A stretch of DNA of 64,000 nucleotides from Methanomicrobiaceae archaeon (GCA_016937345.1 JAFGWE010000024.1:1-64000), one strand, 5' to 3'. Shown: positions 1 to 64,000, counted from the stretch's first letter. Numbers and translations: made by a program. Notes: a model not told the origin generated them from the letters alone.

Positions 1-1299
1 ATTGGTTTTTCGATAAAGGCAGGTGTAATTCCGCTTCATAAATGGCTCCCATATGCACATCCTGCTGCACCTTCGGTAATATCTGCCCTGATGTCTGGTG
101 TGATGCTTAACATTGCGATATACGGTCTTTTGAGGATGCTTTTTGATATTTTGTCCATTGAACTCTGGTGGGGGGGGGTAATTATTGTATTTGGTCTTTT
201 ATCAGCTGTTTTAGGCGTTATGTACGCCATGAAAGAGACTGATATTAAAGCTCTTTTGGCTTACAGCAGCATTGAAAACATAGGAATTGTCCTTCTTGGG
301 ATCGGTCTTTATGTGCTGTTTTTGTCATCCTCACAGGAATTTATAGCTAATCTTGCACTTGCCGGTGCATTATTTCACGCCTTTGGTCATGGTATTGTAA
401 AATCACTTCTTTTCATGTCAGCAGGTTCTGTTGTACATTCGGTCGGGACAAGAAATATAGATGAGATGGGGGGGCTTATTAAAACAATGCCAAAGACAGG
501 AGCACTTTTTTTTACCGGAGCGCTTTCAATATCGGCAATTCCGCCTCTTTGCTGCTTTGCAGGAGAACTTATGATATTTGAATCCCTGTTCTACTCTTTT
601 CATGAGGTTGATCCATATATGCGGCTTATGCTTCTCAGCGTTCTGTCTCTTTTTGCACTATCAAGTGCAATGTCTGCGGCCTGTTTTGTAAAGGCATTTG
701 GGATATCATTTCTTGGTCTTTCCAGAACAGATGCGGCAGAGTCGACACATGAGGTGCCGGGGAGTGTGGTTATCGGCCCCGCTCTGCTTGCCGCTGCTGC
801 AATTTTAACAGGTGTTTTTTCTGACAAGATAATGATATTTTTAGGATATCCTGGTTTTCTTCCGGATATGCTGTCTGTAAGTCTTATTCTTCTGGTAATA
901 ATTGCATTTGTCTATGCTGCATTGAAGACTTTAAATCACCCGGATGACAGGGTGTGTGTTACCTGGGACTGTGGTATCAGAAGACCTGCATCAAGAATAG
1001 AATACACTGCGGCAGGATTTGCAGAGCCTCTTGTAACTATATTTTCTTCAATGTTTAGGACAAAAAAAAGTGTCGAAAAAGAGTATTTTGACTCTGAGGG
1101 ATGCAATTTTAAATCCGGAACTGCAGGTGTCAAACTGATTCGCTTTTTTGAAGAGTATATATACACACCTTTGGGTTGTGCAGTTGAAAGATTTGCAGGA
1201 TTTGTATCAGGACTTCAGAACGGAAATCTTGATACTTATCTTCTGTATCTTTTCATAGCTGTTGTTTCTGTAATTTTGTATCTGGGGGTGGTGTCATGA
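1..1299 (+). CDS. Hydrogenase-4/Ehr-like antiporter subunit (HyfB-like), 5' truncated by window edge
   Basis: The reading frame is open from base 1 and enters inside the NuoL/M/N-type proton-antiporter core, so the first part of the protein lies outside the window. The visible start carries the family motif SIKAGVIPLHKWLP with the conserved lysine and histidine, then PSVISALMSGV; the rest is a series of hydrophobic helices ending in a single helix at the C-terminus. Proteins of this family form ion-translocating membrane subunits of hydrogenase-4, formate hydrogenlyase and complex I. The stop overlaps the next start by 4 nt, and five further subunits follow in the same order as a hyf/Ehr cluster. 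Membrane location and ion pumping are inferred from family. The first in-frame ATG at 91 is internal, not the true start. Confidence 0.9.
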   Translation: MGFSIKAGVIPLHKWLPYAHPAAPSVISALMSGVMLNIAIYGLLRMLFDILSIELWWGGVIIVFGLLSAVLGVMYAMKETDIKALLAYSSIENIGIVLLGIGLYVLFLSSSQEFIANLALAGALFHAFGHGIVKSLLFMSAGSVVHSVGTRNIDEMGGLIKTMPKTGALFFTGALSISAIPPLCCFAGELMIFESLFYSFHEVDPYMRLMLLSVLSLFALSSAMSAACFVKAFGISFLGLSRTDAAESTHEVPGSVVIGPALLAAAAILTGVFSDKIMIFLGYPGFLPDMLSVSLILLVIIAFVYAALKTLNHPDDRVCVTWDCGIRRPASRIEYTAAGFAEPLVTIFSSMFRTKKSVEKEYFDSEGCNFKSGTAGVKLIRFFEEYIYTPLGCAVERFAGFVSGLQNGNLDTYLLYLFIAVVSVILYLGVVS

Positions 1300-2246
1300 T
1301 ATCAGGTGAGAGCATATTGTACTGCCTGATAAATGCAGGAATAATTCTGCTGTTATCGCCTCTCTTTTTGACGATTGTCAAAAAGGTGAAAGCAAGAATG
1401 CAGGGAAGGCAGGGTCCGCCTCTGTTTCAGATGTATTACAATATTGTAAAACTTCTCTCAAAAGAGGTTGTTTACTCCAAAACCTCCTCCTGGATTATGC
1501 GAACAACACCTGTTGTTTGTATGGCTGTTATGATTCTTGCAGCGCTTTTTGTGCCTGTAATATTTATACCGGAATCATTCGGCGGAATAGGTAATATTAT
1601 TCTGTTTCTTTATATCCTGGCATTTGGCCGGTTCATGATATCGCTTGCAGGGCTTGATGCGGGAAGCAGTTTCGGGGGTATGGGCAGTTCGAGGGAGATG
1701 AGTCTTTCTGCTGTAATAGAACCTACAATAATTGTTGTTGCAGCGGCTCTTGCTACCGTGCTTGGCACTCTTGATATATTTGAGATGATCTCAAAGACAT
1801 CTGTTGCAGATATTGCAACAATGCCAACTCTTCTTTTGATATCGGTTTCATTATTTCTGATTTTAATTATTGAAACATCACGTATACCTGTGGATAATCC
1901 TGAGACGCATCTTGAGCTTACAATGGTTCATGAAGGTATGATCCTTGAGTATTCCGGCAGAAATCTTGCTTTAATGGAGCTCTCTCATGCAGTAAAACAG
2001 GCGGTTTACATGGGACTTTTAATCGGGATACTGGTTCCTTTTGGAATAATAAATGCCGGATCTTTGTTGATTCCCGGAATTATAATTGCGGCGGTTTTAT
2101 TTCTGATAAAGGGATCTGTGCTTGCAGTAGTCATCGGACTTTTTGAGTCTTCTATGTCGAAGATGCGTTTTTTCAGCATCCCAACACTGTTTATGATTGC
2201 GTTTTTCTTTTCAGCTTTGACTATCATAATTGAGGTATTTGCATGA
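1296..2246 (+). CDS. NuoH/HyfC-like membrane subunit of the hydrogenase-related complex
   Basis: This 316-residue, roughly eight-helix protein is the NuoH/HycD/HyfC homologue that anchors the hydrophilic arm to the membrane arm. The cytoplasmic loop carries the typical KVKARMQGRQGPPLFQ sequence near residues 30-45, followed by a YYNIVKLLSKE segment. A later loop has ETSRIPVDNPETHLELTMVHEG, the family signature with acidic residues of the quinone/proton-channel entry (residues about 190-211). The start overlaps the preceding gene by 4 nt and the stop overlaps the next by 4 nt, which indicates translational coupling. All expected features of the subunit are intact, in contrast to the two hydrophilic subunits downstream. 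Confidence 0.92.
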   Translation: MISGESILYCLINAGIILLLSPLFLTIVKKVKARMQGRQGPPLFQMYYNIVKLLSKEVVYSKTSSWIMRTTPVVCMAVMILAALFVPVIFIPESFGGIGNIILFLYILAFGRFMISLAGLDAGSSFGGMGSSREMSLSAVIEPTIIVVAAALATVLGTLDIFEMISKTSVADIATMPTLLLISVSLFLILIIETSRIPVDNPETHLELTMVHEGMILEYSGRNLALMELSHAVKQAVYMGLLIGILVPFGIINAGSLLIPGIIIAAVLFLIKGSVLAVVIGLFESSMSKMRFFSIPTLFMIAFFFSALTIIIEVFA

Positions 2247-2932
2247 TTTCAGAGATATTTTCTGATGTTGTAAGAATAATTCTGGTCTTTATTCTGATAA
2301 CTGCAGCACTTACAATATCAACAAGAACTTTATCTGCTCTTGTAAGGGTATATTCGATTCAGTCGTTTCTGATTGCCATTCTTGCATGTGTCCTCTGGGG
2401 TATGTTGCAGGAAGATACACTATTACTAATAGCTGCAATTACATTTGCCGTGAAAGTGATTCTGATACCTTCATTTATTGGAAAGATTCAGAAAAGAATC
2501 AACATCAGGCGTGATCTTGAGTTTAACTACTTAAAACCTGCAGGTTCTATTGTAGTTTCGCTTGGCCTGATGCTCATGGTATATGTCGTTTTTTCCCGTG
2601 TGCTTGGAAATTTTGCAGTGGTAAATCCGCTTTTCTTCCTTGGTGCTGTTGTGGGAGTATCCTTAATGCTTATGGGAATGCTTGTCACATTCAGCCGTAA
2701 AAAGACAATCACAAAGGTTATGGGTTATCTCTCAATGGAAAACGGTGTACTTATATTCGGATGTTTTGCAACAGAACTTCCGTTAATTGTTGAGGTTATG
2801 ATTCTTATTGATCTTATTATCCTTGTAATTCTTACTACTATTCTCACTGTGGGAATTGACTCGTCGCTTGATGAATATCAGGAGCGCCTGATCCAGTATC
2901 ATCTCTGGCCGTCAGAGGAGGCAAAAGAATGA
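2243..2932 (+). CDS. HyfE-like (NuoK-related) membrane subunit
   Basis: A 229-residue, seven- or eight-helix protein that matches hydrogenase-4 component E in size and gene position, between the HyfC-like and HyfF-like genes. The C-terminal half resembles NuoK: a short GYLSMENGVLIFG segment with the membrane glutamate, followed by a helix with another acidic residue (IVEVMILIDLIIL). The C-terminal tail is hydrophilic. It overlaps both neighbours by 4 nt. In hydrogenase-4-type complexes this subunit contributes part of the proton channel; that role is inferred from the family. Confidence 0.88.
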   Translation: MISEIFSDVVRIILVFILITAALTISTRTLSALVRVYSIQSFLIAILACVLWGMLQEDTLLLIAAITFAVKVILIPSFIGKIQKRINIRRDLEFNYLKPAGSIVVSLGLMLMVYVVFSRVLGNFAVVNPLFFLGAVVGVSLMLMGMLVTFSRKKTITKVMGYLSMENGVLIFGCFATELPLIVEVMILIDLIILVILTTILTVGIDSSLDEYQERLIQYHLWPSEEAKE

Positions 2933-4404
2933 TTGCAGGTTTTTATCTTATTATTGGAATAATTGCAGTTGCCCTGATAATGGTATTAAAGACCCACAAT
3001 ATGAAAAGAGTGGTTCTTATATGTCAGGCACTGGCAAATCTTGCAGTATCGGGATATCTTATGTTCTTTGTGACTATCCCCGAAGCCACCGGATTCTTCA
3101 GAATAGATCATTTGTCTGCATTTGAAGCCGGGCTGTCATCTGTTGTCTTCTTTGCGGCATCTTTGTATGCCGGAGGCTATGTAAGACGTCTTATTGAGAC
3201 CGGAGAGTTAAGCCCCAGGAGTCTCGGGCTGTTTTATGGGGGTTTTTCAATCCTTATGACTGTTACTTCTGTTGTATTTTTCTCTGACAATCTGGTTTTA
3301 TTCTGGATTTTAGCTGAGATTACAACTGTTGTTTCTGCTATGCTTGTAGCAAGTCTTTCTGCCCGGGAGAATATTGATGCCGCTTTAAAGTACATATTCA
3401 TCGCCTCTACCGCGATGCTTTTTGCATTTATTGGTCTTATATTTCTTTTTGAGATGTCAAGAGGAGTGTCTGCTCCGGGTACACTTAACTGGTCTGAACT
3501 TATGCTTATATCTGGAGGATTTGATCCAAAGATTGCACTTGCAGCATTTTTCTTTGTATTTATCGGATTTTCAGCAAAGAGCGGAATTGTGCCGTTTCAC
3601 ACATGGCTTCCTGATGCCCATTCAAAGGCGCCGTCTGCCGTGAGTGCTGTTCTTTCAGGTGTTCTTCTAAATATTGGAATGTATGGTATAATCCGTGTAT
3701 ATGCAATTATAAGGCAGGTTCCCGGGTCAGAGGCAGGCGGTCTTTTTCTGATGGCGTTTGGAATTCTGACAGTTTCTGTCGGGGCCCTGATGATGCTTCG
3801 CCAGAAAAACCTGAAGAAACTGATTGCATGCTCAAGCATTGAGAACATGGGACTTATATTGATTGGAATATCAATCTGGACGCCCCTGGCAATATTCTGG
3901 GTAATGTTTCAGACACTTGCACATTCTCTTACAAAAGCGGAGCTGTTTCTTTCTGCAGGTATCATTCACAGACAGTATAAATCAGATAATCCTGATGAGG
4001 AGGATCAGATATGTGATGCATTTGAGATGCAGCCTTTTGCCTCATTCTGTCTTGTTGCAGGTGCTCTGGCAATAATCGGAACTCCATTGTTCCCTGTATT
4101 CCTTCCCAAGCTTTTCATACTACTTGAAACAGTGAGATTTGATCTTCTTACCGGTGTGGTAATTCTTATTTTTATTGCTATAGGCTCTTTTGCACTTTTA
4201 AGATTCATATGGACTGTTTTATCAAGCAGATCTGAACTTGATCTTATTAAAAAACCAGTACACTATCCTGTGGGAAGGGGAATGCATATCGCACTTGTAT
4301 TTCTTCTGCTTACTATGATCTATTTTGGAATATCAGTTCCAGGATGGTTTTATGATTATCTGAATATGATAGTTGCGGAACTTGGTCTGGGAGGTGCTTT
4401 ATAA
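2929..4404 (+). CDS. HyfF-like antiporter subunit (NuoM/N type)
   Basis: A complete 491-residue NuoL/M/N-type antiporter subunit with about 13 transmembrane helices. The diagnostic SAKSGIVPFHTWLPDAHSKA motif lies near residues 209-228 and includes the conserved lysine and histidine; it is followed by PSAVSAVLSGVLLNIGMYG. A second conserved block, KKLIACSSIENMG, precedes the distal half-channel. It is the second antiporter-like subunit of the cluster, so the membrane arm appears fully equipped for ion translocation. The stop codon overlaps the start of the large-subunit gene by 1 nt. Confidence 0.92.
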   Translation: MIAGFYLIIGIIAVALIMVLKTHNMKRVVLICQALANLAVSGYLMFFVTIPEATGFFRIDHLSAFEAGLSSVVFFAASLYAGGYVRRLIETGELSPRSLGLFYGGFSILMTVTSVVFFSDNLVLFWILAEITTVVSAMLVASLSARENIDAALKYIFIASTAMLFAFIGLIFLFEMSRGVSAPGTLNWSELMLISGGFDPKIALAAFFFVFIGFSAKSGIVPFHTWLPDAHSKAPSAVSAVLSGVLLNIGMYGIIRVYAIIRQVPGSEAGGLFLMAFGILTVSVGALMMLRQKNLKKLIACSSIENMGLILIGISIWTPLAIFWVMFQTLAHSLTKAELFLSAGIIHRQYKSDNPDEEDQICDAFEMQPFASFCLVAGALAIIGTPLFPVFLPKLFILLETVRFDLLTGVVILIFIAIGSFALLRFIWTVLSSRSELDLIKKPVHYPVGRGMHIALVFLLLTMIYFGISVPGWFYDYLNMIVAELGLGGAL

Positions 4405-5954
4405 TGGTGAATTCACCTGATAAAGGAAATATATTTGATAATACTGCGGTTAATTATGAAAAAATTGTGTTGCCAAATCCTGCAGGGTTTAAGGAAAAGG
4501 TTATTTCTCTAAAAGAATCAGGTTCTGTTCTTTTGTGCCTTTTATGCCTTGAAGATCCCTCTTCAAAAGATGTTTTCAGACTGATATATCTGTTTGAGAA
4601 CTTTGATTATATGCAGGTATCTGAGATAGAATATGTAACAGATGGCAGTGCAATATCTGTTTCAGAGCTATTTCCTGTTGCTTCTCTGTATGAGAGGGAG
4701 ATATCTGACGGTTTTGGTGTTGTATTTGAAGGCTCATATGACAGAAGAAGACTTTTTTTACATGAGTCATATCCTGATAATTTCCATCCGCTGAGAAAAT
4801 CATTCTTAAACGGTCCGATAAAAACCAGAGATGAGATTCCTGAAGAAGATCTTTATGTATTTAAGAGGCTTGAGGGAAAAGGGGTATATGAAGTGGCAGT
4901 AGGTCCTGTTCATGCAGGAATAATTGAGCCCGGTCATTTCAGATTTAGTGTTATCGGAGAGACTATATTTAATCTTGAAACACGCTTTTATTACCTTCAC
5001 AGGGGAATTGAAAAGCTTGCGGAAGGGAAAAAGCCTGATGAATGCTTAAAAATTGCCGAATCAGTATCTGGAGATGAGGCTGCGTCAAACTCTGTATGTC
5101 TCTGTCTTGCTGTTGAAAGGATTGCAGGAATTAAGCCTTCTTTACGTGCAGAAGCATTAAGGGGCATTGCACTTGAGATGGAAAGGATATGTTCACTTTT
5201 AAGTGACTGTGCCGGAATGTTAACTGATGTTGGATATCCTATCGGTGCAAGTCCGTTTATGGCCCGAAAAGAAGAGTGCATGAGGATTATCAAGAGACTC
5301 TTCGGTCACAGATTTATGCGGGGTTACATGAGGATTGGGGGAGTGTCGCATGACATTGTATCAACCGAGCTGTTAGTCCTGGAATCTTTTATTGCCGGAA
5401 TTGAGGAGAAAGTAAAAGAGGCTTATAATAACGCAATAAATTCCTCAACTCTTATCGACAGACTTGCAACTACCGGCATAATCGAGCCGCGTTTTGTGAG
5501 ACCCTTAAATCTTACAGGGCCTGTTGGGAGAGCCTCAGGGAGCAGAAGGGATGTAAGGGCTGATTATCCGTACGGAATTTACAAGAGTTTTACTCCTGAG
5601 TTATTCTCATCTGATGCAGGGGATGTCCTTTCGCGTTTTATGATAAAATCCGAGGATATTATGGCCTCAGCACGTTTTATCAAAAAGATTATTTGTGAGA
5701 TGCCGGAAGGAGAGATAAACGATATAAATCATGAAATTCCTGACGGATGTGCATTTGCGATGGTTGAAGGCGCAAGAGGCCAGAATCTGACATATCTGAA
5801 TGTTTATAACGGAACAGTCTGGCGGTATAAGGTAAGAACTGCTTCTTTTACAAACTGGCTCTCAATAGAGCATGCAGTGATGAATAACATTGTTCCTGAC
5901 TTTCCTGTGATAAACAAGAGTCTGAATCTTTCATATTCGGGAAATGATCTTTGA
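4404..5954 (+). CDS. Hydrogenase-like large subunit (HyfG type, NuoC-NuoD fusion) lacking all four [NiFe] cysteines
   Basis: The N-terminal ~160 residues are a NuoC-like domain, ending in the SDGFGVVFEGSYDRRRLFLH and HPLRKSF motifs. The rest is a NuoD/HycE-like large subunit that begins with VGPVHAGIIEPGHFRFSVIGE. Compared with HycE, the N-terminal CGICGFAH site reads SGDEAASN (about residues 222-229), and the C-terminal DPCYSCTD site reads NLSYSGND (about 508-515). All four nickel-binding cysteines are therefore replaced (Ser, Glu, Ser, Gly), while the surrounding fold signatures persist (RASGSRRDVRADYPYG). It cannot hold a [NiFe] centre and fits the energy-converting hydrogenase-related (Ehr) group. 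The biochemical role of such proteins is not established. Gene order and overlaps show it belongs to the membrane complex upstream. Confidence 0.93.
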   Translation: MVNSPDKGNIFDNTAVNYEKIVLPNPAGFKEKVISLKESGSVLLCLLCLEDPSSKDVFRLIYLFENFDYMQVSEIEYVTDGSAISVSELFPVASLYEREISDGFGVVFEGSYDRRRLFLHESYPDNFHPLRKSFLNGPIKTRDEIPEEDLYVFKRLEGKGVYEVAVGPVHAGIIEPGHFRFSVIGETIFNLETRFYYLHRGIEKLAEGKKPDECLKIAESVSGDEAASNSVCLCLAVERIAGIKPSLRAEALRGIALEMERICSLLSDCAGMLTDVGYPIGASPFMARKEECMRIIKRLFGHRFMRGYMRIGGVSHDIVSTELLVLESFIAGIEEKVKEAYNNAINSSTLIDRLATTGIIEPRFVRPLNLTGPVGRASGSRRDVRADYPYGIYKSFTPELFSSDAGDVLSRFMIKSEDIMASARFIKKIICEMPEGEINDINHEIPDGCAFAMVEGARGQNLTYLNVYNGTVWRYKVRTASFTNWLSIEHAVMNNIVPDFPVINKSLNLSYSGNDL

Positions 5955-5965
5955 GGTTAAGTGAA

Positions 5966-6478
5966 ATGAATGCTTTTTTCAGAAAACTGATACAAAAACC
6001 TCTTTCGGAGAAAGTAGAGGCAAAAGATCCGGATTTTGAGTTCTATGGAAATCAGTTAAAAAAAGAGATAAACTCTGTTTTTAAGAGAAGTCTTGCGATA
6101 AGAGAGGTTGACTGCGGAAGTGATAATGCAGCCGAGATAGAGATTAATAATCTTAGTTCTCCTTACTATGATGTTGAACGTTTTGGAGTTACATTTGTTG
6201 CATCTCCCAGGCATGCAGACGTTCTTTTTGTAACAGGTGCTGTAACGCACAATATGAAGTACGCGTTAAAAAAAGTGTATGATGCAGCACCTTCGCCGAA
6301 ATTTGTTGTTGCGGTTGGCGATGAAGCATGCAACGGAGGCATATTTAAGGATTCATATGCGATATATGGCCCTGTAAGTTCGGTTATTCCTGTGGATATG
6401 GAAATTTTGGGTAACCCTCCTGAACCGGTTGAGATGATAAAAGGTCTTCTTGTGTTAATGGAAAAAGCAGGAAGATAA
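5966..6478 (+). CDS. Hydrogenase-like small subunit (NuoB/HyfI type) lacking proximal-cluster cysteines
   Basis: A NuoB/HycG-type small subunit of about 170 residues. The chosen ATG has a GAGGT ribosome-binding site 8 nt upstream; an in-frame TTG at 5951 would add five residues and overlap the previous stop. Normally four cysteines bind the [4Fe-4S] cluster next to the active site. Here the GSCNGCE motif reads GSDNAAE (codons 6116-6136), GDCALNGG reads GDEACNGG (6320-6343) and PGCPP reads LGNPP, so all four ligands are missing. The fold is otherwise well preserved (HADVLFVTGAVT, NGGIFKDSYAIYGPV, VIPVDM). It is the last gene of the cluster; no HyfH/ferredoxin-like gene follows, and the next gene is on the other strand. 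Confidence 0.9.
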   Translation: MNAFFRKLIQKPLSEKVEAKDPDFEFYGNQLKKEINSVFKRSLAIREVDCGSDNAAEIEINNLSSPYYDVERFGVTFVASPRHADVLFVTGAVTHNMKYALKKVYDAAPSPKFVVAVGDEACNGGIFKDSYAIYGPVSSVIPVDMEILGNPPEPVEMIKGLLVLMEKAGR

Positions 6479-6486
6479 AAAAAAGT

Positions 6487-7545
6487 TTAATAAACCGGGA
6501 TCAGTCCCGGATTATCTCCGGTAATGCATTGTCCTCCACTCTGCGTTACAATGAATGTGTTCTCAATTCCAACCATCCCTATTTCTTTGATGCCGTACTT
6601 GGGTTCGACTGCAAGTGTCATATTTTCTGTCAGCGGGCTGTCAAACCCTTTTGCAATAACAGGCATCTCGTCAATTAAAAGGCCTATTCCGTGACCCAGA
6701 AATTTAACCTTCCTGTCTTTATATCCCATAAAATTGCTTTTAAAACTTTCATCAAGGCTGTCTGTTATATTCTGATATATCAGTGATGGAATTTCTCCCG
6801 GTTTTAGCATTGATGCTATGTCATTTTGGATTTCAACACATTTATTGTGGATATCTATTGCATATTCGGGAAGTTTTTTTCCAAACATATAAGTCATTGT
6901 TTTATCGGTCTGATATCCATGATAGCCGCATCCAACATCCAGATAGACAAGATCTCCTGATTTCAGCTTTCTTTTTGGACTTCCAAGAACCGGAGCATAT
7001 GGGCCTATGCCACAGTTCCCGCTGGCACCGTTAAAGTATGAGGCGTATATTGAACTGTCTCCAAAACCTATGTGCCCCATCACAATTTCGTTGTCAAACA
7101 TTCCGAATCTTACTATGCCCTGGTGTCCTTCGTCAACAAAGACTTTGAAGAGAGCTGTTCCAAATTCAGCCTCGCTCATACCCTCTTTAAGCATTTCGGG
7201 CGCCAAATCTTCAGTTACATGGCGGTGTATTTCTCCGGATCTTTTCATAAGTGCAAGTTCATATTTGCTTTTTATTGATCTTACATCTGCAATTGTCATA
7301 TCAGCAGATGCAATATTTTCAAACGGGAAATATTTCAAAAATCTTTGCAGGTGTGCATAAGGGACAAGCTCAGTTTCTGTGTAAATTGTTCCTTTTTTTG
7401 GGGCAGATTCATTTGCAGCATCACGAAAACTTCCCATTGGCCGTATGTCTTTAAAAGAAGATTCATGAAGAGCACGCTGATAACTGTTTCTTACCCAGAA
7501 TACAGCTTCTCCATCACGTGGGATTAATAAAACGCCGTCCTGCAT
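6487..7545 (-). CDS. M24 family metallopeptidase (Xaa-Pro aminopeptidase/dipeptidase-like)
   Basis: A pita-bread-fold metallopeptidase. The metal-ligand motifs are visible in order: [14 protein letters not shown] (two aspartates), GHGIGL (histidine), LAVEPKYG and GIENTF (glutamates). Residues 1-110 look like the end of a creatinase-N domain ([15 protein letters not shown]). Family members usually carry about 30-50 more N-terminal residues; here an in-frame stop lies shortly upstream of the ATG with no alternative start between, so the domain seems shortened. The likely role is cytoplasmic peptide turnover at X-Pro bonds. It is convergent with the hydrogenase-like cluster, only 8 nt away. Confidence 0.85.
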
Positions 7546-7746
7546 AAATATTTTTTTGAGAATGAGGGGATAATACTTGGTATTTTGAAATAGGGTTCTG
7601 TTTTTTCCGGGTCATTGCAGCAGGATAAATATTGGGTGATGATGCCGGATAATTTTGTTTAAGAAATGTTTCGGGGCATTGATTTTGTTTTAGATTAATC
7701 ATGAATTCATAAAAAACATTATCCAATTCAGGTCAGAATATGAATT

Positions 7747-8238
7747 ATGTTTAAAAGAGCTCTTGTTACCTACGCAACTAAATACGGATCGACCGCAGGT
7801 ATTGCTGAGGCTATCGGTGAATCAGTAAGAGGGGAAGGAATCCAGGCTGATGTTATGCCAGCAAAGGATGCAGGCGTGATTGAATCATATGATCTTGTAA
7901 TTGTCGGAAGCCCCGTATATGCCGGAAAATGGCTGTCCGATGCTACAGATTTTCTGAAAAGAAACAGTGCCTCCTTAAAAGATAAGAAAGTCGCGTTTTT
8001 TGCGGCGGGTCTTATAATGAATGAAGATACTCCTGAGAATCGTCTTAAGATGGAGGAATCACTAAAAGAGGCAAAGGAGATTGTAAGTCCCTTTGCAACA
8101 GAATTTTTTGCAGGAAAACTTGAATATAAAAAGCTCTCATTTCCGGTTAGGATGCTTGTTAAGGCGATGAAATCATCTGAGGGTGATTTCCGCGACTTTG
8201 AAAAAATAGGGGAGTGGGGGAGGAGTCTTTTAATCTGA
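7747..8238 (+). CDS. Flavodoxin-domain protein (HemG-like)
   Basis: A 163-residue flavodoxin-fold protein. The FMN phosphate loop is TYATKYGSTAGIAEAIG near the N-terminus, and the second FMN-contact region is IVGSPVYAGKWLSDATDFL. The C-terminus has the GDFRDFEKIGEW signature seen in menaquinone-dependent protoporphyrinogen-oxidase-like flavodoxins. Two other proteins in this window (56 kb and 58 kb) share this architecture. It is probably a single-domain electron carrier or FMN oxidoreductase in the cytoplasm; the specific substrate cannot be told. It stands alone, with about 200 nt upstream that hold no gene. Confidence 0.87.
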   Translation: MFKRALVTYATKYGSTAGIAEAIGESVRGEGIQADVMPAKDAGVIESYDLVIVGSPVYAGKWLSDATDFLKRNSASLKDKKVAFFAAGLIMNEDTPENRLKMEESLKEAKEIVSPFATEFFAGKLEYKKLSFPVRMLVKAMKSSEGDFRDFEKIGEWGRSLLI

Positions 8239-8296
8239 ATTTTTTATGAATTATCTATTATCAAAGCAGTTTTGTTGACGGGAATTTCATATAATT

Positions 8297-8875
8297 TTAT
8301 TTATCAGCCATTTTTTTACATTTTTCATATCTGAAACATCCGATCTCATGATCATTGACCATTCCGACCGACTGCATGAATGCATAAACAATGACCGGCC
8401 CTACAAAAGAAAATCCTCTCTTCTTCAGATCCCTGCTTATTTTCTCGGACAATTCAGTCTTTGCAGGCATATCATGTATGGACTGAAGAGAGTTATCTAT
8501 GGGCCTTTCGCCAACGAAAGCCCAGATATATTTATCAAAAGATCCAAATTCATCTCTTATTTTTATAAATGCGCCCGCATTCCTGATTGAAGAGAGAATT
8601 TTTCTTCTGTTGCGTATGATACCGTCATTCTGCATTAATTCCTCAATCTTTGCATCATCATACGCTGCAATTTTATAGAAATCAAAATCATCATATGCTT
8701 CTTTGTAGGCATTTCTTTTTTTTAGGATAGTATCCCAGCTCAATCCTGCCTGTGCACCTTCCAGTACCAGAAATTCAAAAAGAACTCTGTCATCATGTAA
8801 AGGTACACCCCAGTGAGTGTCATGATACACTCTTTCAAGATCGTTTGCATTTGCCCACCCGCAACGGTGTTTCAT
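8297..8875 (-). CDS. tag: DNA-3-methyladenine glycosylase I
   Basis: The 192-residue protein removes 3-methyladenine from alkylated DNA as the first step of base-excision repair. It begins with the Tag signature RCGWAN, followed by YHDTHWGVPLHDDRVLFEFLVLEG and GLSWDTIL, and ends with VNDHEIGCFRYEKC, which supplies the C-terminal zinc ligands with the N-terminal Cys. An earlier in-frame ATG at 8941 would add 22 residues with no family similarity, so the ATG at 8875 (MKHRCGW) is preferred. The length matches bacterial Tag proteins (about 190 residues). It is monocistronic. Confidence 0.93.
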   Translation of the reverse strand: MKHRCGWANANDLERVYHDTHWGVPLHDDRVLFEFLVLEGAQAGLSWDTILKKRNAYKEAYDDFDFYKIAAYDDAKIEELMQNDGIIRNRRKILSSIRNAGAFIKIRDEFGSFDKYIWAFVGERPIDNSLQSIHDMPAKTELSEKISRDLKKRGFSFVGPVIVYAFMQSVGMVNDHEIGCFRYEKCKKMADK

Positions 8876-9023
8876 GTATTTCTTTAAGATTTTAAAGCAA
8901 TTATGGGTTTTTAAAAAGGGACATTGCATCATATGAAACAAAATGCTCTTTCAGATAAGCCGTTTAGTCTGAATAGGTATTTTAAAAAGAGATTGGATGG
9001 ATAGGGATAGTAGATTTTTCTCA

Positions 9024-9332
9024 TTATCTATGACCACTGATTCCCGAAGATAACATATATCCAGCACTTCCAAAAGCATCTCCCAAGGTATATATTATAA
9101 TTGTACTTAATGCAGTTTGAATAAAATTTGAGAGAATTTCTACTCTTTCATTTAATGGTGTTCCCCATTCTATTGATGGCATAAGTACCCATATGGCTAA
9201 AATTAAACTAATTGCTCCAATACAGTCAACTATAATTTTGATTCTTATATCTTCTGTAAACATAGTAAAGAAACCAAGTAATAAACCCATAGAAAATGAT
9301 AAAATAATTGCTGAAGTTGATATGATTTCCAT
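9024..9332 (-). CDS. Small membrane protein, unknown function
   Basis: A 102-residue protein with two N-terminal hydrophobic helices (about residues 5-24 and 32-50) and a third weaker one near residues 73-88. I do not recognise the family. It lies alone at the edge of an AT-rich stretch that also holds a tRNA remnant and a large candidate defence gene, so it may be part of the acquired segment. Coding status rests on the length of the open frame and the coherent hydrophobic pattern; there is no clear ribosome-binding site. Confidence 0.55.
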   Translation of the reverse strand: MEIISTSAIILSFSMGLLLGFFTMFTEDIRIKIIVDCIGAISLILAIWVLMPSIEWGTPLNERVEILSNFIQTALSTIIIYTLGDAFGSAGYMLSSGISGHR

Positions 9333-9731
9333 ATACTGTTTTTATATAATAATGTCTGGGTATAAATTTAATTGAATATCAATATATCCTGAATTTTTAC
9401 AATAATAATTTGATGATATCAAATGTGGCAAGGATATAAATTACAATATGATTATAACCCAAAAAAACAATGCGGGGGGGTAAGATTCCAAATCTGCTCC
9501 TACAAGAATAGGCCCTGAACCTATTGCATAAATTAAGCACTGTTTACATTACTTTCGCAGAGGATGGGAAGATCTGCTTTATAGATCCGGTCTCGCTAAA
9601 GTCCAGGGGTTTAAAAATACTTTAGAGCATTAGCACTATATATTGTGATACTAATAATTCATTGTAAGCACATTATAATTAATAAAAAGATGAATATTTA
9701 GCCTAAACCTGATAAATGGGGATATTGTCGT
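9333..9731. other. Intergenic stretch with tRNA remnant
   Basis: About 400 nt without a convincing protein gene. It contains the tRNA-Leu remnant (9471-9524) and otherwise AT-rich sequence. A TATA-like AT-rich stretch around 9690 could serve the gene that starts at 9732. No other structure was recognised. Confidence 0.5.
9471..9524 (-). pseudogene. tRNA-Leu(CAG) 3'-half remnant, possible attachment-site scar
   Basis: Read on the minus strand, this segment aligns without gaps to the anticodon arm and variable arm of the intact tRNA-Leu at 13513-13597. The anticodon stem is ATAGG/CCTAT around a 7-nt loop TTCAGGG with anticodon CAG, followed by TCTTGTAGGAG. It then matches the 3' end (GAATCTTAC, CCCCCCGCA). 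The T-arm has lost two bases and the T-loop is altered, and no D-arm or 5' acceptor strand can be found upstream. It is therefore a decayed 3' half, not a functional gene. It is in direct orientation with the intact tRNA-Leu on the far side of the 1180-residue gene. Confidence 0.7.
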
Positions 9732-12700
9732 ATGGAAAAAGCAGGGAAAAAAATGAGTAATGCATTTTCAACAGGAGGAGGAGGTCTTCACTTTGAAGCC
9801 CATGTTCAAGCTTCTTTTGTTGCACTTATGCTAACAGAAGGATTTGCTCCTTGTTTACCCTGCTGGCCTATTGATAAAATAAAACTACAAGGAAAATCTG
9901 ATGGTTATGATACCGATGACATGATAGTTTTCCTTAAAGGAGACAAAAATTATCAAAATTGTAAGATGCTTGCCCAGATTAAACATTCAGTTACAATTAC
10001 AGAAAATAATGAGATCTTCAGAGAAGTAATCCAATCTGCTTGGAACGACTACAATAATGAAACTCTTTTTAAAAAGAATAAAGATATAATTGCTCTAATT
10101 GCAGGTCCACTAAGTAAAATAGACATTGAAAATGTTCGTATTGTTCTTGATTGGACACGCAAATATGAAAATTCAGAGGAATTCTTCCGAAAGGTAGAGA
10201 TGACCCGTTTTAGCAGTGCTGCTAAAGTAAAAAAACTGGATGCATTCAGAAAGCAATTGACGAATGCAAATGGTGGAAATCCTGTTGCAGAAAATGAACT
10301 TTTTGAATTTCTTAAGCATTTCCATCTTTTGAGCTATGATTTAGATATAGAATCAGGAGTGGTTTTATCCCTTTTTCGTTCATTAATAGGCCATTATACT
10401 CAAGAAAAAACAGAATTAATATGGTCTCGTCTTGTTGATATCGTTCAATCATTCAATAAATGTGGTGGTACGATTACACAGGAAAACCTTCCTGAAGATA
10501 TATGTGAGTCATTCCAGCAACGAATCCCGGTTAGTATTCCAAAGGAGTATCTTCCTAGTAATGAACCGGATATCATTGATTGGAATCTCCATGAGTATGC
10601 TTCAGATCTCACTATAGCAAATATGATTGGTTCATGGGATGAGAATAATGAATCAGATCTAGAAATAATCAAGGAGGTTGTTACAGGTGACATCTATGAA
10701 TGGATGGACCATCTCAGAGAGATCTTACAATTGCATGAAACCCCAATGACTCTTAATAATGGGAAATGGAGTGTTAAGGATAGAAAGGTTTTATGGCAGA
10801 TCCTTAGAACGAGAATCTTCGATAAAGATCTTGAAAATTTCAAAAATGTTGCAATTACTATATTAAAAGAAAACGACCCTAAATTTGGCCTTCCACCAGA
10901 ACAGCGCTTTGCTGCAACCATTTATGGGAAAGCGTTAACCTATTCAGATAATATCCGTAAAGGGATAGTTGGAGGTCTTGCATTATTTGGTACACAACCA
11001 GAGGTTCTAACATACTGTTCGAGGAATAGAGCTGAATATACAGCATTTCTTACTGTTCGAGAAATATTAGATAGTTCTGATTGGGTACTATGGGGAACTT
11101 TGGATACTCATCTCCCAACATTAGCTGAAGCAGCACCAACTGAATTTTTGGATGCTGTTGAAAATGCATTGAAATCCTCTCCTTGCCCATTTGATCGGCT
11201 TTTTTCAGAAGAAGGTAATAGTGTCACCGGTGGTTGTTATATTGCTGGCTTACTATGGGCACTTGAGGCACTTGCTTGGGATGAAGAGTATATCGTTCGT
11301 TCATGTGCACTTCTGGGCAATCTTGCATCTCGTGATCCTGGAGGGAATTACATTAATCGCCCTTCAAATTCACTTTCTGAGATATTACTCCCTTGGAAGC
11401 CGCATACTATTGCAAAATTTGATAAAAGAAAGGCAGTGATGAAAATACTTGAGAAAGAAGAAGTGTCTGTTGCTTGGAAACTTGCACTTAGTCTGCTACC
11501 TAATCAAATGAGCACCTCGTCAGGATCTTATAGGCCCAAGTGGCGGAAAATTATTCCAGATGATGAAGATATTCAAATCTCTAATGAAGAGTACTGGGAA
11601 CAAATTTCTTTTTATGCTGAACGTGCTCTTTCAATGGCAAAAGATAATATTGGAAAACTGAGTGAACTTATAAGTTATCTGAATAACCTGCCAGAACCTT
11701 GTTTTGATAAATTATTAGAATATCTCTCATCTGAAAAAATTACCAATAAACCAGAGGATGAACGTCTTGACATTTGGGAAAAACTTGTAGATTTAATTCA
11801 AAAACACAAGCGCTATCCTAATGCTAAATGGGCTTTTAAAGCAGAAGAATTATTAAAGATTGAATCTCTTGTTGAAAAACTTGCTCCGAAAAATCCGATC
11901 AATTCATATCGTAGAATATTCAATCATGATTTCTTTGAATTATATGAAGTAGGGGAAGATTGGAATAAACAACAAATAAAGCTGGAAAAACGTCGTAGTG
12001 AGGCGATTAGAGAAATATTAGATTCTGATGGTTTTGAAGGAGTCTTGAAATTTGTTGAATCAATAGAAGATCCATTTAGTGTTGGATTGTCTTTGGGCTC
12101 TATTGCAGATATTTCGATAGATAATGAAGTAATTCCAAAATATTTAACAACTGAAAACAAGAAGTTGCAGCGATTTTTGAGTGGGTATATTAGAAGTCGT
12201 AATTTTTACATAGGTAGGGAATGGGTAGATAATATTGATAAGAGCAGTTGGTCCTTATCAGAAAAGTCAACCTTTTTAATTTGTTTACCATTCAACCATG
12301 AAACTTGGAACAGAGTTCCTACTTTACTTGGTGAATTAGAGTGTGATTACTGGAAAAAAGTGAAAGTTGTTCCTGAATGGAAAGATGGTGACATCGGTGG
12401 AGCTGTAGATGAATTAATTAAATATGGTAGACCCAATGCTGCTATCTTTTGTTTATGCATGGATTATTCAAATAATAAATCATTAGACAAGTCAAGTACA
12501 GTCAATGCCTTAATGTCAGCATTATCCTCTGAGGAACCATTGAATACGATGGATTATCATCATGTACAAACGCTTATCAAGGTTTTACAAGAGGATCCGA
12601 ATGTTGATCATAATGAGTTATTCAATGTGGAATGGGCATATTTACCAATTCTGGATCGACTGCATGGAATGTCACCAAAAGAGTTAGAGAGGCGACTTGC

Positions 12701-13274
12701 TTCGAATTCTGGATTTTTCTGTGATTTAATAAGTAGAATCTACTTGTCAAAAAACGAAAACAAATCAGAGAGAAAACGTAATGAAAAAGATGGAATAGTC
12801 GCTACAAACGCATGGAAATTATTGGATATGTGGCAAAAACCACCTGGAACTCAGGCAGATGGATCGTTTTCAGGAGATGAATTTAGAAAGTGGTTGAATG
12901 AGACTAAAGAAACTTGTACAAAATCCGGTCATTTAGAAGTTGCTTTGATCCATGTAGGTAAAGTTTTGTTCTATTCTCCATGTGACCTTAAGGGATTATG
13001 GATTAATGAGACTGTTGCAGATGAACTTAATAAAATAAACAATTCTAAAATGTTGGATGGATATACAACGGAAATTTTCAATTCTCGTGGTGTCCATTTT
13101 GTTGATCCAACCGGTGAGCCTGAAAGAAAACTTGCTGAAAAATATCGAGAACAGGCAGATGATCTTGAAAATGCAGGTTATCAGCGTTTTGCAGCTTCAC
13201 TTAAGGATGTAGCGCAACGATATGAGCGTGACGCTGAAGAAAATATTAATGAATATATTGAGGAAGATGACTAA
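9732..13274 (+). CDS. Large candidate defence protein: Cap4/Mrr-like nuclease motif plus long helical region
   Basis: A 1180-residue protein of unrecognised name. Residues about 12-90 resemble the PD-(D/E)xK nuclease domain found in Cap4 and Avs-type effectors: a GGGGLHFE motif (Glu22), then YDTDDMIVF (Asp63), then LAQIKHS with the Q-x-K catalytic pair (Gln82, Lys84). The remaining ~1000 residues look helical and repeat-like, with many W, L and acidic residues. A C-terminal block near WQKPPGTQADGSFSGDEFRKW and another near SRGVHFVDPTGEPERKLAEKY recall conserved blocks I associate with large uncharacterised bacterial proteins. I found no Walker A motif. Start may be ATG 9732 or 9753. It lies between two tRNA-Leu sequences and is probably a horizontally acquired, single-gene antiviral system; that function is inference. 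Confidence 0.75.
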   Translation: MEKAGKKMSNAFSTGGGGLHFEAHVQASFVALMLTEGFAPCLPCWPIDKIKLQGKSDGYDTDDMIVFLKGDKNYQNCKMLAQIKHSVTITENNEIFREVIQSAWNDYNNETLFKKNKDIIALIAGPLSKIDIENVRIVLDWTRKYENSEEFFRKVEMTRFSSAAKVKKLDAFRKQLTNANGGNPVAENELFEFLKHFHLLSYDLDIESGVVLSLFRSLIGHYTQEKTELIWSRLVDIVQSFNKCGGTITQENLPEDICESFQQRIPVSIPKEYLPSNEPDIIDWNLHEYASDLTIANMIGSWDENNESDLEIIKEVVTGDIYEWMDHLREILQLHETPMTLNNGKWSVKDRKVLWQILRTRIFDKDLENFKNVAITILKENDPKFGLPPEQRFAATIYGKALTYSDNIRKGIVGGLALFGTQPEVLTYCSRNRAEYTAFLTVREILDSSDWVLWGTLDTHLPTLAEAAPTEFLDAVENALKSSPCPFDRLFSEEGNSVTGGCYIAGLLWALEALAWDEEYIVRSCALLGNLASRDPGGNYINRPSNSLSEILLPWKPHTIAKFDKRKAVMKILEKEEVSVAWKLALSLLPNQMSTSSGSYRPKWRKIIPDDEDIQISNEEYWEQISFYAERALSMAKDNIGKLSELISYLNNLPEPCFDKLLEYLSSEKITNKPEDERLDIWEKLVDLIQKHKRYPNAKWAFKAEELLKIESLVEKLAPKNPINSYRRIFNHDFFELYEVGEDWNKQQIKLEKRRSEAIREILDSDGFEGVLKFVESIEDPFSVGLSLGSIADISIDNEVIPKYLTTENKKLQRFLSGYIRSRNFYIGREWVDNIDKSSWSLSEKSTFLICLPFNHETWNRVPTLLGELECDYWKKVKVVPEWKDGDIGGAVDELIKYGRPNAAIFCLCMDYSNNKSLDKSSTVNALMSALSSEEPLNTMDYHHVQTLIKVLQEDPNVDHNELFNVEWAYLPILDRLHGMSPKELERRLASNSGFFCDLISRIYLSKNENKSERKRNEKDGIVATNAWKLLDMWQKPPGTQADGSFSGDEFRKWLNETKETCTKSGHLEVALIHVGKVLFYSPCDLKGLWINETVADELNKINNSKMLDGYTTEIFNSRGVHFVDPTGEPERKLAEKYREQADDLENAGYQRFAASLKDVAQRYERDAEENINEYIEEDD

Positions 13275-13319
13275 TTTTCCAATATTATCTTACTTTTACC
13301 CATCTTCTTTTTTTTACAA

Positions 13320-13451
13320 GTTATTGTAGGTCCTAAAGAGGGAGCACTCGATCATATTGGAGATTCCATATCAAAACTTGTTTTGGAAAAATTGATAGTT
13401 GAAGGAAAAGCAAGATTCATCGACAATACACCTAGAGGAAAACATTCCTAG
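13320..13451 (+). pseudogene. Possible C-terminal gene remnant
   Basis: In the same frame as the preceding gene, after its stop, there is a start-less open stretch that encodes a protein-like end (VIVGPKEGALDHIGDS ... GKARFIDNTPRGKHS). The composition looks like real coding sequence, unlike the AT-rich flanks, but there is no start codon or ribosome-binding site. It may be the tail of a gene lost when the segment next to tRNA-Leu rearranged. Family not recognised. Confidence 0.35.
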
Positions 13452-13512
13452 CATCTTTTCAAACAAATTTTAGAAAATAATACTCTAATTAAAAAAAGTT
13501 TCAAAAAAAAAA

Positions 13513-13597
13513 TGCGAGAGGTGAGATTCGAACTCACGGACTCCTACGAGATTGGATCTTAAGTCCAACGCCTTTGGCCAGGCTCGGCAACTCTCGC
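13513..13597 (-). tRNA. tRNA-Leu (anticodon TAA)
   Basis: Minus-strand cloverleaf with acceptor GCGAGAG/CTCTCGC, discriminator A, D-arm GCCGAGCC...GGC, anticodon stem TTGGA/TCCAA around loop CTTAAGA (anticodon TAA), a long class II variable arm and T-arm GTGAG-TTCGAAT-CTCAC. CCA is not encoded. A TATA-like sequence (TAATATGTA) lies about 40 nt upstream on the minus strand. The 3' end faces the candidate defence gene. Confidence 0.97.
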
Positions 13598-13684
13598 TTA
13601 CAATCTCCAGATTACTGGACTATACATATTAGATATCCTTAGAAAAAAAGATAACGGATTTGGTTCTGTCAAAGATAAGTATTA

Positions 13685-15424
13685 TCACACCAGAATAAAG
13701 TATCCTATTATTGAAAATACAAATGCTAAAATCAGTATTGTAAAGCCTAATGGAGCAATAAAGGTCAGCATGGCGTTTACTGTACTTGCCAGCTGTGATA
13801 TTCTGTGTGAACCGAAAACTGATATTCCCTCACACCATGCAGTGGTTGCGCCGCACTTTGCAGGTGAGAGATCACTGAGTGCCTCTTTTACTGCCTCAAC
13901 CGCAAATGGAAGAATCTTTTCTGCCTCAATGCGATATCCAACCGGGTTTTTGCCGCTTATTGTGTTTACAACGTGGGAGTCTGTCGTCATTAGCTCGCAC
14001 TCATCAACAATCTCAAGAATTTTATTCCTCATTATGTCGCGAACGCCGTTTTGCATATTGTTCCCGTCAAAGAGGACATATGCCGTTGTATTATCTCCAT
14101 TCTTTACAACAAGAGCCTGAATCCCGATGTCACCGAACCCTTCCAGGCGTGTAAACGGAACATTTACATGCGAAACTCCTGCCTCAAACTCGGACTGAGT
14201 CTCTTTTAATGCTGCATCTCCCGCAATATCGCAGGCTTTCATGTACTCATATGCGATATGGGATGCAGGCATGACGGGGCTTGCCACATCCACCATGCAG
14301 TTGTGTGCATCAACAAATGCTATATGTGAAAATCTCTTGTGACCTTCAGACATTATTGAAAGACCTATAGGATAATCGACATCCTCGGTCATCTCGGGGT
14401 ATCGTGTACTCACAAGTAAAAGTGCGTCTCCGAATGGCTGGGCAAGAACCTGAACCGAGCCATATTTGTAGCGTACCGATTCACCTGCAGTATTATTATA
14501 GAGGATATCTCCTTTTGTCTTCTCAACAGCGGAAATAACCTTTGGAATCTCATTTTCTGAGATAATATTGAAGTCGTGTGTGGCACATCCGTGAGGAACA
14601 AGAGTTTCTCCCCCAAGTGACTCATGTAAAACCTTTGGAAGATTGCCGCCTCCAATCTCCCCCATAGGGCCCGGGTGAAGATTTGGGACAGTAAATATAA
14701 TGTCTTTTTTTCCCTCTCTTTTAAAGAAAAGAGTGACCTGCGGCACATATACTTCCTCTCCAATCTCGTGAAAAAATTCCTCAAGAGCTTTTGAGCCGTC
14801 TGTATTGTGTGCAATAAACGCGTTGATGAAATTAAGAGCACTTATATGAAAATTCTTTCTCAAAGGTCTTTCAACAAGCCACAAAAAGAGAATCACGCCT
14901 GCGCCGAAGAGCAGATGAATCGGAAGGGCATACATGAGAAAAACAATGCCGAAATAGTATGTTCCGACAGCCATCGCACAAAGACTCTGTAATAGTGCCG
15001 GAAACACCATATGTGACATCTTATAATCGGCTATTGCTACAAGGACTATTAAGCGGATACCAAATACAAACCCTAGTGATACTGCAAATAATAGAGGAAA
15101 AATCCCCTCAAAAATCAGCAAAATCGGGAACAGGCTGATAATTATTGAAAAAACCGTACATGCAAGTGCCAGAAGGGCTGACCTGTTCCATGTTATCTTC
15201 TTTCCAAAAATTTCAACAAACGGTTTTGTCAGGATAAATGCGATAAGGGCCGGGATAAAAAAGCCAAAAATTCCAAAATGCTGAATATCATGGTTTCTGA
15301 TGACACATGCAATATCGATGACAAGACCCAGGAAAAATATTATTGAAAGTGAGCGTGGCCATGAAGGAGCCAGAAAAAGAAACTTACTGAGGCCTTCAAT
15401 CTTTGATTCCCCTACTGGTGCCAT
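13685..15424 (-). CDS. DUF2070 family membrane protein
   Basis: A 579-residue archaeal DUF2070 protein. The N-terminal ~180 residues contain six or seven transmembrane helices. The soluble middle and C-terminal part has conserved metal-site-like motifs (TVPNLHPGPMGEIGGGNLP near residues 240-260, FVDAHNCM and GFGDIGIQALVVKNGD), and a final pair of hydrophobic helices closes the protein. The HPGP, DAH and histidine motifs suggest a hydrolase-like domain, but the family's reaction is unknown to me. It is the last gene of the uS15-led minus-strand run, 60 nt after the PfkB-type kinase. Confidence 0.88.
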   Translation of the reverse strand: MAPVGESKIEGLSKFLFLAPSWPRSLSIIFFLGLVIDIACVIRNHDIQHFGIFGFFIPALIAFILTKPFVEIFGKKITWNRSALLALACTVFSIIISLFPILLIFEGIFPLLFAVSLGFVFGIRLIVLVAIADYKMSHMVFPALLQSLCAMAVGTYYFGIVFLMYALPIHLLFGAGVILFLWLVERPLRKNFHISALNFINAFIAHNTDGSKALEEFFHEIGEEVYVPQVTLFFKREGKKDIIFTVPNLHPGPMGEIGGGNLPKVLHESLGGETLVPHGCATHDFNIISENEIPKVISAVEKTKGDILYNNTAGESVRYKYGSVQVLAQPFGDALLLVSTRYPEMTEDVDYPIGLSIMSEGHKRFSHIAFVDAHNCMVDVASPVMPASHIAYEYMKACDIAGDAALKETQSEFEAGVSHVNVPFTRLEGFGDIGIQALVVKNGDNTTAYVLFDGNNMQNGVRDIMRNKILEIVDECELMTTDSHVVNTISGKNPVGYRIEAEKILPFAVEAVKEALSDLSPAKCGATTAWCEGISVFGSHRISQLASTVNAMLTFIAPLGFTILILAFVFSIIGYFILV

Positions 15425-15484
15425 ATTATCTTCTCCTCTTTTGGTACACTCTGCACCTGTATGAAAACATTTTATCTGTATTGT

Positions 15485-16360
15485 TTATAAATCCCCGAAA
15501 TTATCTTTATATCGCTTTAACATTCTTCCCCAGTTGGGAAGATTGGTCTGGCAGCCAATTTCTTCAACGACAAAAGATGCTGCTGTTGTTCCTACTTTAC
15601 AGCAGGTTACTTCAGGATAGCCTTTTTTATATGCTGTCAGGAATCCTGCCCTGTATGCATCGCCTGCACCGGTAGGATCTGCAAGTTTAACGGAAACTGC
15701 AGGTATATTTTTGACATCGCCATTTAAATGCAGTTCGCTTCCTTCTCCTGACATTGTGATTACTGAAACAGGGATTCTTTTTAAGAGATCACTCTTTGTT
15801 ATGCCGATTTTTTCGCACATTCCTTTTACTTCATGGTGATTTGCGAAAAGAATGTCTATATTATCGACTATGGACTCAAGCTGCTCTTTTGTATATTTTA
15901 TCAGATCCTGGCCGGGATCAAATGATGAGAATTCTGCTTTTTGTGCAACTTTCACATTAAATTCCGGTTCTGCTGTAGCCATATGAACAAAATCAAGTGA
16001 TGGTGCGTCTTTAGTGGTGAAAAGCTCTGAAGCACCCCATTCAAAAACAGTTGTCTGATCCCCTGAAAGATCGTTAAACAGGTAGCAGGTAGGCGTATTT
16101 TTGTCTTCGGAAATAAAAAAACGGCGCATAACACCAATCTGGTTTAGCCATTTTTCAAAAGGGCTGTTTTCAAAATCCCTTCCTACAGCGCTTATTAATG
16201 TGGCTTCTCCACCTAATACTGCGATACCTGCTGCAATATTCGCAGCCCCGCCGCCAAAATAGATTTTATGATCAAGAACCGGAACAGATCCATGTCTTTC
16301 CGGCAATTTTGGAACTGTAAAAATATTATCAATTGCAGTATGACCTACAACTGAAATCAT
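15485..16360 (-). CDS. PfkB-family carbohydrate/nucleoside kinase
   Basis: A 291-residue ribokinase-like sugar or nucleoside kinase. The N-terminal signature is GGGAANIAAGIAVLGG (substrate site), and the C-terminal PfkB signature is DPTGAGDAYRAGFL with the catalytic aspartate. The central lid region has DKNTPTCYLF. The substrate cannot be assigned; archaeal members include ribokinase-, inosine/guanosine- and ADP-dependent types. It starts 2 nt after the UPF0212 gene ends and belongs to the same transcription unit. Confidence 0.88.
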   Translation of the reverse strand: MISVVGHTAIDNIFTVPKLPERHGSVPVLDHKIYFGGGAANIAAGIAVLGGEATLISAVGRDFENSPFEKWLNQIGVMRRFFISEDKNTPTCYLFNDLSGDQTTVFEWGASELFTTKDAPSLDFVHMATAEPEFNVKVAQKAEFSSFDPGQDLIKYTKEQLESIVDNIDILFANHHEVKGMCEKIGITKSDLLKRIPVSVITMSGEGSELHLNGDVKNIPAVSVKLADPTGAGDAYRAGFLTAYKKGYPEVTCCKVGTTAASFVVEEIGCQTNLPNWGRMLKRYKDNFGDL

Positions 16361-16362
16361 AC

Positions 16363-16701
16363 TTAGATCTCCTTTATTTCAACCACTTTAAGCGGTACAT
16401 CACGCAGTGCTTTTCCCACCACCGACTTTGCAATTCTGCTTGCATGCTCCTCAGATTCCGCCTTAAATACCTTCATCTCAAGAATAAGTCCTACAAGTCC
16501 TACGTTTGCAACAATAAGTGCATTGTTTAACTCATCTTCGCAGAGAGGGCATATGAGCTGGCCAATCTCAATTTCTACAAATTTTGCAGTCGGGTTTAAG
16601 CGTTTTCCGGCTTCACTAATTGCAATACCAATTGCATCATCAAGGGTTTCTACGTCCTTGATAATCCATGCTGATTCCAGCGTTACAAGATAATCTGACA
16701 T
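16363..16701 (-). CDS. UPF0212/DUF555 protein
   Basis: A 112-residue conserved archaeal protein of unknown function. Characteristic features are [25 protein letters not shown]-type segments near the N-terminus and a single CPLC pair (residues about 51-54) that may bind a metal or form part of a zinc ribbon. Length and sequence agree with archaeal UPF0212 members. It sits between a nitroreductase and a PfkB-type kinase gene with near-zero spacing. Confidence 0.85.
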
Positions 16702-16722
16702 TTTTTTCTTAACCTGTGTTCT

Positions 16723-17250
16723 CTACCATGTTTCTTCATGGATATGTTCATTAACCGGCATTCTTTCCATCCGGAGCTCCGGAAGATTTCCGTGACCTAC
16801 CGCCAGAAGGGTCACAGGTCTGGCATGCTGTAAAAGACCAAGGATTTCTGACACAGTTTCGTCATCAAAAGCCCCTGTCCAGCATGTCTGAAGCCTAATT
16901 GCATGAGCGGCAAGCATCATGTATGTGGCGGCAATAGTTGCGTCCTCAACTGCGTAAAGAATACCTCTTTCGCCATATTGTGACATAGAACGAACGTAAT
17001 TTGCACAAACTGCCAGAATTACGGGTGCGTTTTTTATATGCTCCTGATTGAATGCGGCATCACAGAGATCCTCTTTTAAACCATCATCGGTTACAATAAC
17101 GACATCCCATGATTCACGGTTTCCGGCACTTGGTGCTGTACATGCACAACTTAGCATGTAGTTTATTTCATCTTCTGAAACAGGGCTGTCTGAAAAATCC
17201 CTTACAGAGGATCTTGTGCTGAGAAAATCGTGGAATTCAGACGAATTCAT
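16723..17250 (-). CDS. Nitroreductase-family flavoprotein
   Basis: A 175-residue single-domain nitroreductase. The FMN-binding N-terminus is FLSTRSSVRDFSDSPVSEDEI, followed by ACTAPSAGNRESWDVVIV and a C-terminal AVGHGNLPE segment. Such proteins use NAD(P)H and FMN, or F420-type partners in methanogens; the substrate is unknown. Its start overlaps the end of the upstream gene by 14 nt, so the two are likely translationally coupled. Confidence 0.87.
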   Translation of the reverse strand: MNSSEFHDFLSTRSSVRDFSDSPVSEDEINYMLSCACTAPSAGNRESWDVVIVTDDGLKEDLCDAAFNQEHIKNAPVILAVCANYVRSMSQYGERGILYAVEDATIAATYMMLAAHAIRLQTCWTGAFDDETVSEILGLLQHARPVTLLAVGHGNLPELRMERMPVNEHIHEETW

Positions 17251-17593
17251 TTTCCGATAGTACCTGCCATGCTTCCTGTGCCGGAGTTGTGGCTTTTGTT
17301 ATTGCACTGCTTACAGCAAGTTGCGCTTCATTGAAGTCTTCATTATCAATCAGGTTCTCTATTTTTTCCAGAATACCGGCTGCTTCTAAAAAATCCTGTT
17401 TTTTAGTGATATTTCCGGCCATTCTGAGATCCTGCTCAATAGCTCCGATAAATAATTTAAGCATCTTTTTTGCACCTAATTTCTCCGCACCTTTTAATTC
17501 ATAGAGGACAGCTGTCATCTGTGAAACAGTAATAAGATTTGTTTTGGCGCGTTCTGCAAAAAGATAATTATGAACTGCTTCTTTTGAATTCAT
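17237..17593 (-). CDS. Conserved hypothetical protein (helical, 118 aa)
   Basis: A 118-residue, mostly helical, soluble protein with no cysteines and no recognised motif. The ATG at 17593 has an AGGT ribosome-binding site 8 nt upstream; the GTG one codon earlier is less likely. It lies between the DUF5350 gene and the nitroreductase gene in a long operon and overlaps the latter by 14 nt. I do not recognise the family and propose no function. Confidence 0.75.
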   Translation of the reverse strand: MNSKEAVHNYLFAERAKTNLITVSQMTAVLYELKGAEKLGAKKMLKLFIGAIEQDLRMAGNITKKQDFLEAAGILEKIENLIDNEDFNEAQLAVSSAITKATTPAQEAWQVLSENEFV

Positions 17594-17658
17594 CACAATA
17601 GACCTACCTTTGTTCTCTCAATAGAAAAAATGAGACTATTTTTTAGTCTCAGTTAGTT

Positions 17659-17967
17659 TTATTTGGACTTGGCCTTTGCTCCCTTAATTGATGCCGGGGA
17701 GCGTTTAATGCGTCTTCTGAAGCGTGGGTCTACCTGAGGTGTGTTGCGTGAGTTGCGTCCACCTCTGGCGCCTCCGCTATTTCCTCCTCTTCTTCCGCCA
17801 CGCTGTGAGTCCTGTGTTTTCTGAATTGCTCTCTTAAGTTTTGCACCTGATTTAAAGCGCTGGTTTGGACCTGGTTTTTTGTAAGTTCCCTCTTTTGCCG
17901 GGACAAGTCTCAGCTGACCGGATACACTCTTAATCTGAGTCCATGAGGTTATACCTGTTTTTCCCAT
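17659..17967 (-). CDS. DUF5350-type basic, Arg/Gly-rich protein
   Basis: A 102-residue, strongly basic protein that I match to the DUF5350 group of methanogens. The N-terminus is compact (MGKTGITSWTQIKSVSGQLRLVP). It is followed by a lysine-rich segment, a glycine/arginine-rich linker (RGGRRGGNSGGARGGRN, about residues 56-72) and a basic tail. RGG-like stretches and location directly after eS1 suggest RNA or ribosome binding, which is inference. A T-rich stretch lies upstream of the following gene. Confidence 0.78.
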   Translation of the reverse strand: MGKTGITSWTQIKSVSGQLRLVPAKEGTYKKPGPNQRFKSGAKLKRAIQKTQDSQRGGRRGGNSGGARGGRNSRNTPQVDPRFRRRIKRSPASIKGAKAKSK

Positions 17968-18013
17968 CTATAACACTTCCTTTAATTTTTAATCTAATTT
18001 TTTCAATCAGACA

Positions 18014-18616
18014 TTACTGTGCAATTACAGTATTTGCCTCAATTGCCTTTGATTTGATTACCTCAACACGGCGTGTCGGGTGAATCTTTTTAATGCTCTT
18101 GAAAATCTCACGTGAGATCTCACCCATAACCATATCCTTTACGAACTGGTAATAGGTCTGCTCCTTTGCCTTACCAAGGATGTAGCTTGTGATCTCTTTT
18201 CTGATTGCATGATGCTGGCTTGCATCTGCACGGTTGATTGTGAAACATGTTGTTGTAACACGGATCTTTCTGCCATCATTTGTTGTTGCGAGAACAATAC
18301 TGTCGATTCTTGAAGTGCGGCGTTTTACCATTGCACGGAGGTAGTCTTTTGTGACTTCATGTCCGACAAAGTCAGTATATGCTGCATCGCCTGCAACTTC
18401 GGTTACCTTGAATCTCATCTTGATGTTCTGCTTTGAATAGTCCTGGGTCATTTCACCTAGTGTTGTCTGCATGACACGACCATAGACTTTCTCAGGTTCA
18501 TTTGCAATTGTATCTCCAAGGAAAACCTTGTCGAACACTTCCGGTGAATACACCTTGAACCAGTTTTTCGCTTTCCATCCTTCTACTCTTCTTCCAATTT
18601 GTTTTCTTCTTGCCAT
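18014..18616 (-). CDS. rps3ae: 30S ribosomal protein eS1 (S3Ae)
   Basis: A complete 200-residue archaeal eS1 protein. The N-terminus MARRKQIGRRVEGWKAKNWF is typical, as are YGRVMQTTLGEMTQDYSKQ, RRTSRIDS and the C-terminal HPTRRVEVIKSK. It is a component of the small ribosomal subunit near the mRNA exit channel. A GGTGA ribosome-binding site precedes the ATG. The preceding gene in the operon is pcc1, with a possible small ORF between them. Confidence 0.96.
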   Translation of the reverse strand: MARRKQIGRRVEGWKAKNWFKVYSPEVFDKVFLGDTIANEPEKVYGRVMQTTLGEMTQDYSKQNIKMRFKVTEVAGDAAYTDFVGHEVTKDYLRAMVKRRTSRIDSIVLATTNDGRKIRVTTTCFTINRADASQHHAIRKEITSYILGKAKEQTYYQFVKDMVMGEISREIFKSIKKIHPTRRVEVIKSKAIEANTVIAQ

Positions 18617-18625
18617 ATTTTCACC

Positions 18626-18769
18626 TCAAATATTTGCTGTGTCCATTAAAACAGCCGCATTTAGTGATTCGGATACCCTTTCAGACCCGTATACAGGGTT
18701 TGGCATTGACTTCTGAAGCAATTTCTGCTTTATACAGAATGTCTGTTTTAATGCGAAACGTAACTGCAT
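18626..18769 (-). CDS. Possible 47-residue small protein between pcc1 and eS1
   Basis: An ATG at 18769 is preceded by GGAGGAGAT, a strong match to the archaeal ribosome-binding site, and opens a 47-codon frame. It overlaps the 3' end of pcc1 in another frame and ends 9 nt before the eS1 start. The product is basic at the N-terminus (MQLRFALKQTFCIKQK). The ribosome-binding site doubles as codons of Pcc1, so it could be chance. It fills an otherwise unexplained 130-nt gap. Confidence 0.4.
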   Translation of the reverse strand: MQLRFALKQTFCIKQKLLQKSMPNPVYGSERVSESLNAAVLMDTANI

Positions 18770-18972
18770 ATCTCCTCCGCGACTGACAGATTCATCAGAT
18801 AGTCATCAACCGATGCAATTATTGAACGAAGTTTGTCTCCGTTTATTGTACATATCACGCAGTTTTCCCCTGTTTCTGTTGTCATGGACAAAAGATTGTC
18901 TGCTTTTAAGGCTTCGGAGATGCATTCCGGATATTTGTGGAATGTGGTCACCGTTCCTGTTATTTTAATCAT
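18748..18972 (-). CDS. KEOPS complex subunit Pcc1
   Basis: A 74-residue protein of the Pcc1 family, the dimerisation subunit of the KEOPS complex that makes t6A on tRNAs reading ANN codons. The two-strand, two-helix pattern is visible: a beta-rich start, ALKADNLL, CVICTINGDKLRSIIASVDDYL, and a short C-terminal helix. The gene abuts the RecJ-like gene with a shared boundary (start 18972, next stop 18973). TsaC, which supplies the threonylcarbamoyl-adenylate precursor, is encoded at 21989 in this window. Confidence 0.85.
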   Translation of the reverse strand: MIKITGTVTTFHKYPECISEALKADNLLSMTTETGENCVICTINGDKLRSIIASVDDYLMNLSVAEEICSYVSH

Positions 18973-20187
18973 TTATGCAAATGCCTCCTTTAATCCGTTC
19001 TTGAACTTCAACAGTCCTTCTTTTTCAAAGGTTGCGCCTGCACGTGATATGTGTCCTCCTCCTGTGCCACCAGCCTCTTCTGCAATGTTTTTCATGATTT
19101 CAGAGAGGTTGTATTCAGCACCTGAAGGGCATCTGGCTGAAACTGAATATTTTTCACCGGATTTTACCATTACAAATACCGGTTTTTCATTCAGATTGTC
19201 GTATGCAAGCGAATCTGCAACGCTGCTTGCGGTTGTCGGATCTGACACCTCAAATAGCGAAATCGATTCATCTATGCTTTTTACATTCTGAATTGCGGAT
19301 ATGACTTTTAAGCGGTGTTTTATTGCGATATCCCATGCTTCCTCTACACTCTGTGACGTTCTGAGGCAGAGCGTTACTCCAAGACCGCCTCTTTTTGAGA
19401 GGCCGCAGGATTCAACAACTGCCGCCATGCTGTGTGCATCAGTTATAACTCCTCTTTCAAGTTCATATCTGTCTCCCCAGAGGGATTGCATGACTTTGTC
19501 GTTTGTTTCGGGTGCAATTTTCAATATGATTTCAGACAGCAGGGTCTCGTAGCTGTATTCCTGTTCTTTTAAGGATCTTTTAAGAATCTCCTGTACAGCT
19601 TCTTTTTCTCCGCTTATACCGCGGAGATACGGATTGATTGCGGTAAATAGTTTTTCCTCCAGATTCCTCCCTGCAAGAGGGATACCTCTTTCAGGCACAA
19701 TGAACTGGTTAGCAATACCTTCGTTTATGATCTCCTGATTCTTTCCTGCAATTGCCTGTCTGTCCCCAATAATTCCGAGAAGTGCAAGTCCGCTTAAGTC
19801 TCTGTTATCCCCCATATGGTTTGCAACAATGTATGCAACACCTGAGGCAGAGAGCTCTTTTTCTCCGTCTATTCCACATAGTCGCGGGTTTGCGTGGTAT
19901 TCACCATTAAAGCAGGGTATATGATGATCCACAACCATTACATCTTCCGGCAGATCTTCCAAAGAAGCTCCAAAGTCGCACAGAAGTGTAACTTCGTCTT
20001 TTTTGATATCCTCATTTGAGATTCGGTCTTTGATAGTCAGATGGAATTTCTTTCCAATTCTGTTTAAGGCATGACACATTATGGTAGCCGAAGCTATTCC
20101 GTCAGCGTCGTGATGACCGTATACTCTCAGATGATCAGATTCGGACAATTTGTCCGCAATATGATCTGCAGCGGATTCAATGGACAT
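18973..20187 (-). CDS. RecJ-like DHH-family phosphoesterase
   Basis: A 404-residue archaeal RecJ-like protein. DHH-family metal motifs are visible: GHHDADGIAS (about residues 24-33), LLCDFGAS, VVDHHIP (DHH motif) and GIIGDRQ, and the C-terminal DHHA1-type domain ends in GGTGGGHISRAGAT. Archaeal relatives are ssDNA exonucleases that bind GINS in the replisome or act in RNA turnover; which subtype this is cannot be decided here. It follows uS15 by 10 nt. Confidence 0.88.
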   Translation of the reverse strand: MSIESAADHIADKLSESDHLRVYGHHDADGIASATIMCHALNRIGKKFHLTIKDRISNEDIKKDEVTLLCDFGASLEDLPEDVMVVDHHIPCFNGEYHANPRLCGIDGEKELSASGVAYIVANHMGDNRDLSGLALLGIIGDRQAIAGKNQEIINEGIANQFIVPERGIPLAGRNLEEKLFTAINPYLRGISGEKEAVQEILKRSLKEQEYSYETLLSEIILKIAPETNDKVMQSLWGDRYELERGVITDAHSMAAVVESCGLSKRGGLGVTLCLRTSQSVEEAWDIAIKHRLKVISAIQNVKSIDESISLFEVSDPTTASSVADSLAYDNLNEKPVFVMVKSGEKYSVSARCPSGAEYNLSEIMKNIAEEAGGTGGGHISRAGATFEKEGLLKFKNGLKEAFA

Positions 20188-20197
20188 ATATCAGAAA

Positions 20198-20656
20198 TTA
20201 TCTGGATAACAGGAACTCCGCCGTTTCCGGTTTGTATGCCCATCCCTGTGGCATTTTACCAGATTTCACGTAGTATTTGCCAAGTCTTCTGACTTTTGCC
20301 TCAGTAAGATGAAGCTGGCGTTTGTTGTGAACATCCTTCTTGTTTTCAGCGATATGCTTTCTCATACCCAGAGCTTTGACGATGAGGTTTCTGAGATCCT
20401 CAGGTATCTCTGATCCAAGACCGTTTTCTGCCAGGATCTGCTCCATACGTTTTCCAGTTGCAAGCTTTATGCTTGGGACACAGTACTTGTCACGCAGTAC
20501 AAGTCCTATCTGTGCGCTTGACATACCGTCCTTTCTGAGATCTATTATAATTTTCTCAATCTCTGCTGTGTCCTTATTGGACCATTCAGGTGCCTCTGTG
20601 CGAAGCGGACTTACTGAACCAGATGTTCCGCGTCGGCGGGCATGCATTCGTGCCAT
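20198..20656 (-). CDS. rps15: 30S ribosomal protein uS15
   Basis: A 152-residue archaeal uS15 with the N-terminal extension typical of archaea (MARMHARRRGTSGSV), a central KDGMSSAQIGLVLRDKYCVP segment and the core helices ending in HLTEAKVRRLGKYYVKSGK. It is the first gene of the minus-strand operon. The GGTGGTGA sequence just upstream is the ribosome-binding site. The 5' region on this strand carries an unusual series of inverted repeats. Confidence 0.96.
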   Translation of the reverse strand: MARMHARRRGTSGSVSPLRTEAPEWSNKDTAEIEKIIIDLRKDGMSSAQIGLVLRDKYCVPSIKLATGKRMEQILAENGLGSEIPEDLRNLIVKALGMRKHIAENKKDVHNKRQLHLTEAKVRRLGKYYVKSGKMPQGWAYKPETAEFLLSR

Positions 20657-20717
20657 TGTTCACCACCTTAATTCTAAGATATTTCAAAAAACCTTAATTA
20701 CATGGTTTTCTGAAATC

Positions 20718-20996
20718 CTGAACTTCATCAGATAAATGTTGTTCAGTTTTGACATGAAAAACCTCTAAGGTTTAATCACGATTTGGTTTGAAAACATTTC
20801 CCGTTCTGCGGGAAATTTACGTATCATTAAGACATACATGAGTTTAATTCATGAAAGTCTTACAGATCTACATGTAAGTCCAAAAAAAAGCCATTACTGA
20901 CCTTTTTTGTAATCCCAAAGCCCTTTGAGGGCAGTGTCATTTTTTATTAAAGACACGTCGGACTTACACTAAAGTCAGCACCGTATTTCAAGTGCT
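20718..20996. other. Hairpin-rich intergenic region, candidate structured RNA or leader
   Basis: This 280-nt stretch between the divergent uS15 gene and tRNA-Gly has no ORF but contains consecutive perfect inverted repeats. They are CTGAAC/GTTCAG (20718-20746), AAACCT/AGGTTT (20759-20773), ATTTCCCG/CGGGAAAT (20796-20816), a two-part stem TAAGAC+CATGA / TCATG+GTCTTA (20828-20862), and TGTAAGTCC/GGACTTACA (20873-20968). The last encloses three small hairpins, ATTAC/GTAAT, GCCCT/AGGGC and GTGTC/GACAC. AGCAC/GTGCT (20977-20996) follows. It could be an independent RNA or the 5' leader of the uS15 operon on the minus strand. I recognise no known RNA family. Confidence 0.5.
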
Positions 20997-21135
20997 ATTT
21001 ATTAAATTGATATATTCCCTGATAAAAGCATCGTATTCTAAATATTTCTCTGCAGAAGGCAAACTAATAATATTTTAGCTCATAAAAACAATATTTATAA
21101 TTTAGTAATTCCAATCGGGAAATAGAGTTATATCT

Positions 21136-21206
21136 GCGATAATAGTCTAGCGGCAGGACAGTGGCTTCCCAAGCCTCTGACCCGGGTTCGATCCCCGGTT
21201 ATCGCA
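21136..21206 (+). tRNA. tRNA-Gly (anticodon CCC)
   Basis: Cloverleaf with acceptor GCGATAA/TTATCGC, discriminator A, anticodon loop TTCCCAA (anticodon CCC) and T-arm CCGGG-TTCGATC-CCCGG. The anticodon stem contains a T-T mismatch at its second pair. CCA is not encoded. A TATA-like sequence (ATTTATAATT) lies about 40 nt upstream. Confidence 0.96.
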
Positions 21207-21317
21207 TATCCTGTGATACAATTAATTTTCTCTTATAAATTTCTTCAGCTGTCAGTTTTTAACCCTGATTATTAAAAAGGTATAATTATCCAAAAATACA
21301 AGATACAGTCATAACAA

Positions 21318-21992
21318 ATGAAAAATTCGGAGATATATGCTATCAGCATTCTGAGTGACAACTGTCAGGGCGTTTTAAGGGACGTATCCGATATAATGGC
21401 TGCACATGATGTAAACATTGTTCTGGCACAGGCATCTGTTCTTTCCGCAGGCAATGAAAAGGGGAGTTCTTTTATCTATTTTGAATTTGAAAATGTGGAT
21501 GATATTGATTCTTTATCATCTGATCTGTCTAAACTGAGCACAATTCATTCTGTCAAAACATATCAGCCGCTTTCAAAGATATTTGGAAAAAGAGTAATTA
21601 TAATCGGGGGCGGAGCACAGGTTGCTCAGGTTGCTATGGGTGCTGTAAATGAAGCAGACAGGCACAATATCCGTGGTGAAAGAATTTCAATTGATACAAT
21701 TCCTCTTGTTGGAGAAAAAGAGCTTGCGGCAACAATTGATGCGGTTAGTCGTCTTCCAAGAGTATCTGTACTTGTGCTTGCCGGATCACTGATGGGAGGA
21801 ACAATTTCCGACTCTGTTATAAAAATTCGTGAGTCAGGTATACCTGTAATATCTCTAAACATGGCGGGAAGTGTTACAAAGTATGTGGATCTTGTTGTAA
21901 CTGATCCCCTGCAGGCCGGAGTTTTTGCTGTCATGCATGCAAGTGATCTTGCTGTATTCAATATTAATCGTGTAAGAGGGCGTGAATTTTGA
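21318..21992 (+). CDS. ACT-domain protein with DUF5612
   Basis: A 224-residue protein with an N-terminal ACT regulatory domain (ISILSDNCQGVLRDVSDIMAAHDVNIV, residues about 9-35). It is followed by a C-terminal Rossmann-like domain of the methanogen DUF5612 type (VIIIGGGAQVAQVAMGAVNEAD, then LVLAGSLMGGTISDSVIKIRESGIPVISLNMAGS). ACT domains usually bind amino acids; the ligand and target are unknown. Its stop overlaps the TTG start of tsaC by 4 nt, so the two are probably cotranslated. Confidence 0.85.
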   Translation: MKNSEIYAISILSDNCQGVLRDVSDIMAAHDVNIVLAQASVLSAGNEKGSSFIYFEFENVDDIDSLSSDLSKLSTIHSVKTYQPLSKIFGKRVIIIGGGAQVAQVAMGAVNEADRHNIRGERISIDTIPLVGEKELAATIDAVSRLPRVSVLVLAGSLMGGTISDSVIKIRESGIPVISLNMAGSVTKYVDLVVTDPLQAGVFAVMHASDLAVFNINRVRGREF

Positions 21993-22567
21993 GATCAAAA
22001 ATTGATGAGGCAGTATCTGTTCTGCACAGGGATGGTCTGATTGTATATCCCACCGAAACGGTATATGGACTAGGATGTGATGCATTTTCAGATAATGCAA
22101 TCCACAGAGTATATGAGGTTAAAAAAAGACCGCTTTCAAATCCTATTTCTATTGCAGTATGTGATCTGGAAATGGCTCTTGCTGTAACTTTGATGAGTGA
22201 TTTTGAGCAGGAATTTATAGAAAAATTTCTCCCCGGGCCTGTTACAGCAATAGTTAAAGCCAATAAATGTCTCCCGTCACTGCTTACAGGCGGGACAGGT
22301 TATATTGGAATAAGAATACCTGACAACAAGACAACCCTGAGTATTATAAGTGAGTTTGATGCTCCTATCACATCTACAAGCGCAAATGTTTCGGGTGGTA
22401 AATCTCCTGTTGATTTCAGTGAGATTACGGTTGTTTATGATCTTTTCATTGATGGCGGAAGACTTCCGGGCACACCAAGCACTGTTGTGGATTTGGCAAA
22501 TAAAAAAATTATTCGTCCCGGAAGAGATATTGAGGAAATTGGGAAATTTCTGGCAGGTAAATGTTGA
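21989..22567 (+). CDS. L-threonylcarbamoyladenylate synthase (Sua5/YrdC/TsaC)
   Basis: A 192-residue single-domain YrdC/TsaC protein that makes threonylcarbamoyl-AMP from threonine, bicarbonate and ATP for t6A tRNA modification. Motifs: YPTETVYGLGCDAF near the N-terminus, KKRPLSNPISI, FLPGPVTAIVKAN, GIRIPDN and TSTSANVSG. It starts with TTG, overlapping the stop of the preceding gene (TTGA). It lacks the C-terminal Sua5 domain. KEOPS subunit Pcc1 in this window belongs to the next step of the same pathway. Confidence 0.92.
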   Translation: MRSKIDEAVSVLHRDGLIVYPTETVYGLGCDAFSDNAIHRVYEVKKRPLSNPISIAVCDLEMALAVTLMSDFEQEFIEKFLPGPVTAIVKANKCLPSLLTGGTGYIGIRIPDNKTTLSIISEFDAPITSTSANVSGGKSPVDFSEITVVYDLFIDGGRLPGTPSTVVDLANKKIIRPGRDIEEIGKFLAGKC

Positions 22568-22660
22568 TTTTGTAATGCTTTTCGTTAATAAACCCTTTAA
22601 AATAACCTTCATGACGAACCTGACAATTCAAAATTTTTTTACAGAACGGAATTTTTGCTT

Positions 22661-23590
22661 ATGAAAGCGATAAGGCTTAGAGATTTTATTGAGGATAAAG
22701 ACGGTCGTCTTTATGCAGTATCGGCGTATGACAATGAGGAAAGGGCAGGATGTGTCCTTCGGTATGTTCCTGATGATAATGGGGAAAGAGTCTCAAAAGA
22801 TGGAATAAGGTACAGGAAATATGATTTTGAACCTGCATTTGAGTACATAAAAAAGTACAAACCTGAATATCTCGATGTTGTTCATCGTGTTCCCTTAGAA
22901 GATATAAAAAAGGTCCTAAAACCCGATGAGGAGATAGAAAATGTCATGGCAAGAGACAGACGTGTTTTGAAGCTTTCAGATATCTTTGGAGTTTTAAAAG
23001 GAACATATGGATGTACAGGTTCCCTTCTCTGTGGTCTTGAAAATGACTCCTCTGATATTGATATGGTTGTTTATGGAAAATTCTGGTTCCTGGCACAGAA
23101 AAACCTTATAAGGGCGGTAAAAGAGGGTCGTATACAGGCACTTTCAGATCATATGTGGGAAAAGGTTTACAACAAACGTATCCCTGAGATTGATTATGAA
23201 ACATTCGTTCTGCACGAAAAACGAAAGTGGAACAGAGGTGAGATTGACAATACATATTTTGATCTTTTATATACACGTGGGTATGATGATCTGAATTCAG
23301 TTAAGATTATAAAAGGAACTGTTCTCGGGAAAAAAACAATTGAAGCAGAGGTATCTGATGCATCTCTGTCGTTTGACAGTCCTGCGGTTTACTCTGTGAA
23401 TCATCCCGAAATTTCCAAAGTGCTTTCCTTTACGCATACTTACAGTGGCCAGGCCTTAAAAGGCGAGATTATAGAAGCCTGTGGTGTGGTTGAGGATCAT
23501 GGAGATGAAAAATGGCTTGTTATAGGCACAACAAGAGAAGCAAAGGGCGAGTATATTATTTCAAAAACTCTCATTGAGAAGAATTTTTAA
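22661..23590 (+). CDS. Nucleotidyltransferase-fold protein, unknown substrate
   Basis: A 309-residue protein with a minimal nucleotidyltransferase motif GSLLCGLENDSSDIDMVVYG (G-S followed by D-x-D) at about residues 122-141. The N-terminal ~100 residues (RLRDFIEDKDGRLYAVSAYDN and repeated YKPEYLDVVHRVP) and the C-terminal beta-rich half are conserved-looking but unrecognised. The ATG at 22661 is preferred to the TTG six bases earlier. It may be a DNA-polymerase-beta-like or RNA-modifying enzyme of methanogens. It is 93 nt downstream of tsaC. Confidence 0.75.
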   Translation: MKAIRLRDFIEDKDGRLYAVSAYDNEERAGCVLRYVPDDNGERVSKDGIRYRKYDFEPAFEYIKKYKPEYLDVVHRVPLEDIKKVLKPDEEIENVMARDRRVLKLSDIFGVLKGTYGCTGSLLCGLENDSSDIDMVVYGKFWFLAQKNLIRAVKEGRIQALSDHMWEKVYNKRIPEIDYETFVLHEKRKWNRGEIDNTYFDLLYTRGYDDLNSVKIIKGTVLGKKTIEAEVSDASLSFDSPAVYSVNHPEISKVLSFTHTYSGQALKGEIIEACGVVEDHGDEKWLVIGTTREAKGEYIISKTLIEKNF

Positions 23591-23614
23591 GGTAATTTAT
23601 CTTTTAAAAAAATT

Positions 23615-24229
23615 TTAGGAAAGATTTGAAAGGCCTTTTAGATCAGTCTGAGTGTTAAAAACAGTCAGGTAGTCCTCTTTGCCGTCTGAAACTGATGTGT
23701 AGACCATAAATCTGTCATTCACATTGACAAACTGGGTTATTACATTATCAGTCTTGTCGGTTACAATCCACCCGGGAAATCCCTGAACTGTAACTTTTTT
23801 CATTGACATATCCGGAGTGTCTATTGCCATATAAGTGTCCCACGATGTCATATATCCGACAGATTCTCCTGCAGTATCCTGAATAATTACATCAACAATG
23901 GCTTCTCCGCCAAGCTTCTGCTCATAGGTCTTTGAAGCCCAGCTCCATTTATAAATCCCGTCATCAACCTGAAGACCTATTGCCTCTCCGCTCTCCCAGT
24001 TACCGGTTGCGGTCGGCAGGTACTGTTTTAGAATAGAGTTGTGAATAATTTCACCGGTTGCTGCTGTACCTGTACCGGTTGATCCCTGAACTGCTGTGAC
24101 CTGTGCCTGTTCTTCTGACTGTTTTGGTGCAGATTCACCGGAACCTGTACATCCTGCAGAAAGAACTACACATATTGCAATAAAAGAGAGCAGAACAAAC
24201 TTTAATTTTCTAATACTTTTTTCATCCAT
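23615..24229 (-). CDS. Putative secreted lipoprotein
   Basis: A 204-residue exported protein. It has a basic N-terminus, a hydrophobic stretch and a lipobox-like LSAGC at about residue 26, followed by a Gly/Thr/Gln-rich linker and a soluble beta-rich domain with aromatic residues. The ATG at 24229 has a GGAGGT ribosome-binding site 7 nt upstream, so the seven extra residues from 24250 are rejected. It is probably anchored at the outer face of the membrane; function unknown. Confidence 0.8.
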   Translation of the reverse strand: MDEKSIRKLKFVLLSFIAICVVLSAGCTGSGESAPKQSEEQAQVTAVQGSTGTGTAATGEIIHNSILKQYLPTATGNWESGEAIGLQVDDGIYKWSWASKTYEQKLGGEAIVDVIIQDTAGESVGYMTSWDTYMAIDTPDMSMKKVTVQGFPGWIVTDKTDNVITQFVNVNDRFMVYTSVSDGKEDYLTVFNTQTDLKGLSNLS

Positions 24230-24306
24230 GAAAATAACCTCCATGACCATTTGAGATCTAGTTTATTGGATGTATATATTTATTTCTTTATAGTTTTGAT
24301 ATATAT

Positions 24307-24972
24307 CTATAATAATTCTGAAAGTTTTACAGGCCCTTTTGAGCATTTATCCTTTAAGTAACAGTTTTCACATGGCAGATTCTTATTTTTCACGGGAGTT
24401 TTGCCTGAAATTATTTTTTTTGCTATTCTTATTGCCGATAATGCATCCCTTCTGTCCCTTGGAGAGACAGTACATATTCTTGATATTCCTGATGGAATGT
24501 ATTCAAGAATAACTTCATCAGCATCTATTTTAAGAGATTCTTTGGCACATAATGAGTAGCATGCACTTCGCACCCGATCAGCCTTATAGACTCCATTCTC
24601 CGGTGCCGGGCTTAATCTTGTAAGGCCAATATGAGGTTTTGAATCAAAAAATCTGTCTATAGTGCCATATATCCCTAGCTTTTCGGATGAAACCCTGATA
24701 TCGTTCTGCGATGCCCTTGGCCATGAAGATAGAATACATTTTCTAATCCATGAATTGAATAATTCATTTGATTCTGAAGAAATTTTGGGGTTTATCAGCA
24801 TTATTTCATCCCAGATTTCACCGGGCATGAGTTCTTCTCCAAGATGATATGATATCTGTTTTGCCAGAGTATAATTTTCAGATTCGCAATTGTTTTTTAT
24901 ATTCTGCTCAAGCATAAATCTTACAGGGCATATGTGGCATGAGACAACAGACGAGATGCTTAGTGATTTCAT
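24307..24972 (-). CDS. Cas4/Dna2-like FeS nuclease-fold protein
   Basis: A 221-residue protein with Cas4-like cysteine spacing: CHIC near the N-terminus (about residues 12-15) and CENCYLKDKC at the C-terminus, sufficient for a [4Fe-4S] cluster. A GTIDRF motif supplies the family aspartate. In Cas4 nucleases this is followed by E-x-K and a glutamine; here the corresponding region reads HIGLTRLSPAPE with R in place of the Q, so the nuclease site looks incomplete. No CRISPR array or other cas gene is in the window. It is divergent from the DUF3467 gene and probably a methanogen housekeeping paralogue. Confidence 0.72.
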   Translation of the reverse strand: MKSLSISSVVSCHICPVRFMLEQNIKNNCESENYTLAKQISYHLGEELMPGEIWDEIMLINPKISSESNELFNSWIRKCILSSWPRASQNDIRVSSEKLGIYGTIDRFFDSKPHIGLTRLSPAPENGVYKADRVRSACYSLCAKESLKIDADEVILEYIPSGISRICTVSPRDRRDALSAIRIAKKIISGKTPVKNKNLPCENCYLKDKCSKGPVKLSELL

Positions 24973-25035
24973 TATTTATTCCATTATTGTAGTTCGATAA
25001 AAAATCCTTATCTTTTCTAAGGTAAATAATATGGT

Positions 25036-25335
25036 ATGGAAAAACGTGATATTGCCGTAAATTTACCCCCTGACCTTGATCCTGTATATGCAAACAGAAT
25101 TCAGGTTGCATATAAGGATGATGAATTCACATTTGTTTTTCTTCATGAGATTCCGGGAACAAACCATGCGAGGGCAAAGGCTATTGTTTCAATTAGTCCA
25201 AAACACGCAAAAAATTTCTCAGAAGTCCTTTCAAAGACGGTTTTGGATTATGAGGCGAAATTCGGGGAGATAAAAAAAGCTACGGACTCAAAATCCGATG
25301 CAGAAACAGGCCTTACAATCAGGGGTTACTCCTGA
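25036..25335 (+). CDS. DUF3467 family protein
   Basis: A 99-residue protein with DUF3467 features: short beta-strands around LDPVYANRIQVAYKDDEFTFVFLHEIPG, then ARAKAIVSISPKHAKNFSEVLSKTVLDYEAKFG. Members are small soluble proteins of unknown role found in archaea and bacteria. It is divergently placed from the Cas4-like gene with a 63-nt shared promoter region containing AT-rich sequence. Confidence 0.8.
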   Translation: MEKRDIAVNLPPDLDPVYANRIQVAYKDDEFTFVFLHEIPGTNHARAKAIVSISPKHAKNFSEVLSKTVLDYEAKFGEIKKATDSKSDAETGLTIRGYS

Positions 25336-25427
25336 TAATAATACTTAATTTTTAAAAATAACAGGATACAATCCACTTGTTTTATAATTTTTTAAGGCGA
25401 AGTTATACAGAAGCAATCATTTATTCT

Positions 25428-25499
25428 GCCGTTGTGGCTTAGAGGTATAGCGGCTGATTCGTAATCAGCAGGTCGGGGGTTCAAATCCCTCCAGCGGCT
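25428..25499 (+). tRNA. tRNA-Thr (anticodon CGT)
   Basis: Cloverleaf with acceptor GCCGTTG/CAGCGGC, discriminator T, anticodon stem GCTGA/TCAGC around TTCGTAA (anticodon CGT), and T-arm GGGGG-TTCAAAT-CCCTC. A TATA-like TTTATAATTT lies about 45 nt upstream. CCA is not encoded. A truncated integrase gene starts 62 nt downstream, consistent with this tRNA having served as an integration site. Confidence 0.96.
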
Positions 25500-25511
25500 T
25501 CCAGATTTTAA

Positions 25512-25527
25512 GTTCAAATCCCCTCCA
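25512..25527 (+). repeat. Near-repeat of the tRNA-Thr T-arm, possible att scar
   Basis: GTTCAAATCCCCTCCA repeats the tRNA-Thr T-loop/T-stem sequence GTTCAAATCCCTCCA (25479-25493) with one extra C, 33 nt downstream and in the same orientation. It lies between the tRNA and an integrase fragment, where a decayed attachment site would be expected. Confidence 0.45.
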
Positions 25528-25560
25528 AACTCATTTATATTCTTATTCTGACTTTCTCTC

Positions 25561-25815
25561 ATGGGAAGTATCACAGCACCCACCCGAACAGACAGTAATT
25601 TTCATTACGTCAAATCTGTTTATGTAGACAGATCATTTAAGAAGGCAATTCTTGAATGCCGCTTAACCCAGGATGATACAGACCTCATCTATGAATTCAT
25701 AGAAGAGCTGCAGGCATCACAGAATATCGGGCTCTTCCGGAAAAACAAAATTGTCTATTCAATGGTAAATTGGAGACGTTTTATCTGCCCTTTCAGGGAA
25801 GCTAAAAACCGCTGA
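25561..25815 (+). pseudogene. Truncated tyrosine-type integrase (N-terminal SAM-like domain only)
   Basis: The 84-residue product matches the N-terminal DNA-binding part of archaeal phage-type integrases, with the segment DDTDLIYEFIEELQASQN and then SMVNWRRFI. The reading frame ends soon after FREAKNR, before any catalytic Arg-His-Arg-Tyr residues. The 3' part is replaced by sequence from the opposite-strand gene described next. The start lies 62 nt after tRNA-Thr. It is a remnant of an integrated element and cannot recombine DNA. Confidence 0.75.
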
Positions 25816-26039
25816 GAATTTTTCAGGATAACCGCAACCGTTCCGCCCGCTCCTGCACCAAGACCCGCTGCAATCTTTCCCTCACGTCCGGCAGATTCGG
25901 ATTTATACGCTTCAAGATTTCTCAGCCTGCCCTCATGATCCTCTATTGAGCCTTTCATCTCCGCAAGGGTTTTGCAGATCCATTTTACATCCAGGTTTGT
26001 TTCGACAATCATATCTCTGGTGTTTTTATTATTAACCAT
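25755..26039 (-). pseudogene. Truncated XhlA-like (phage holin-associated) protein
   Basis: The N-terminal two-thirds resembles small phage-type XhlA proteins: TRDMIVETNLDVKWICKTLAEM, a coiled-coil segment DHEGRLRNLE and a Gly/Ala-rich membrane helix (AAGLGAGAGGTVAVIL). The last ~22 residues after VILKN are foreign and overlap the integrase fragment on the other strand. The normal end of the membrane helix is missing. The ATG at 26039 is preferred to the earlier ATG at 26087. It points to a collapsed provirus. Confidence 0.6.
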
Positions 26040-26099
26040 GAATAACAATCCTGATGAATTCATTCCCCTTTTCATAAAATCAGGCAAATATTACTAAGA

Positions 26100-26398
26100 A
26101 TCATAATTATACCTATATATAATATGTCCGGATCTGTTCAGCTCCTTTCGGATAGTCAGGAAGTTTTTAATATTAATTCACATTACTCTATTTATACGAG
26201 GTTTTAATGAATCTCCTGGCTGAGGAATCTGCCCAAAACCACACAATTGTGTTGCATTGAGCGATACCCTTGGATGAGATGCAGGATAATTCTGGCATAC
26301 CTGACCATACAGAATATTTAGAAAGAGGATACCTGGGAAGAGTATTCCTGGTGAATACACTCCTGAGACAATTGTGTAGAATTCAAAGGTAATTCGAT
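26100..26398. other. Intergenic region with two palindromic ACAATTGT sites
   Basis: About 300 nt with no supportable gene. It contains a perfect 12-nt palindrome ACACAATTGTGT (26241-26252) and a second copy of its core, ACAATTGT (26368-26375), which lies 23 nt before the transporter start. Paired palindromes upstream of a transporter could be operator sites, but no regulator gene is adjacent. Confidence 0.4.
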
Positions 26399-27634
26399 AT
26401 GATTCTGAAATCCTTTATTGGAAAATTATATTCAGTCTGGTCGAAAAACTCCATTATCAACCTTTTCTGCATGATGATTCTCTTCTTCATGCTTTATGAC
26501 GTTATAATCACTTATGCAGTACCGCTTATAGTGACCGAACAGGGATATTCAAAAACCCTTCTTGGAATAATCTTCTCAACAGCAGCAATATCCGGTGCTT
26601 TTTTTGACTTTGTAATCTATAAAATTTTTAAAAAGGCCTTTTATCGAACTCTCTTTATTTTTATGTTCCTGGTATGCGTAATCTATGTTTTTTTCATCTG
26701 GAGTGCACATTCCTTTTTTGTTTTTGTAGCGGCAATGGCAATGTGGGGTTTTTACTATGATCTGCAAAGTTTCGGAACCCTGGATTTATTCAGCAGATAT
26801 GTTCCAAAAAAAGATTTATCCTCAAGATTTGGGGTTCTTCAGATCTTTCAGGCGTCAGGATGCCTCCTTGCCCCTCTCATAGCGGGTTTTCTGATCATTG
26901 ATACAGTCGGGTGGGAACCATTCGTGACTGCACTCGTTTTCCTATCTGTTTCAGCATTCTTTTTTCTCCTGCTTCTCCGTGAAGCAGCTGGAAAACAACA
27001 GTTTATTCCGTCAGATGAAATCCATACCACAAAGACACTGGCTGAAGAGTTCGGACTGTGGAGAATTGTCGGAAGTATGCTTTTTCCTCTGCTGCTCCTG
27101 ATCTCTGTCTCAACAGTATTCGATGCATTTTTTATCACTATTGGACCAATTGTCGCTGAAAATCTGCCATTAGAACCTTTTGACGGGCTGTTTATGGTTG
27201 CTTTCTTTGCACCGCCCCTGATCATCGGCGGATTGATAGGTTCAGTAACAAAGATATTCGGAGAGAAGAAAACCGCCCTTATCGGGCTTTTTATCGGATC
27301 ATCAATCCTTACAACAATTTCTTTCATTGAAAGTCCTTTGATCATAATCCTGATTGTATTCATATCCACCTGTTTTACATGTATGCTGACACCGGTGTCC
27401 AATAGCATCTCCGCTCACTGTATACAGGAGACCCCTAAATTTGAGAAAGAAGTGCAGGAACTCAGCGATTTTTTCTTTAATATTGGTTATATAATTGGTC
27501 CGGTATTTGCAGGTATAATCGCTGATACCTTTGGTGAAATCAAAACATTTTCTGTTCTGGGTGGAATTGGCATTATATTTGCCATTATTCTTTTCGTAAT
27601 CATGCCGGAGAAGTTAAATTTGAACCCTTCTTAA
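26399..27634 (+). CDS. MFS transporter
   Basis: A 411-residue major facilitator protein with about 12 predicted transmembrane helices and a central charged loop (about residues 198-218). Helices 1-6 contain YAVPLIVTEQGYSKTLLGIIFS and the second half repeats the pattern (VAENLPLEPFDGLFMVAFFAPPLIIGGLIGS). The substrate is not evident; an efflux or metabolite exporter is possible. It lies in an accessory pocket between integrase remnants and a HicAB remnant. Two palindromes are found upstream. Confidence 0.85.
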   Translation: MILKSFIGKLYSVWSKNSIINLFCMMILFFMLYDVIITYAVPLIVTEQGYSKTLLGIIFSTAAISGAFFDFVIYKIFKKAFYRTLFIFMFLVCVIYVFFIWSAHSFFVFVAAMAMWGFYYDLQSFGTLDLFSRYVPKKDLSSRFGVLQIFQASGCLLAPLIAGFLIIDTVGWEPFVTALVFLSVSAFFFLLLLREAAGKQQFIPSDEIHTTKTLAEEFGLWRIVGSMLFPLLLLISVSTVFDAFFITIGPIVAENLPLEPFDGLFMVAFFAPPLIIGGLIGSVTKIFGEKKTALIGLFIGSSILTTISFIESPLIIILIVFISTCFTCMLTPVSNSISAHCIQETPKFEKEVQELSDFFFNIGYIIGPVFAGIIADTFGEIKTFSVLGGIGIIFAIILFVIMPEKLNLNPS

Positions 27635-27718
27635 CCCGGGTTTTGTGTAATCTGATATAAAAGCGTTCATAAAATTATTTTTCATAAAAAAAACGAAAAA
27701 AAAGTGAGATAAGGTCAT

Positions 27719-28006
27719 ATGAAATTCATAGTTGTAATAGAAGAAGACGGAGACTATTGTTCTATCTGCGGCGGAATTCCGCCTGACAAGATAACCACAA
27801 AAAAGATCCTAATCGACGGGAAGGCAACAGGTATAGAAAATTTTGATTTTATCTTAGAGAATGTCTGGAAGTTAAACCTGAAAAACGATAAGGAGATTAT
27901 AAAAGAGATAATGGTGAGGGTTAAGAAATTTAATTATGTTCCTACAAAGAAGGAGAATCTTTGTGCGGATGCTCTTTTGAAGGAATTTATGAAAGTATAT
28001 AATTAA
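27719..28006 (+). CDS. Small CxxC protein conserved in methanogens
   Basis: A 95-residue protein with one CSIC pair (residues 14-17) followed by GGIPPDKITTKKILIDGK, and a C-terminal helical part with FNYVPTKK. I recall similar short methanogen proteins of unknown function. The CxxC may bind zinc or act in thiol chemistry. It follows the MFS gene by 85 nt on the same strand. Confidence 0.68.
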   Translation: MKFIVVIEEDGDYCSICGGIPPDKITTKKILIDGKATGIENFDFILENVWKLNLKNDKEIIKEIMVRVKKFNYVPTKKENLCADALLKEFMKVYN

Positions 28007-28274
28007 TTTTTTGGGAGCATTTTATCTTCCGTGTTTCCTTTTTTCAGGTCGTATATTTAAATTTTCATCCGGATTTTAGAAGGAGCGTTTACAGAAAACA
28101 TCTATCTTGTAGTGATGTTCGGGTTCTACTGGATTACAGCTTTATTTGGGTTTTATAATTCGGCAAAGGAATGGAGAAGCAGCCAAAAAATAGTCTAAAA
28201 AATAGTAGGAATTATCCTTACTAAATTTATATGAAACACTGTTTGACGAACGTTTACATCCTAAACCGGAGTTA
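28007..28274. other. Intergenic stretch with possible gene-fragment
   Basis: A start-less open frame around 28070-28199 (+) would encode a hydrophobic segment containing MFGFYWITALFGFYNSAKEW. It lacks a ribosome-binding site and may be the tail of a lost membrane gene. Nothing else was recognised. Confidence 0.3.
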
Positions 28275-28484
28275 TTAAACCAGAACCCAGGACGCAGATG
28301 ATTTACTCTCGGGGATTGGAAGATTGTCCTCCTTTAAGCCTTCGATATGAAATGCAATCGCCTCATGCATATTCTTCTCCGCCTCTTTGCGGGTTTTTCC
28401 TGTCGCCACGCATTTGGGTAGATCGGGGGAATATGCGGAATAGTTGGAATCCGTCTTCTCAACAATAATCAGAAACCTAAACAT
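28275..28484 (-). CDS. hicB: HicB-type antitoxin
   Basis: A 69-residue HicB antitoxin: a partly degraded RNase-H-like fold with YSAYSPDLPKCVATGKTRKEAEKNMHEAIAFHIEGLKEDN, the family core. It lacks a C-terminal DNA-binding tail, as many short HicB do. The partner hicA lies immediately upstream (overlap of one base) but is broken. The antitoxin is therefore probably an orphan. Confidence 0.85.
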   Translation of the reverse strand: MFRFLIIVEKTDSNYSAYSPDLPKCVATGKTRKEAEKNMHEAIAFHIEGLKEDNLPIPESKSSASWVLV

Positions 28485-28661
28485 TATTTCCTCTCCTTAA
28501 TTCCTGCCTGCTTTAATATACTGTTCAATGTTCCCGGTGCAAGTGAATCATTCATACTGCCGGGAACCGTTATTCTTCCGGCAACATCAGGATTTTTATA
28601 CTGCCGGTGGCTTCCCCTGACAGCAACAAGCTGTCAGCGCCCTTTGAATTGATGTTTTCAT
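28484..28661 (-). pseudogene. hicA: Broken hicA toxin gene
   Basis: The frame ending at 28484 encodes the HicA core QLVAVRGSHRQYKNP and PGTLNSILKQAGIKERK, including the conserved RGSHRQ with the catalytic histidine. In that frame a TGA stands directly before QLV, where the family has tryptophan. An ATG with MKTS, a normal HicA start, occurs at 28661 in another frame. About 17 nt seem to be missing between the two parts, so the N-terminal helix is lost and the frame is broken. The stop overlaps the hicB start, the usual hicAB arrangement. Confidence 0.75.
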
Positions 28662-28806
28662 ACTATTTTTTTGGTTTTATAATATATCTGTAAAAAATTA
28701 TTGATTCTGCTGTTGGATTAATAATAAAAGCCTTCTGCTAATCTAAAAATCAAATCCAACATATTTAATAAGTAATAGCGCAAATATGGTAAAGCACGAT
28801 TATATG

Positions 28807-28880
28807 GGGCTCGTGGTCTAGCTGGTTATGACGTCGCCTTTACACGGCGAAGATCTTGAGTTCGAATCTCAACGGGCCCA
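28807..28880 (+). tRNA. tRNA-Val (anticodon TAC)
   Basis: Cloverleaf with acceptor GGGCTCG/CGGGCCC, discriminator A, anticodon stem TCGCC/GGCGA around TTTACAC (anticodon TAC), and T-arm TTGAG-TTCGAAT-CTCAA. A TATA-like ATATTTAATA lies about 45 nt upstream. CCA is not encoded. Confidence 0.96.
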
Positions 28881-28955
28881 CTGTTTTTTATTAAATTTTT
28901 CTTTGTGGAATTTTTTAAACCTGGAAATGACTGCGGCTAATAAAATTTGTAAATT

Positions 28956-29126
28956 ATGAAATTTGATCATCAGGAGATATTTCTTCTTTTTATATCGGTT
29001 GCAGCCGGATATTATGCAGGAAACTTATATCTGGAATTTCCTTTTTCTTTAATTGCATCGGCAATCATAATAGTGATAGTCTATTATACGGCCGAATTAC
29101 TCTTAAAAAAAATTAGAGCAGAATAA
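28956..29126 (+). CDS. 56-residue small membrane protein
   Basis: An ATG-started frame encodes a 56-residue protein with two hydrophobic helices (about residues 8-22 and 30-45) separated by a short loop with an acidic residue, and a basic C-terminus (KKIRAE). The hydrophobic pattern is coherent. It follows tRNA-Val by 75 nt and precedes the aldehyde dehydrogenase. Unknown function. Confidence 0.6.
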   Translation: MKFDHQEIFLLFISVAAGYYAGNLYLEFPFSLIASAIIIVIVYYTAELLLKKIRAE

Positions 29127-29272
29127 GGTTTTAATTTTTAAAAAAGCACTTGTAAATATTTTAGAAAGTACTTCTAATAATATCTAATAAAATAATTCTT
29201 TCAAACAGAATGCTTAAAAAATATAAAATTCTACGTAATTTTTATCTTTTTTTCCGGCGTTATTAATTTCTT

Positions 29273-30769
29273 ATGTCAGATTTTAAGGATGTAAATGATA
29301 GAAGGGATTTTTGGAGTTATAATTTTTTAAAACAAAAACACGCAAAGACAGCACCCATTGCATTTATTGTAGGTGGCAAATTAAGAAAAAGTGAAAAAAT
29401 CCTTGATGTGACATATCCATATACAGGTGAGGTTTTTTCAGCTGTCTATCTCGCATCTTCATCAGATACTGATAATGCATTGGAAGCAGCAAAATCAGGT
29501 TTTAATCAGACAAAAAACTTAAAATCTTTTGAAAGGCAGGAGATTCTTGAAAGACTTTCATCTCTGATAAAGGATAAGCAAAGAGAATTTGTTGAAATTC
29601 TTATAAAAGAGGGAGGTAAAGTTCGTGATCTTGCCGAGGGTGAAGTAAAAAGAGCGATTGAAACAATAAAAATCTCTGCTGAAGAGTCGGTCAGAATTGG
29701 CGGCGAGATAATTCCGCTTGACAGAACATTTCAGGGGGCCAATCACATTGGTTTTTCAAAACGCTTTCCTATCGGGACTGTTCTTGCAATTACTCCCTTT
29801 AATTACCCGTTAAACCTGGCATGTCACAAGATAGGGCCTGCGATTGCAGCAGGAAACTCATTTGTGCTAAAACCTGCATCGAAAACACCTGTCTCTGCGC
29901 TTCTTTTAGGTGATCTTATAATTCAGGCCGGTTATCCGGAAAAAGCAGTTAATGTTTTACCCTGTTCATCTGATTTGGCTGAAAAGATGGTTTCTGATGA
30001 CAGGATTGCATTCCTGAGTTTTACAGGCAGTCCTGATGTAGGTTGGCATCTAAAATCAGTTGCAGGCAGAAAAAAGGTTGGACTTGAACTTGGAGGGAAT
30101 GCAGCGGTGATCGTCCATGAAGATACTGATCTGGAACATGCTGCCGCAAAAATCCTGACAGGCGTGGTTTCAAATGCAGGACAGGTCTGTATTTCTGTTC
30201 AGAGGATATTTGCCCACAGGAATATTTATGACGATCTGCTCTTTCTTCTAAAGAAAAAGTTTGAGGATGTAGTTCCAGGTTCTCCTTTTGAATCCGGAGT
30301 AATCCTCGGGCCCATGATTTCTGAAAATGCTTTACTGGAGGCTATGGCAAAGATAAATGATGCAAAGGATAAGGGAGCAAAATTTCTATGGGCTCAGAAG
30401 TCAGAAAAAAATCTTTTATATCCAATACTTATTGAAAATTCTACTCCTGAGATGTCTGTTAATTCATCCGAAATTTTTGCACCTGCAGCAACAATTACGC
30501 GGTACGACAATTTTGAAGATGCAATAAAATATGTAAATAATTCCCCGTATGGACTTCAGAGCGGCATTTTTACAAAAGATATTGGCAATATCCTAAATGC
30601 CTTTGAAAATATCGAATCAGGTGGTGTTGTAATTAATGACATCCCTACATTCCGGGTTGACTGCATGCCTTATGGCGGCATAAAAATGTCCGGTTTTGGA
30701 AGAGAAGGGCCGCGTTTTGCAATCGAAGAGATGACTGAAGAAAAACTTCTAATAATTAATAAAATGTAA
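29273..30769 (+). CDS. NAD(P)-dependent aldehyde dehydrogenase
   Basis: A 498-residue aldehyde dehydrogenase. Landmarks are the PFNYPLNL and KPASKTPVSA nucleotide-binding segments, FTGSPDVG (Rossmann loop), the catalytic glutamate in LELGGNAA, the catalytic cysteine in NAGQVCISVQR and the C-terminal EIFAPA and MPYGGIKMSGFGREG. In methanogens close relatives include lactaldehyde dehydrogenase of the F420 pathway (CofA); glyceraldehyde-3-phosphate and succinate semialdehyde activities are alternatives. It stands alone on the plus strand, with an AT-rich promoter. Confidence 0.88.
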   Translation: MSDFKDVNDRRDFWSYNFLKQKHAKTAPIAFIVGGKLRKSEKILDVTYPYTGEVFSAVYLASSSDTDNALEAAKSGFNQTKNLKSFERQEILERLSSLIKDKQREFVEILIKEGGKVRDLAEGEVKRAIETIKISAEESVRIGGEIIPLDRTFQGANHIGFSKRFPIGTVLAITPFNYPLNLACHKIGPAIAAGNSFVLKPASKTPVSALLLGDLIIQAGYPEKAVNVLPCSSDLAEKMVSDDRIAFLSFTGSPDVGWHLKSVAGRKKVGLELGGNAAVIVHEDTDLEHAAAKILTGVVSNAGQVCISVQRIFAHRNIYDDLLFLLKKKFEDVVPGSPFESGVILGPMISENALLEAMAKINDAKDKGAKFLWAQKSEKNLLYPILIENSTPEMSVNSSEIFAPAATITRYDNFEDAIKYVNNSPYGLQSGIFTKDIGNILNAFENIESGGVVINDIPTFRVDCMPYGGIKMSGFGREGPRFAIEEMTEEKLLIINKM

Positions 30770-30784
30770 TTTTTTTAATTATTT

Positions 30785-31324
30785 TTAGTTTCTTTCACCT
30801 TCTTTCACTATTATTGCACCATAGTTGTAGGCTTTATTAATTGAAAGTGACCCCTGTACTGAATCGCCGGGCAGATCTGCTCCGGAGCTTTTAACATTAT
30901 TTGGGTACAGGGTTGTAAGCACTGTCTTATAAGGGATTCCTGCAGCAATAATTTCCTCTTTTGTTTGTGGATTAAATGAAGCAGGAACATCGTCGTAATT
31001 ATATGCAAATATTGTTGTCATCAGATCCATTCCTGCTCCTGTTTTTCCCATTTGATTTGTACTGTCAAATTTAACAGTCACAATCAGACTGTTGCTTCCG
31101 GACTCCTTTGCATCAATTGATATTTTTGTTGAATATATATCCTCGCCGATTACAAGAAGGGGTTTGGTAACAACATATTGCTCTTCTGTTGGAACCGGGG
31201 TTTCTGTATATATAACTGCAGTTGACTGAGTTTCCGGAGTTATTTTTGTACTATCAGACGTACAGCCTGAGAAGAAAACAAGAGATGCAATAAGTATCAG
31301 AGCGACTGGCAATATTTTTTTCAT
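30785..31324 (-). CDS. Putative lipoprotein, paralogue of its neighbour
   Basis: A 179-residue secreted protein with a signal sequence ending in the lipobox FFSGC, a Thr/Pro-rich linker and a beta-rich domain. It shares several segments with the next gene downstream on the same strand: TTIFAYNYDDVPASFNP versus VTAFAYNTKNVHADFNP, LYPNNV versus VYPNNV, and a C-terminal NKAYNYGAI versus NKPYNYGIL. The two are tandem duplicates. Surface function unknown. Confidence 0.82.
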   Translation of the reverse strand: MKKILPVALILIASLVFFSGCTSDSTKITPETQSTAVIYTETPVPTEEQYVVTKPLLVIGEDIYSTKISIDAKESGSNSLIVTVKFDSTNQMGKTGAGMDLMTTIFAYNYDDVPASFNPQTKEEIIAAGIPYKTVLTTLYPNNVKSSGADLPGDSVQGSLSINKAYNYGAIIVKEGERN

Positions 31325-31373
31325 ATGTTAAAAAAAGGATTATAATTTATAAAAATTGTTGCATTGCTTTTTT

Positions 31374-31895
31374 TCATTGAAGTGTTAATAAAATTCCATA
31401 GTTATAAGGCTTGTTTAAGTCAATTTTCTGATCTGATGGTGAATCTGAAATCTCAATTTTATCACTGTAAACATTGTTGGGGTAGACATGAATGCTTCTT
31501 GATTCATATGGGACTTTTGAATCCATGATATCCTGGATACTATCCGGATTGAAATCTGCATGAACATTTTTTGTATTATATGCAAATGCTGTTACAATAA
31601 TTTTCCATCCGTTTGGGTTTGAATATGAATCTGTTTTTGTTGAATCAAGAGTATAATAAATCAAGACGGCAGTATTCTCATTAACCGGCTTTGCATCATA
31701 AGTTATAGTGATTTCTTCAGGAATGTCTCCTGATTTTATAATAAAGGGTTCTGATATAACAGACTGCTGCTGAGTCGGTATTGTGACTGTTGTTGTTTGT
31801 TCATTAATTTGTGTACTGTCAGTTGTTGTGCACCCCGTAGCCATTACAAAAAATGCCATTGCAATTAATAGTGGCAATAAGTGAATTTGTTTCAT
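31374..31895 (-). CDS. Putative lipoprotein, paralogue of its neighbour
   Basis: A 173-residue secreted protein with signal peptide and lipobox (ATGC at about residue 22), Thr-rich linker and the same domain as the preceding lipoprotein gene. Domain positions of the shared motifs agree (FAYN, DFNP, YPNNV, PYNYG). The promoter region is shared divergently with the nifB-like gene at 31984. Copies have diverged considerably, which suggests an old duplication. Confidence 0.82.
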   Translation of the reverse strand: MKQIHLLPLLIAMAFFVMATGCTTTDSTQINEQTTTVTIPTQQQSVISEPFIIKSGDIPEEITITYDAKPVNENTAVLIYYTLDSTKTDSYSNPNGWKIIVTAFAYNTKNVHADFNPDSIQDIMDSKVPYESRSIHVYPNNVYSDKIEISDSPSDQKIDLNKPYNYGILLTLQ

Positions 31896-31983
31896 TTCTT
31901 TCTCCTTTATAGTTATAATAATCTGATTGGTCTATTTGGTTATATTTTTTAGTCATTAGAACAATCTTCTTTATAAGATAGAT

Positions 31984-32880
31984 ATGAGTGAAAATGAATA
32001 CCCTACTGCAAAAGTGGATGGAAAGGATGTTCCTTATGATCCTGAACAGCTCAGGAAAATAAATGACCATCCGTGTTACAGTGAAAAGGCCTGTCACACA
32101 GCCGGCAGGATGCACCTTCCCGTTGCTCCCATATGCAATATTCAGTGTAATTACTGTGTACGGGATTTTGACTGTGTCAATGAAAGCCGTCCCGGGGTTT
32201 GCAGTGAAGTCTTAAAACCTCATCAGGCTATTGAACTTGTTGGAAAGGCACTAAAGCAGTTCCCGTATATCAAGGTAATTGGTATTGCAGGTCCGGGGGA
32301 TCCTCTTGCAAATGAAGAGACATTTGAGACTCTGAAACTTTTAAAAGAAGAATATCCTACTCCGATTAAGTGCCTCAGTACAAACGGACTTCTTCTTCCT
32401 GAGAAGATAGATGAGCTTGTAAAGTATGATGTAGGAAATCTGACTGTCACAATGAATGCAGTTGATCCGGCAATCGGCGAAAAAATATATTCCTTTGTGG
32501 AGTGGGAAGGAAAAAAACTCCATGGAAGGGAGGCAGCCGAAAAACTACTTTCACAGCAGCTAAAGGGAATTAAAATGGCTGTTGAGAAGAAAATGCTTGT
32601 AAAGGTCAATACCGTCTATATTCCGGGTATTAATGACAATCACATCGTTGATATAGCAAAAAAGGCTGGAGAAATGGGTGTTTTTACATTTAATCTTATA
32701 CCTGTAATTCCGCAGTATAAATTCAAGGATGTTGTTCCACCAACACATGCTGAAAAAAGAGCAATGCAGGATAAATGCTCTCAGTATGTGAAACAGATGA
32801 GGCACTGCCAGCGCTGCAGATCTGATGCGATTGGAAAACTTGGTCAGGATGTACAGGGATGCCTGTACAGCAAAGACTAA
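31984..32880 (+). CDS. nifB: NifB-type radical SAM enzyme
   Basis: A 298-residue NifB core protein without a NifX-like tail, the usual archaeal form. The radical-SAM cluster motif CNIQCNYC is at residues 51-58, preceded by HPCYS (residues 29-33) and followed by DCVNESRPGV. The C-terminal CQRC (275-278) with DAIGKLG is typical of K-cluster ligation. NifB forms the [8Fe-9S-C] precursor used for nitrogenase cofactor. No nif structural genes are in the window; the enzyme may instead serve the clusters reported in the methyl-coenzyme M reductase activation system. Its promoter, TTATATTTTTTA, lies about 45 nt upstream of the ATG. Confidence 0.9.
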   Translation: MSENEYPTAKVDGKDVPYDPEQLRKINDHPCYSEKACHTAGRMHLPVAPICNIQCNYCVRDFDCVNESRPGVCSEVLKPHQAIELVGKALKQFPYIKVIGIAGPGDPLANEETFETLKLLKEEYPTPIKCLSTNGLLLPEKIDELVKYDVGNLTVTMNAVDPAIGEKIYSFVEWEGKKLHGREAAEKLLSQQLKGIKMAVEKKMLVKVNTVYIPGINDNHIVDIAKKAGEMGVFTFNLIPVIPQYKFKDVVPPTHAEKRAMQDKCSQYVKQMRHCQRCRSDAIGKLGQDVQGCLYSKD

Positions 32881-33035
32881 AAACAGACACTTTTTTGTAC
32901 TCACTGTTTTTTATTAAAAAAGACCTATTTTTGTAAATCCTTTAGAGTATCTTTTTAAGAGATAAAAAAGCTTAGAATACAATTATAATTTAAACATCTT
33001 TTGATTAAATGAAGAAAAAAAAGTTTTGATTTATT

Positions 33036-33719
33036 TTAATTTCCTGCCTCATAGATATTTTTCAGGTAATATGCAATAAATACCCATACAAGAGGTGTAA
33101 TAATAATTCCAAAGATTATCCCGAGGAAGGGAATCAGGGACAATAATGAAATAACCACTATATAGATTACAAGAATGATCCAGAGAAGAACAAAGTATAC
33201 TATGTAACCAAGCCACCCTACACCGTCTTTAATCTGTTTTATGATCGCGCCAAAGTTGAATGCTTCTCCAATCTTGTTTGTTTTTCCAAGACGCACCAGG
33301 CCCATAATCATAAAGAGTGCCATTAGAAGTATTGCAACACCGGTTATCATAAGACCTGTAAGAAGGCCAAATATTGCCATAACCTCTTCGACATTCCCTG
33401 AGAATGCGAATCCCATAATAGCAGGAAGGAGAGCAAAAATTCCAAATATAACAGCTATAATTATCGCCGGAATCATATAGAGAATACAGACGATATTATA
33501 TTTCCATCCGTCAATAAACAGTTTGCCCCACTGATTAATTTCAGGTGCGCTGTCTTTTTCTGAAAATATTCTCACAATATATCCGTTAAACAAAGGAATT
33601 AATCCAATTGTAATTCCCTGAATAAATGTGCATACGATTAACAGAATCCATTTGATCCATTCTCCGACAAAACCCTCTCCAGTACTGGAAAATGCTTTAC
33701 CAATAATATCTTTACCCAT
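33036..33719 (-). CDS. DUF4013 membrane protein
   Basis: A 227-residue protein with about six transmembrane helices and the DUF4013 features: an N-terminal amphipathic KWILLIV segment, a loop NQWGKLFIDGWKYNIV and a second set of Gly-rich helices with GEAFNFGAIIKQIK. The ATG at 33719 has a GGTGA ribosome-binding site; the earlier ATG at 33731 is rejected. A paralogue lies at 59705-60343. Function unknown. Confidence 0.83.
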   Translation of the reverse strand: MGKDIIGKAFSSTGEGFVGEWIKWILLIVCTFIQGITIGLIPLFNGYIVRIFSEKDSAPEINQWGKLFIDGWKYNIVCILYMIPAIIIAVIFGIFALLPAIMGFAFSGNVEEVMAIFGLLTGLMITGVAILLMALFMIMGLVRLGKTNKIGEAFNFGAIIKQIKDGVGWLGYIVYFVLLWIILVIYIVVISLLSLIPFLGIIFGIIITPLVWVFIAYYLKNIYEAGN

Positions 33720-33822
33720 AATTTTCACCATCTAAATTAAGATTTAAAAAAATGCATCTTCTTTGGATTTAAGATAATCGGCTTGTTCCTGAAAACCCCG
33801 GAAAAAAAAGAAATAAATATTT

Positions 33823-35658
33823 TTAGATAAACCTTGGCTTCATTGAAAGCTTCTTTGGAGTGTAAATCTGTCTGAAAGGCTTTCCTTCACTGTCCTTTTT
33901 AACACGGGCGATAAGTTCACCTGTGTTGTATTCAATCTTCATCGGTTTTTTAGGCTCGGACTCTTTTCTTATTGTGACTGTCAGTTTTCCTGATTCAGCT
34001 TCGCTGTCGCCGACAACTGCAACATAAGGAACCCAGTCCATTCCTGCTTCCCTTACTTTTTTACCGACGCTCTCTTCACGATCATCCATATCACAGCGAA
34101 TGCCTGATGCATTCATCTCTGAGCATACTTTCTGTGCAAATTCAATATGGCGCTCTGCAACAGGGACAATTCTCACCTGGGTAGGTGAAAGCCATACCGG
34201 AAGCATTGGAACATTTTGTGATGCCGTGTTTTCCAGAAGTGCGCATATAACACGCTCGATTGAACCGGTTGGTGAACAATGGATTATCGGTGGATGTACG
34301 AGTTCATTCTGGGTGTTGTAGTATTTGATGTCAAACCGGTCTGCACTTTCGACATCAATCTGAACTGTCGGATTTTCAATAGGTCTTCCCTGCCCGTCAA
34401 TTGCCGCAAGATCAACCTTTGCTATCCAGTAATGAACACGGTCAGAAAGTGTCTCTATAAGCATTGGTGCTTCAGACATTCTGACAATCTTTTTAACCCA
34501 TTCTTCATTGTCTTTATAGAACTCCTCTGTGCAGCGGAAAACTCCTGCAAGTGGATATTCAAAATCCTTTCCTGTTTTCCATCCTATCATCAGCTGTTCT
34601 TCAAAGCATCCAAGTGTCTGATTCATATCTGCACAAAGAGAATGCATATCAGGCATTGTAAATGCACGGAGACGCTTTAGTCCAATGCACTCTCCTTTCT
34701 GTTCATGACGGAATGAGTATGTTGAAAGCTCATACATCTTCATCGGGAGTGTATTTGGAGATATATGCATATCGTGCATGATTGAGAACATACCAAAACA
34801 TGCAGCAAAACGAAGCATCATGCTGCGGTTTCCTGATTTGAAACGGTACTGCCTTTCACCAAATTTACCTGCATGTTCATTTATTGCCGAATTTCCGAGG
34901 TCATACATGACAGGTGTCTCAACAGGCATTCCTCCGTAATCAAGAACAAGGTTTAAAACATAATCCGAGAGGAGATCACGGACAATTTTCCCACGGGGCA
35001 TCCAGCGGTGATGACCCACATCCGATAAAGGTTCATAATCAACAAGCTCCTTTGAGCGCATAAGTTCGACGTGAAGAGGATCTCCGCCCTGTTCAACTCC
35101 CATTCCTGTCTCTTTCTTTATGAGCTTTCCAAGAGGTGAATCGTCAGCATATTCTTTGTATTCTTTCTTTTCACCTTCAGGTGTCAGGACAAAGAAATTG
35201 TGAAGAATCTGTTTTTTCTCAGGTTTTTCTGAGTCATCACCTGGCACAATCGTCTTTGAAAGTTCGGAGAGCGGATGACCCTTGCAGGAGAGTGTGAATG
35301 CCTTGTACCAGCCGAATGGTGCACGCTTTACTGTAAGTTTTTGTCCTTCCCTGCATGATTCCTCAATTCCTCTCAAAACTTCTACAGCAGTCTTTGGTGA
35401 CGAGAGATCGCTTGAAAGATGTGCATACGGATATATCATCACATTGGATACTCCGAGTTTTTCCACAGTCTCAAAAATTTCTTCTTTTGCTTTTGAGATA
35501 ACATAGGGGATGTTTTCTTCATCAACTGATTCAACAGCGCAGAAAACTGTCAGTACCTCATCCAGTGAGTCTTCAAGTATTATCTCTTCCTCTGCAACAG
35601 GGGTTTTTTTCTGTGCAACGTATTTTATATTGTCAGAATGAATTAACAGAAGTCGCAT
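33823..35658 (-). CDS. thrS: Threonyl-tRNA synthetase (archaeal type)
   Basis: A 611-residue ThrRS. The N-terminal ~140 residues are the archaea-specific editing domain ([16 protein letters not shown], related to D-amino-acid deacylases). The class II core shows [34 protein letters not shown] (motif 2) and [12 protein letters not shown] (motif 3), and the C-terminal anticodon-binding domain begins at [15 protein letters not shown]. It charges tRNA-Thr, one gene for which is at 25428. It lies between dcd and a DUF4013 gene. Confidence 0.96.
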
Positions 35659-35716
35659 ATTTTAATGTCTCCAGTGTCCTTAAATATTGATTTTTTTTGT
35701 ATTTAGGTTATCGTTA

Positions 35717-36280
35717 CTATATGGTTTCCTGCTTCTTGTTTTCGTGGTAACGAGAGAGAGTTGCGTTTTTTTGATGCAGGTATTTTGCATCTCCTTTTGA
35801 CCCGTAAGGGTTAAGTGAGCGCTCAGTTGTGTAAAAAACAAGTTGTCCTATAGGCATCCCTGCGTACAGGCGTACAGGCCTTTGATTTGCATTACATATT
35901 TCAAGTGTAATTGTTCCGGAAAAACCTGCATCAATCCATCCTCCTGTCTGATGAAGTGTAATTCCAAGGCGTGCAATGCTGCTTTTCCCTTCAATTGTGG
36001 CAACGACATTGTCCGGGAGAGTTATTGTTTCAAGAGTTTCAGCCAGAACGAACATTCCGGGATTGATATCAATATATTCTCCATTCATTTCCGAGACGTT
36101 TGAGCATATTGAATTGCGATCATAAGGGTCTATTACCTCATCGCTCTCCTGATACCATACAAAATGATCACCAAGACGAATATCAAGCGAATTTGGCTGT
36201 ATGAACTTTGATTCATAAGGATTTATCCCTATAAATCCCCTTTCAATGCGGTCTTTAATCTGCCAGTCAACAAGGATCAT
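35717..36280 (-). CDS. dcd: dCTP deaminase
   Basis: A 187-residue trimeric dCTP deaminase family protein. The family signatures are [11 protein letters not shown] (near residue 30), [31 protein letters not shown] and [11 protein letters not shown]. In this family some archaeal proteins also hydrolyse dUTP. The start at 36280 gives the typical MILVDWQI; the longer frame from 36289 is not needed. It begins the dcd-thrS pair after a 220-nt gap that holds palindromes at 36421. Confidence 0.94.
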
Positions 36281-36420
36281 ATTTACCATCAGATATTGGC
36301 ATGATGATTGGTTAAAATTTGCTGATATGAATTTTTCATCTGTATAATTATCCTGCTTATTTTATTGATGACAATTTTTATCCAAAATTTACATTTAATA
36401 TCATAAAAGTGCTATTTATT

Positions 36421-36440
36421 CCGGATAGATATCCGGATAT
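36421..36440. promoter_or_regulatory. Overlapping palindromes upstream of dcd
   Basis: CCGGATA-GA-TATCCGG (36421-36436) is a perfect inverted repeat and overlaps a second 14-nt palindrome, GATATCCGGATATC. The site lies in the gap between the SPOUT methyltransferase and dcd, about 140 nt upstream of dcd on its strand. It may be an operator or a terminator; no T-run follows directly. Confidence 0.35.
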
Positions 36441-36500
36441 CAGAAAATTTGGGAAAAACTGCAAATAGAAAAAATGTTGGAATTTTAAAGAAGCTTTTTT

Positions 36501-37214
36501 TTATTCTTTGTCTTTTGTAATTCCCCGAATCTGGTTTTCAGCCCTTCTTAAAAGTCCGTGAAATGTCGAAACCTCTCTTATAGTAAGAGCATTTCTTCCA
36601 AATATCCTTCTAAGCATTATAAGGGTATTCTCCCTTTTATACTCCTGGTGATCGATTGCGTCTAAAAAGATATTGAAATGATCATAAAGTGCATCCATCT
36701 CTGTTCTTGAGGCAAGCTCATATGTTCCCCGCTTTATGTTCGCAAGTTCATAAACAATGATTCCTACAGCATGTGAAATATTTATAATAGGGTATATGTG
36801 TGATGCCGGGATTGTGCAAATTATGTCACATTTTGCCACTTCTTCATTTGAAAGTCCCCAGTTTTCACGGCCGAAAAGAATGGAAACTCTTCCGTTCAGG
36901 TTTTCTATAATATCCCTTAGTTCAGAAGGAGCATAATAAGGCATCCGCATTGAGTTAGAAACTGTCTTAGAAACTTCACCGGTTGTTGCTATCAGAATAT
37001 TGCTCTCTTTTATCACTTCATCAAGAGATGATACATGTCTTGCATTCTCCAGAATATCCCTGGCATGGGATGACCTTGCTATTGCCTCATCTCCAATAGG
37101 AGGCGGATTTATGAGAGTCAGGTTATAAAAACCAAAGTTCTTCATGACTCTTGCTGTAAATCCTATATTTCCCTCATAAAGGGGTTCACATAATACAATT
37201 TCAATCTCAGGCAT
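36501..37214 (-). CDS. SPOUT RNA methyltransferase (TrmJ/TrmH-like)
   Basis: A 237-residue SAM-dependent RNA 2'-O-methyltransferase of the TrmJ subgroup. SPOUT motifs: VLCEPLYEGNIGFTARVMKNFGF at the N-terminus, SILFGRENWGLSNEEVAKCD (motif 2) and IYPIINISHAVGIIVYELA (motif 3, knot). It probably modifies position 32 of tRNAs, by family analogy. Its start abuts the GGGP-synthase stop exactly. Confidence 0.88.
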   Translation of the reverse strand: MPEIEIVLCEPLYEGNIGFTARVMKNFGFYNLTLINPPPIGDEAIARSSHARDILENARHVSSLDEVIKESNILIATTGEVSKTVSNSMRMPYYAPSELRDIIENLNGRVSILFGRENWGLSNEEVAKCDIICTIPASHIYPIINISHAVGIIVYELANIKRGTYELASRTEMDALYDHFNIFLDAIDHQEYKRENTLIMLRRIFGRNALTIREVSTFHGLLRRAENQIRGITKDKE

Positions 37215-37904
37215 TTATCTTACAGCACAGACTGTTTCTCTCAGCGTTTTTGCACCTTTTTCATAGACTGCATTTCCAACGACAATTGTATCAGCATATT
37301 TTGCCATTTCAGAGGCTTTCTCAGATGAATTTATGCCGCCGCCATAGTATAAAAGTGAATTCTCAAGAACATCGGAAACTGATTTTACTATTTCAGGATT
37401 GCCGTATGTTCCTGAGTATTCTATGTAAACTACGGGGAATCTGAAATATTTGTCTGCTACTGTTGCATATGCGCATACATCCTCTGAAGGAAGACTGCAT
37501 ATTGCTTTAGTAACTTTTCCAACAGATGATTCCGGGTTTAAAACGATATATGCTTCCGGAACCACCATATCCCAGGCTATATTTTTGTCTTTTTTAACCC
37601 AGTACTGATGTTTTCCGATAATCCATGTTGGATCAGGCGTATTAAGGACACTTGGTACAAATAGACCCTGTACACCTTCAAATATTGCTCCGCTTGGATC
37701 TGCAGGTTCAATTACCATCGGAACCCCGTATTCTTTTACCTGTTCACGAAGGCAGGTCAGATTCTCTTTTGTAACATTGAGTGTACCTGAAAGCATCAGT
37801 GCATCAGTTCCGCTTGTTACAATATCCTCAACTGTTTCTTTTGGGATTTCCTTGTCAGGATCAAGTTTTGTTATATGCTTCCAGTTTTTCCAGTCGTTCT
37901 TCAT
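37215..37904 (-). CDS. Geranylgeranylglyceryl phosphate synthase
   Basis: A 229-residue TIM-barrel prenyltransferase that couples sn-glycerol-1-phosphate to geranylgeranyl diphosphate, the first committed step of archaeal lipid synthesis. Key motifs are TSGTDALMLSGT, VIEPADPSG, YIEYSGTYG (phosphate site) and LYYGGGINSSEKA. The ATG at 37904 has GGTGA 5 nt before it; the GTG nine bases upstream would overlap that site. It is the gene after topA in an operon, 15 nt away. Confidence 0.92.
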   Translation of the reverse strand: MKNDWKNWKHITKLDPDKEIPKETVEDIVTSGTDALMLSGTLNVTKENLTCLREQVKEYGVPMVIEPADPSGAIFEGVQGLFVPSVLNTPDPTWIIGKHQYWVKKDKNIAWDMVVPEAYIVLNPESSVGKVTKAICSLPSEDVCAYATVADKYFRFPVVYIEYSGTYGNPEIVKSVSDVLENSLLYYGGGINSSEKASEMAKYADTIVVGNAVYEKGAKTLRETVCAVR

Positions 37905-37919
37905 TTTATTCACCGGTTT

Positions 37920-40715
37920 TTAAATTTCTGTCTGTAATTGCCTGATTTTTTCCTCTGAAATCCCTGCCTTTTTTGAGAGAACAGCAGGATTTGCCTTTTT
38001 TAACATATCAGTGTCTGTAATCCCTGCAAAAAAAAGCTTTTCAATCAGGGTTTCTCCAATCCCTTTAACTTCAAGAAGCTCTTTTTTTCCTGTTTCAAAT
38101 GCTTTTTTGGTTAATTTTTTTGGAGGAACCAGACCTCGGGCATTACATACCATCCCGACGTGCTTATAGACAGTATCAATATTTATCCCTGTTTTTGTGC
38201 TCAGATATGCCGGATGAATGAAGCAGAAGTCTTCTGGTGAAATAAAACCTGCTTCCATATATTTCTTCAGACTCACTCCGGGAATTCCATAACTTTTCAA
38301 AAGCTCTTTGTTATATAGGCTTTTTGCATCATAGATCAGGGCCTCTGCTTCCTGTTCACTCAAATGCATTTTTTGAAGTGTTTTTTTGTCTGTTTTTGAA
38401 AGATCAGCGATATCATTTATTCCGGATTCAATAATGGCATTTAATACCTTGGCATGACTCCTGCCCCTTCTTGGAGGAATAATCTTTCTGACAAATTTTC
38501 TGAGTTCTGAGCGTTTTCTTAATAGTTCGAGTATCTCTTCGGCATCCTTTCTAAGAGTTTCACAATATTCTGAGCTGAGTCCTGTTTTCTCCTGAAGGAC
38601 TTCCGGGTCCATGTTTGCAATTTCATATACTGAGTATATATGGACAGAATGCAGTTTTTGAACAAGATCCTCAGTCATGCATTCCATTAATCTGATTGAT
38701 TCCAGATTGGAGTCTATATGGTTGCAGAGGGGACATCCGATATCCCACGGTCTTGAACCTTTTCTTATCAGTTTAATGTAGTTTAATCCATGAATATCGC
38801 AGATCTTCTCCTCTCTTATTGCCTTACCCCACTGTGCTGAAGGAAGACCAATGTTGAATGAACAGTCGGGATATCCTGAGCACCCGATAAACTGCGCCAT
38901 ACCTTTTGATGTTCTGAGCATGAGACTTTGACCGCATATCGGGCATTTGCCAATAATGCGTTCCTCAGCAGTTTTATCCATAATTTCACTGCCGATATTC
39001 TCCTCATTTGCTTCAAGATCGTCAAATATCCTGTGAAGCATCTGTTTTGACTCTTCAACAACAGTCTCTTTTTTTCTCTGGTCCTTTTTGATGTCCTCCA
39101 TGTGGGATTCCAGAGTCTGTGTCATGTCAGGTTTTGTTATGAGACCTGCATAATTTTCAAGGGTTTCTGTAACAGCTGTTCCGACCAGTGTCGGTTTTAA
39201 TGGAGTTTCTTCAACATATCGTCTTGATATCAGTTTTCCAATTACATCATGGCGTGTTGATTTCGTACCCAGGCCAAGCTCTTCCATCTGCTGGATTAAT
39301 TTGCTCTGTGAGTAACGGGGTGGCGGCTGTGTTTCTTTCTCTTCAAGAACAACTTCTTTTACAGGAAGCTTTTCACCGGTTTTTATCTCAGGCAGTATCT
39401 GCTCCTTTGCCTGACTGTATGTATATACATGCCTGTACCCCTCAGTCTCAAGTATCTGACCTGTTGATGTGTACTCCTCTCCGCCTGCATCAAAGAGTAT
39501 TTTTAAGGTTTTCCACCTTGCATCGGGTGAAAGGGTTGCCAGAAAACGTCTCACTACAAGTTCATAAACTTTCCATGCCCTTTCATCCATCTGTTCTGGT
39601 TTTGCAGCGCCGGCAGGATGAATAGGAGGGTGATCTGTACTTGATTTCTTCCCTCTGGTAGGTTCTTTTCTTCTGTTCTTCTCAACCCATTCAACGTCGT
39701 TTTTAAAAGGGGATCTTTTAAGTTCTGATAATATTGAATTTAATTCCAGTGACGGGGGATAGATCGTATTATCAGTTCTGGGGTATGAGATGAAACCATT
39801 CATGTAGAGTTCCTCAGCAATTCTCATTGCATTTGAGGCACTAAAGCCCAGACGCCCTGCAGCAACAATGAAGGCAGTTGTATCAAAAGGTGTGGGTGCG
39901 GAATCATTTTTTGTTCCTTCTTTCACATCAGTTACTAAAAGAGGCTCTTTTGTATTTTTCCTCGCTTCTTCTGCCTTTTCAAATTCCCAGAATTTTCCGT
40001 TTGTATGCCTCGCCTCAAAATCTTCCCCTTTTTTTTCTGTTTTTAAGCTCAGCATCCAGTAAGGCTCGGGAACAAAGGCTTCGATCTCCTTCTCCCTGTC
40101 AACTATCATTGCGAGTGTAGGGCTCTGTACACGACCTACACTAAGAATATTATTTCCTCCCCTTTTAGCGGCAATGCTGATAAAACGGGTCAGAGATGCA
40201 CCCCATACCAGGTCTATCTCCTGTCTTGCCTCTCCTGCTGCGGCAAGATTAAAGTCAATTTCCGTTGGATTTTCAAACGCATTTATGATTTCCTGCCTTG
40301 TAATTGCACTGAAAACAGTTCTGTTTATTTTTACATCCTTATTTGAAGATCTGACAATTTCATATGCTTCTTTTCCGATTAACTCTCCCTCACGGTCATA
40401 ATCGGTTGCTATTGTAACAAGGGTTGCCTTTTTCGCATATTTTTTTATAATAGATACTATCTTCTTTTCAGTTGGTTTTTTTATCATTCCTGCTTCGATA
40501 AGAGTCCTTGGAGTATGCACCTCGCTTCGCCAGTTTGAATATCCTTCTTCAAAGTCTATCTCCACAACATGACCGCGAAGACCAATTGCAACTGAGCTGT
40601 TAAAATGATAGACGTTAATGCCACCATCCTTGTCTGCGGTAACTTTACTGCTTCCGGCTAAAAAGCCGGCGATTCTCTGGGCTGCAATATTTTTCTCAGC
40701 TATTATCAGGTGCAT
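37920..40715 (-). CDS. topA: DNA topoisomerase I (type IA) with C-terminal HhH extension
   Basis: A 931-residue type IA topoisomerase. The TOPRIM domain is at residues about 1-150 (IIAEKNIAAQRIAGFL; TDYDREGELIG), and the catalytic tyrosine is in MNGFISYPRTDNTIYP. A zinc finger CPICGQSLMLRTS...GCSGYPDCSF lies near 590-620, with a second one CPLC/CDIH region after it. The last ~200 residues contain repeated helix-hairpin-helix-like segments (LLEVKGIGETLIEKLFFAGI; AGISEEKIRQLQ). It relaxes negative supercoils in one-strand passage reactions. It is in a tightly packed operon with gatB and the GGGP-synthase gene. Confidence 0.95.
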   Translation of the reverse strand: MHLIIAEKNIAAQRIAGFLAGSSKVTADKDGGINVYHFNSSVAIGLRGHVVEIDFEEGYSNWRSEVHTPRTLIEAGMIKKPTEKKIVSIIKKYAKKATLVTIATDYDREGELIGKEAYEIVRSSNKDVKINRTVFSAITRQEIINAFENPTEIDFNLAAAGEARQEIDLVWGASLTRFISIAAKRGGNNILSVGRVQSPTLAMIVDREKEIEAFVPEPYWMLSLKTEKKGEDFEARHTNGKFWEFEKAEEARKNTKEPLLVTDVKEGTKNDSAPTPFDTTAFIVAAGRLGFSASNAMRIAEELYMNGFISYPRTDNTIYPPSLELNSILSELKRSPFKNDVEWVEKNRRKEPTRGKKSSTDHPPIHPAGAAKPEQMDERAWKVYELVVRRFLATLSPDARWKTLKILFDAGGEEYTSTGQILETEGYRHVYTYSQAKEQILPEIKTGEKLPVKEVVLEEKETQPPPRYSQSKLIQQMEELGLGTKSTRHDVIGKLISRRYVEETPLKPTLVGTAVTETLENYAGLITKPDMTQTLESHMEDIKKDQRKKETVVEESKQMLHRIFDDLEANEENIGSEIMDKTAEERIIGKCPICGQSLMLRTSKGMAQFIGCSGYPDCSFNIGLPSAQWGKAIREEKICDIHGLNYIKLIRKGSRPWDIGCPLCNHIDSNLESIRLMECMTEDLVQKLHSVHIYSVYEIANMDPEVLQEKTGLSSEYCETLRKDAEEILELLRKRSELRKFVRKIIPPRRGRSHAKVLNAIIESGINDIADLSKTDKKTLQKMHLSEQEAEALIYDAKSLYNKELLKSYGIPGVSLKKYMEAGFISPEDFCFIHPAYLSTKTGINIDTVYKHVGMVCNARGLVPPKKLTKKAFETGKKELLEVKGIGETLIEKLFFAGITDTDMLKKANPAVLSKKAGISEEKIRQLQTEI

Positions 40716-40724
40716 TTGAAAGAC

Positions 40725-42170
40725 TCACTCCATTCCTGTGATGTATTCCATAATTGACTTGTTCAGGCTTTTAGGATCTGCACGGCCTTTTGTCTCTTTC
40801 ATAATCTGACCTACAAGGAAGTTTATGGCATTACCCTTCCCGCTGTGGTAGTCTGAAACCACCTGTGGATTTGCCTTAATTATCTTTTTAATAATATCCT
40901 GGAATTCATCGTCAGTTCCCTTTGAAAGCCCCATCCTTAATACGATGTCAGAAGGCATCTCCGGTTCAGTGCCGGCTTTTATCTGATCAAGCATTATTCT
41001 TAAGACATCGACTGCGACCCTGTCAGTAATCTCGTTTTCTTTCAGAAGGACTATCAGGTCTTTGAAACTGTCTTTTATAACAGAGTCTATCTTCATATCG
41101 CGGTAGTAAAGTTCTCCCAAAAGGGTGTCTGCAACCCATGTTGAGCATAAAAGAGGGTCACAGGCGGCGACTTCCTCATAAAACTCTGCTACTCTTATAT
41201 CCCCTGTAAGTGTCTTTGCGTGGTTTATTGAGATTCCATATTGAGTTATAAATCTCTCACGCCTTGCGTCAGGAAGCTCGGGAAGCTCAATATCTTTTAC
41301 CCATGATTTGACTTTTAAGGGTCTTAAATCAGGTTCAGGGAAGTAGCGGTAGTCGTTTTCGTCTTCCTTGCTTCTGGAGCCCGTTGTGATTCCTCTTCCT
41401 TCCTGGAAGTGGCGGGTCTCCTGAACGATCTTCTGGCCTCTTCTTATGAGGTTTCTCTGTCGTGTTATCTCAAAGGTGAGTGCTTTTTCAACGCCTTTGT
41501 ATGAGGAGATATTTTTGCACTCCACACGATTGTGGCCTTCAAGAGATATGTTTGCATCAACACGGATTGCACCTTCCTTCTCTCCGTCAAATACGTCTAA
41601 GTATTCAAGCGTTGAACGCAGTTTGTTTAAAAAACGCCTTGCTTCTTTAGGAGAAGAAAGGTCCGGTTCTGTAACTATTTCAATTAAGGGAATTGAGGAT
41701 CTGTTGTAATCAACAAGTGAATAACCTGCCCTGTCTCTGGAGATCTTATGAACCAGTCTTCCAGGGTCTTCTTCCAGGTGAATTCTTGTAATTCGTATCT
41801 CTTTGTCATGACCTTCGTCATCATCAACAATCATTATGCCTTTTTCCGCTATTGGTTTGTCATACTGACTTATCTGATATCCTTTTGGAAGGTCGGGATA
41901 AAAATAATTCTTTCGTGAGAATTCTGAATATTCAGGAATTTCCAGATTTAAGGCCTTTGCGACTTTGAGTGCATATATTACCGCCTGTTTGTTAAGCTTT
42001 GGAAGTGCACCGGGAAGTCCCAGGCAGATGGGACAGACATGAGTGTTTGGCTCGTCATCACGATAATCAGTTGAACACCCGCAGAAAAGCTTTGTTTTTG
42101 TGTTTAACTGGCAGTGTATCTCAAGACCAATTATGACCCTTAAATCCTTAACGTCCTTTGTTTCTGCCAT
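40725..42170 (-). CDS. gatB: Asp-tRNA(Asn)/Glu-tRNA(Gln) amidotransferase subunit B
   Basis: A complete 481-residue GatB. The N-terminus has VIIGLEIHCQLNTKTKLFCGC, then NTHVCPICLGLPGALPKLN, and the core holds YFYPDLPKGYQISQYD with IHLEEDPGRLVH. The helical and C-terminal YqeY-like tail is present. GatB phosphorylates and channels ammonia to mischarged tRNA. It overlaps nothing but lies 1 nt after gatA, and completes GatCAB. Confidence 0.97.
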   Translation of the reverse strand: MAETKDVKDLRVIIGLEIHCQLNTKTKLFCGCSTDYRDDEPNTHVCPICLGLPGALPKLNKQAVIYALKVAKALNLEIPEYSEFSRKNYFYPDLPKGYQISQYDKPIAEKGIMIVDDDEGHDKEIRITRIHLEEDPGRLVHKISRDRAGYSLVDYNRSSIPLIEIVTEPDLSSPKEARRFLNKLRSTLEYLDVFDGEKEGAIRVDANISLEGHNRVECKNISSYKGVEKALTFEITRQRNLIRRGQKIVQETRHFQEGRGITTGSRSKEDENDYRYFPEPDLRPLKVKSWVKDIELPELPDARRERFITQYGISINHAKTLTGDIRVAEFYEEVAACDPLLCSTWVADTLLGELYYRDMKIDSVIKDSFKDLIVLLKENEITDRVAVDVLRIMLDQIKAGTEPEMPSDIVLRMGLSKGTDDEFQDIIKKIIKANPQVVSDYHSGKGNAINFLVGQIMKETKGRADPKSLNKSIMEYITGME

Positions 42171-42171
42171 A

Positions 42172-43467
42172 TTAAGCTACCTCCTGTTCATATGCAAATG
42201 CCGCGTCAATTACTGACTCCTCATCAAAATGCCTTCCGATAATCTGAAGTCCCACGGGCATTTTTTCCACTTTACCGCAGGGAACAGAAATTGCCGGAAC
42301 ACCTGCAAGGTTTGCGGGAACAGTCAGAATGTCGCTTAAGTACATTTCGAGTGGATCGCTTTTTTCACCGATTTTATATGCGATGTTTGGCATAGTAGGA
42401 CCTGCAATCAGGTCAACATCCTTTAAAATACGGAGGAAATCTTTTTTGATGTTGTTCTTTGCAACCTGGGCTTTTGCATAGTATTTTCCATAATATCCGG
42501 CTGATAGTGCGAATGTTCCGAGAAGGATTCTTCTTATTACTTCTTCGCCGAAGTTATGCCCTCTGTAATCCCTGTATTCGTCATGCCAGCTTCTTTTTGC
42601 TTCCACTTTAGGGCCAAATCTCACACCGTCGAATCTGGAGAGATTTGATGATGCCTCACTTGTACAGGTCACATAATATGCCGCAAGTGCATATCTCATA
42701 CTTGGAATTGAGCATTCGATGGTTGTTACACCCAGATTTTCTAACTTTGTGATTGCATCCATAACGCATTTTGAAACCTTCTCATCAACACCTTCACCAA
42801 AAAATTCTTTTGGAATACCAATCTTTTTGTCTTTAATATCGGCTGATGGCGTATGTGAGTAAGGTCTGTTGTATGCAGTTGTATCAAAAACGTCCGGCTG
42901 TGAAATAATTTCCATTAGTGTTGAGACATCTGTAACGTTTTTTGCCATAGGACCAATCTGTTCAAGAGAATTGGAATATGCAATCAGGCCATAACGGGAT
43001 ACACGTCCATAGGTTGGTTTTAGTCCTGTTATTCCGCAGAACGCTGCAGGGCACCTTATTGATCCTCCTGTATCAGATCCAAGAGCCATGGGAACCATTC
43101 CGGATGCGACTGCCGCGGCACTTCCTCCTGAAGACCCCCCCGGTACACGTGTTTTATCACATGGATTTGTTGTAACGCCGTATGCCGAGCTTTCAGTAGT
43201 TGTCCCCATGCCGAATTCATCCATATTTGTCTTTCCGACGATTGCCGCACCTTCATTTTTAAGAAGTGTTACAACATGTGCATCATATGGAGGGATGTAG
43301 CCTTTGAGGATTTTTGATCCACATGTTGTCTGAATTCCTTTTGTGGATATATTGTCTTTTACTGCAACAGGTATCCCTGAGAGTTTCCCTTCTCCAAATA
43401 CGGAATTCCTGTTTATTGTAATAAATGCGTTGTTCGTATCTTCCGCTTCAAAGATGTAATCCTGCAT
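42172..43467 (-). CDS. gatA: Asp-tRNA(Asn)/Glu-tRNA(Gln) amidotransferase subunit A
   Basis: A 431-residue amidase-signature protein. The catalytic Ser-cisSer-Lys triad is visible in VAVKDNIS (Lys), GGSSGGSAAAVASG (Ser) and GSDTGGSIRCPA (second Ser). It releases ammonia from glutamine for transamidation. An AGGTGA site precedes the ATG at 43467; the GTG six bases upstream lies too near this site. The gatC stop overlaps this region. Confidence 0.96.
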   Translation of the reverse strand: MQDYIFEAEDTNNAFITINRNSVFGEGKLSGIPVAVKDNISTKGIQTTCGSKILKGYIPPYDAHVVTLLKNEGAAIVGKTNMDEFGMGTTTESSAYGVTTNPCDKTRVPGGSSGGSAAAVASGMVPMALGSDTGGSIRCPAAFCGITGLKPTYGRVSRYGLIAYSNSLEQIGPMAKNVTDVSTLMEIISQPDVFDTTAYNRPYSHTPSADIKDKKIGIPKEFFGEGVDEKVSKCVMDAITKLENLGVTTIECSIPSMRYALAAYYVTCTSEASSNLSRFDGVRFGPKVEAKRSWHDEYRDYRGHNFGEEVIRRILLGTFALSAGYYGKYYAKAQVAKNNIKKDFLRILKDVDLIAGPTMPNIAYKIGEKSDPLEMYLSDILTVPANLAGVPAISVPCGKVEKMPVGLQIIGRHFDEESVIDAAFAYEQEVA

Positions 43468-43469
43468 CT

Positions 43470-43739
43470 TCACATCACCTTTGGTGCCTTAATATAACCG
43501 TCTTCAGTATCATCAGCATTTGATAAGGCATCTTCCTGGGAGAGAGAAGGTGTTATCTCATCTTCCCGAAGGACATTGAAGAGTTCTGCCTCTTCAATAT
43601 CTTCCTGTTCAACCGTATCCAAAATGTCAAAATAATCAAGAATATTGTTGAACTGGTCAGTAAACCCTGCCAGTTTATCTTTTTCTATTGATATATCGGC
43701 AAGTCTTGCTATGCCTTCCACTTCATTTTCCAGAACCAT
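43470..43739 (-). CDS. gatC: Asp-tRNA(Asn)/Glu-tRNA(Gln) amidotransferase subunit C
   Basis: An 89-residue GatC, the small helical clamp between GatA and GatB. Typical features are EVEGIARLADISIEKDKLAGFTDQFNNILDYFDILD at the N-terminus and an acidic C-terminal half. It precedes gatA with a stop within the gatA leader, giving the order gatC-gatA-gatB. Confidence 0.93.
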   Translation of the reverse strand: MVLENEVEGIARLADISIEKDKLAGFTDQFNNILDYFDILDTVEQEDIEEAELFNVLREDEITPSLSQEDALSNADDTEDGYIKAPKVM

Positions 43740-43752
43740 TATTACAAAAACC

Positions 43753-44733
43753 TCAAACTAAGTGATCTATGTACCGTTGCACCGAGTTTTTATAACCGTT
43801 ATCCCGTGCAAGTTTTTGAATTTCTTTCATAATGCCACTCCCGTACTGCATTGCTTTCTTGCCGTAAAAGGCGAAATCTTCATTCATATGCATGGAAGCT
43901 ACTTTCCTGAGGGGGTATTTTCGTATGCCGTCAGTGACCATACTTTCGGGGGGTAAAGCCTTTGCAGCGCGCACTACCCTTACATCAAGATACGGACAGG
44001 AGATGTATGTGCCGTTTTTTTCAGCGACCGCCTGATCGCGCCGCCCCTGCCTTTCAAGACTTTCAAAGTCACTTTTCAGCGTATCTTCAATGGATTCAGT
44101 ATCAAGATACCTTGCGTATCCTCCGAAGAGTTCGTCAGCCCCCTGTCCTGCAATAATTTTTTCATAGCCGTTCTCATGTGCCCATCTGGTGATAAAGAAT
44201 ATTGTTGTTGCTATTGATGCTTCAACAGGGGTTTTCAGAGGGAGTAATGGAATAACTGATTTTAATGCTTTTTTTATATCGCTTGCTGGGATTTCAACAA
44301 AATGTGTTTCCTGCAGGCCAAGAGACAAAGCAACCTCTTTTGCATGGTTTAGATCATGAGAGCCTTTCAGACCTACTGTAACGCATGGCCTTTTTGCAAT
44401 CTTTGCTATGAGGGCTGAGTCAACTCCTCCTGAGAATGCAACAACACCATTACTGCTTCTGAGTTTTACGGCCTTTTCTATCGCTATTTCGAGAGATTCT
44501 GTATCCGGATCAGGGCTTATGGTTTCTGTTTCAATTCCGCTGCATAACATTTTTCCCGGAGGGCAGTCCCCCGGAATAATTCCAAAATGATCCCTTGCTA
44601 TACAGTCATTCCAGGTCAGTAAAAATTCGCCGCCACATTCCGAGATTTTTTCAGGGTTTTTACAAAGAATTTCCTCTATCTCTTTTTCGGACAGTATTTT
44701 GCCGTTAATCTCCATCCATCCGCGAATTCTCAA
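43753..44733 (-). CDS. Asparagine-synthetase-like protein with degenerate glutaminase domain
   Basis: A 326-residue protein with the C-terminal PP-loop ATP pyrophosphatase domain of asparagine synthetases: VVAFSGGVDSALIAKI, then GQGADELFGGYARY and the SCPYLDVRVVRAAKAL segment. The N-terminus keeps a fragment resembling the GATase II fold (GGEFLLTWNDCIARDHFGIIPG), but there is no N-terminal Cys nucleophile, so it cannot use glutamine by itself. The start is TTG (44733); the ATG at 44715 is an alternative. The function is likely an amide-forming or nucleotide-activating reaction; substrate unknown. It lies between polB and gatC. Confidence 0.8.
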   Translation of the reverse strand: MRIRGWMEINGKILSEKEIEEILCKNPEKISECGGEFLLTWNDCIARDHFGIIPGDCPPGKMLCSGIETETISPDPDTESLEIAIEKAVKLRSSNGVVAFSGGVDSALIAKIAKRPCVTVGLKGSHDLNHAKEVALSLGLQETHFVEIPASDIKKALKSVIPLLPLKTPVEASIATTIFFITRWAHENGYEKIIAGQGADELFGGYARYLDTESIEDTLKSDFESLERQGRRDQAVAEKNGTYISCPYLDVRVVRAAKALPPESMVTDGIRKYPLRKVASMHMNEDFAFYGKKAMQYGSGIMKEIQKLARDNGYKNSVQRYIDHLV

Positions 44734-44739
44734 GATATA

Positions 44740-47124
44740 TCACATTCCAAAATCAAAAAGAGTTGTCCTTGATGGATCAACATCGTTCCATTCCATACCT
44801 ATTGCTTCTATTATTCGCGAAATTGGCAGTTTTATACTTTTTTCCATCATTGTCTCCCAGTCTGTTACAAATTCGGCAGGCACCTGATCTGCATATTCAA
44901 AATCCAGCACATCTGTCTGCGGATATTTGCCGGTAACGCATTTTATGTAGATGCGTTTTGGCTTGCTTCCTCTTTTGAAGTCAGTACCGAGGTATTCATT
45001 TGAATATATAGCACCTCTTACATGTGCATCCTTATTCTCATATGAATCCAGTGCTTTTCCAATTCCTCCAGGTATACCTATATCTTCAAGTGAATATTCT
45101 CCTCTTCGATATTTTTTTATGACATCTGCCAGGTATTTTTTAAGCTCTGCTTTATCAGAACCTTTAAGGATTAATTCCATTACTCTGTGCTGGACTTCTT
45201 TTGTTATCTGGGGAGAATCACTTCTTTTCATCTCAAATCCGACAATATCTATCTGGTCAACATCTTTTCCTTCCTTCCAGATAAGATATCCGGCATATCT
45301 TTTCTTTCTCCCTGCCTGGAAGAAGCGCCTGTATATCTTCTCAAATTTTATTGAAAAGTAGTGATTTTCTGCTCCTAATTTTTCTTTGGCAAATTCAGAG
45401 TAGCTTTCATTTAGAGCTTTTTCTATTTCAACGGCGGTTTTTATAGTTTTTTCCTTGTCCATTGGCGGCAGCATTATCATACATGAATCAGTATCCCCGT
45501 AAATTACAGTATAGCCGAGAATTTCTATTATATGTCTGGTGTGTTCAATAATTGCCCGGCCAACAGATGTGACGGCAGAACCAATTTCTCTGTCATAGAG
45601 CCTGAATCTTGCATAACCACTGACTCCGTAGTATGTGTTCATTATAACCTTGAGAACATTCTGCTGAAGATCATAGAGGACATAATCCGGTGAACCATAT
45701 TCAAAGCTGTTTCTCAGGGCTTTTTTCTCATCTCTTTCTTCTAAAAGATCACTGATAATGCTTCTTGTAAGACCATCAGGCTCTTTTTTGAATCGTATCC
45801 CGTTTGGAGCATGAAGTTCTCCGTTTATGTCCTTTGTTTCAGGGGATGCATTTATTGTCATCATGCACATTGGATAAAGGGATTTTAAGTCTAAAACCAC
45901 GACATTTTCCTTAACGCCGCGTGAGGGATCAAAAACAGTTGCCCCCTCAAATTCCTCTGCATCAGCATAACCTTTTGAAGGAAGGACATATTTACCAAAT
46001 GCTTTTCGCAAAACGAAGATATCGATGACATTGGATGAATTTAATGTTCTGTCAAGAGGGCATCCAACATATCGTGCAATTTCCCTGTAAAATTCAACTA
46101 TATTGTTCTTTTTGTTGATTCCTACACAGAGTTCAACGTCTTTAACATTATATTCAATAAGTTTCTGTGGATCTTTTGCCCATAGATCGGATATTGTCCC
46201 TTTATATCTTATCTTGCCTTCACCAATTTCATCTTCTGCTATAGCGTCAAGACGGTATGATTCTTTTCTTGCACCCTGCATTTTTTTGTAAGCAGTTAAA
46301 AGATCAAAAAGTGCTCTTCCTCTTGTGGGATTTCTTGCACCCGCACCGGGTATTCTTGATAGTGCGTCCTCTTTTAGCCCCAGAACTTCCATTCTTTTAA
46401 GGATATAGGGAATATCAAAATCAACAAAATTCCACCCGGACAATACATCGGGATCTTTTTCTGAGATATATTCTGATAACGCGTTTAAAAGATCTTTTTC
46501 TCCGGAAAACACCTTTAAATCATGATTTTCAGATATGTTTCTGAGATCTGTGTCAGAATTTCCGTCTTTAGGCCAGAAAAATGTTGTATATCTGTCATCA
46601 AAAGAGTCCCAGCAGGTGATACAGTTTATCTTTTCTTTGTTAGCGTCAGGAAATCCATTTTCATCCTCACACTCAATATCCATAAAACAGACTCTTGCAG
46701 GTGCATTCACGTCAGCAGGTGAGATATCGTGATAATCTGTTATTTCTGATTGTACCAAAACACCTCCTGTAAGTCCTGTGTCAATCATAAATCTTGTCGC
46801 AAAGGGAATATCTGCCTCATAATGCCTGTATGACTCACGCATATCCCTTACATCGCCGGGTTTTGGAGTGAAAATTTTTGCAAGTTCTTCGCCATGAATA
46901 GATTTGTAATGTTCCGAAAAATCTGCTTCTGCGCCCTCCGGAACCCTGATTTTTTTAACCTCTTCAGCCGGTGCATAGAAATAAGGCCTAAATCCCGTAA
47001 CAACAATCTGGCGTGACTCTCCGGATTCTCCTCTTCCGAATATATGTATTATAGTACCCTGAGGACTGTTTGAATATTCAACCTGATTAATGGCAAGTTT
47101 TAGTGGATTATTCTCCTGTGTCAT
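44740..47124 (-). CDS. polB: Family B DNA polymerase
   Basis: A 794-residue replicative-type B polymerase. Exonuclease motifs are CFMDIECED (Exo I), SGWNFVDFDIPYI (Exo II) and a YNVKDVELC Exo III segment. Polymerase motifs are VVVLDLKSLYPMC (motif A), NTYYGVSGYARFRLYD (motif B) and YGDTDS (motif C). The length is normal and there is no intein. The ATG at 47124 is preferred over TTG at 47130, which overlaps the preceding stop. Confidence 0.96.
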   Translation of the reverse strand: MTQENNPLKLAINQVEYSNSPQGTIIHIFGRGESGESRQIVVTGFRPYFYAPAEEVKKIRVPEGAEADFSEHYKSIHGEELAKIFTPKPGDVRDMRESYRHYEADIPFATRFMIDTGLTGGVLVQSEITDYHDISPADVNAPARVCFMDIECEDENGFPDANKEKINCITCWDSFDDRYTTFFWPKDGNSDTDLRNISENHDLKVFSGEKDLLNALSEYISEKDPDVLSGWNFVDFDIPYILKRMEVLGLKEDALSRIPGAGARNPTRGRALFDLLTAYKKMQGARKESYRLDAIAEDEIGEGKIRYKGTISDLWAKDPQKLIEYNVKDVELCVGINKKNNIVEFYREIARYVGCPLDRTLNSSNVIDIFVLRKAFGKYVLPSKGYADAEEFEGATVFDPSRGVKENVVVLDLKSLYPMCMMTINASPETKDINGELHAPNGIRFKKEPDGLTRSIISDLLEERDEKKALRNSFEYGSPDYVLYDLQQNVLKVIMNTYYGVSGYARFRLYDREIGSAVTSVGRAIIEHTRHIIEILGYTVIYGDTDSCMIMLPPMDKEKTIKTAVEIEKALNESYSEFAKEKLGAENHYFSIKFEKIYRRFFQAGRKKRYAGYLIWKEGKDVDQIDIVGFEMKRSDSPQITKEVQHRVMELILKGSDKAELKKYLADVIKKYRRGEYSLEDIGIPGGIGKALDSYENKDAHVRGAIYSNEYLGTDFKRGSKPKRIYIKCVTGKYPQTDVLDFEYADQVPAEFVTDWETMMEKSIKLPISRIIEAIGMEWNDVDPSRTTLFDFGM

Positions 47125-47126
47125 TA

Positions 47127-47990
47127 TCAAACCATCCGGCAGAGATTTTTAAGATGTTCTGCGGCACTTTTTAATTTCTTTTCTTCCCAGGAGTCAAGCT
47201 CCATCTCAATTATTTCCTCTATCCCATTTTTCCCAACTTCTGCCGGGACTCCGCAGGAAAGATCTGAATATCCGTATTCACCTGCCAGAGTGCATGAACA
47301 TGGCATCACTTCTTTTCTGTCCTCCGATATTGCTTTGATTAACTGAATGATATTGTAAGCAGGTCCGAAAACTGTTCCTCCCTTTCCACGGATGACCGGC
47401 ATGCTTGCACCCCTCATCTCAAGAAGAATCTCCTCACGGATTTCATTTTCAACTATTTCAGAAATATCAGAGAATACAGGGACCTGATATTCACCATGTT
47501 CTCCAATTACAAATGATCCTTCTGGATTATATCCCCTTAATTTAAGGAAATTTTCAAATCGGGCAAGATCCAGCTGGCCCCCAAAACCTATGCACCTCTC
47601 TCTTTCTATACCGGCATTATTGCTGACATAGTAACTGATAGCATCAACAGGATTTGTAACACAGATAACAACTCCGTCAAAACCTTTTATCTTTGAGCAG
47701 AACTCTTTTGCCACAGGAAGATTTACCTTAAGAAGGTCCGCTCTTGTTTTAATACCCGGATTTCTTGGCAATCCTGCAGAAAAAAGTATTATGTCGGAAT
47801 CTTTGATATCACTGTTATCTGCTGAAATTTTTATATCAATTCCTGTATGGATGATGTCAAGTTTCTGTGCCAGAAGGAGGGAAGGATTGCTGTCGTATAT
47901 CTGGATATTGTCTGCAATTCCCATGACTGAAGAGAGGTATGCAACTTCTCCGCCGATCTTCCCTACACCCATGATGGAGAGGCGTATCAT
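47127..47990 (-). CDS. Malate/lactate dehydrogenase family protein
   Basis: A 287-residue NAD(P)-dependent dehydrogenase. The Rossmann motif is GVGKIGGEVAYLSSVMG, followed by DSDIILFSAGLPRNPGIKTRADLL with the mobile-loop arginine. CVTNPVDAISYYV and the catalytic histidine in VIGEHGEYQVPVFS complete the site. Whether malate or lactate is the substrate cannot be decided; malate is usual in methanogens. Its stop overlaps the upstream region of the polB gene start. Confidence 0.9.
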   Translation of the reverse strand: MIRLSIMGVGKIGGEVAYLSSVMGIADNIQIYDSNPSLLLAQKLDIIHTGIDIKISADNSDIKDSDIILFSAGLPRNPGIKTRADLLKVNLPVAKEFCSKIKGFDGVVICVTNPVDAISYYVSNNAGIERERCIGFGGQLDLARFENFLKLRGYNPEGSFVIGEHGEYQVPVFSDISEIVENEIREEILLEMRGASMPVIRGKGGTVFGPAYNIIQLIKAISEDRKEVMPCSCTLAGEYGYSDLSCGVPAEVGKNGIEEIIEMELDSWEEKKLKSAAEHLKNLCRMV

Positions 47991-48049
47991 TGTTGGTAAA
48001 GTTTAGGTTATGCTAATAATAAAATAACTCCAAAGTACCTCCAATCCAA

Positions 48050-48940
48050 ATGGTCACTATATTAAGAGAAGAAAATATCATTGCTGGTGGTGTCGGTATC
48101 GACAATCACCTGGTACTTGCGGCAGGAATTCTTGGAACAACCGGTGCATCTCTGAACAGGATGCTAAATATGGGTGCAGGAGCTGTTGTCACAAAATCGA
48201 TAGGACCTGTTCCAAAAGAAGGTCATAAAGGACCCTGTGTTTATGTGATGAATGGGGCTGTCATAAATGCAATGGGTCTTCCAAATCCTTCATCTGGGTT
48301 TTCAGAAGAGCTTGAAATTTTGCAGGGCAAACCTGTAATTGCCAGCATATTCGGTGGGAATCCGGAGGACTTTTCACTTGTTGCTTCATGGTTTAAAAAC
48401 AAAGTGAGAGGTTTTGAATTAAATGTATCCTGCCCTCATGCAGAAGGATACGGGGCACAGATTGGATGCAATCCCGATCTTGTTCAGGAATGCACGCACG
48501 CTGTTGCAAAAACCGGTCTTCCTGTCTGGGTTAAGCTGACACCAAATATTACAGATATAAAGGAGGCAGGGATTGCCGCACAAAAAGGTGGTGCATCTGC
48601 TGTAGTTGCGATAAACACTGTTAAGGCAATGAGAATTTCAACCGGAATGAGGCGTCCTGTTCTTGGAAATATTACAGGAGGGCTTTCGGGCCCGGCAATA
48701 TTTCCAATAGCTCTCCGCTGTATATGGGATTTATACGAAGCACTGGAGATACCAGTTATCGGGTGCGGCGGGGTTTCCAGTGCAGATAACGTAATAGAGA
48801 TGATGATGGCGGGTGCATCTGCTGTTGAGATTGGAAGTGCTGTTTTGGACGGTGAAGATATTTTCAGTAAAATTTCAGATGAACTATATTCCTGTGACGG
48901 GGAAAGATCTCAGGATATTATTGGGTGTGCACATGATTGA
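48050..48940 (+). CDS. pyrD: Dihydroorotate dehydrogenase, catalytic subunit
   Basis: A 296-residue class 1B dihydroorotate dehydrogenase. The N-terminal FMN site is LVLAAGILGTTGASL, the catalytic cysteine is in ELNVSCPHAEGYG, and PVWVKLTPNITDI, VAINTVKAM, GGLSGPAI and PVIGCGGVSS form the FMN and orotate sites. It makes orotate in pyrimidine synthesis. Its 3' end overlaps pyrK by 8 nt, consistent with a PyrD-PyrK heterotetramer that uses NAD. Confidence 0.94.
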   Translation: MVTILREENIIAGGVGIDNHLVLAAGILGTTGASLNRMLNMGAGAVVTKSIGPVPKEGHKGPCVYVMNGAVINAMGLPNPSSGFSEELEILQGKPVIASIFGGNPEDFSLVASWFKNKVRGFELNVSCPHAEGYGAQIGCNPDLVQECTHAVAKTGLPVWVKLTPNITDIKEAGIAAQKGGASAVVAINTVKAMRISTGMRRPVLGNITGGLSGPAIFPIALRCIWDLYEALEIPVIGCGGVSSADNVIEMMMAGASAVEIGSAVLDGEDIFSKISDELYSCDGERSQDIIGCAHD

Positions 48941-49712
48941 GATACCATCTTTTGCAGTTAAAATTACAGATATCATAGAAGAAACGCCTTCTATTAAGAC
49001 ATTTGTCTTTGACAGGGAGTTTGAATTTAGTGCAGGACAGTTCTGTATGATTTGGGTGCCGGGGGTTGATGAAATCCCTATGGGTCTTTCATCAGGAAAT
49101 GCTATCACTGTTCAGAAGGTGGGGGAAGCAACATCTGCTCTTTTCTCACTTGATATCGGGGATACTATTGGTATTAAAGCTCCTTTGGGCAACGGATTTT
49201 CACTCGGGAAAAAAGTTCTTGCGATAGGCGGGGGTGTTGGTGCAGCACCACTGCGTCCGCTTGCACTAAAAAAGCAGTGTGATACCTTTCTTTTAGGCTC
49301 GAGAAATTCCACAGAAATTCTGTATGAAAATGAGTTGTCATCCATTACGGATCTTCATATTGCAACAGATGATGGTTCTTTTGGGCACCATGGGTTTGTT
49401 ACAGAACTTATGCAGAATATTGATCTTTTATCCTATGACACCGTCTGTGTATGCGGCCCGGAGATCATGATGGCTAATGTATTGAGAGTTCTTCAAACAA
49501 ATAATATCGCTGAAAGAGGTCAGTTTTCACTTGTCAGATATATGAAATGCGGTGTGGGGATATGTGGATCATGCTGTCTTGATAATTCAGGGTTAAGAGT
49601 CTGCAAAGACGGACCTGTATTTACAGGAGATGTTCTTTTAGAAAGTAAAGAGTTTGGAAAATATTCCCGTGATGCTTCGGGGAGAAGGGTTTCGTCCTGT
49701 GGGGGTCATTAA
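48933..49712 (+). CDS. pyrK: Dihydroorotate dehydrogenase, electron-transfer subunit
   Basis: A 259-residue FAD/[2Fe-2S] protein. The ATG at 48933 (MIEIPSFAVKITDI) is correct; a longer frame is only overlap with pyrD. FAD-binding segments are FSAGQFCMIWVPG and GIKAPLGNGFSL, with the NAD region IGGGVGAAPLRPLAL. The C-terminal cysteines MKCGVGICGSCCLDNSG and RVCKDGP bind the [2Fe-2S] cluster. It passes electrons from PyrD to NAD+. Confidence 0.94.
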   Translation: MIEIPSFAVKITDIIEETPSIKTFVFDREFEFSAGQFCMIWVPGVDEIPMGLSSGNAITVQKVGEATSALFSLDIGDTIGIKAPLGNGFSLGKKVLAIGGGVGAAPLRPLALKKQCDTFLLGSRNSTEILYENELSSITDLHIATDDGSFGHHGFVTELMQNIDLLSYDTVCVCGPEIMMANVLRVLQTNNIAERGQFSLVRYMKCGVGICGSCCLDNSGLRVCKDGPVFTGDVLLESKEFGKYSRDASGRRVSSCGGH

Positions 49713-49730
49713 AAAAGATTAATCCTTTTT

Positions 49731-50216
49731 TTATCGGTGATATTTCCCACCGGAATTTATACTATATGCTCTGTATATCTGCTCTGTAAGGATCATTTTT
49801 GCCATCTGGTGCGTGAATGTAAGTGATGAGAGGCAGAATCTAAAATTGGATCTTTTAATAAGATTCTCAGATACTCCAAGACTTCCTCCGATGACAAATA
49901 CAATTTTACTTGTACCTGACAGCTCTAGTGATTTTATTTTATCTGCAAGTGTCTCTGAAGAAAGAACTTCACCTTTTAAGTCGAGCAGTATCACATAATC
50001 ATTATCTTTTAGAGATGTGAGAATTTTTTCACCTTCTTTATCAACTATTTTTTTTATTAATGCAGAAGATGGATTATCGGGGATCCTTTCATCCGGGATT
50101 TCCACAAATTCAAGATTAATAAAGGTACTCAGTCTTTTGGTATACTCCGCAACTCCATCCTGTAAATATTTATCTTTAATTTTTCCGACCGAAATGATTC
50201 TTACAGATGTAGTCAT
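49731..50216 (-). CDS. rlmH: 23S rRNA (pseudouridine-N3) methyltransferase RlmH
   Basis: A 161-residue RlmH/YbeA-family SPOUT protein. Motifs: RIISVGKIKDKYLQDGVAEYTKRL at the N-terminus, VILLDLKGEVLSSE, VFVIGGSLGVSENL and the C-terminal LTFTHQMAKMILTEQIYRAYSI. It methylates pseudouridine in helix 69 of large-subunit rRNA. Its ATG overlaps the mobA stop by 1 nt. Confidence 0.92.
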   Translation of the reverse strand: MTTSVRIISVGKIKDKYLQDGVAEYTKRLSTFINLEFVEIPDERIPDNPSSALIKKIVDKEGEKILTSLKDNDYVILLDLKGEVLSSETLADKIKSLELSGTSKIVFVIGGSLGVSENLIKRSNFRFCLSSLTFTHQMAKMILTEQIYRAYSINSGGKYHR

Positions 50217-50812
50217 TAAAAAAATTCCCCATTCTCTAGTTTCTCAAGCTCTTCAAGATGGTTGATATTTGTAAATGTCCTGAGCCTGGGATCAATATCT
50301 TTGAGGGACTCTACATTAAGATAGCATGATCTTATGCTTCTAATCATCTCACGCATTGAGAGAGACTTGTGGGATTTCATGTATTCCTCCAGAGCTTCTT
50401 TCTTGTACACAGCGTGAAGTGGTTCGAGCATATCATTATTCCAGCAGGGGATTACGGCATCTGATTCATCTGCCATTTCAAAAAGTCTTTTTATTACTTC
50501 TTTGCTGACAAATGGCATATCACATGCGACAACAAACAATATTTCACCCCGTGAAGCATTTATTCCGGCATGCAGTCCTCCGACTGGGCCGGTTCCTTTT
50601 CTTATGTCTGTAACAACAGTAATGTTTGGAATATCTTCAAATCGGCGGCACTGATTTTCATCCCTTGCAACAATTATGATCTCATCAACTGACTCTCTGA
50701 GGGTTGATATTAATCTTTGGATAAATGTCTCGCCTTTATAGGAAAAAAGATATTTTTCCCTTCCGCCTGCACGTCTTGCCTCGCCACCTGCAAGAATGAT
50801 CCCTGTCTTCAA
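50216..50812 (-). CDS. mobA: Molybdenum cofactor guanylyltransferase
   Basis: A 198-residue GTP:molybdopterin nucleotidyltransferase. The signature GIILAGGEARRAGGREKYLFSYKGETFIQRL at the N-terminus contains the nucleotide-binding GG and catalytic Lys, and FVVACDMPFVSKEVI is the second metal-binding region. Methanogens need Mo/W-bisPGD for formate and formylmethanofuran dehydrogenases. It precedes rlmH in the same operon. Confidence 0.88.
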   Translation of the reverse strand: MKTGIILAGGEARRAGGREKYLFSYKGETFIQRLISTLRESVDEIIIVARDENQCRRFEDIPNITVVTDIRKGTGPVGGLHAGINASRGEILFVVACDMPFVSKEVIKRLFEMADESDAVIPCWNNDMLEPLHAVYKKEALEEYMKSHKSLSMREMIRSIRSCYLNVESLKDIDPRLRTFTNINHLEELEKLENGEFF

Positions 50813-50827
50813 TTAAATTCTCCCTGT

Positions 50828-51748
50828 TTATTTTGCAAGAATTAAATTTTCCTTAAATTTTATCAGATTAACTATTGTGCTGTTAACCGGTGTTGATATT
50901 TCATATTTTTGACCTTTTTTTACTATAGCGCCGTTTATGAAATCTATCTCTGTCTTTTTACAGATAGAAAGATCCTGATACATTGATGAATGATGTTCTG
51001 CTGTGGATGGTATCTGCGAGTCTTTCAGGTAATCAAGATATTTTTCCGGAGTATTCCATTCCAGAGCAATATTTTCTGCCTTGCAGACTTCAAATACTTC
51101 TTTTACAATTTCTATAATTATTTTCCACGCATTTTCGTGAAGAAGTTCTCCATACTTGACTTTCATTATTGCCCCTAAAGGGTTTAATGCCGCATTATAG
51201 AGTGTTTTCCCCCATATTGATCCAATTATATTATGTTCCTCTTTTACATCAAGACCTGCTCTTTTGAAGAGGCTGACAAGATTCTCTACTTTATTATCCG
51301 TTCCTGTTGGAAAAATGCCCAGCCGGATAGGTGCGGCCTGAACAGAAACATGAACACATGCATCCTGTCGCCATTCAAAACCGGTTATAATCATTCCGCC
51401 GATTACTTTGTCGGTGAACTCAGAGATTATCTCTTCATTTCCAATTCCGTTCTGAAGGCTTATCACAGGAGTATCTTTTAAATATTCCTTAAACTGCTCA
51501 CAGATGCTTCTTGTTGCATTTGATTTTGATGTGATGATTATATAATCAAATTTATCCCCTTTTGGAAGTGTTTCCGAACAATTGAAGCAATATTTGTCTT
51601 CACCCCATAGTCCGGTCATAACAAATCCTCTTTCTTTTATGGCTTCAGAGTGACGGCCCCTGCTTATGGCATGCACCTCGCATACTCTGGAAAGTTTTGC
51701 AGCGATACAAAGCCCTACTGCGCCTGCACCTAAAATTGCTACTTTCAT
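50828..51748 (-). CDS. Ketopantoate reductase family protein
   Basis: A 306-residue PanE/ApbA-type NADP-dependent reductase. It has an N-terminal Rossmann GAGAVGLCIAAKLS, the catalytic lysine in GKTLYNAALNPLGAI and the C-terminal helical domain with EIDFINGAIVKKGQKYEISTPVN. It reduces 2-dehydropantoate for coenzyme A synthesis in most members; other substrates are possible. The ATG at 51748 is preferred; the longer frame from 51775 overlaps ogt. Confidence 0.88.
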   Translation of the reverse strand: MKVAILGAGAVGLCIAAKLSRVCEVHAISRGRHSEAIKERGFVMTGLWGEDKYCFNCSETLPKGDKFDYIIITSKSNATRSICEQFKEYLKDTPVISLQNGIGNEEIISEFTDKVIGGMIITGFEWRQDACVHVSVQAAPIRLGIFPTGTDNKVENLVSLFKRAGLDVKEEHNIIGSIWGKTLYNAALNPLGAIMKVKYGELLHENAWKIIIEIVKEVFEVCKAENIALEWNTPEKYLDYLKDSQIPSTAEHHSSMYQDLSICKKTEIDFINGAIVKKGQKYEISTPVNSTIVNLIKFKENLILAK

Positions 51749-51771
51749 TATGATCTCTTTAATAATCTGAC

Positions 51772-52230
51772 TCAATCTATGATAAATCCAAGAGATTTTG
51801 CATTTTGTTTTTCCATATCCAGAAGAGCTTTTTTTATTCCTGTGTCCGGTGTAAATCCACCAATTCCTGATTTAGATACAACCCGGTGGCAGGGGACAAT
51901 TAATGGTGTAGGGTTTCTTTTCATTGCTACCCCCACTGTTCTGTGATGAGTGCCTGCAATTTCTGCAATTTCTGAGTATGTTTTGGTAAGTCCATATGGG
52001 ATTTCAGATACGGTTTTGTAGATTTCACGGTAAGGATATCCATCAGATAATGCAATGGATTTCAAAGGGAAAAAATCCATGTTTTTTGCGGTTAAATAAA
52101 GTCGGATTTGTTTAGGTACGAATGATTCCTCTTCTGTCCGTGAAAATGTGACTTTGTGTATCAGGTTTTCTGACCAGACGACACGAACCCTCCACAGTCC
52201 GAAACGACATGAACCTGTTTTCATTTCCAT
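51772..52230 (-). CDS. ogt: Methylated-DNA-[protein]-cysteine methyltransferase
   Basis: A 152-residue alkyltransferase. The active site is NPTPLIVPCHRVVSKSG with the acceptor Cys in PCHR, preceded by the helix-turn-helix YGLTKTYSEIAEIAGTHHRTVGVAM. It transfers O6-alkyl groups to itself in a suicidal repair reaction. It overlaps the helicase stop by 10 nt, giving the operon XPD-ogt-panE-mobA-rlmH. Confidence 0.93.
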   Translation of the reverse strand: MEMKTGSCRFGLWRVRVVWSENLIHKVTFSRTEEESFVPKQIRLYLTAKNMDFFPLKSIALSDGYPYREIYKTVSEIPYGLTKTYSEIAEIAGTHHRTVGVAMKRNPTPLIVPCHRVVSKSGIGGFTPDTGIKKALLDMEKQNAKSLGFIID

Positions 52231-54233
52231 TCGGCAATTCCTGTCTTAAATTCATTTATATTGCATTCAATAAGCTCTTCCTGCATCCATTTTGGCAGTC
52301 CTTTTTTTACTGATTCCTCTGAGAAACGTGCCTCTCCGAGAAGTAAAACCCCTCTGTCTTCCGGGGTTCTCAAAACTCTTCCCAGAGCCTGAAGAGCCTT
52401 GTTAATTGCAGGAAGTGTATAAGATAAAAATTCCCCTTCTTTTCCAAATTTATTTTTAAAATAATCGTTCACCATTTTTCTAACATCATTGTAGGGAGCA
52501 AGCGGCAGTCCTATTACTACTGCACCGTTTAGCATCTCACCTCTGTAATCCAGACCTTCACTCCATTTCCCTCCGCAAACACCAAATATTATTCCTGATC
52601 TGTTCACCTCAGGAAGTGACATGAAAATTTTCAGATCACTGTTTGCCTGTGAGGCATCCTGTGATTCAATAAATACTTCTTTGCCTTTTAATTTCTTTGG
52701 CATACTCTCTGTGAATGTTTTCAGCATGTCATATGAAGGGAAATATACTGCAAGATTCCCATTCAGATTGGCAAAAGAGTTAATGTAATTCAGTATGTTG
52801 TTTTGATTATCAATATCTCTTCTTCTGCTGAATGCCGAAGTTATATCTTTTGCACAGAATATCAGGCGGTTTTTCTTTGGGAATGCATTTTGAAGGGAGA
52901 GTGTTTTGACATCCATGTCGCCAAAATATAATTTTTTATAGCTCTCAACAGGAGACAGTGTTCCGCTTATCATTATACATGCATGATGAGAATTTGCTGT
53001 TTCAATAAGGGTCTTTGACGGATCGATATTTCTGACTTCCAGTGATATATCATTGTCAATTTTTTTGTATATTGTAAGGTATGAGTCATCGCCGGATGAC
53101 TGCATTATTCTGATAAAAAAATTAGTCAGTTTTTCAACGGGACTTTCCTTAAAATCTCCTTTTTCAAGTTTTGCCTCATGTATTGCCTCATTAATTCTTA
53201 AAAGATCGTCTGCTATTTCTTCTGTCTTCTGATAAAGTGTGCCGTTAAGAATAAATTTAGTAAATATTGTGGGATCAAACCAGTCTTCATTCTTAACTGA
53301 CCTCTTAAGACTTGTCATAAAGTTCTGAATCTGAGGTATAAGGTTCAATACGGCCTCTACTCCGCCAACACGTCCTCTCATGTGCGCAAGTTCACTCTGG
53401 GCAAGCTCGAGACTTGTCTGGCTAAGTGTCACTGTCTGTATGTTCTGGACAGTATCACCGCAGTTGTGGGCTTCATCAATAAGAAGTATGGTATTTTCAG
53501 GCTCTATTCCAATGGACTTATACATCTGGTCACGAATTGTTTCGTCAAAGATATGATGAAAATTTAAAAGTATGACATCTGCATCACGTGCGGCCTGTAG
53601 CATTACTTCATAGGGGCAGATATCGCCGCACATTTCATGAAGTCTTTCTGGAGGGACAATCCGCCTCGAGGTTTGTTCGGCTTTCGTTCTAAGCGTATTA
53701 GACGGAGACATTTTTAGTCCCTCCCCGCCTTCTACATAAATCCTTGATTTTATGAAGTAAGAACACAGGAGAGGGTGTTCTGAGTCCTGATGTTTTAACT
53801 GTGTTTTTAGCACAGGATCATTTGCCGGAATAAGAGATCCCCTATGGGCGCGGTCACGCATAAGTGATGTAGAAAAAGCTTTTAGTCCTTCACACATTCT
53901 GTATACATCTCCTTCTCCTCCCATCATGCACATTTTGCGTTTTCCAACGAGGTAGGAAACCTTAATATGACCTTTTTTCTTTTTTATGAGCTCCAGTTCT
54001 CTGATAAAAGTATTTAGCTGGCTTACTGTTCTGACAGCAACAAGAATTTTCTTACCCTTTGATTCAGCAAGAAGCGCCGAAAGGACACTTGATTTTCCGC
54101 TTCCTGTTGGTGCATCTATCATGCAGGTCATTCTATTTTTTGCACATTCGGCGGCTAATTCAAGCATCTCCTGCTGATGCGGTCTGTATGTTTCATATGG
54201 AAACCAGTCGTCAGGACAATCCATTACATACAT
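52221..54233 (-). CDS. XPD/Rad3-type FeS DNA helicase
   Basis: A superfamily 2 helicase of about 670 residues. The Walker A motif is MIDAPTGSGKSSVL, the DEAH box is ILLIDEAHNCGD and motif V/VI is GVCGGKWSEGLDYRG with QALGRVLRTPEDRGVLLLG. Four cysteines between motifs I and II (KRKMC, YRMCEG, LLCSYF and the EMCGDIC pair) fit the [4Fe-4S] cluster of the family. It probably acts in DNA repair with ogt. The start is uncertain: ATG 54233 or 54224; a longer frame reaches 54302. Confidence 0.88.
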   Translation of the reverse strand: MYVMDCPDDWFPYETYRPHQQEMLELAAECAKNRMTCMIDAPTGSGKSSVLSALLAESKGKKILVAVRTVSQLNTFIRELELIKKKKGHIKVSYLVGKRKMCMMGGEGDVYRMCEGLKAFSTSLMRDRAHRGSLIPANDPVLKTQLKHQDSEHPLLCSYFIKSRIYVEGGEGLKMSPSNTLRTKAEQTSRRIVPPERLHEMCGDICPYEVMLQAARDADVILLNFHHIFDETIRDQMYKSIGIEPENTILLIDEAHNCGDTVQNIQTVTLSQTSLELAQSELAHMRGRVGGVEAVLNLIPQIQNFMTSLKRSVKNEDWFDPTIFTKFILNGTLYQKTEEIADDLLRINEAIHEAKLEKGDFKESPVEKLTNFFIRIMQSSGDDSYLTIYKKIDNDISLEVRNIDPSKTLIETANSHHACIMISGTLSPVESYKKLYFGDMDVKTLSLQNAFPKKNRLIFCAKDITSAFSRRRDIDNQNNILNYINSFANLNGNLAVYFPSYDMLKTFTESMPKKLKGKEVFIESQDASQANSDLKIFMSLPEVNRSGIIFGVCGGKWSEGLDYRGEMLNGAVVIGLPLAPYNDVRKMVNDYFKNKFGKEGEFLSYTLPAINKALQALGRVLRTPEDRGVLLLGEARFSEESVKKGLPKWMQEELIECNINEFKTGIAEWK

Positions 54234-54302
54234 ATTTGTTGCAGTCACACTTTGTAATATCGTGCCGGGCGGTATGAAAGTAAAAAAATTCAGGTGAAAC
54301 AA

Positions 54303-54524
54303 ATGAATAAATATTACAGGTCTAAGGATGATCGGGTAATTGCAGGTGTTTGCGGCGGTTTAGGCAGATCTCTTGGTTTTGATTCCAATATCATCCGAAT
54401 TTTATGGGTGTTATTCTGTCTTTTTTATGCAATCGGGATTGTTGCATATATTCTTGCATGGGTATTTCTGCCGGAAGATGATGAAACAGACATAATAGAT
54501 GCAGATTATAAGATAAAAGAATGA
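54303..54524 (+). CDS. PspC-domain membrane protein
   Basis: A 73-residue PspC-type protein. The family motif is YYRSKDDRVIAGVCGGLGRSLGFDSNIIRILWV, followed by one hydrophobic helix and an acidic tail. An AGGTG site precedes the ATG at 54303. PspC proteins are associated with envelope stress; no Psp partners lie nearby. It is divergent from the helicase gene by 70 nt. Confidence 0.86.
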   Translation: MNKYYRSKDDRVIAGVCGGLGRSLGFDSNIIRILWVLFCLFYAIGIVAYILAWVFLPEDDETDIIDADYKIKE

Positions 54525-54655
54525 ATGAATCTTCTGATTGATATGGATTATCCTGTCGAAATATTTTTCCTGCAAAAAATTGAATGCAACTTATCTTAGA
54601 TATCTGCTTCAACCCGTACGGTTTTTACGGATAAAAAGACAAATAAATATTCACC

Positions 54656-55996
54656 ATGGCAATCCACCCCATTGACTTCCGTTACGGAACTGTAGGGATG
54701 CGAAATATCTGGGATGAAGATAACAGATTTGCATCCATTGTTAAGGCAGAAATTGCTCTTGCGAGGGCTGAGGGCGATCATGGGCTGATTCCTGAAAAAG
54801 CAGCTCTTGAAATCGTTGAAAAAGCAAAAAATGCCTCTCTGAAAAGAGCTAATGAGATTGAGGCAGAGATAAACCATGATATGATGGCGGTTGTAAAGGC
54901 AATAACAGAAGTTACCGGAGAATCAGGCCGCTGGATACACTTTGGTGCAACTTCAAATGATATTCTTGACACTGCAACAGGACTTCAGATAAAAGACAGT
55001 CTTCTTTTAATTGAGGCAAAACTGAAAGCATTACTGGGAGTACTGCTAAAAAGGGCAAAGGAGACGCAAACTCTTGTATGCGCCGGAAGGACTCATGGCC
55101 AGATTGGTGTTCCTACAACATATGGTCTCAGGTTCGCGATCTGGGCCGCAGAGGTTGCAAGGCACATCGAAAGGCTTGAGGAGATGCGCCCGCGTGTGGC
55201 CGTCGGTCAGATGACCGGTGCTGTGGGAACACAGGCATCTATGGGTCTGAAAGGGCATGATGTTATGGTTACAATGATGAAGTACCTTGAACTTCATCCT
55301 GTTGATGTTTCCAATCAGCTTATTCAGCGTGACAGGTATGCAGAATATTTCATGTTTCTGGCAAATATGGCTACAACACTTGACAAAATAGGTGTTGAAA
55401 TTCGCATGATGCAGAGATCAGAGATTGGAGAGATGGAGGAGGCATTTGGAAAAAACCAGGTTGGATCGTCAACAATGCCGCACAAGAGAAATCCAATAAA
55501 ATCAGAGCAGGTCTGCGGGTTGGCACGTGTTGTCCGCTCTTTTGTCGAACCTGCGCTTTTAAACAATACCCTTTGGGACGAACGTGATCTGACAAACTCC
55601 TCATGTGAACGTGTGATATTTCCTGAAGCATCAATTCTTGCGGATCATATCCTCAACGTAATGATTGGTGTTCTGGAAGGAATCAGACTAAACCCGGAGA
55701 ATATAAGACGTAATCTTGAGATGCTTCATGGTGTAAATATGGCTGAGTCCGTTATGATTGAGCTTACAAAAAGAGGTATGGACAGACAGAATGCACATGA
55801 AATTGTCCGGGTTTCCAGTATGAGTGCATTTGAGATGAAAACTCCTGTATCTGAAATTCTGTCGCAGAATAAAGAAGTTTCCTCATATCTGAAAAAAGAG
55901 GAGATTGAATCACTTCTTTTACCAGACAATTATATTGGTACTGCTGAATGGCAGGTGGATAATCTGATTAAAAAATTGCTTCCAATGGCAATTTAA
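54656..55996 (+). CDS. purB: Adenylosuccinate lyase
   Basis: A 446-residue lyase of the fumarase/aspartase superfamily. It has the catalytic regions FGATSNDILDTA, AGRTHGQIGVPTTYGLR (general acid His) and the flexible signature loop GSSTMPHKRNPIKSEQ. It cleaves SAICAR and adenylosuccinate in purine synthesis. An AT-rich promoter sequence with TATA-like elements lies upstream. Convergent with the flavodoxin gene that follows, overlapping by 4 nt. Confidence 0.95.
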   Translation: MAIHPIDFRYGTVGMRNIWDEDNRFASIVKAEIALARAEGDHGLIPEKAALEIVEKAKNASLKRANEIEAEINHDMMAVVKAITEVTGESGRWIHFGATSNDILDTATGLQIKDSLLLIEAKLKALLGVLLKRAKETQTLVCAGRTHGQIGVPTTYGLRFAIWAAEVARHIERLEEMRPRVAVGQMTGAVGTQASMGLKGHDVMVTMMKYLELHPVDVSNQLIQRDRYAEYFMFLANMATTLDKIGVEIRMMQRSEIGEMEEAFGKNQVGSSTMPHKRNPIKSEQVCGLARVVRSFVEPALLNNTLWDERDLTNSSCERVIFPEASILADHILNVMIGVLEGIRLNPENIRRNLEMLHGVNMAESVMIELTKRGMDRQNAHEIVRVSSMSAFEMKTPVSEILSQNKEVSSYLKKEEIESLLLPDNYIGTAEWQVDNLIKKLLPMAI

Positions 55997-57063
55997 TCTA
56001 TTTTTTGGAGATATATTCTTTTAATTTTGTCAGCCCATTCACCAATCTCACGCCAGTCTCTGAAGTCTCCTGATTTTTCTTTTTTAAATAATGCATTAAT
56101 TCGATCTTTTAATGAAAGATTTTCCTGAAGAATTTTACCTGCAAACATCCCAAAATCAACAGGCTTTATGTATTTACCAATCTCATCCGCGATTCTTAAA
56201 GTTTTTAGAATTGTTTCATCATTCCTGTCTTTCAGTGAGATTCCTACAACAAAAATTGCAGTCATTCTTTTTGAGAGTGAATCTCTATGAAGTCTTGCAA
56301 ATTCAATTATTTCAGGAAGTACTTTATTTTCATATATGGGAGTGCCGATTATCACCAGACTATATTTTCTGACATCATCAACATCCTGAATACGTTTAAC
56401 TTCGGAATAAATACCGTCATCCTGAAAAGAATTTTTAACAGACCAAGCTATATCGGCAGTAGAGCCGTGTCTTGTTGAATAAGTTATTAATACAGGTCTT
56501 GGCGGGCTGTTTTCTGTTTTTGCTCCTTTTATTTTGCCGGTGGAAAATGGGACATTTACAGGTTTTGCATTATCTGAAGGGATTTTATTCTGCCTGTTTT
56601 TTTCTTCATTCATCATTTTTTCCGGTTTTTCTTTTATGGCAATAGCAGCAAATTTATCACCTGTGCTGGTTTTGCCCCATCCATATGCTGCAATACCTGA
56701 AAGGACTATAAGATCTGCAATGTAGGGGACGTCTTTTTTATCAAGTATTGTATCTTCCATTTGGGACTGTCGGATGGCAAGATTTTCTTCCAGTGATGGG
56801 GGAGCATTTGGAATGTTTTCCGGAGTTATTGAGACTATCTTTTTATCTTCCAGAAGCAGTATTCCTTCTTTTATCATCTGATATCCTATAACTACCTCCT
56901 GATTGTCCTCTTTTTTTAACTTTATCTCTTCTTTTTCGTCGTCTAAATTAACTAAAGTGAATAATTCCTCTTCTCCCCTTCCAAAAAGAGCTCTTGGGGA
57001 GGAAAAGACTTCACCCTGTTTTTGAGAGAAATAACCCGAAAATTTTTCATAATTTGTATTCAT
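55993..57063 (-). CDS. Flavodoxin-domain protein with N-terminal extension
   Basis: A 356-residue protein. The C-terminal ~170 residues are a flavodoxin fold: YSTRHGSTADIAWSVKNSFQDDG, IIGTPIYENKVLPEIIEFA and the terminal GDFRDWREIGEWADKI. The N-terminal ~190 residues are not recognised; they include a charged beta-rich part, a short hydrophobic patch with IADLIVLSGIAAYGWG, and a Pro/Lys-rich linker. The combination suggests an adaptor for a partner protein. The ATG at 57063 is preferred to a TTG six bases upstream. It overlaps purB's 3' end by 4 nt. Confidence 0.72.
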   Translation of the reverse strand: MNTNYEKFSGYFSQKQGEVFSSPRALFGRGEEELFTLVNLDDEKEEIKLKKEDNQEVVIGYQMIKEGILLLEDKKIVSITPENIPNAPPSLEENLAIRQSQMEDTILDKKDVPYIADLIVLSGIAAYGWGKTSTGDKFAAIAIKEKPEKMMNEEKNRQNKIPSDNAKPVNVPFSTGKIKGAKTENSPPRPVLITYSTRHGSTADIAWSVKNSFQDDGIYSEVKRIQDVDDVRKYSLVIIGTPIYENKVLPEIIEFARLHRDSLSKRMTAIFVVGISLKDRNDETILKTLRIADEIGKYIKPVDFGMFAGKILQENLSLKDRINALFKKEKSGDFRDWREIGEWADKIKRIYLQKID

Positions 57064-57189
57064 TATCAATGATCATCCCCTTTAGCATAGCTGTACATAT
57101 AGGTTTTGGAAGTGATTAGTTTTTCACATACCCGGGTGACAATTTTTCCGGTTTTTTTCTAAAAATGGATTTTTTTAGATGCATTTTTT

Positions 57190-57933
57190 TTATTGCCTGA
57201 CTGTTGCATCAGTATTTTCACCAAAAGGATTTGTCCTGATTGCAAGAGAGAAGAGATATGGATAACTGAATCTTAAGTATTTCATGTATTCTATCCATTC
57301 TTCTGCAAGCAGGCTGTAAACACGGTTAATATCTCCTGCGAGGTGATTTTTGTCTGTTTCCGGGCATGATTTCAGGTCTTTTCTGTTATGCAATTCTTCA
57401 GTCAGATGAAATGTTGCCCTTAAAAGTTCTGTAAATTCTTCGTGTTCAAGAAGTACAGGATTTTCTAAAAGCCTTACTAAAAAGTCTTCTTTTTCAAGCA
57501 GGTACTTTTTTAGAATTTCCAGATCCATACTGCAGATATCTATCTTAAACTGATAATTTTTGATCTCTTTTTCAATTGTATCAAAATTTTCAGTTTTCCA
57601 GTTAGAGTTGATTGCTAATTTATTTCTGATTGAATTTATGTTTGGATTGTGATCTGAAAAACATTTTAAGAGATTTGTTCCTGTGACACTGAAAAAAGTT
57701 CCAATTACCATATTCATCTTTTCAAGGCGACTTTTTTTCTCGCGTGTATCCAGCATTCTGTGAATTACAAGTGTTACAAGCAGTACTTCTATTGGCACAA
57801 ATGCAAGTTCATGGAGTGCAAAAACCCCTATGTGGTGTAGATCTTCAAATATTAAATAATGAACCGTATATAAAATCAATGATGCAAGAATAAGAACAGA
57901 TGCAAAGCTTATAAGCCATTTTTTGTCATTCAT
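57190..57933 (-). CDS. Conserved-looking membrane protein, two N-terminal helices
   Basis: A 247-residue protein with two transmembrane helices at residues about 8-27 and 37-60, followed by a charged helical domain of ~180 residues rich in Glu and Lys. I do not recognise the family. It lies between two flavodoxin-type genes on the same strand, so it may share a pathway. Upstream there is an AT-rich promoter region. Confidence 0.68.
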   Translation of the reverse strand: MNDKKWLISFASVLILASLILYTVHYLIFEDLHHIGVFALHELAFVPIEVLLVTLVIHRMLDTREKKSRLEKMNMVIGTFFSVTGTNLLKCFSDHNPNINSIRNKLAINSNWKTENFDTIEKEIKNYQFKIDICSMDLEILKKYLLEKEDFLVRLLENPVLLEHEEFTELLRATFHLTEELHNRKDLKSCPETDKNHLAGDINRVYSLLAEEWIEYMKYLRFSYPYLFSLAIRTNPFGENTDATVRQ

Positions 57934-58016
57934 GCAATATACTCCTTCTCATTAATTAAAATAATATATTCTCTGAAAACCTATTTTTGGATGTTCATTG
58001 ATGTTTCTTGTCTGAA

Positions 58017-58517
58017 TTATAGATAATCAGACTCAATATTTTTGATCCATTTTTTTACAGCATCTAAATTCCGGAAGTCACCGCACTCTGGTTTTGCAAG
58101 AATAATTAGTTCTCTGTCAGAGTCACACAGACTATTTTCATCCAGTTTTCCTGCAAAAAGGCCTATTTCTTTTGGATTTACATATTGCTGTATTTCATCT
58201 GTTGCAAAAAGGGCTTTTCTTGTAGCATTCTCGTCTGGTGTATTAAGAGTAATTCCACAGGAGAAAACAAAAAGAGGCACCTTATTAAGATAATTTTTAT
58301 GCATCTGCATAAAATCTCTTGCCTCGGGAAGCCATTTGCCCATCTGTATTGCACTGCCTGCAATTATAAAATCATAATTATCTATATCCTTAATATTAAG
58401 CATATTTTTAGAATCAGCATCATAACCATCTTCCTTTAGGATTGCAGCGATAAACTCTGCAATTTCTTTAGTTGAATTATATCGTGTTGCAAAAGCTACC
58501 AGTATTTTTTTTTGCAT
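58017..58517 (-). CDS. Flavodoxin-domain protein
   Basis: A 166-residue flavodoxin-fold protein. The phosphate loop is FATRYNSTKEIAEFIAAIL, followed by IIAGSAIQMGKWLPEARDFM and a C-terminal GDFRNLDAVKKWIKNIE. It is the third of three paralogous flavodoxins in this window (also at 7747 and 55993), with the same overall length as the first. Probably an FMN electron carrier; partner unknown. Confidence 0.84.
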   Translation of the reverse strand: MQKKILVAFATRYNSTKEIAEFIAAILKEDGYDADSKNMLNIKDIDNYDFIIAGSAIQMGKWLPEARDFMQMHKNYLNKVPLFVFSCGITLNTPDENATRKALFATDEIQQYVNPKEIGLFAGKLDENSLCDSDRELIILAKPECGDFRNLDAVKKWIKNIESDYL

Positions 58518-58644
58518 GGCCTCACCTTTTTATAATAATCTGTTTCCTGAATCATTTTTTTATTAATTTGAATCAAACGGCTTATTTTCTGTTATTATTA
58601 CTATTGTGATAGTTATAAGTTATATTTTACCATATTTACTCTAT

Positions 58645-59304
58645 ATGAGAGCGAAAAAAAATCTCCGATTCAGAGTTGTTCTAACATTATTTTTGTGTGT
58701 AATTTTTTTCTTATCTTCTGTATCAGGACTTGCTGTTTATTTAGGGGATACGGTTGAATTATCAGGCGGTGCAACAGCAGATTCTGTATATCTGTTTATT
58801 ACCGGTCCAAACCTTCCTTCTAACGGAGTGTCTCCTGATGACGTATCATCTGCTGTGGCAACAGGAGTGCCTTCTTCATTCACTAAGGTAAATGTCAACA
58901 ACAACCGCTGGAAGTATAAATGGGATACAAATGCTGCCGGAGGGACACTCGATTATGGAAATTATGTTTTATATGCAGTCAATACACCATCCGGAAGAAA
59001 TGATCTCTCAGGCAAAGAATATTCATATACTCAGATAACCCTGGTAAATCCTTCTGTTAGTACCTCTCTCTCACCTTCAGGTATAAATGATCAGAATACT
59101 GAAAATATTGTCACAGAGGCTGCAGATATAAAAAAAAATGAACCAACACAGGTTGTAACAACAGTTCCTCCGGAGCAGGCAGATTACCAGGATATTACAT
59201 CAATACCAAAAGAGACAAATAAGGCAGGTTTATACTCAGAAATTGTTATTTTAGCACTTTTCCTTTCATCAGTACTAATCATCAGAGCTCAAAAAGATAA
59301 TTAA
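58645..59304 (+). CDS. Surface protein with N-terminal signal and C-terminal anchor
   Basis: A 219-residue exported protein. A signal sequence is followed by a beta-rich domain with VYLGDTVELSGGATADSVYLFITGPNL and LDYGNYVLYAVNTP, reminiscent of domains in methanogen S-layer/surface proteins (DUF3821 type). A Thr/Pro/Glu-rich linker precedes a C-terminal helix (about residues 192-212) with a short basic tail. The ATG at 58645 gives a typical basic signal start (MRAKKNLRFRVV). The domain assignment is by recall. Confidence 0.72.
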   Translation: MRAKKNLRFRVVLTLFLCVIFFLSSVSGLAVYLGDTVELSGGATADSVYLFITGPNLPSNGVSPDDVSSAVATGVPSSFTKVNVNNNRWKYKWDTNAAGGTLDYGNYVLYAVNTPSGRNDLSGKEYSYTQITLVNPSVSTSLSPSGINDQNTENIVTEAADIKKNEPTQVVTTVPPEQADYQDITSIPKETNKAGLYSEIVILALFLSSVLIIRAQKDN

Positions 59305-59335
59305 TTTTTAGCTCTTTTTATTAAAGGGAATTTAA

Positions 59336-59680
59336 ATGGCAAGGGAATTATCTGAAAGAGATATTGAAATATTTAGAAAGACAGCACCCGAGTATTCTCT
59401 TGATTTATGTCCGGGGTCGGGGAAATCTTTTCAGTCTGTATTACCCCCGCTTTTGAATCATATCTCCAAAAACACTGATGACTTTAAAGAGAGGCTTTCA
59501 AATATGTCGGAAAATGACTGGGAGTATCTTATAAGTTTAATACTGAGTGGTGAAGAAAGTGTCAGCTGTCTTTCCAGAGATGCACTGGAATCAGTCCTCT
59601 ATTATGTAAGTAAAATCTCGCCTGATGACTCAAAACGGATTGAAATTATCTATGAGCTTTCATCCTGCGGGCTGATATAA
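59336..59680 (+). CDS. Hypothetical helical protein
   Basis: A 114-residue, soluble, mostly helical protein with a GSGKS sequence that is not a P-loop (no preceding beta strand). It starts 31 nt after the surface-protein gene on the same strand. No family recognised. Confidence 0.65.
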   Translation: MARELSERDIEIFRKTAPEYSLDLCPGSGKSFQSVLPPLLNHISKNTDDFKERLSNMSENDWEYLISLILSGEESVSCLSRDALESVLYYVSKISPDDSKRIEIIYELSSCGLI

Positions 59681-59704
59681 AAAAATTTTTTTTTGGTAAA
59701 AATT

Positions 59705-60343
59705 TCAGGCGCTGTCGTAGATAAGACTGACATACCTTGCTGTAAAGATTGCAATAACCGGTATGAGGATAAAGTAGATTATCTGACCGATTACCGGTAT
59801 CATGTTGATAACCATAACTATGATTGTAAGTACAATTCCCAGAACAAGAATCTTAATAAAGAAGTTTATCCATCCGATGCTCTTAATCTTTCCAAGGATT
59901 TCACCAAAATTGAATGCCTCTCCAAATTTACCTTCACGTGCAAATCTGACAACTGCAATTGTTGAAATAAGAGAGATTATTATCGTAACAATTAATGTGA
60001 TAATAAATCCTATTAACATAACACCAATTCCGGCCATAACTGCAGAAGGATCTCCTGAAAGCATTGCAAAGAATCCTGATCCCATTGTAAGCATTGCCAC
60101 GATAATGATCGGAATAGAGTATATAATTCCAATAATCAGATACAATATACCGTCAATAAAGAGTTTTAACCAGTTTCCAAGTTCAGGTGCCGGTTTTTCG
60201 CCCCGCATAACCATCAGTTCATATCCCATGAGAAGAGGGAATATAATGGTTGAAATAAGTAACAGAATCCATTTTACCCATTTCCCCCACACTGCCTCTT
60301 TTGCGTAGCCGAATGAGTCGCTAAAAAGCATACCAATATCCAT
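59705..60343 (-). CDS. DUF4013 membrane protein
   Basis: A 212-residue protein with about six transmembrane helices, paralogous to that at 33036. Shared features are an N-terminal KWVKWILLLI segment, LGNWLKLFIDGILYLII and the GEAFNFGEILGKIK segment. The N-terminus is MDIGMLFSDSFGYAKEAVWG. Function unknown. It is convergent with the preceding hypothetical gene, with an A/T run between them. Confidence 0.83.
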   Translation of the reverse strand: MDIGMLFSDSFGYAKEAVWGKWVKWILLLISTIIFPLLMGYELMVMRGEKPAPELGNWLKLFIDGILYLIIGIIYSIPIIIVAMLTMGSGFFAMLSGDPSAVMAGIGVMLIGFIITLIVTIIISLISTIAVVRFAREGKFGEAFNFGEILGKIKSIGWINFFIKILVLGIVLTIIVMVINMIPVIGQIIYFILIPVIAIFTARYVSLIYDSA

Positions 60344-60463
60344 AATACCAAATCACTCCATCAGGAAATTAACACAATTTCCCTTAGATTTGTAGATTAT
60401 ATTTGATTATTTAAAAGGATATTGGTTTAAGAAGTTATAATTGGGATCTTGGGGCCGGATTTT

Positions 60464-60904
60464 TTAATTCTTTTTGTATTTGAATCCGTTTAAATCACAT
60501 TGTGCATTGCACAAATTCTCACCCGAGTCTATTACTCTGTAGGCATCTGCAAGAACAGATGCCTGGGCAAGTGATCCTGCAAGAAGGACAACTTCCAGTA
60601 TTTCATCTTTTGTAGCTCCCCTGTTAAGTGCCGCACGCATATGGTATTCAGTACAGTGCCGGCAGTTTAATGCCGCACCAATTGCAAGGCTGATCAATTC
60701 AACATATTTTGGATCAAGAGTACTTGTTTCTGTAACTGAAGTTTTATACAAAAGATGTGAAAGAAGTACTTCCGGTCTTTCTGCCATTCTCTTAAAGATT
60801 AGAGGAACAGAACCGTCCTGTTGTTCTACCTTATTAAGCCATTCCTCAGTACTTTTTTTCTTGCCTTTATCAGCAATATCTCTCAGCATCTCTTCATAAT
60901 TCAT
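60464..60904 (-). CDS. Carboxymuconolactone decarboxylase-family (AhpD-like) protein
   Basis: A 146-residue AhpD-like protein. The active-site LNCRHCTEYHMRAALNRGATKDEILEVVLL motif contains the redox Cys pair and the histidine three residues later. A second cysteine pair lies in the C-terminus (CNAQC). In methanogens such proteins often occur near redox enzymes. It lies 57 nt after the mmp7 gene on the same strand and may share its transcript. Confidence 0.86.
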   Translation of the reverse strand: MNYEEMLRDIADKGKKKSTEEWLNKVEQQDGSVPLIFKRMAERPEVLLSHLLYKTSVTETSTLDPKYVELISLAIGAALNCRHCTEYHMRAALNRGATKDEILEVVLLAGSLAQASVLADAYRVIDSGENLCNAQCDLNGFKYKKN

Positions 60905-60960
60905 TTAAAGCACCTAAATATTCTTTGCTGAATATATTTGTATTTATTATTGTGGATGAA

Positions 60961-61902
60961 TCATACCATTATATTTGTTTCAGAAAATGGTTTTATCTTA
61001 ATCCATATGTAATTGCGCATTCTTGAGGGCAATATTTCCGCAACGTCGCCAACTGTGATATCTTCTTCAATCTTTATCGCGCGTACGTATTCTGAATAAT
61101 CCTCATAAGGGATTTTTAGTTTGAGACCGGTAATCTGCACTGTTACAGGCGTGGGGTGTGTCGAACTTTTTGTAATCTCCAGTTCATCGTCAATTACAGA
61201 CATAAGTCTTGCAGGGGAAACTGAAAGAGGGTCTTTTGCAATTTCTTCACGTTTTTCACCAAGGACTTTTGAAATTTCAGTAATAAGTGCATCAAGGAAT
61301 TCTATTTCGCCTTCCTGTTTTTTCATGCGATGTCCTTTTCTCCCTATACCTCCCACATATCCCTGAACCGGAGGATTTGCAGTCCTTTTTAAGGCTTCAA
61401 CATCAGGACCGCCTGTTAGAATAATAGGTACATGAATTCCTCTTCTCAATGCCGGAAGTTTGTGCCTGATACACTCCTCAAAATTTCCAAGCAGAAATAC
61501 CGCACAGTCATGTTCATTTATGACATCCCGTTCCTCAAAATTCAGATTGGCAATACGTTTCCCAAAGCCTCTTGAAAGGCCTATCATATTTGTTTTGGCA
61601 CCTGAACGCCTCATATATTCAGCAGCATCACAGGATGTATGTGGCAGATGGTGAATGTCAAGACTTGGTGAAACAACCGCAATCTCTGTTCCGACAAGAG
61701 GAGATTCAATAACATCTCCTCCAAGCGGTCTGCCCATTTTTCTTATCAGCTCAATATCATCTTTTGGCACCAGGGACTGGAGAACGACATCCTGTGCAAT
61801 AATATGCTTCTGTACGATGTATCCGCCGAGATCATCTATCAGATCAATTATTATATCATGCCTGTAAATGCCACCTTTGTAGGTTATGGGTACAAGAGTC
61901 AT
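60961..61902 (-). CDS. Methanogenesis marker protein 7
   Basis: A 313-residue protein of the methanogenesis marker 7 family. Recognisable segments are VPITYKGGIYRHDIIIDLIDDLGGY at the N-terminus and a central VFLLGNFEECIRHKLPALRRGIHVPIILTGGPDVE. Conserved Cys in that central region could bind a metal. The family is a component of the methyl-coenzyme M reductase activation complex (known from biochemical work on related methanogens). It starts 2 nt after the mmp17 stop. Confidence 0.88.
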   Translation of the reverse strand: MTLVPITYKGGIYRHDIIIDLIDDLGGYIVQKHIIAQDVVLQSLVPKDDIELIRKMGRPLGGDVIESPLVGTEIAVVSPSLDIHHLPHTSCDAAEYMRRSGAKTNMIGLSRGFGKRIANLNFEERDVINEHDCAVFLLGNFEECIRHKLPALRRGIHVPIILTGGPDVEALKRTANPPVQGYVGGIGRKGHRMKKQEGEIEFLDALITEISKVLGEKREEIAKDPLSVSPARLMSVIDDELEITKSSTHPTPVTVQITGLKLKIPYEDYSEYVRAIKIEEDITVGDVAEILPSRMRNYIWIKIKPFSETNIMV

Positions 61903-61904
61903 TT

Positions 61905-62483
61905 TCAGACCTCCGATATTAGTTTAATTTTTTCTGCAACTATTGTATCTAAAATCCCTGGAGGAAGCGTATTTTCACTTGCAATGTAATAGAATCTTCC
62001 TTTATCTATCCATTCCCGCCTGACTTTAAATCCTTCAGGTGCAATCCATTGCAGGGCATATATCAGATCCTTATACATTGATACACTGGGATCATAAACA
62101 ATCATCTCTTCTATTTCACTTACTCCGGTTAGTTCTGCGCTTATCACTACTGTGAATCTGTCGGGCTGTTCAATAAAATCGCGTCCGAATCTATCCCAGA
62201 GAACAGTGAGCATCTGTGAGAGATATGTTTCATCAGAGATGTTTAGAATAATCTTTCCTTCTGATTCCATAACATTTGAAAAATCTCTGATTTTTACCAT
62301 AGGTGGAAGTTTTCTGGTCTTTCCAACAGCAAGGAAGAATGGAAAATCAAGGTCTATATAAATATGAATTTTGCTGACTATTTTTATGAGGTCAAGATCC
62401 TGCAAAACGTCTGATGCAATCTCAAGATACGCTTTCCTGCCTGTCTCCTCGCGGCATTCAACCTCAAAATAATCAATTGCCAT
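61905..62483 (-). CDS. Methanogenesis marker protein 17
   Basis: A 192-residue soluble protein of the methanogenesis marker 17 family, found next to markers 7 and 15. The N-terminus is YFEVECREETGRKAYLEIASDVL and the central part has PPMVKIRDFSNVMESEGKIILNISDETYLSQM. It is one of the proteins of the methyl-coenzyme M reductase activation complex by family knowledge. Its start lies 2 nt after the mmp15 stop. Confidence 0.88.
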   Translation of the reverse strand: MAIDYFEVECREETGRKAYLEIASDVLQDLDLIKIVSKIHIYIDLDFPFFLAVGKTRKLPPMVKIRDFSNVMESEGKIILNISDETYLSQMLTVLWDRFGRDFIEQPDRFTVVISAELTGVSEIEEMIVYDPSVSMYKDLIYALQWIAPEGFKVRREWIDKGRFYYIASENTLPPGILDTIVAEKIKLISEV

Positions 62484-62485
62484 AT

Positions 62486-63730
62486 TTATTTATCTCCGAT
62501 AAATCCTGATGATAACAGTGCTGAGCCTACCGACCCAATAAATTGCGAATATGGCGGAACTACTATCTCTGTCTGTAAAAGTCTGCCCATCTCTCTTACA
62601 AGACCCTCTATAAGTGATGTTCCGCCGACCATTATTACAGGCTCTTTTATATCGACTTCCTGCAGCTGCTGTTCAAATACCTGTTCTGCAACACTTCTGC
62701 ATGCTGCTGCTGCAACATCTGCCTTGGAATGGCCTTCTGCAAGGGCGTTTACAAGACTCTGTGTTCCAAATACAATGCAGTAACTGTTCATCGGAACGTT
62801 TTTGGAAAAACCCTCCATTGCAAGAGGTCCCAGTTCAGTAATCTCAATACCAAGACGTTTTGCAGTCATCTCCAGAAAACGCCCTGATGCACCGGCACAT
62901 ATACCACCCATCGTAAATGTTCCCGGAATCCCGTCCTGTACTGATATCGCTTTGTTATCCATTCCGCCAATATCGATGACTGTAGCCTCGCCATGTTGCT
63001 GTCCTGCCAGATAAACCGCTCCTTTTGAGTTGACAGTCAGTTCTTCCTGAATAAGATCGGCTTTGAACTTATCGCCGATTAAGTATCTCCCATATCCTGT
63101 GGTTCCGATTGCTTCAATTTCAGAGAGCTTTATGCCGGCTTCTTCAAGCGCTGAAGTTATTACAGTCTCAGCACTGTCGATAACACCGGTTGTTGGTGTC
63201 CAGCCCGTTCCGATTATTTCATCGTTCTTCATAACAACAGCCTTTGTTGTTGATGAACCGGAATCAACACCAAGGGTTAAACCTACCTGTTTTTCACGTG
63301 CCAGAAGAGCTCTTCTTTTTGCAATTGTCGTCAGTGCCTCCATTCTTGTAAGAAGAGTTCCTGCTTTTGTTCTTTCAGTAAAGGAGTAACTTACAACCGG
63401 AAGAGAGGAATTATTAAGAATATATCTCCGAAGCTCGTTTCTTACAATCGCAGCTTCAGAACATCTGAAACAGGTTGCGATAAATACCGCATCAGCCTCA
63501 ACTGAACCATCAACAAGTGCTTTTGCTCTTGCAATTGCAAGTTTTAAATCTGCAGACTTTGCTTCAAGACCAAAATCAAGATAGGCTTTTTTGATATCAG
63601 CAAGGGCTACGTCAGGGAAAAACATCTCCGCGTTGACCATTGCTGCTGCCTCATAAATCTCTTTTTGAACTCCGCTGTGTTCGGGTCCGCAGGAAAGCTG
63701 GGCGACTCTTACAGGCTGTTCCCCGTTCAT
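62486..63730 (-). CDS. Methanogenesis marker protein 15 (BadF/HgdC-type ATPase)
   Basis: A 414-residue ASKHA ATPase with the signature [20 protein letters not shown] (ATP phosphate binding), [13 protein letters not shown] and [17 protein letters not shown]. The cysteine in [23 protein letters not shown] is typical of activators of 2-hydroxyacyl-CoA dehydratases, which bind an [4Fe-4S] cluster at a dimer interface. The N-terminal ~140 residues are family-specific. It probably couples ATP hydrolysis to low-potential electron transfer. It begins 2 nt after the mmp5 stop. Confidence 0.9.
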
Positions 63731-63732
63731 TT

Positions 63733-64000
63733 TTATACCTCCTTCCTATCACCAGATTTTTTCGTCAGACTATCCAGAAATTCTTTTATTGACTGTACAA
63801 ATGCGAGTCCTTCCTCTTCATCTGATGGGTAATTGAGGTCAAGTACGGGTATCTCTTTTCGTTGTCTTACAGAAAATTTGACAAGCTCATTTGTCCTTGA
63901 ACATCCCATGCAGCCAAATGCAAGATCCGAATCATTGATGATTATTGCAGCTTCTGCTTCTTCTATAAGAGGTCCGAAAAGTGCCATTCTCCCTCTTACT
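63733..64000 (-). CDS. Methanogenesis marker protein 5, 5' part outside window
   Basis: The C-terminal part of marker protein 5. The frame is open beyond the apparent ATG at 63987 and continues to the window end ([23 protein letters not shown]), where the family has internal sequence, so the true start lies outside. A CMGC pair and the [11 protein letters not shown] segment are visible. It heads the mmp5-mmp15-mmp17-mmp7 run in this window. Confidence 0.85.

Follow-up and report, generated by a model that had tools for sequence, protein, structure and literature searches.

The six genes hyfBCEFGI, at the start of a 64,000-nucleotide stretch of DNA from a Methanomicrobiaceae archaeon (the whole of which we call the window), encode a predicted hydrogenase-like complex without a recognisable redox cofactor, the ligands of the known cofactors being absent. 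Judged from its sequence, it belongs to the Ehr complexes, and we suggest that it is a redox-dead Ehr that could serve as a redox-independent cation/H+ transporter, gated or regulated by its converted hydrogenase-like cap and connected in some lineages with formate/CO2 metabolism, a reading whose chances we rate as even. A preliminary description of the window had proposed a non-redox ion-translocating machine; the non-redox part now stands on firmer ground, the NiFe and proximal FeS sites being gone in every relative examined, while ion translocation is what we infer. The loss of every NiFe and FeS ligand from HyfG and HyfI themselves goes beyond that description.

A central question about complex I is how its hydrophilic module drives ion channels far from it, and a natural homologue with full cap and channels and no electron chemistry would separate mechanical coupling from redox; Methanosarcina carries the complex and is genetically tractable. 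The annotation also calls for correction, since the operon is called a hydrogenase in recent genome papers (an H2-evolving hydrogenase in a Methanospirillum study; PMC11346949), which distorts H2/ferredoxin models of methanogens.

The six-gene cluster and its boundaries

The cluster occupies bases 1-6478 in the order hyfBCEFGI, and almost every gene shares a few bases with the next:

1..1299, + strand: hyfB-like antiporter subunit, C-terminal 432 residues, 5' end open
1296..2246, + strand: hyfC, NuoH/HycD-like subunit, acidic loop ET.R.PvDNPeTHLELTM.hEgM.LEYSG invariant
2243..2932, + strand: hyfE, hydrogenase-4 membrane subunit E-like, weak match (E=1.8e-18, under the family cut-off)
2929..4404, + strand: hyfF, second antiporter-like subunit (NCBIfam PRK08676, above cut-off)
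4404..5954, + strand: hyfG, fused 30-kDa/49-kDa subunit (HycE/NuoCD-like), four NiFe cysteines replaced (VSGDEAAS; NKSLNLSYSGNDL)
5951..6478, + strand: hyfI, NuoB/HycG-like, TTG start, no ferredoxin extension, four 4Fe-4S ligands replaced

Pfam and NCBIfam searches assign Proton_antipo_M to HyfB and HyfF, NADHdh to HyfC, Complex1_30kDa plus 49kDa to HyfG and Oxidored_q6 to HyfI, with HyfE weakly resembling the hydrogenase-4 membrane subunit.

The window begins at base 1 of contig C47 in an assembly of 52 contigs. A PF00361 search of the same genome showed that contig C45 opens with the N-terminal 193 residues of HyfB (complement of 3-581), and comparison with the homologue in the near relative G112 places about 28 HyfB residues in the assembly gap between C45 and C47. 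The next gene on C45 beyond hyfB is a divergent archaellin (position 1469), followed by the remaining archaellum operon. The gene after hyfI in the window genome encodes an M24 peptidase, which adjoins the archaellin at a distance of about 0.4 kb in G114 and G118, two genomes of the same genus in which the complex is absent; this adjacency supports the joining of C45 to C47. Because the flanking genes adjoin in sister genomes at two different sites, the six genes form an exact unit with no dedicated partner gene, and the C45/C47 junction holds no ferredoxin or other partner gene at the hyfBCEFGI site when compared with G114 and G118. The genes upstream of base 1 had been set beforehand as a test of the non-redox proposal; they consist only of the HyfB N-terminus and the divergent archaellum operon, nothing redox. 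The earlier statement that no HyfH or ferredoxin-like gene lies between or after the cluster genes holds likewise, and across the window and C45 none lies upstream either.

Lost metal sites and retained channel residues

Comparison with formate hydrogenlyase (FHL), Mbh and complex I revealed that both the L1 and L2 NiFe cysteines of HyfG and the proximal cluster ligands of HyfI are absent, and that HyfG has Gly where NuoD has its quinone-binding Tyr. The replacements are themselves conserved. At the HyfG NiFe positions Ser, Glu, Ser and Gly occur in 40 of 40 rows, so that SxxE and SxxG stand in place of both CxxC motifs, and the HyfI ligand positions (D58, A61, E124 and N155 in the window) hold Asp, Ala/Thr, Glu/Asp and Asn in 41 of 41 rows, window included, with one residue unreadable in one row. 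The complex therefore differs from group 4 [NiFe] hydrogenases (Hyf/Hyc) in the absence of the NiFe CxxC motifs, of the proximal 4Fe-4S cluster and of a ferredoxin-like input subunit or domain, and from respiratory complex I in that the N2 cluster and the quinone-binding Tyr are both absent. Hydrogenase-4/formate hydrogenlyase (Hyc/Hyf) and Mbh nevertheless provide the best solved-structure matches for HyfB, HyfC, HyfG and HyfI, while the NiFe site, the proximal cluster and HyfH/HycB/HycF are missing here. The window genome has a genuine energy-converting hydrogenase (Ech) as well: L007 (G000:C42:70000-85896) carries at 8408-13562, downstream of RNA polymerase genes, a complete six-gene Ech-type [NiFe] hydrogenase with all cysteines kept.

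The missing electron-input gene, on which the preliminary description had leaned, is indeed absent, but is not special to this cluster. A same-strand gene with a 4Fe-4S motif was found within 3 kb at none of 52 FeS-minus loci, some of which end at contig edges, and the same check was positive for six of seven NiFe-plus relatives; such a gene is near only 6 of 61 NiFe-minus FeS-plus Ehr complexes, so a missing input subunit is common among Ehr.

The membrane arm, described earlier as intact, keeps its channel residues, although the contig end truncates HyfB in the window. In both HyfB and HyfF the TM5 Glu, the TM7 Lys and the TM8 Lys and His/Lys are invariant across about 40 relatives. The HyfC loop likewise keeps its key acidic residues in all of them, although its THLELTM sequence is family-specific. 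The reported lysine/histidine motifs of two antiporter-like subunits and the acidic loop of a NuoH-like subunit are thereby borne out, and close alignment found no proton-channel residue missing. The Mrp Na+/H+ antiporter shares the antiporter-like subunits and the lack of redox chemistry, but its subunit set (MrpA-G) differs from hyfBCEFGI and has no NuoH-, NuoB- or NuoCD-like members, all of which are present here.

The AlphaFold model of HyfG (pLDDT 79.6) matches FHL HycE (7z0s_E) with a TM score of 0.84, the fold being intact in the model, and that of HyfI (pLDDT 72.0) matches MbhJ (6cfw_J) with a TM score of 0.64; both are single-chain models of low confidence in the HyfI loops at the old metal sites and in the last residues of HyfG. 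HyfE had no match among solved structures. Relative to G112, dN is 0.10-0.22 and dS is saturated, which indicates strong purifying selection and not decay.

Distribution and relation to Ehr complexes

A search of 232 Methanomicrobiales genomes gave a sharp gap between matches (E about 1e-56 or better) and the next hits (1e-37), and mapped the complex to about 44 genomes, not counting that of the window; 40 of these loci were examined in detail, and all six genes were present wherever the contig allowed. Phylum-wide, the FeS-minus type occurs in 33 of 393 genomes, from Methanomicrobiales and other families of the phylum. The single HyfG protein, used as query, found no close relatives among genome contigs; for the wider family, these were scanned with a HyfG alignment and the cysteines then scored. 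NiFe-plus FeS-plus hydrogenases were found in Firmicutes, with a ferredoxin-like extension of HyfI in six of seven. The NiFe-minus FeS-plus state, that of the known Ehr, is widespread. The NiFe-minus FeS-minus state was seen in Methanomicrobiales, Methanosarcina, one Altiarchaeales, one Dehalococcoidales, one Micrarchaeota bin and several bins of the candidate-phyla radiation (CPR), binning errors being possible for single MAG contigs. In the CPR-type and Micrarchaeota loci (L098, L101, L116, L120, L128, L139 and L151) the HyfI FeS ligands are lost with other replacements, some HyfI keep one Cys, and hyfI lies ahead of hyfB in most, L116 excepted.

The assignment to Ehr follows from a hydrogenase-4-like subunit set without NiFe cysteines and from HyfG grouping with Ehr sequences. 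Ehr of Nitrospira and other bacteria have the same subunits and the same SGD/NLSYAGND motifs in place of the NiFe cysteines, and are nearest in the HyfG tree, in which the methanogen-type FeS-minus sequences form a clade (support 100) among the NiFe-minus sequences, no root being inferred. They differ in the proximal FeS cluster, which most sampled Ehr keep, although it is not known as a requirement: nearly all sampled bacterial Ehr outside candidate phyla retain the four HyfI FeS cysteines, and the methanogen type has lost all of them. Apart from minor HyfG positions, a clean distinction between the FeS-minus clade and FeS-plus Ehr is given only by D58 and N155 of HyfI, which makes loss of the cluster site the specific event of this clade. 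Parsimony on the HyfG tree gives two changes in FeS state, and a single origin of the loss is not rejected (p 0.156); the scenario of several independent losses was dropped on this value, despite the two changes and the differing replacement residues. An extreme result of the one-clade test (p 1.6e-51) arose from setting three nested unscored CPR rows against the group, and became 0.156 once these were added.

The preliminary description had considered this possibly the most novel system in the window, yet the operon type was already noted by Anderson et al. (2009), who in the available part of their text report large subunits without NiFe cysteines for Mhun_1817-1822 (M. hungatei) and Methanosarcina homologues and doubt that such an operon is a hydrogenase (PMC2686161). 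This putative membrane hydrogenase (Pmh) is apparently the same operon type; the loss of FeS ligands, channel conservation, genomic sites and carbonic anhydrase linkage go unmentioned in that part. Ehr complexes have been given an unknown function or a possible role as FDH-Ehr (PMC6349859; PMC10284858), HydDB leaves them out of the hydrogenases (PMC5037454), and CPR Ehr without metal-binding cysteines have been reported (PMC7304191). For neither the FeS loss nor the linkage to carbonic anhydrase and formate genes was a published account found in the openly accessible literature.

Genomic neighbourhood and possible roles

Of the 31 loci whose cluster is complete and whose flanks are long enough, 20 have a beta-carbonic anhydrase (CA; PF00484) gene no more than 2 kb away, a count in which related loci are not independent. 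Four arrangements occur, with the CA gene divergent about 1 kb upstream (mostly separated from the cluster by a GNAT gene), 0.65 kb upstream in the same direction, 0.5 kb upstream in the opposite one, or convergent and 19 bases downstream. The G112 cluster separates CA from the formate channel FdhC, two genes that adjoin in the otherwise collinear congener G113. In G112 and G111, and likewise in three genomes from genus g36, the complex is flanked by FdhAB and FdhC, an arrangement that agrees with one printed for Methanospirillum (PMC11346949). Mere co-occurrence with CA or FdhC was rejected as evidence, both being nearly universal in the order (205 and 211 of 232 genomes, respectively), and only linkage counts. 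Beside the redox-dead complex, L077 has two tandem CA genes (3452-4727), and in L056 the neighbouring CA is split into two ORFs (15430-15995), possibly a frameshift or pseudogene.

We propose that the membrane arm, of complex I type and topped by a hydrophilic, hydrogenase-like module without metal sites, would perform secondary cation/H+ transport in the manner of Mrp and without electron transfer, the ion and its direction being putative. HyfB and HyfF would form the ion channels, and HyfC with the converted HyfG/HyfI cap could gate them through the same contacts by which complex I and Mbh relay their conformational signal. A ligand-sensing or structural role is probable for the emptied NiFe pocket (SGDE / NLSYAG), which may permit gating by a ligand. 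During formate/CO2 metabolism, the complex may have a role in the balance of pH or cations in several methanogen lineages, where the locus is tied to formate uptake or oxidation and to CA. This transporter reading draws on the ligand loss with conserved replacements, purifying selection, intact channel residues, the exact six-gene unit and the CA/Fdh linkage. Against it, the whole HyfG/HyfI cap is costly to keep if the function is plain antiport, and against the formate/CO2 role, the window genome has no detectable beta-CA and its complex lies away from formate genes. Methanosarcina, most members of which do not use formate, carries the complex as well.

The same linkage could mean that the HyfG/HyfI pocket and the linked CA couple a non-redox conversion or uptake of CO2/HCO3- or formate to ion flow, like DAB and the redox-fed cyanobacterial NDH-1MS, in both of which complex I-like subunits are tied to CO2 hydration. 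A precedent exists in DAB2, a complex I-like carbonic anhydrase that is driven by the PMF and involves no redox chemistry (PMC13144422), and the G112 genes sit between CA and FdhC. The hyfBCEFGI operon, however, has no DabA-like subunit with a beta-CA-like zinc site and no Cup-like subunit; its CA is a separate, ordinary beta-CA that is not always linked, none being found beside the complex in Methanosarcina loci, and CA is part of a general formate locus in one methanogen family. With no Zn site evident in HyfG or HyfI, we consider such coupling unlikely, and quite doubtful in its fullest form, in which a complex I relative of methanogens, free of redox cofactors, would couple ion translocation to the chemistry of CO2/bicarbonate or formate together with the linked CA and formate channel.

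A regulatory or docking pseudo-complex that binds and modulates Ech, Eha or Fdh-Hdr-Fmd would suit the intact six-subunit Ech of the same genome and the position of the Methanospirillum complex near fdh/hdr/fmd genes (PMC11346949). We hold this to be improbable, given that a pure docking protein would not need the channel residues that are invariant in both antiporter subunits, and that no consistent partner gene accompanies the cluster. Electron transfer through an unrecognised cofactor or a partner encoded elsewhere (a non-Cys-ligated cluster, or a flavin) is very unlikely: Asp can ligate some clusters, and Asp/Glu occupy two of the four ligand positions, but the four hold only Asp/Glu, Ala/Thr and Asn, the NiFe site and the quinone Tyr are lost too, and Methanomicrobiales have neither cytochromes nor methanophenazine (PMC2686161). 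That the cluster is a decaying remnant of a hydrogenase operon, as its patchy distribution might suggest, is scarcely credible: dozens of genomes keep the frames intact, the replacement residues are conserved and dN is low.

Two further genes of the window lie outside the six-gene unit. A flavodoxin-domain protein at 7747-8238 (+), 1.3 kb past the cluster and beyond the convergent M24 peptidase gene, has protoporphyrinogen dehydrogenase (HemG-like) as its closest NCBIfam match. An ORF of 1180 residues at 9732-13274 (+) has no Pfam match; its N-terminus weakly resembles PADLOC DUF626_VIII (E=2e-5), and it may be a defence-type protein.
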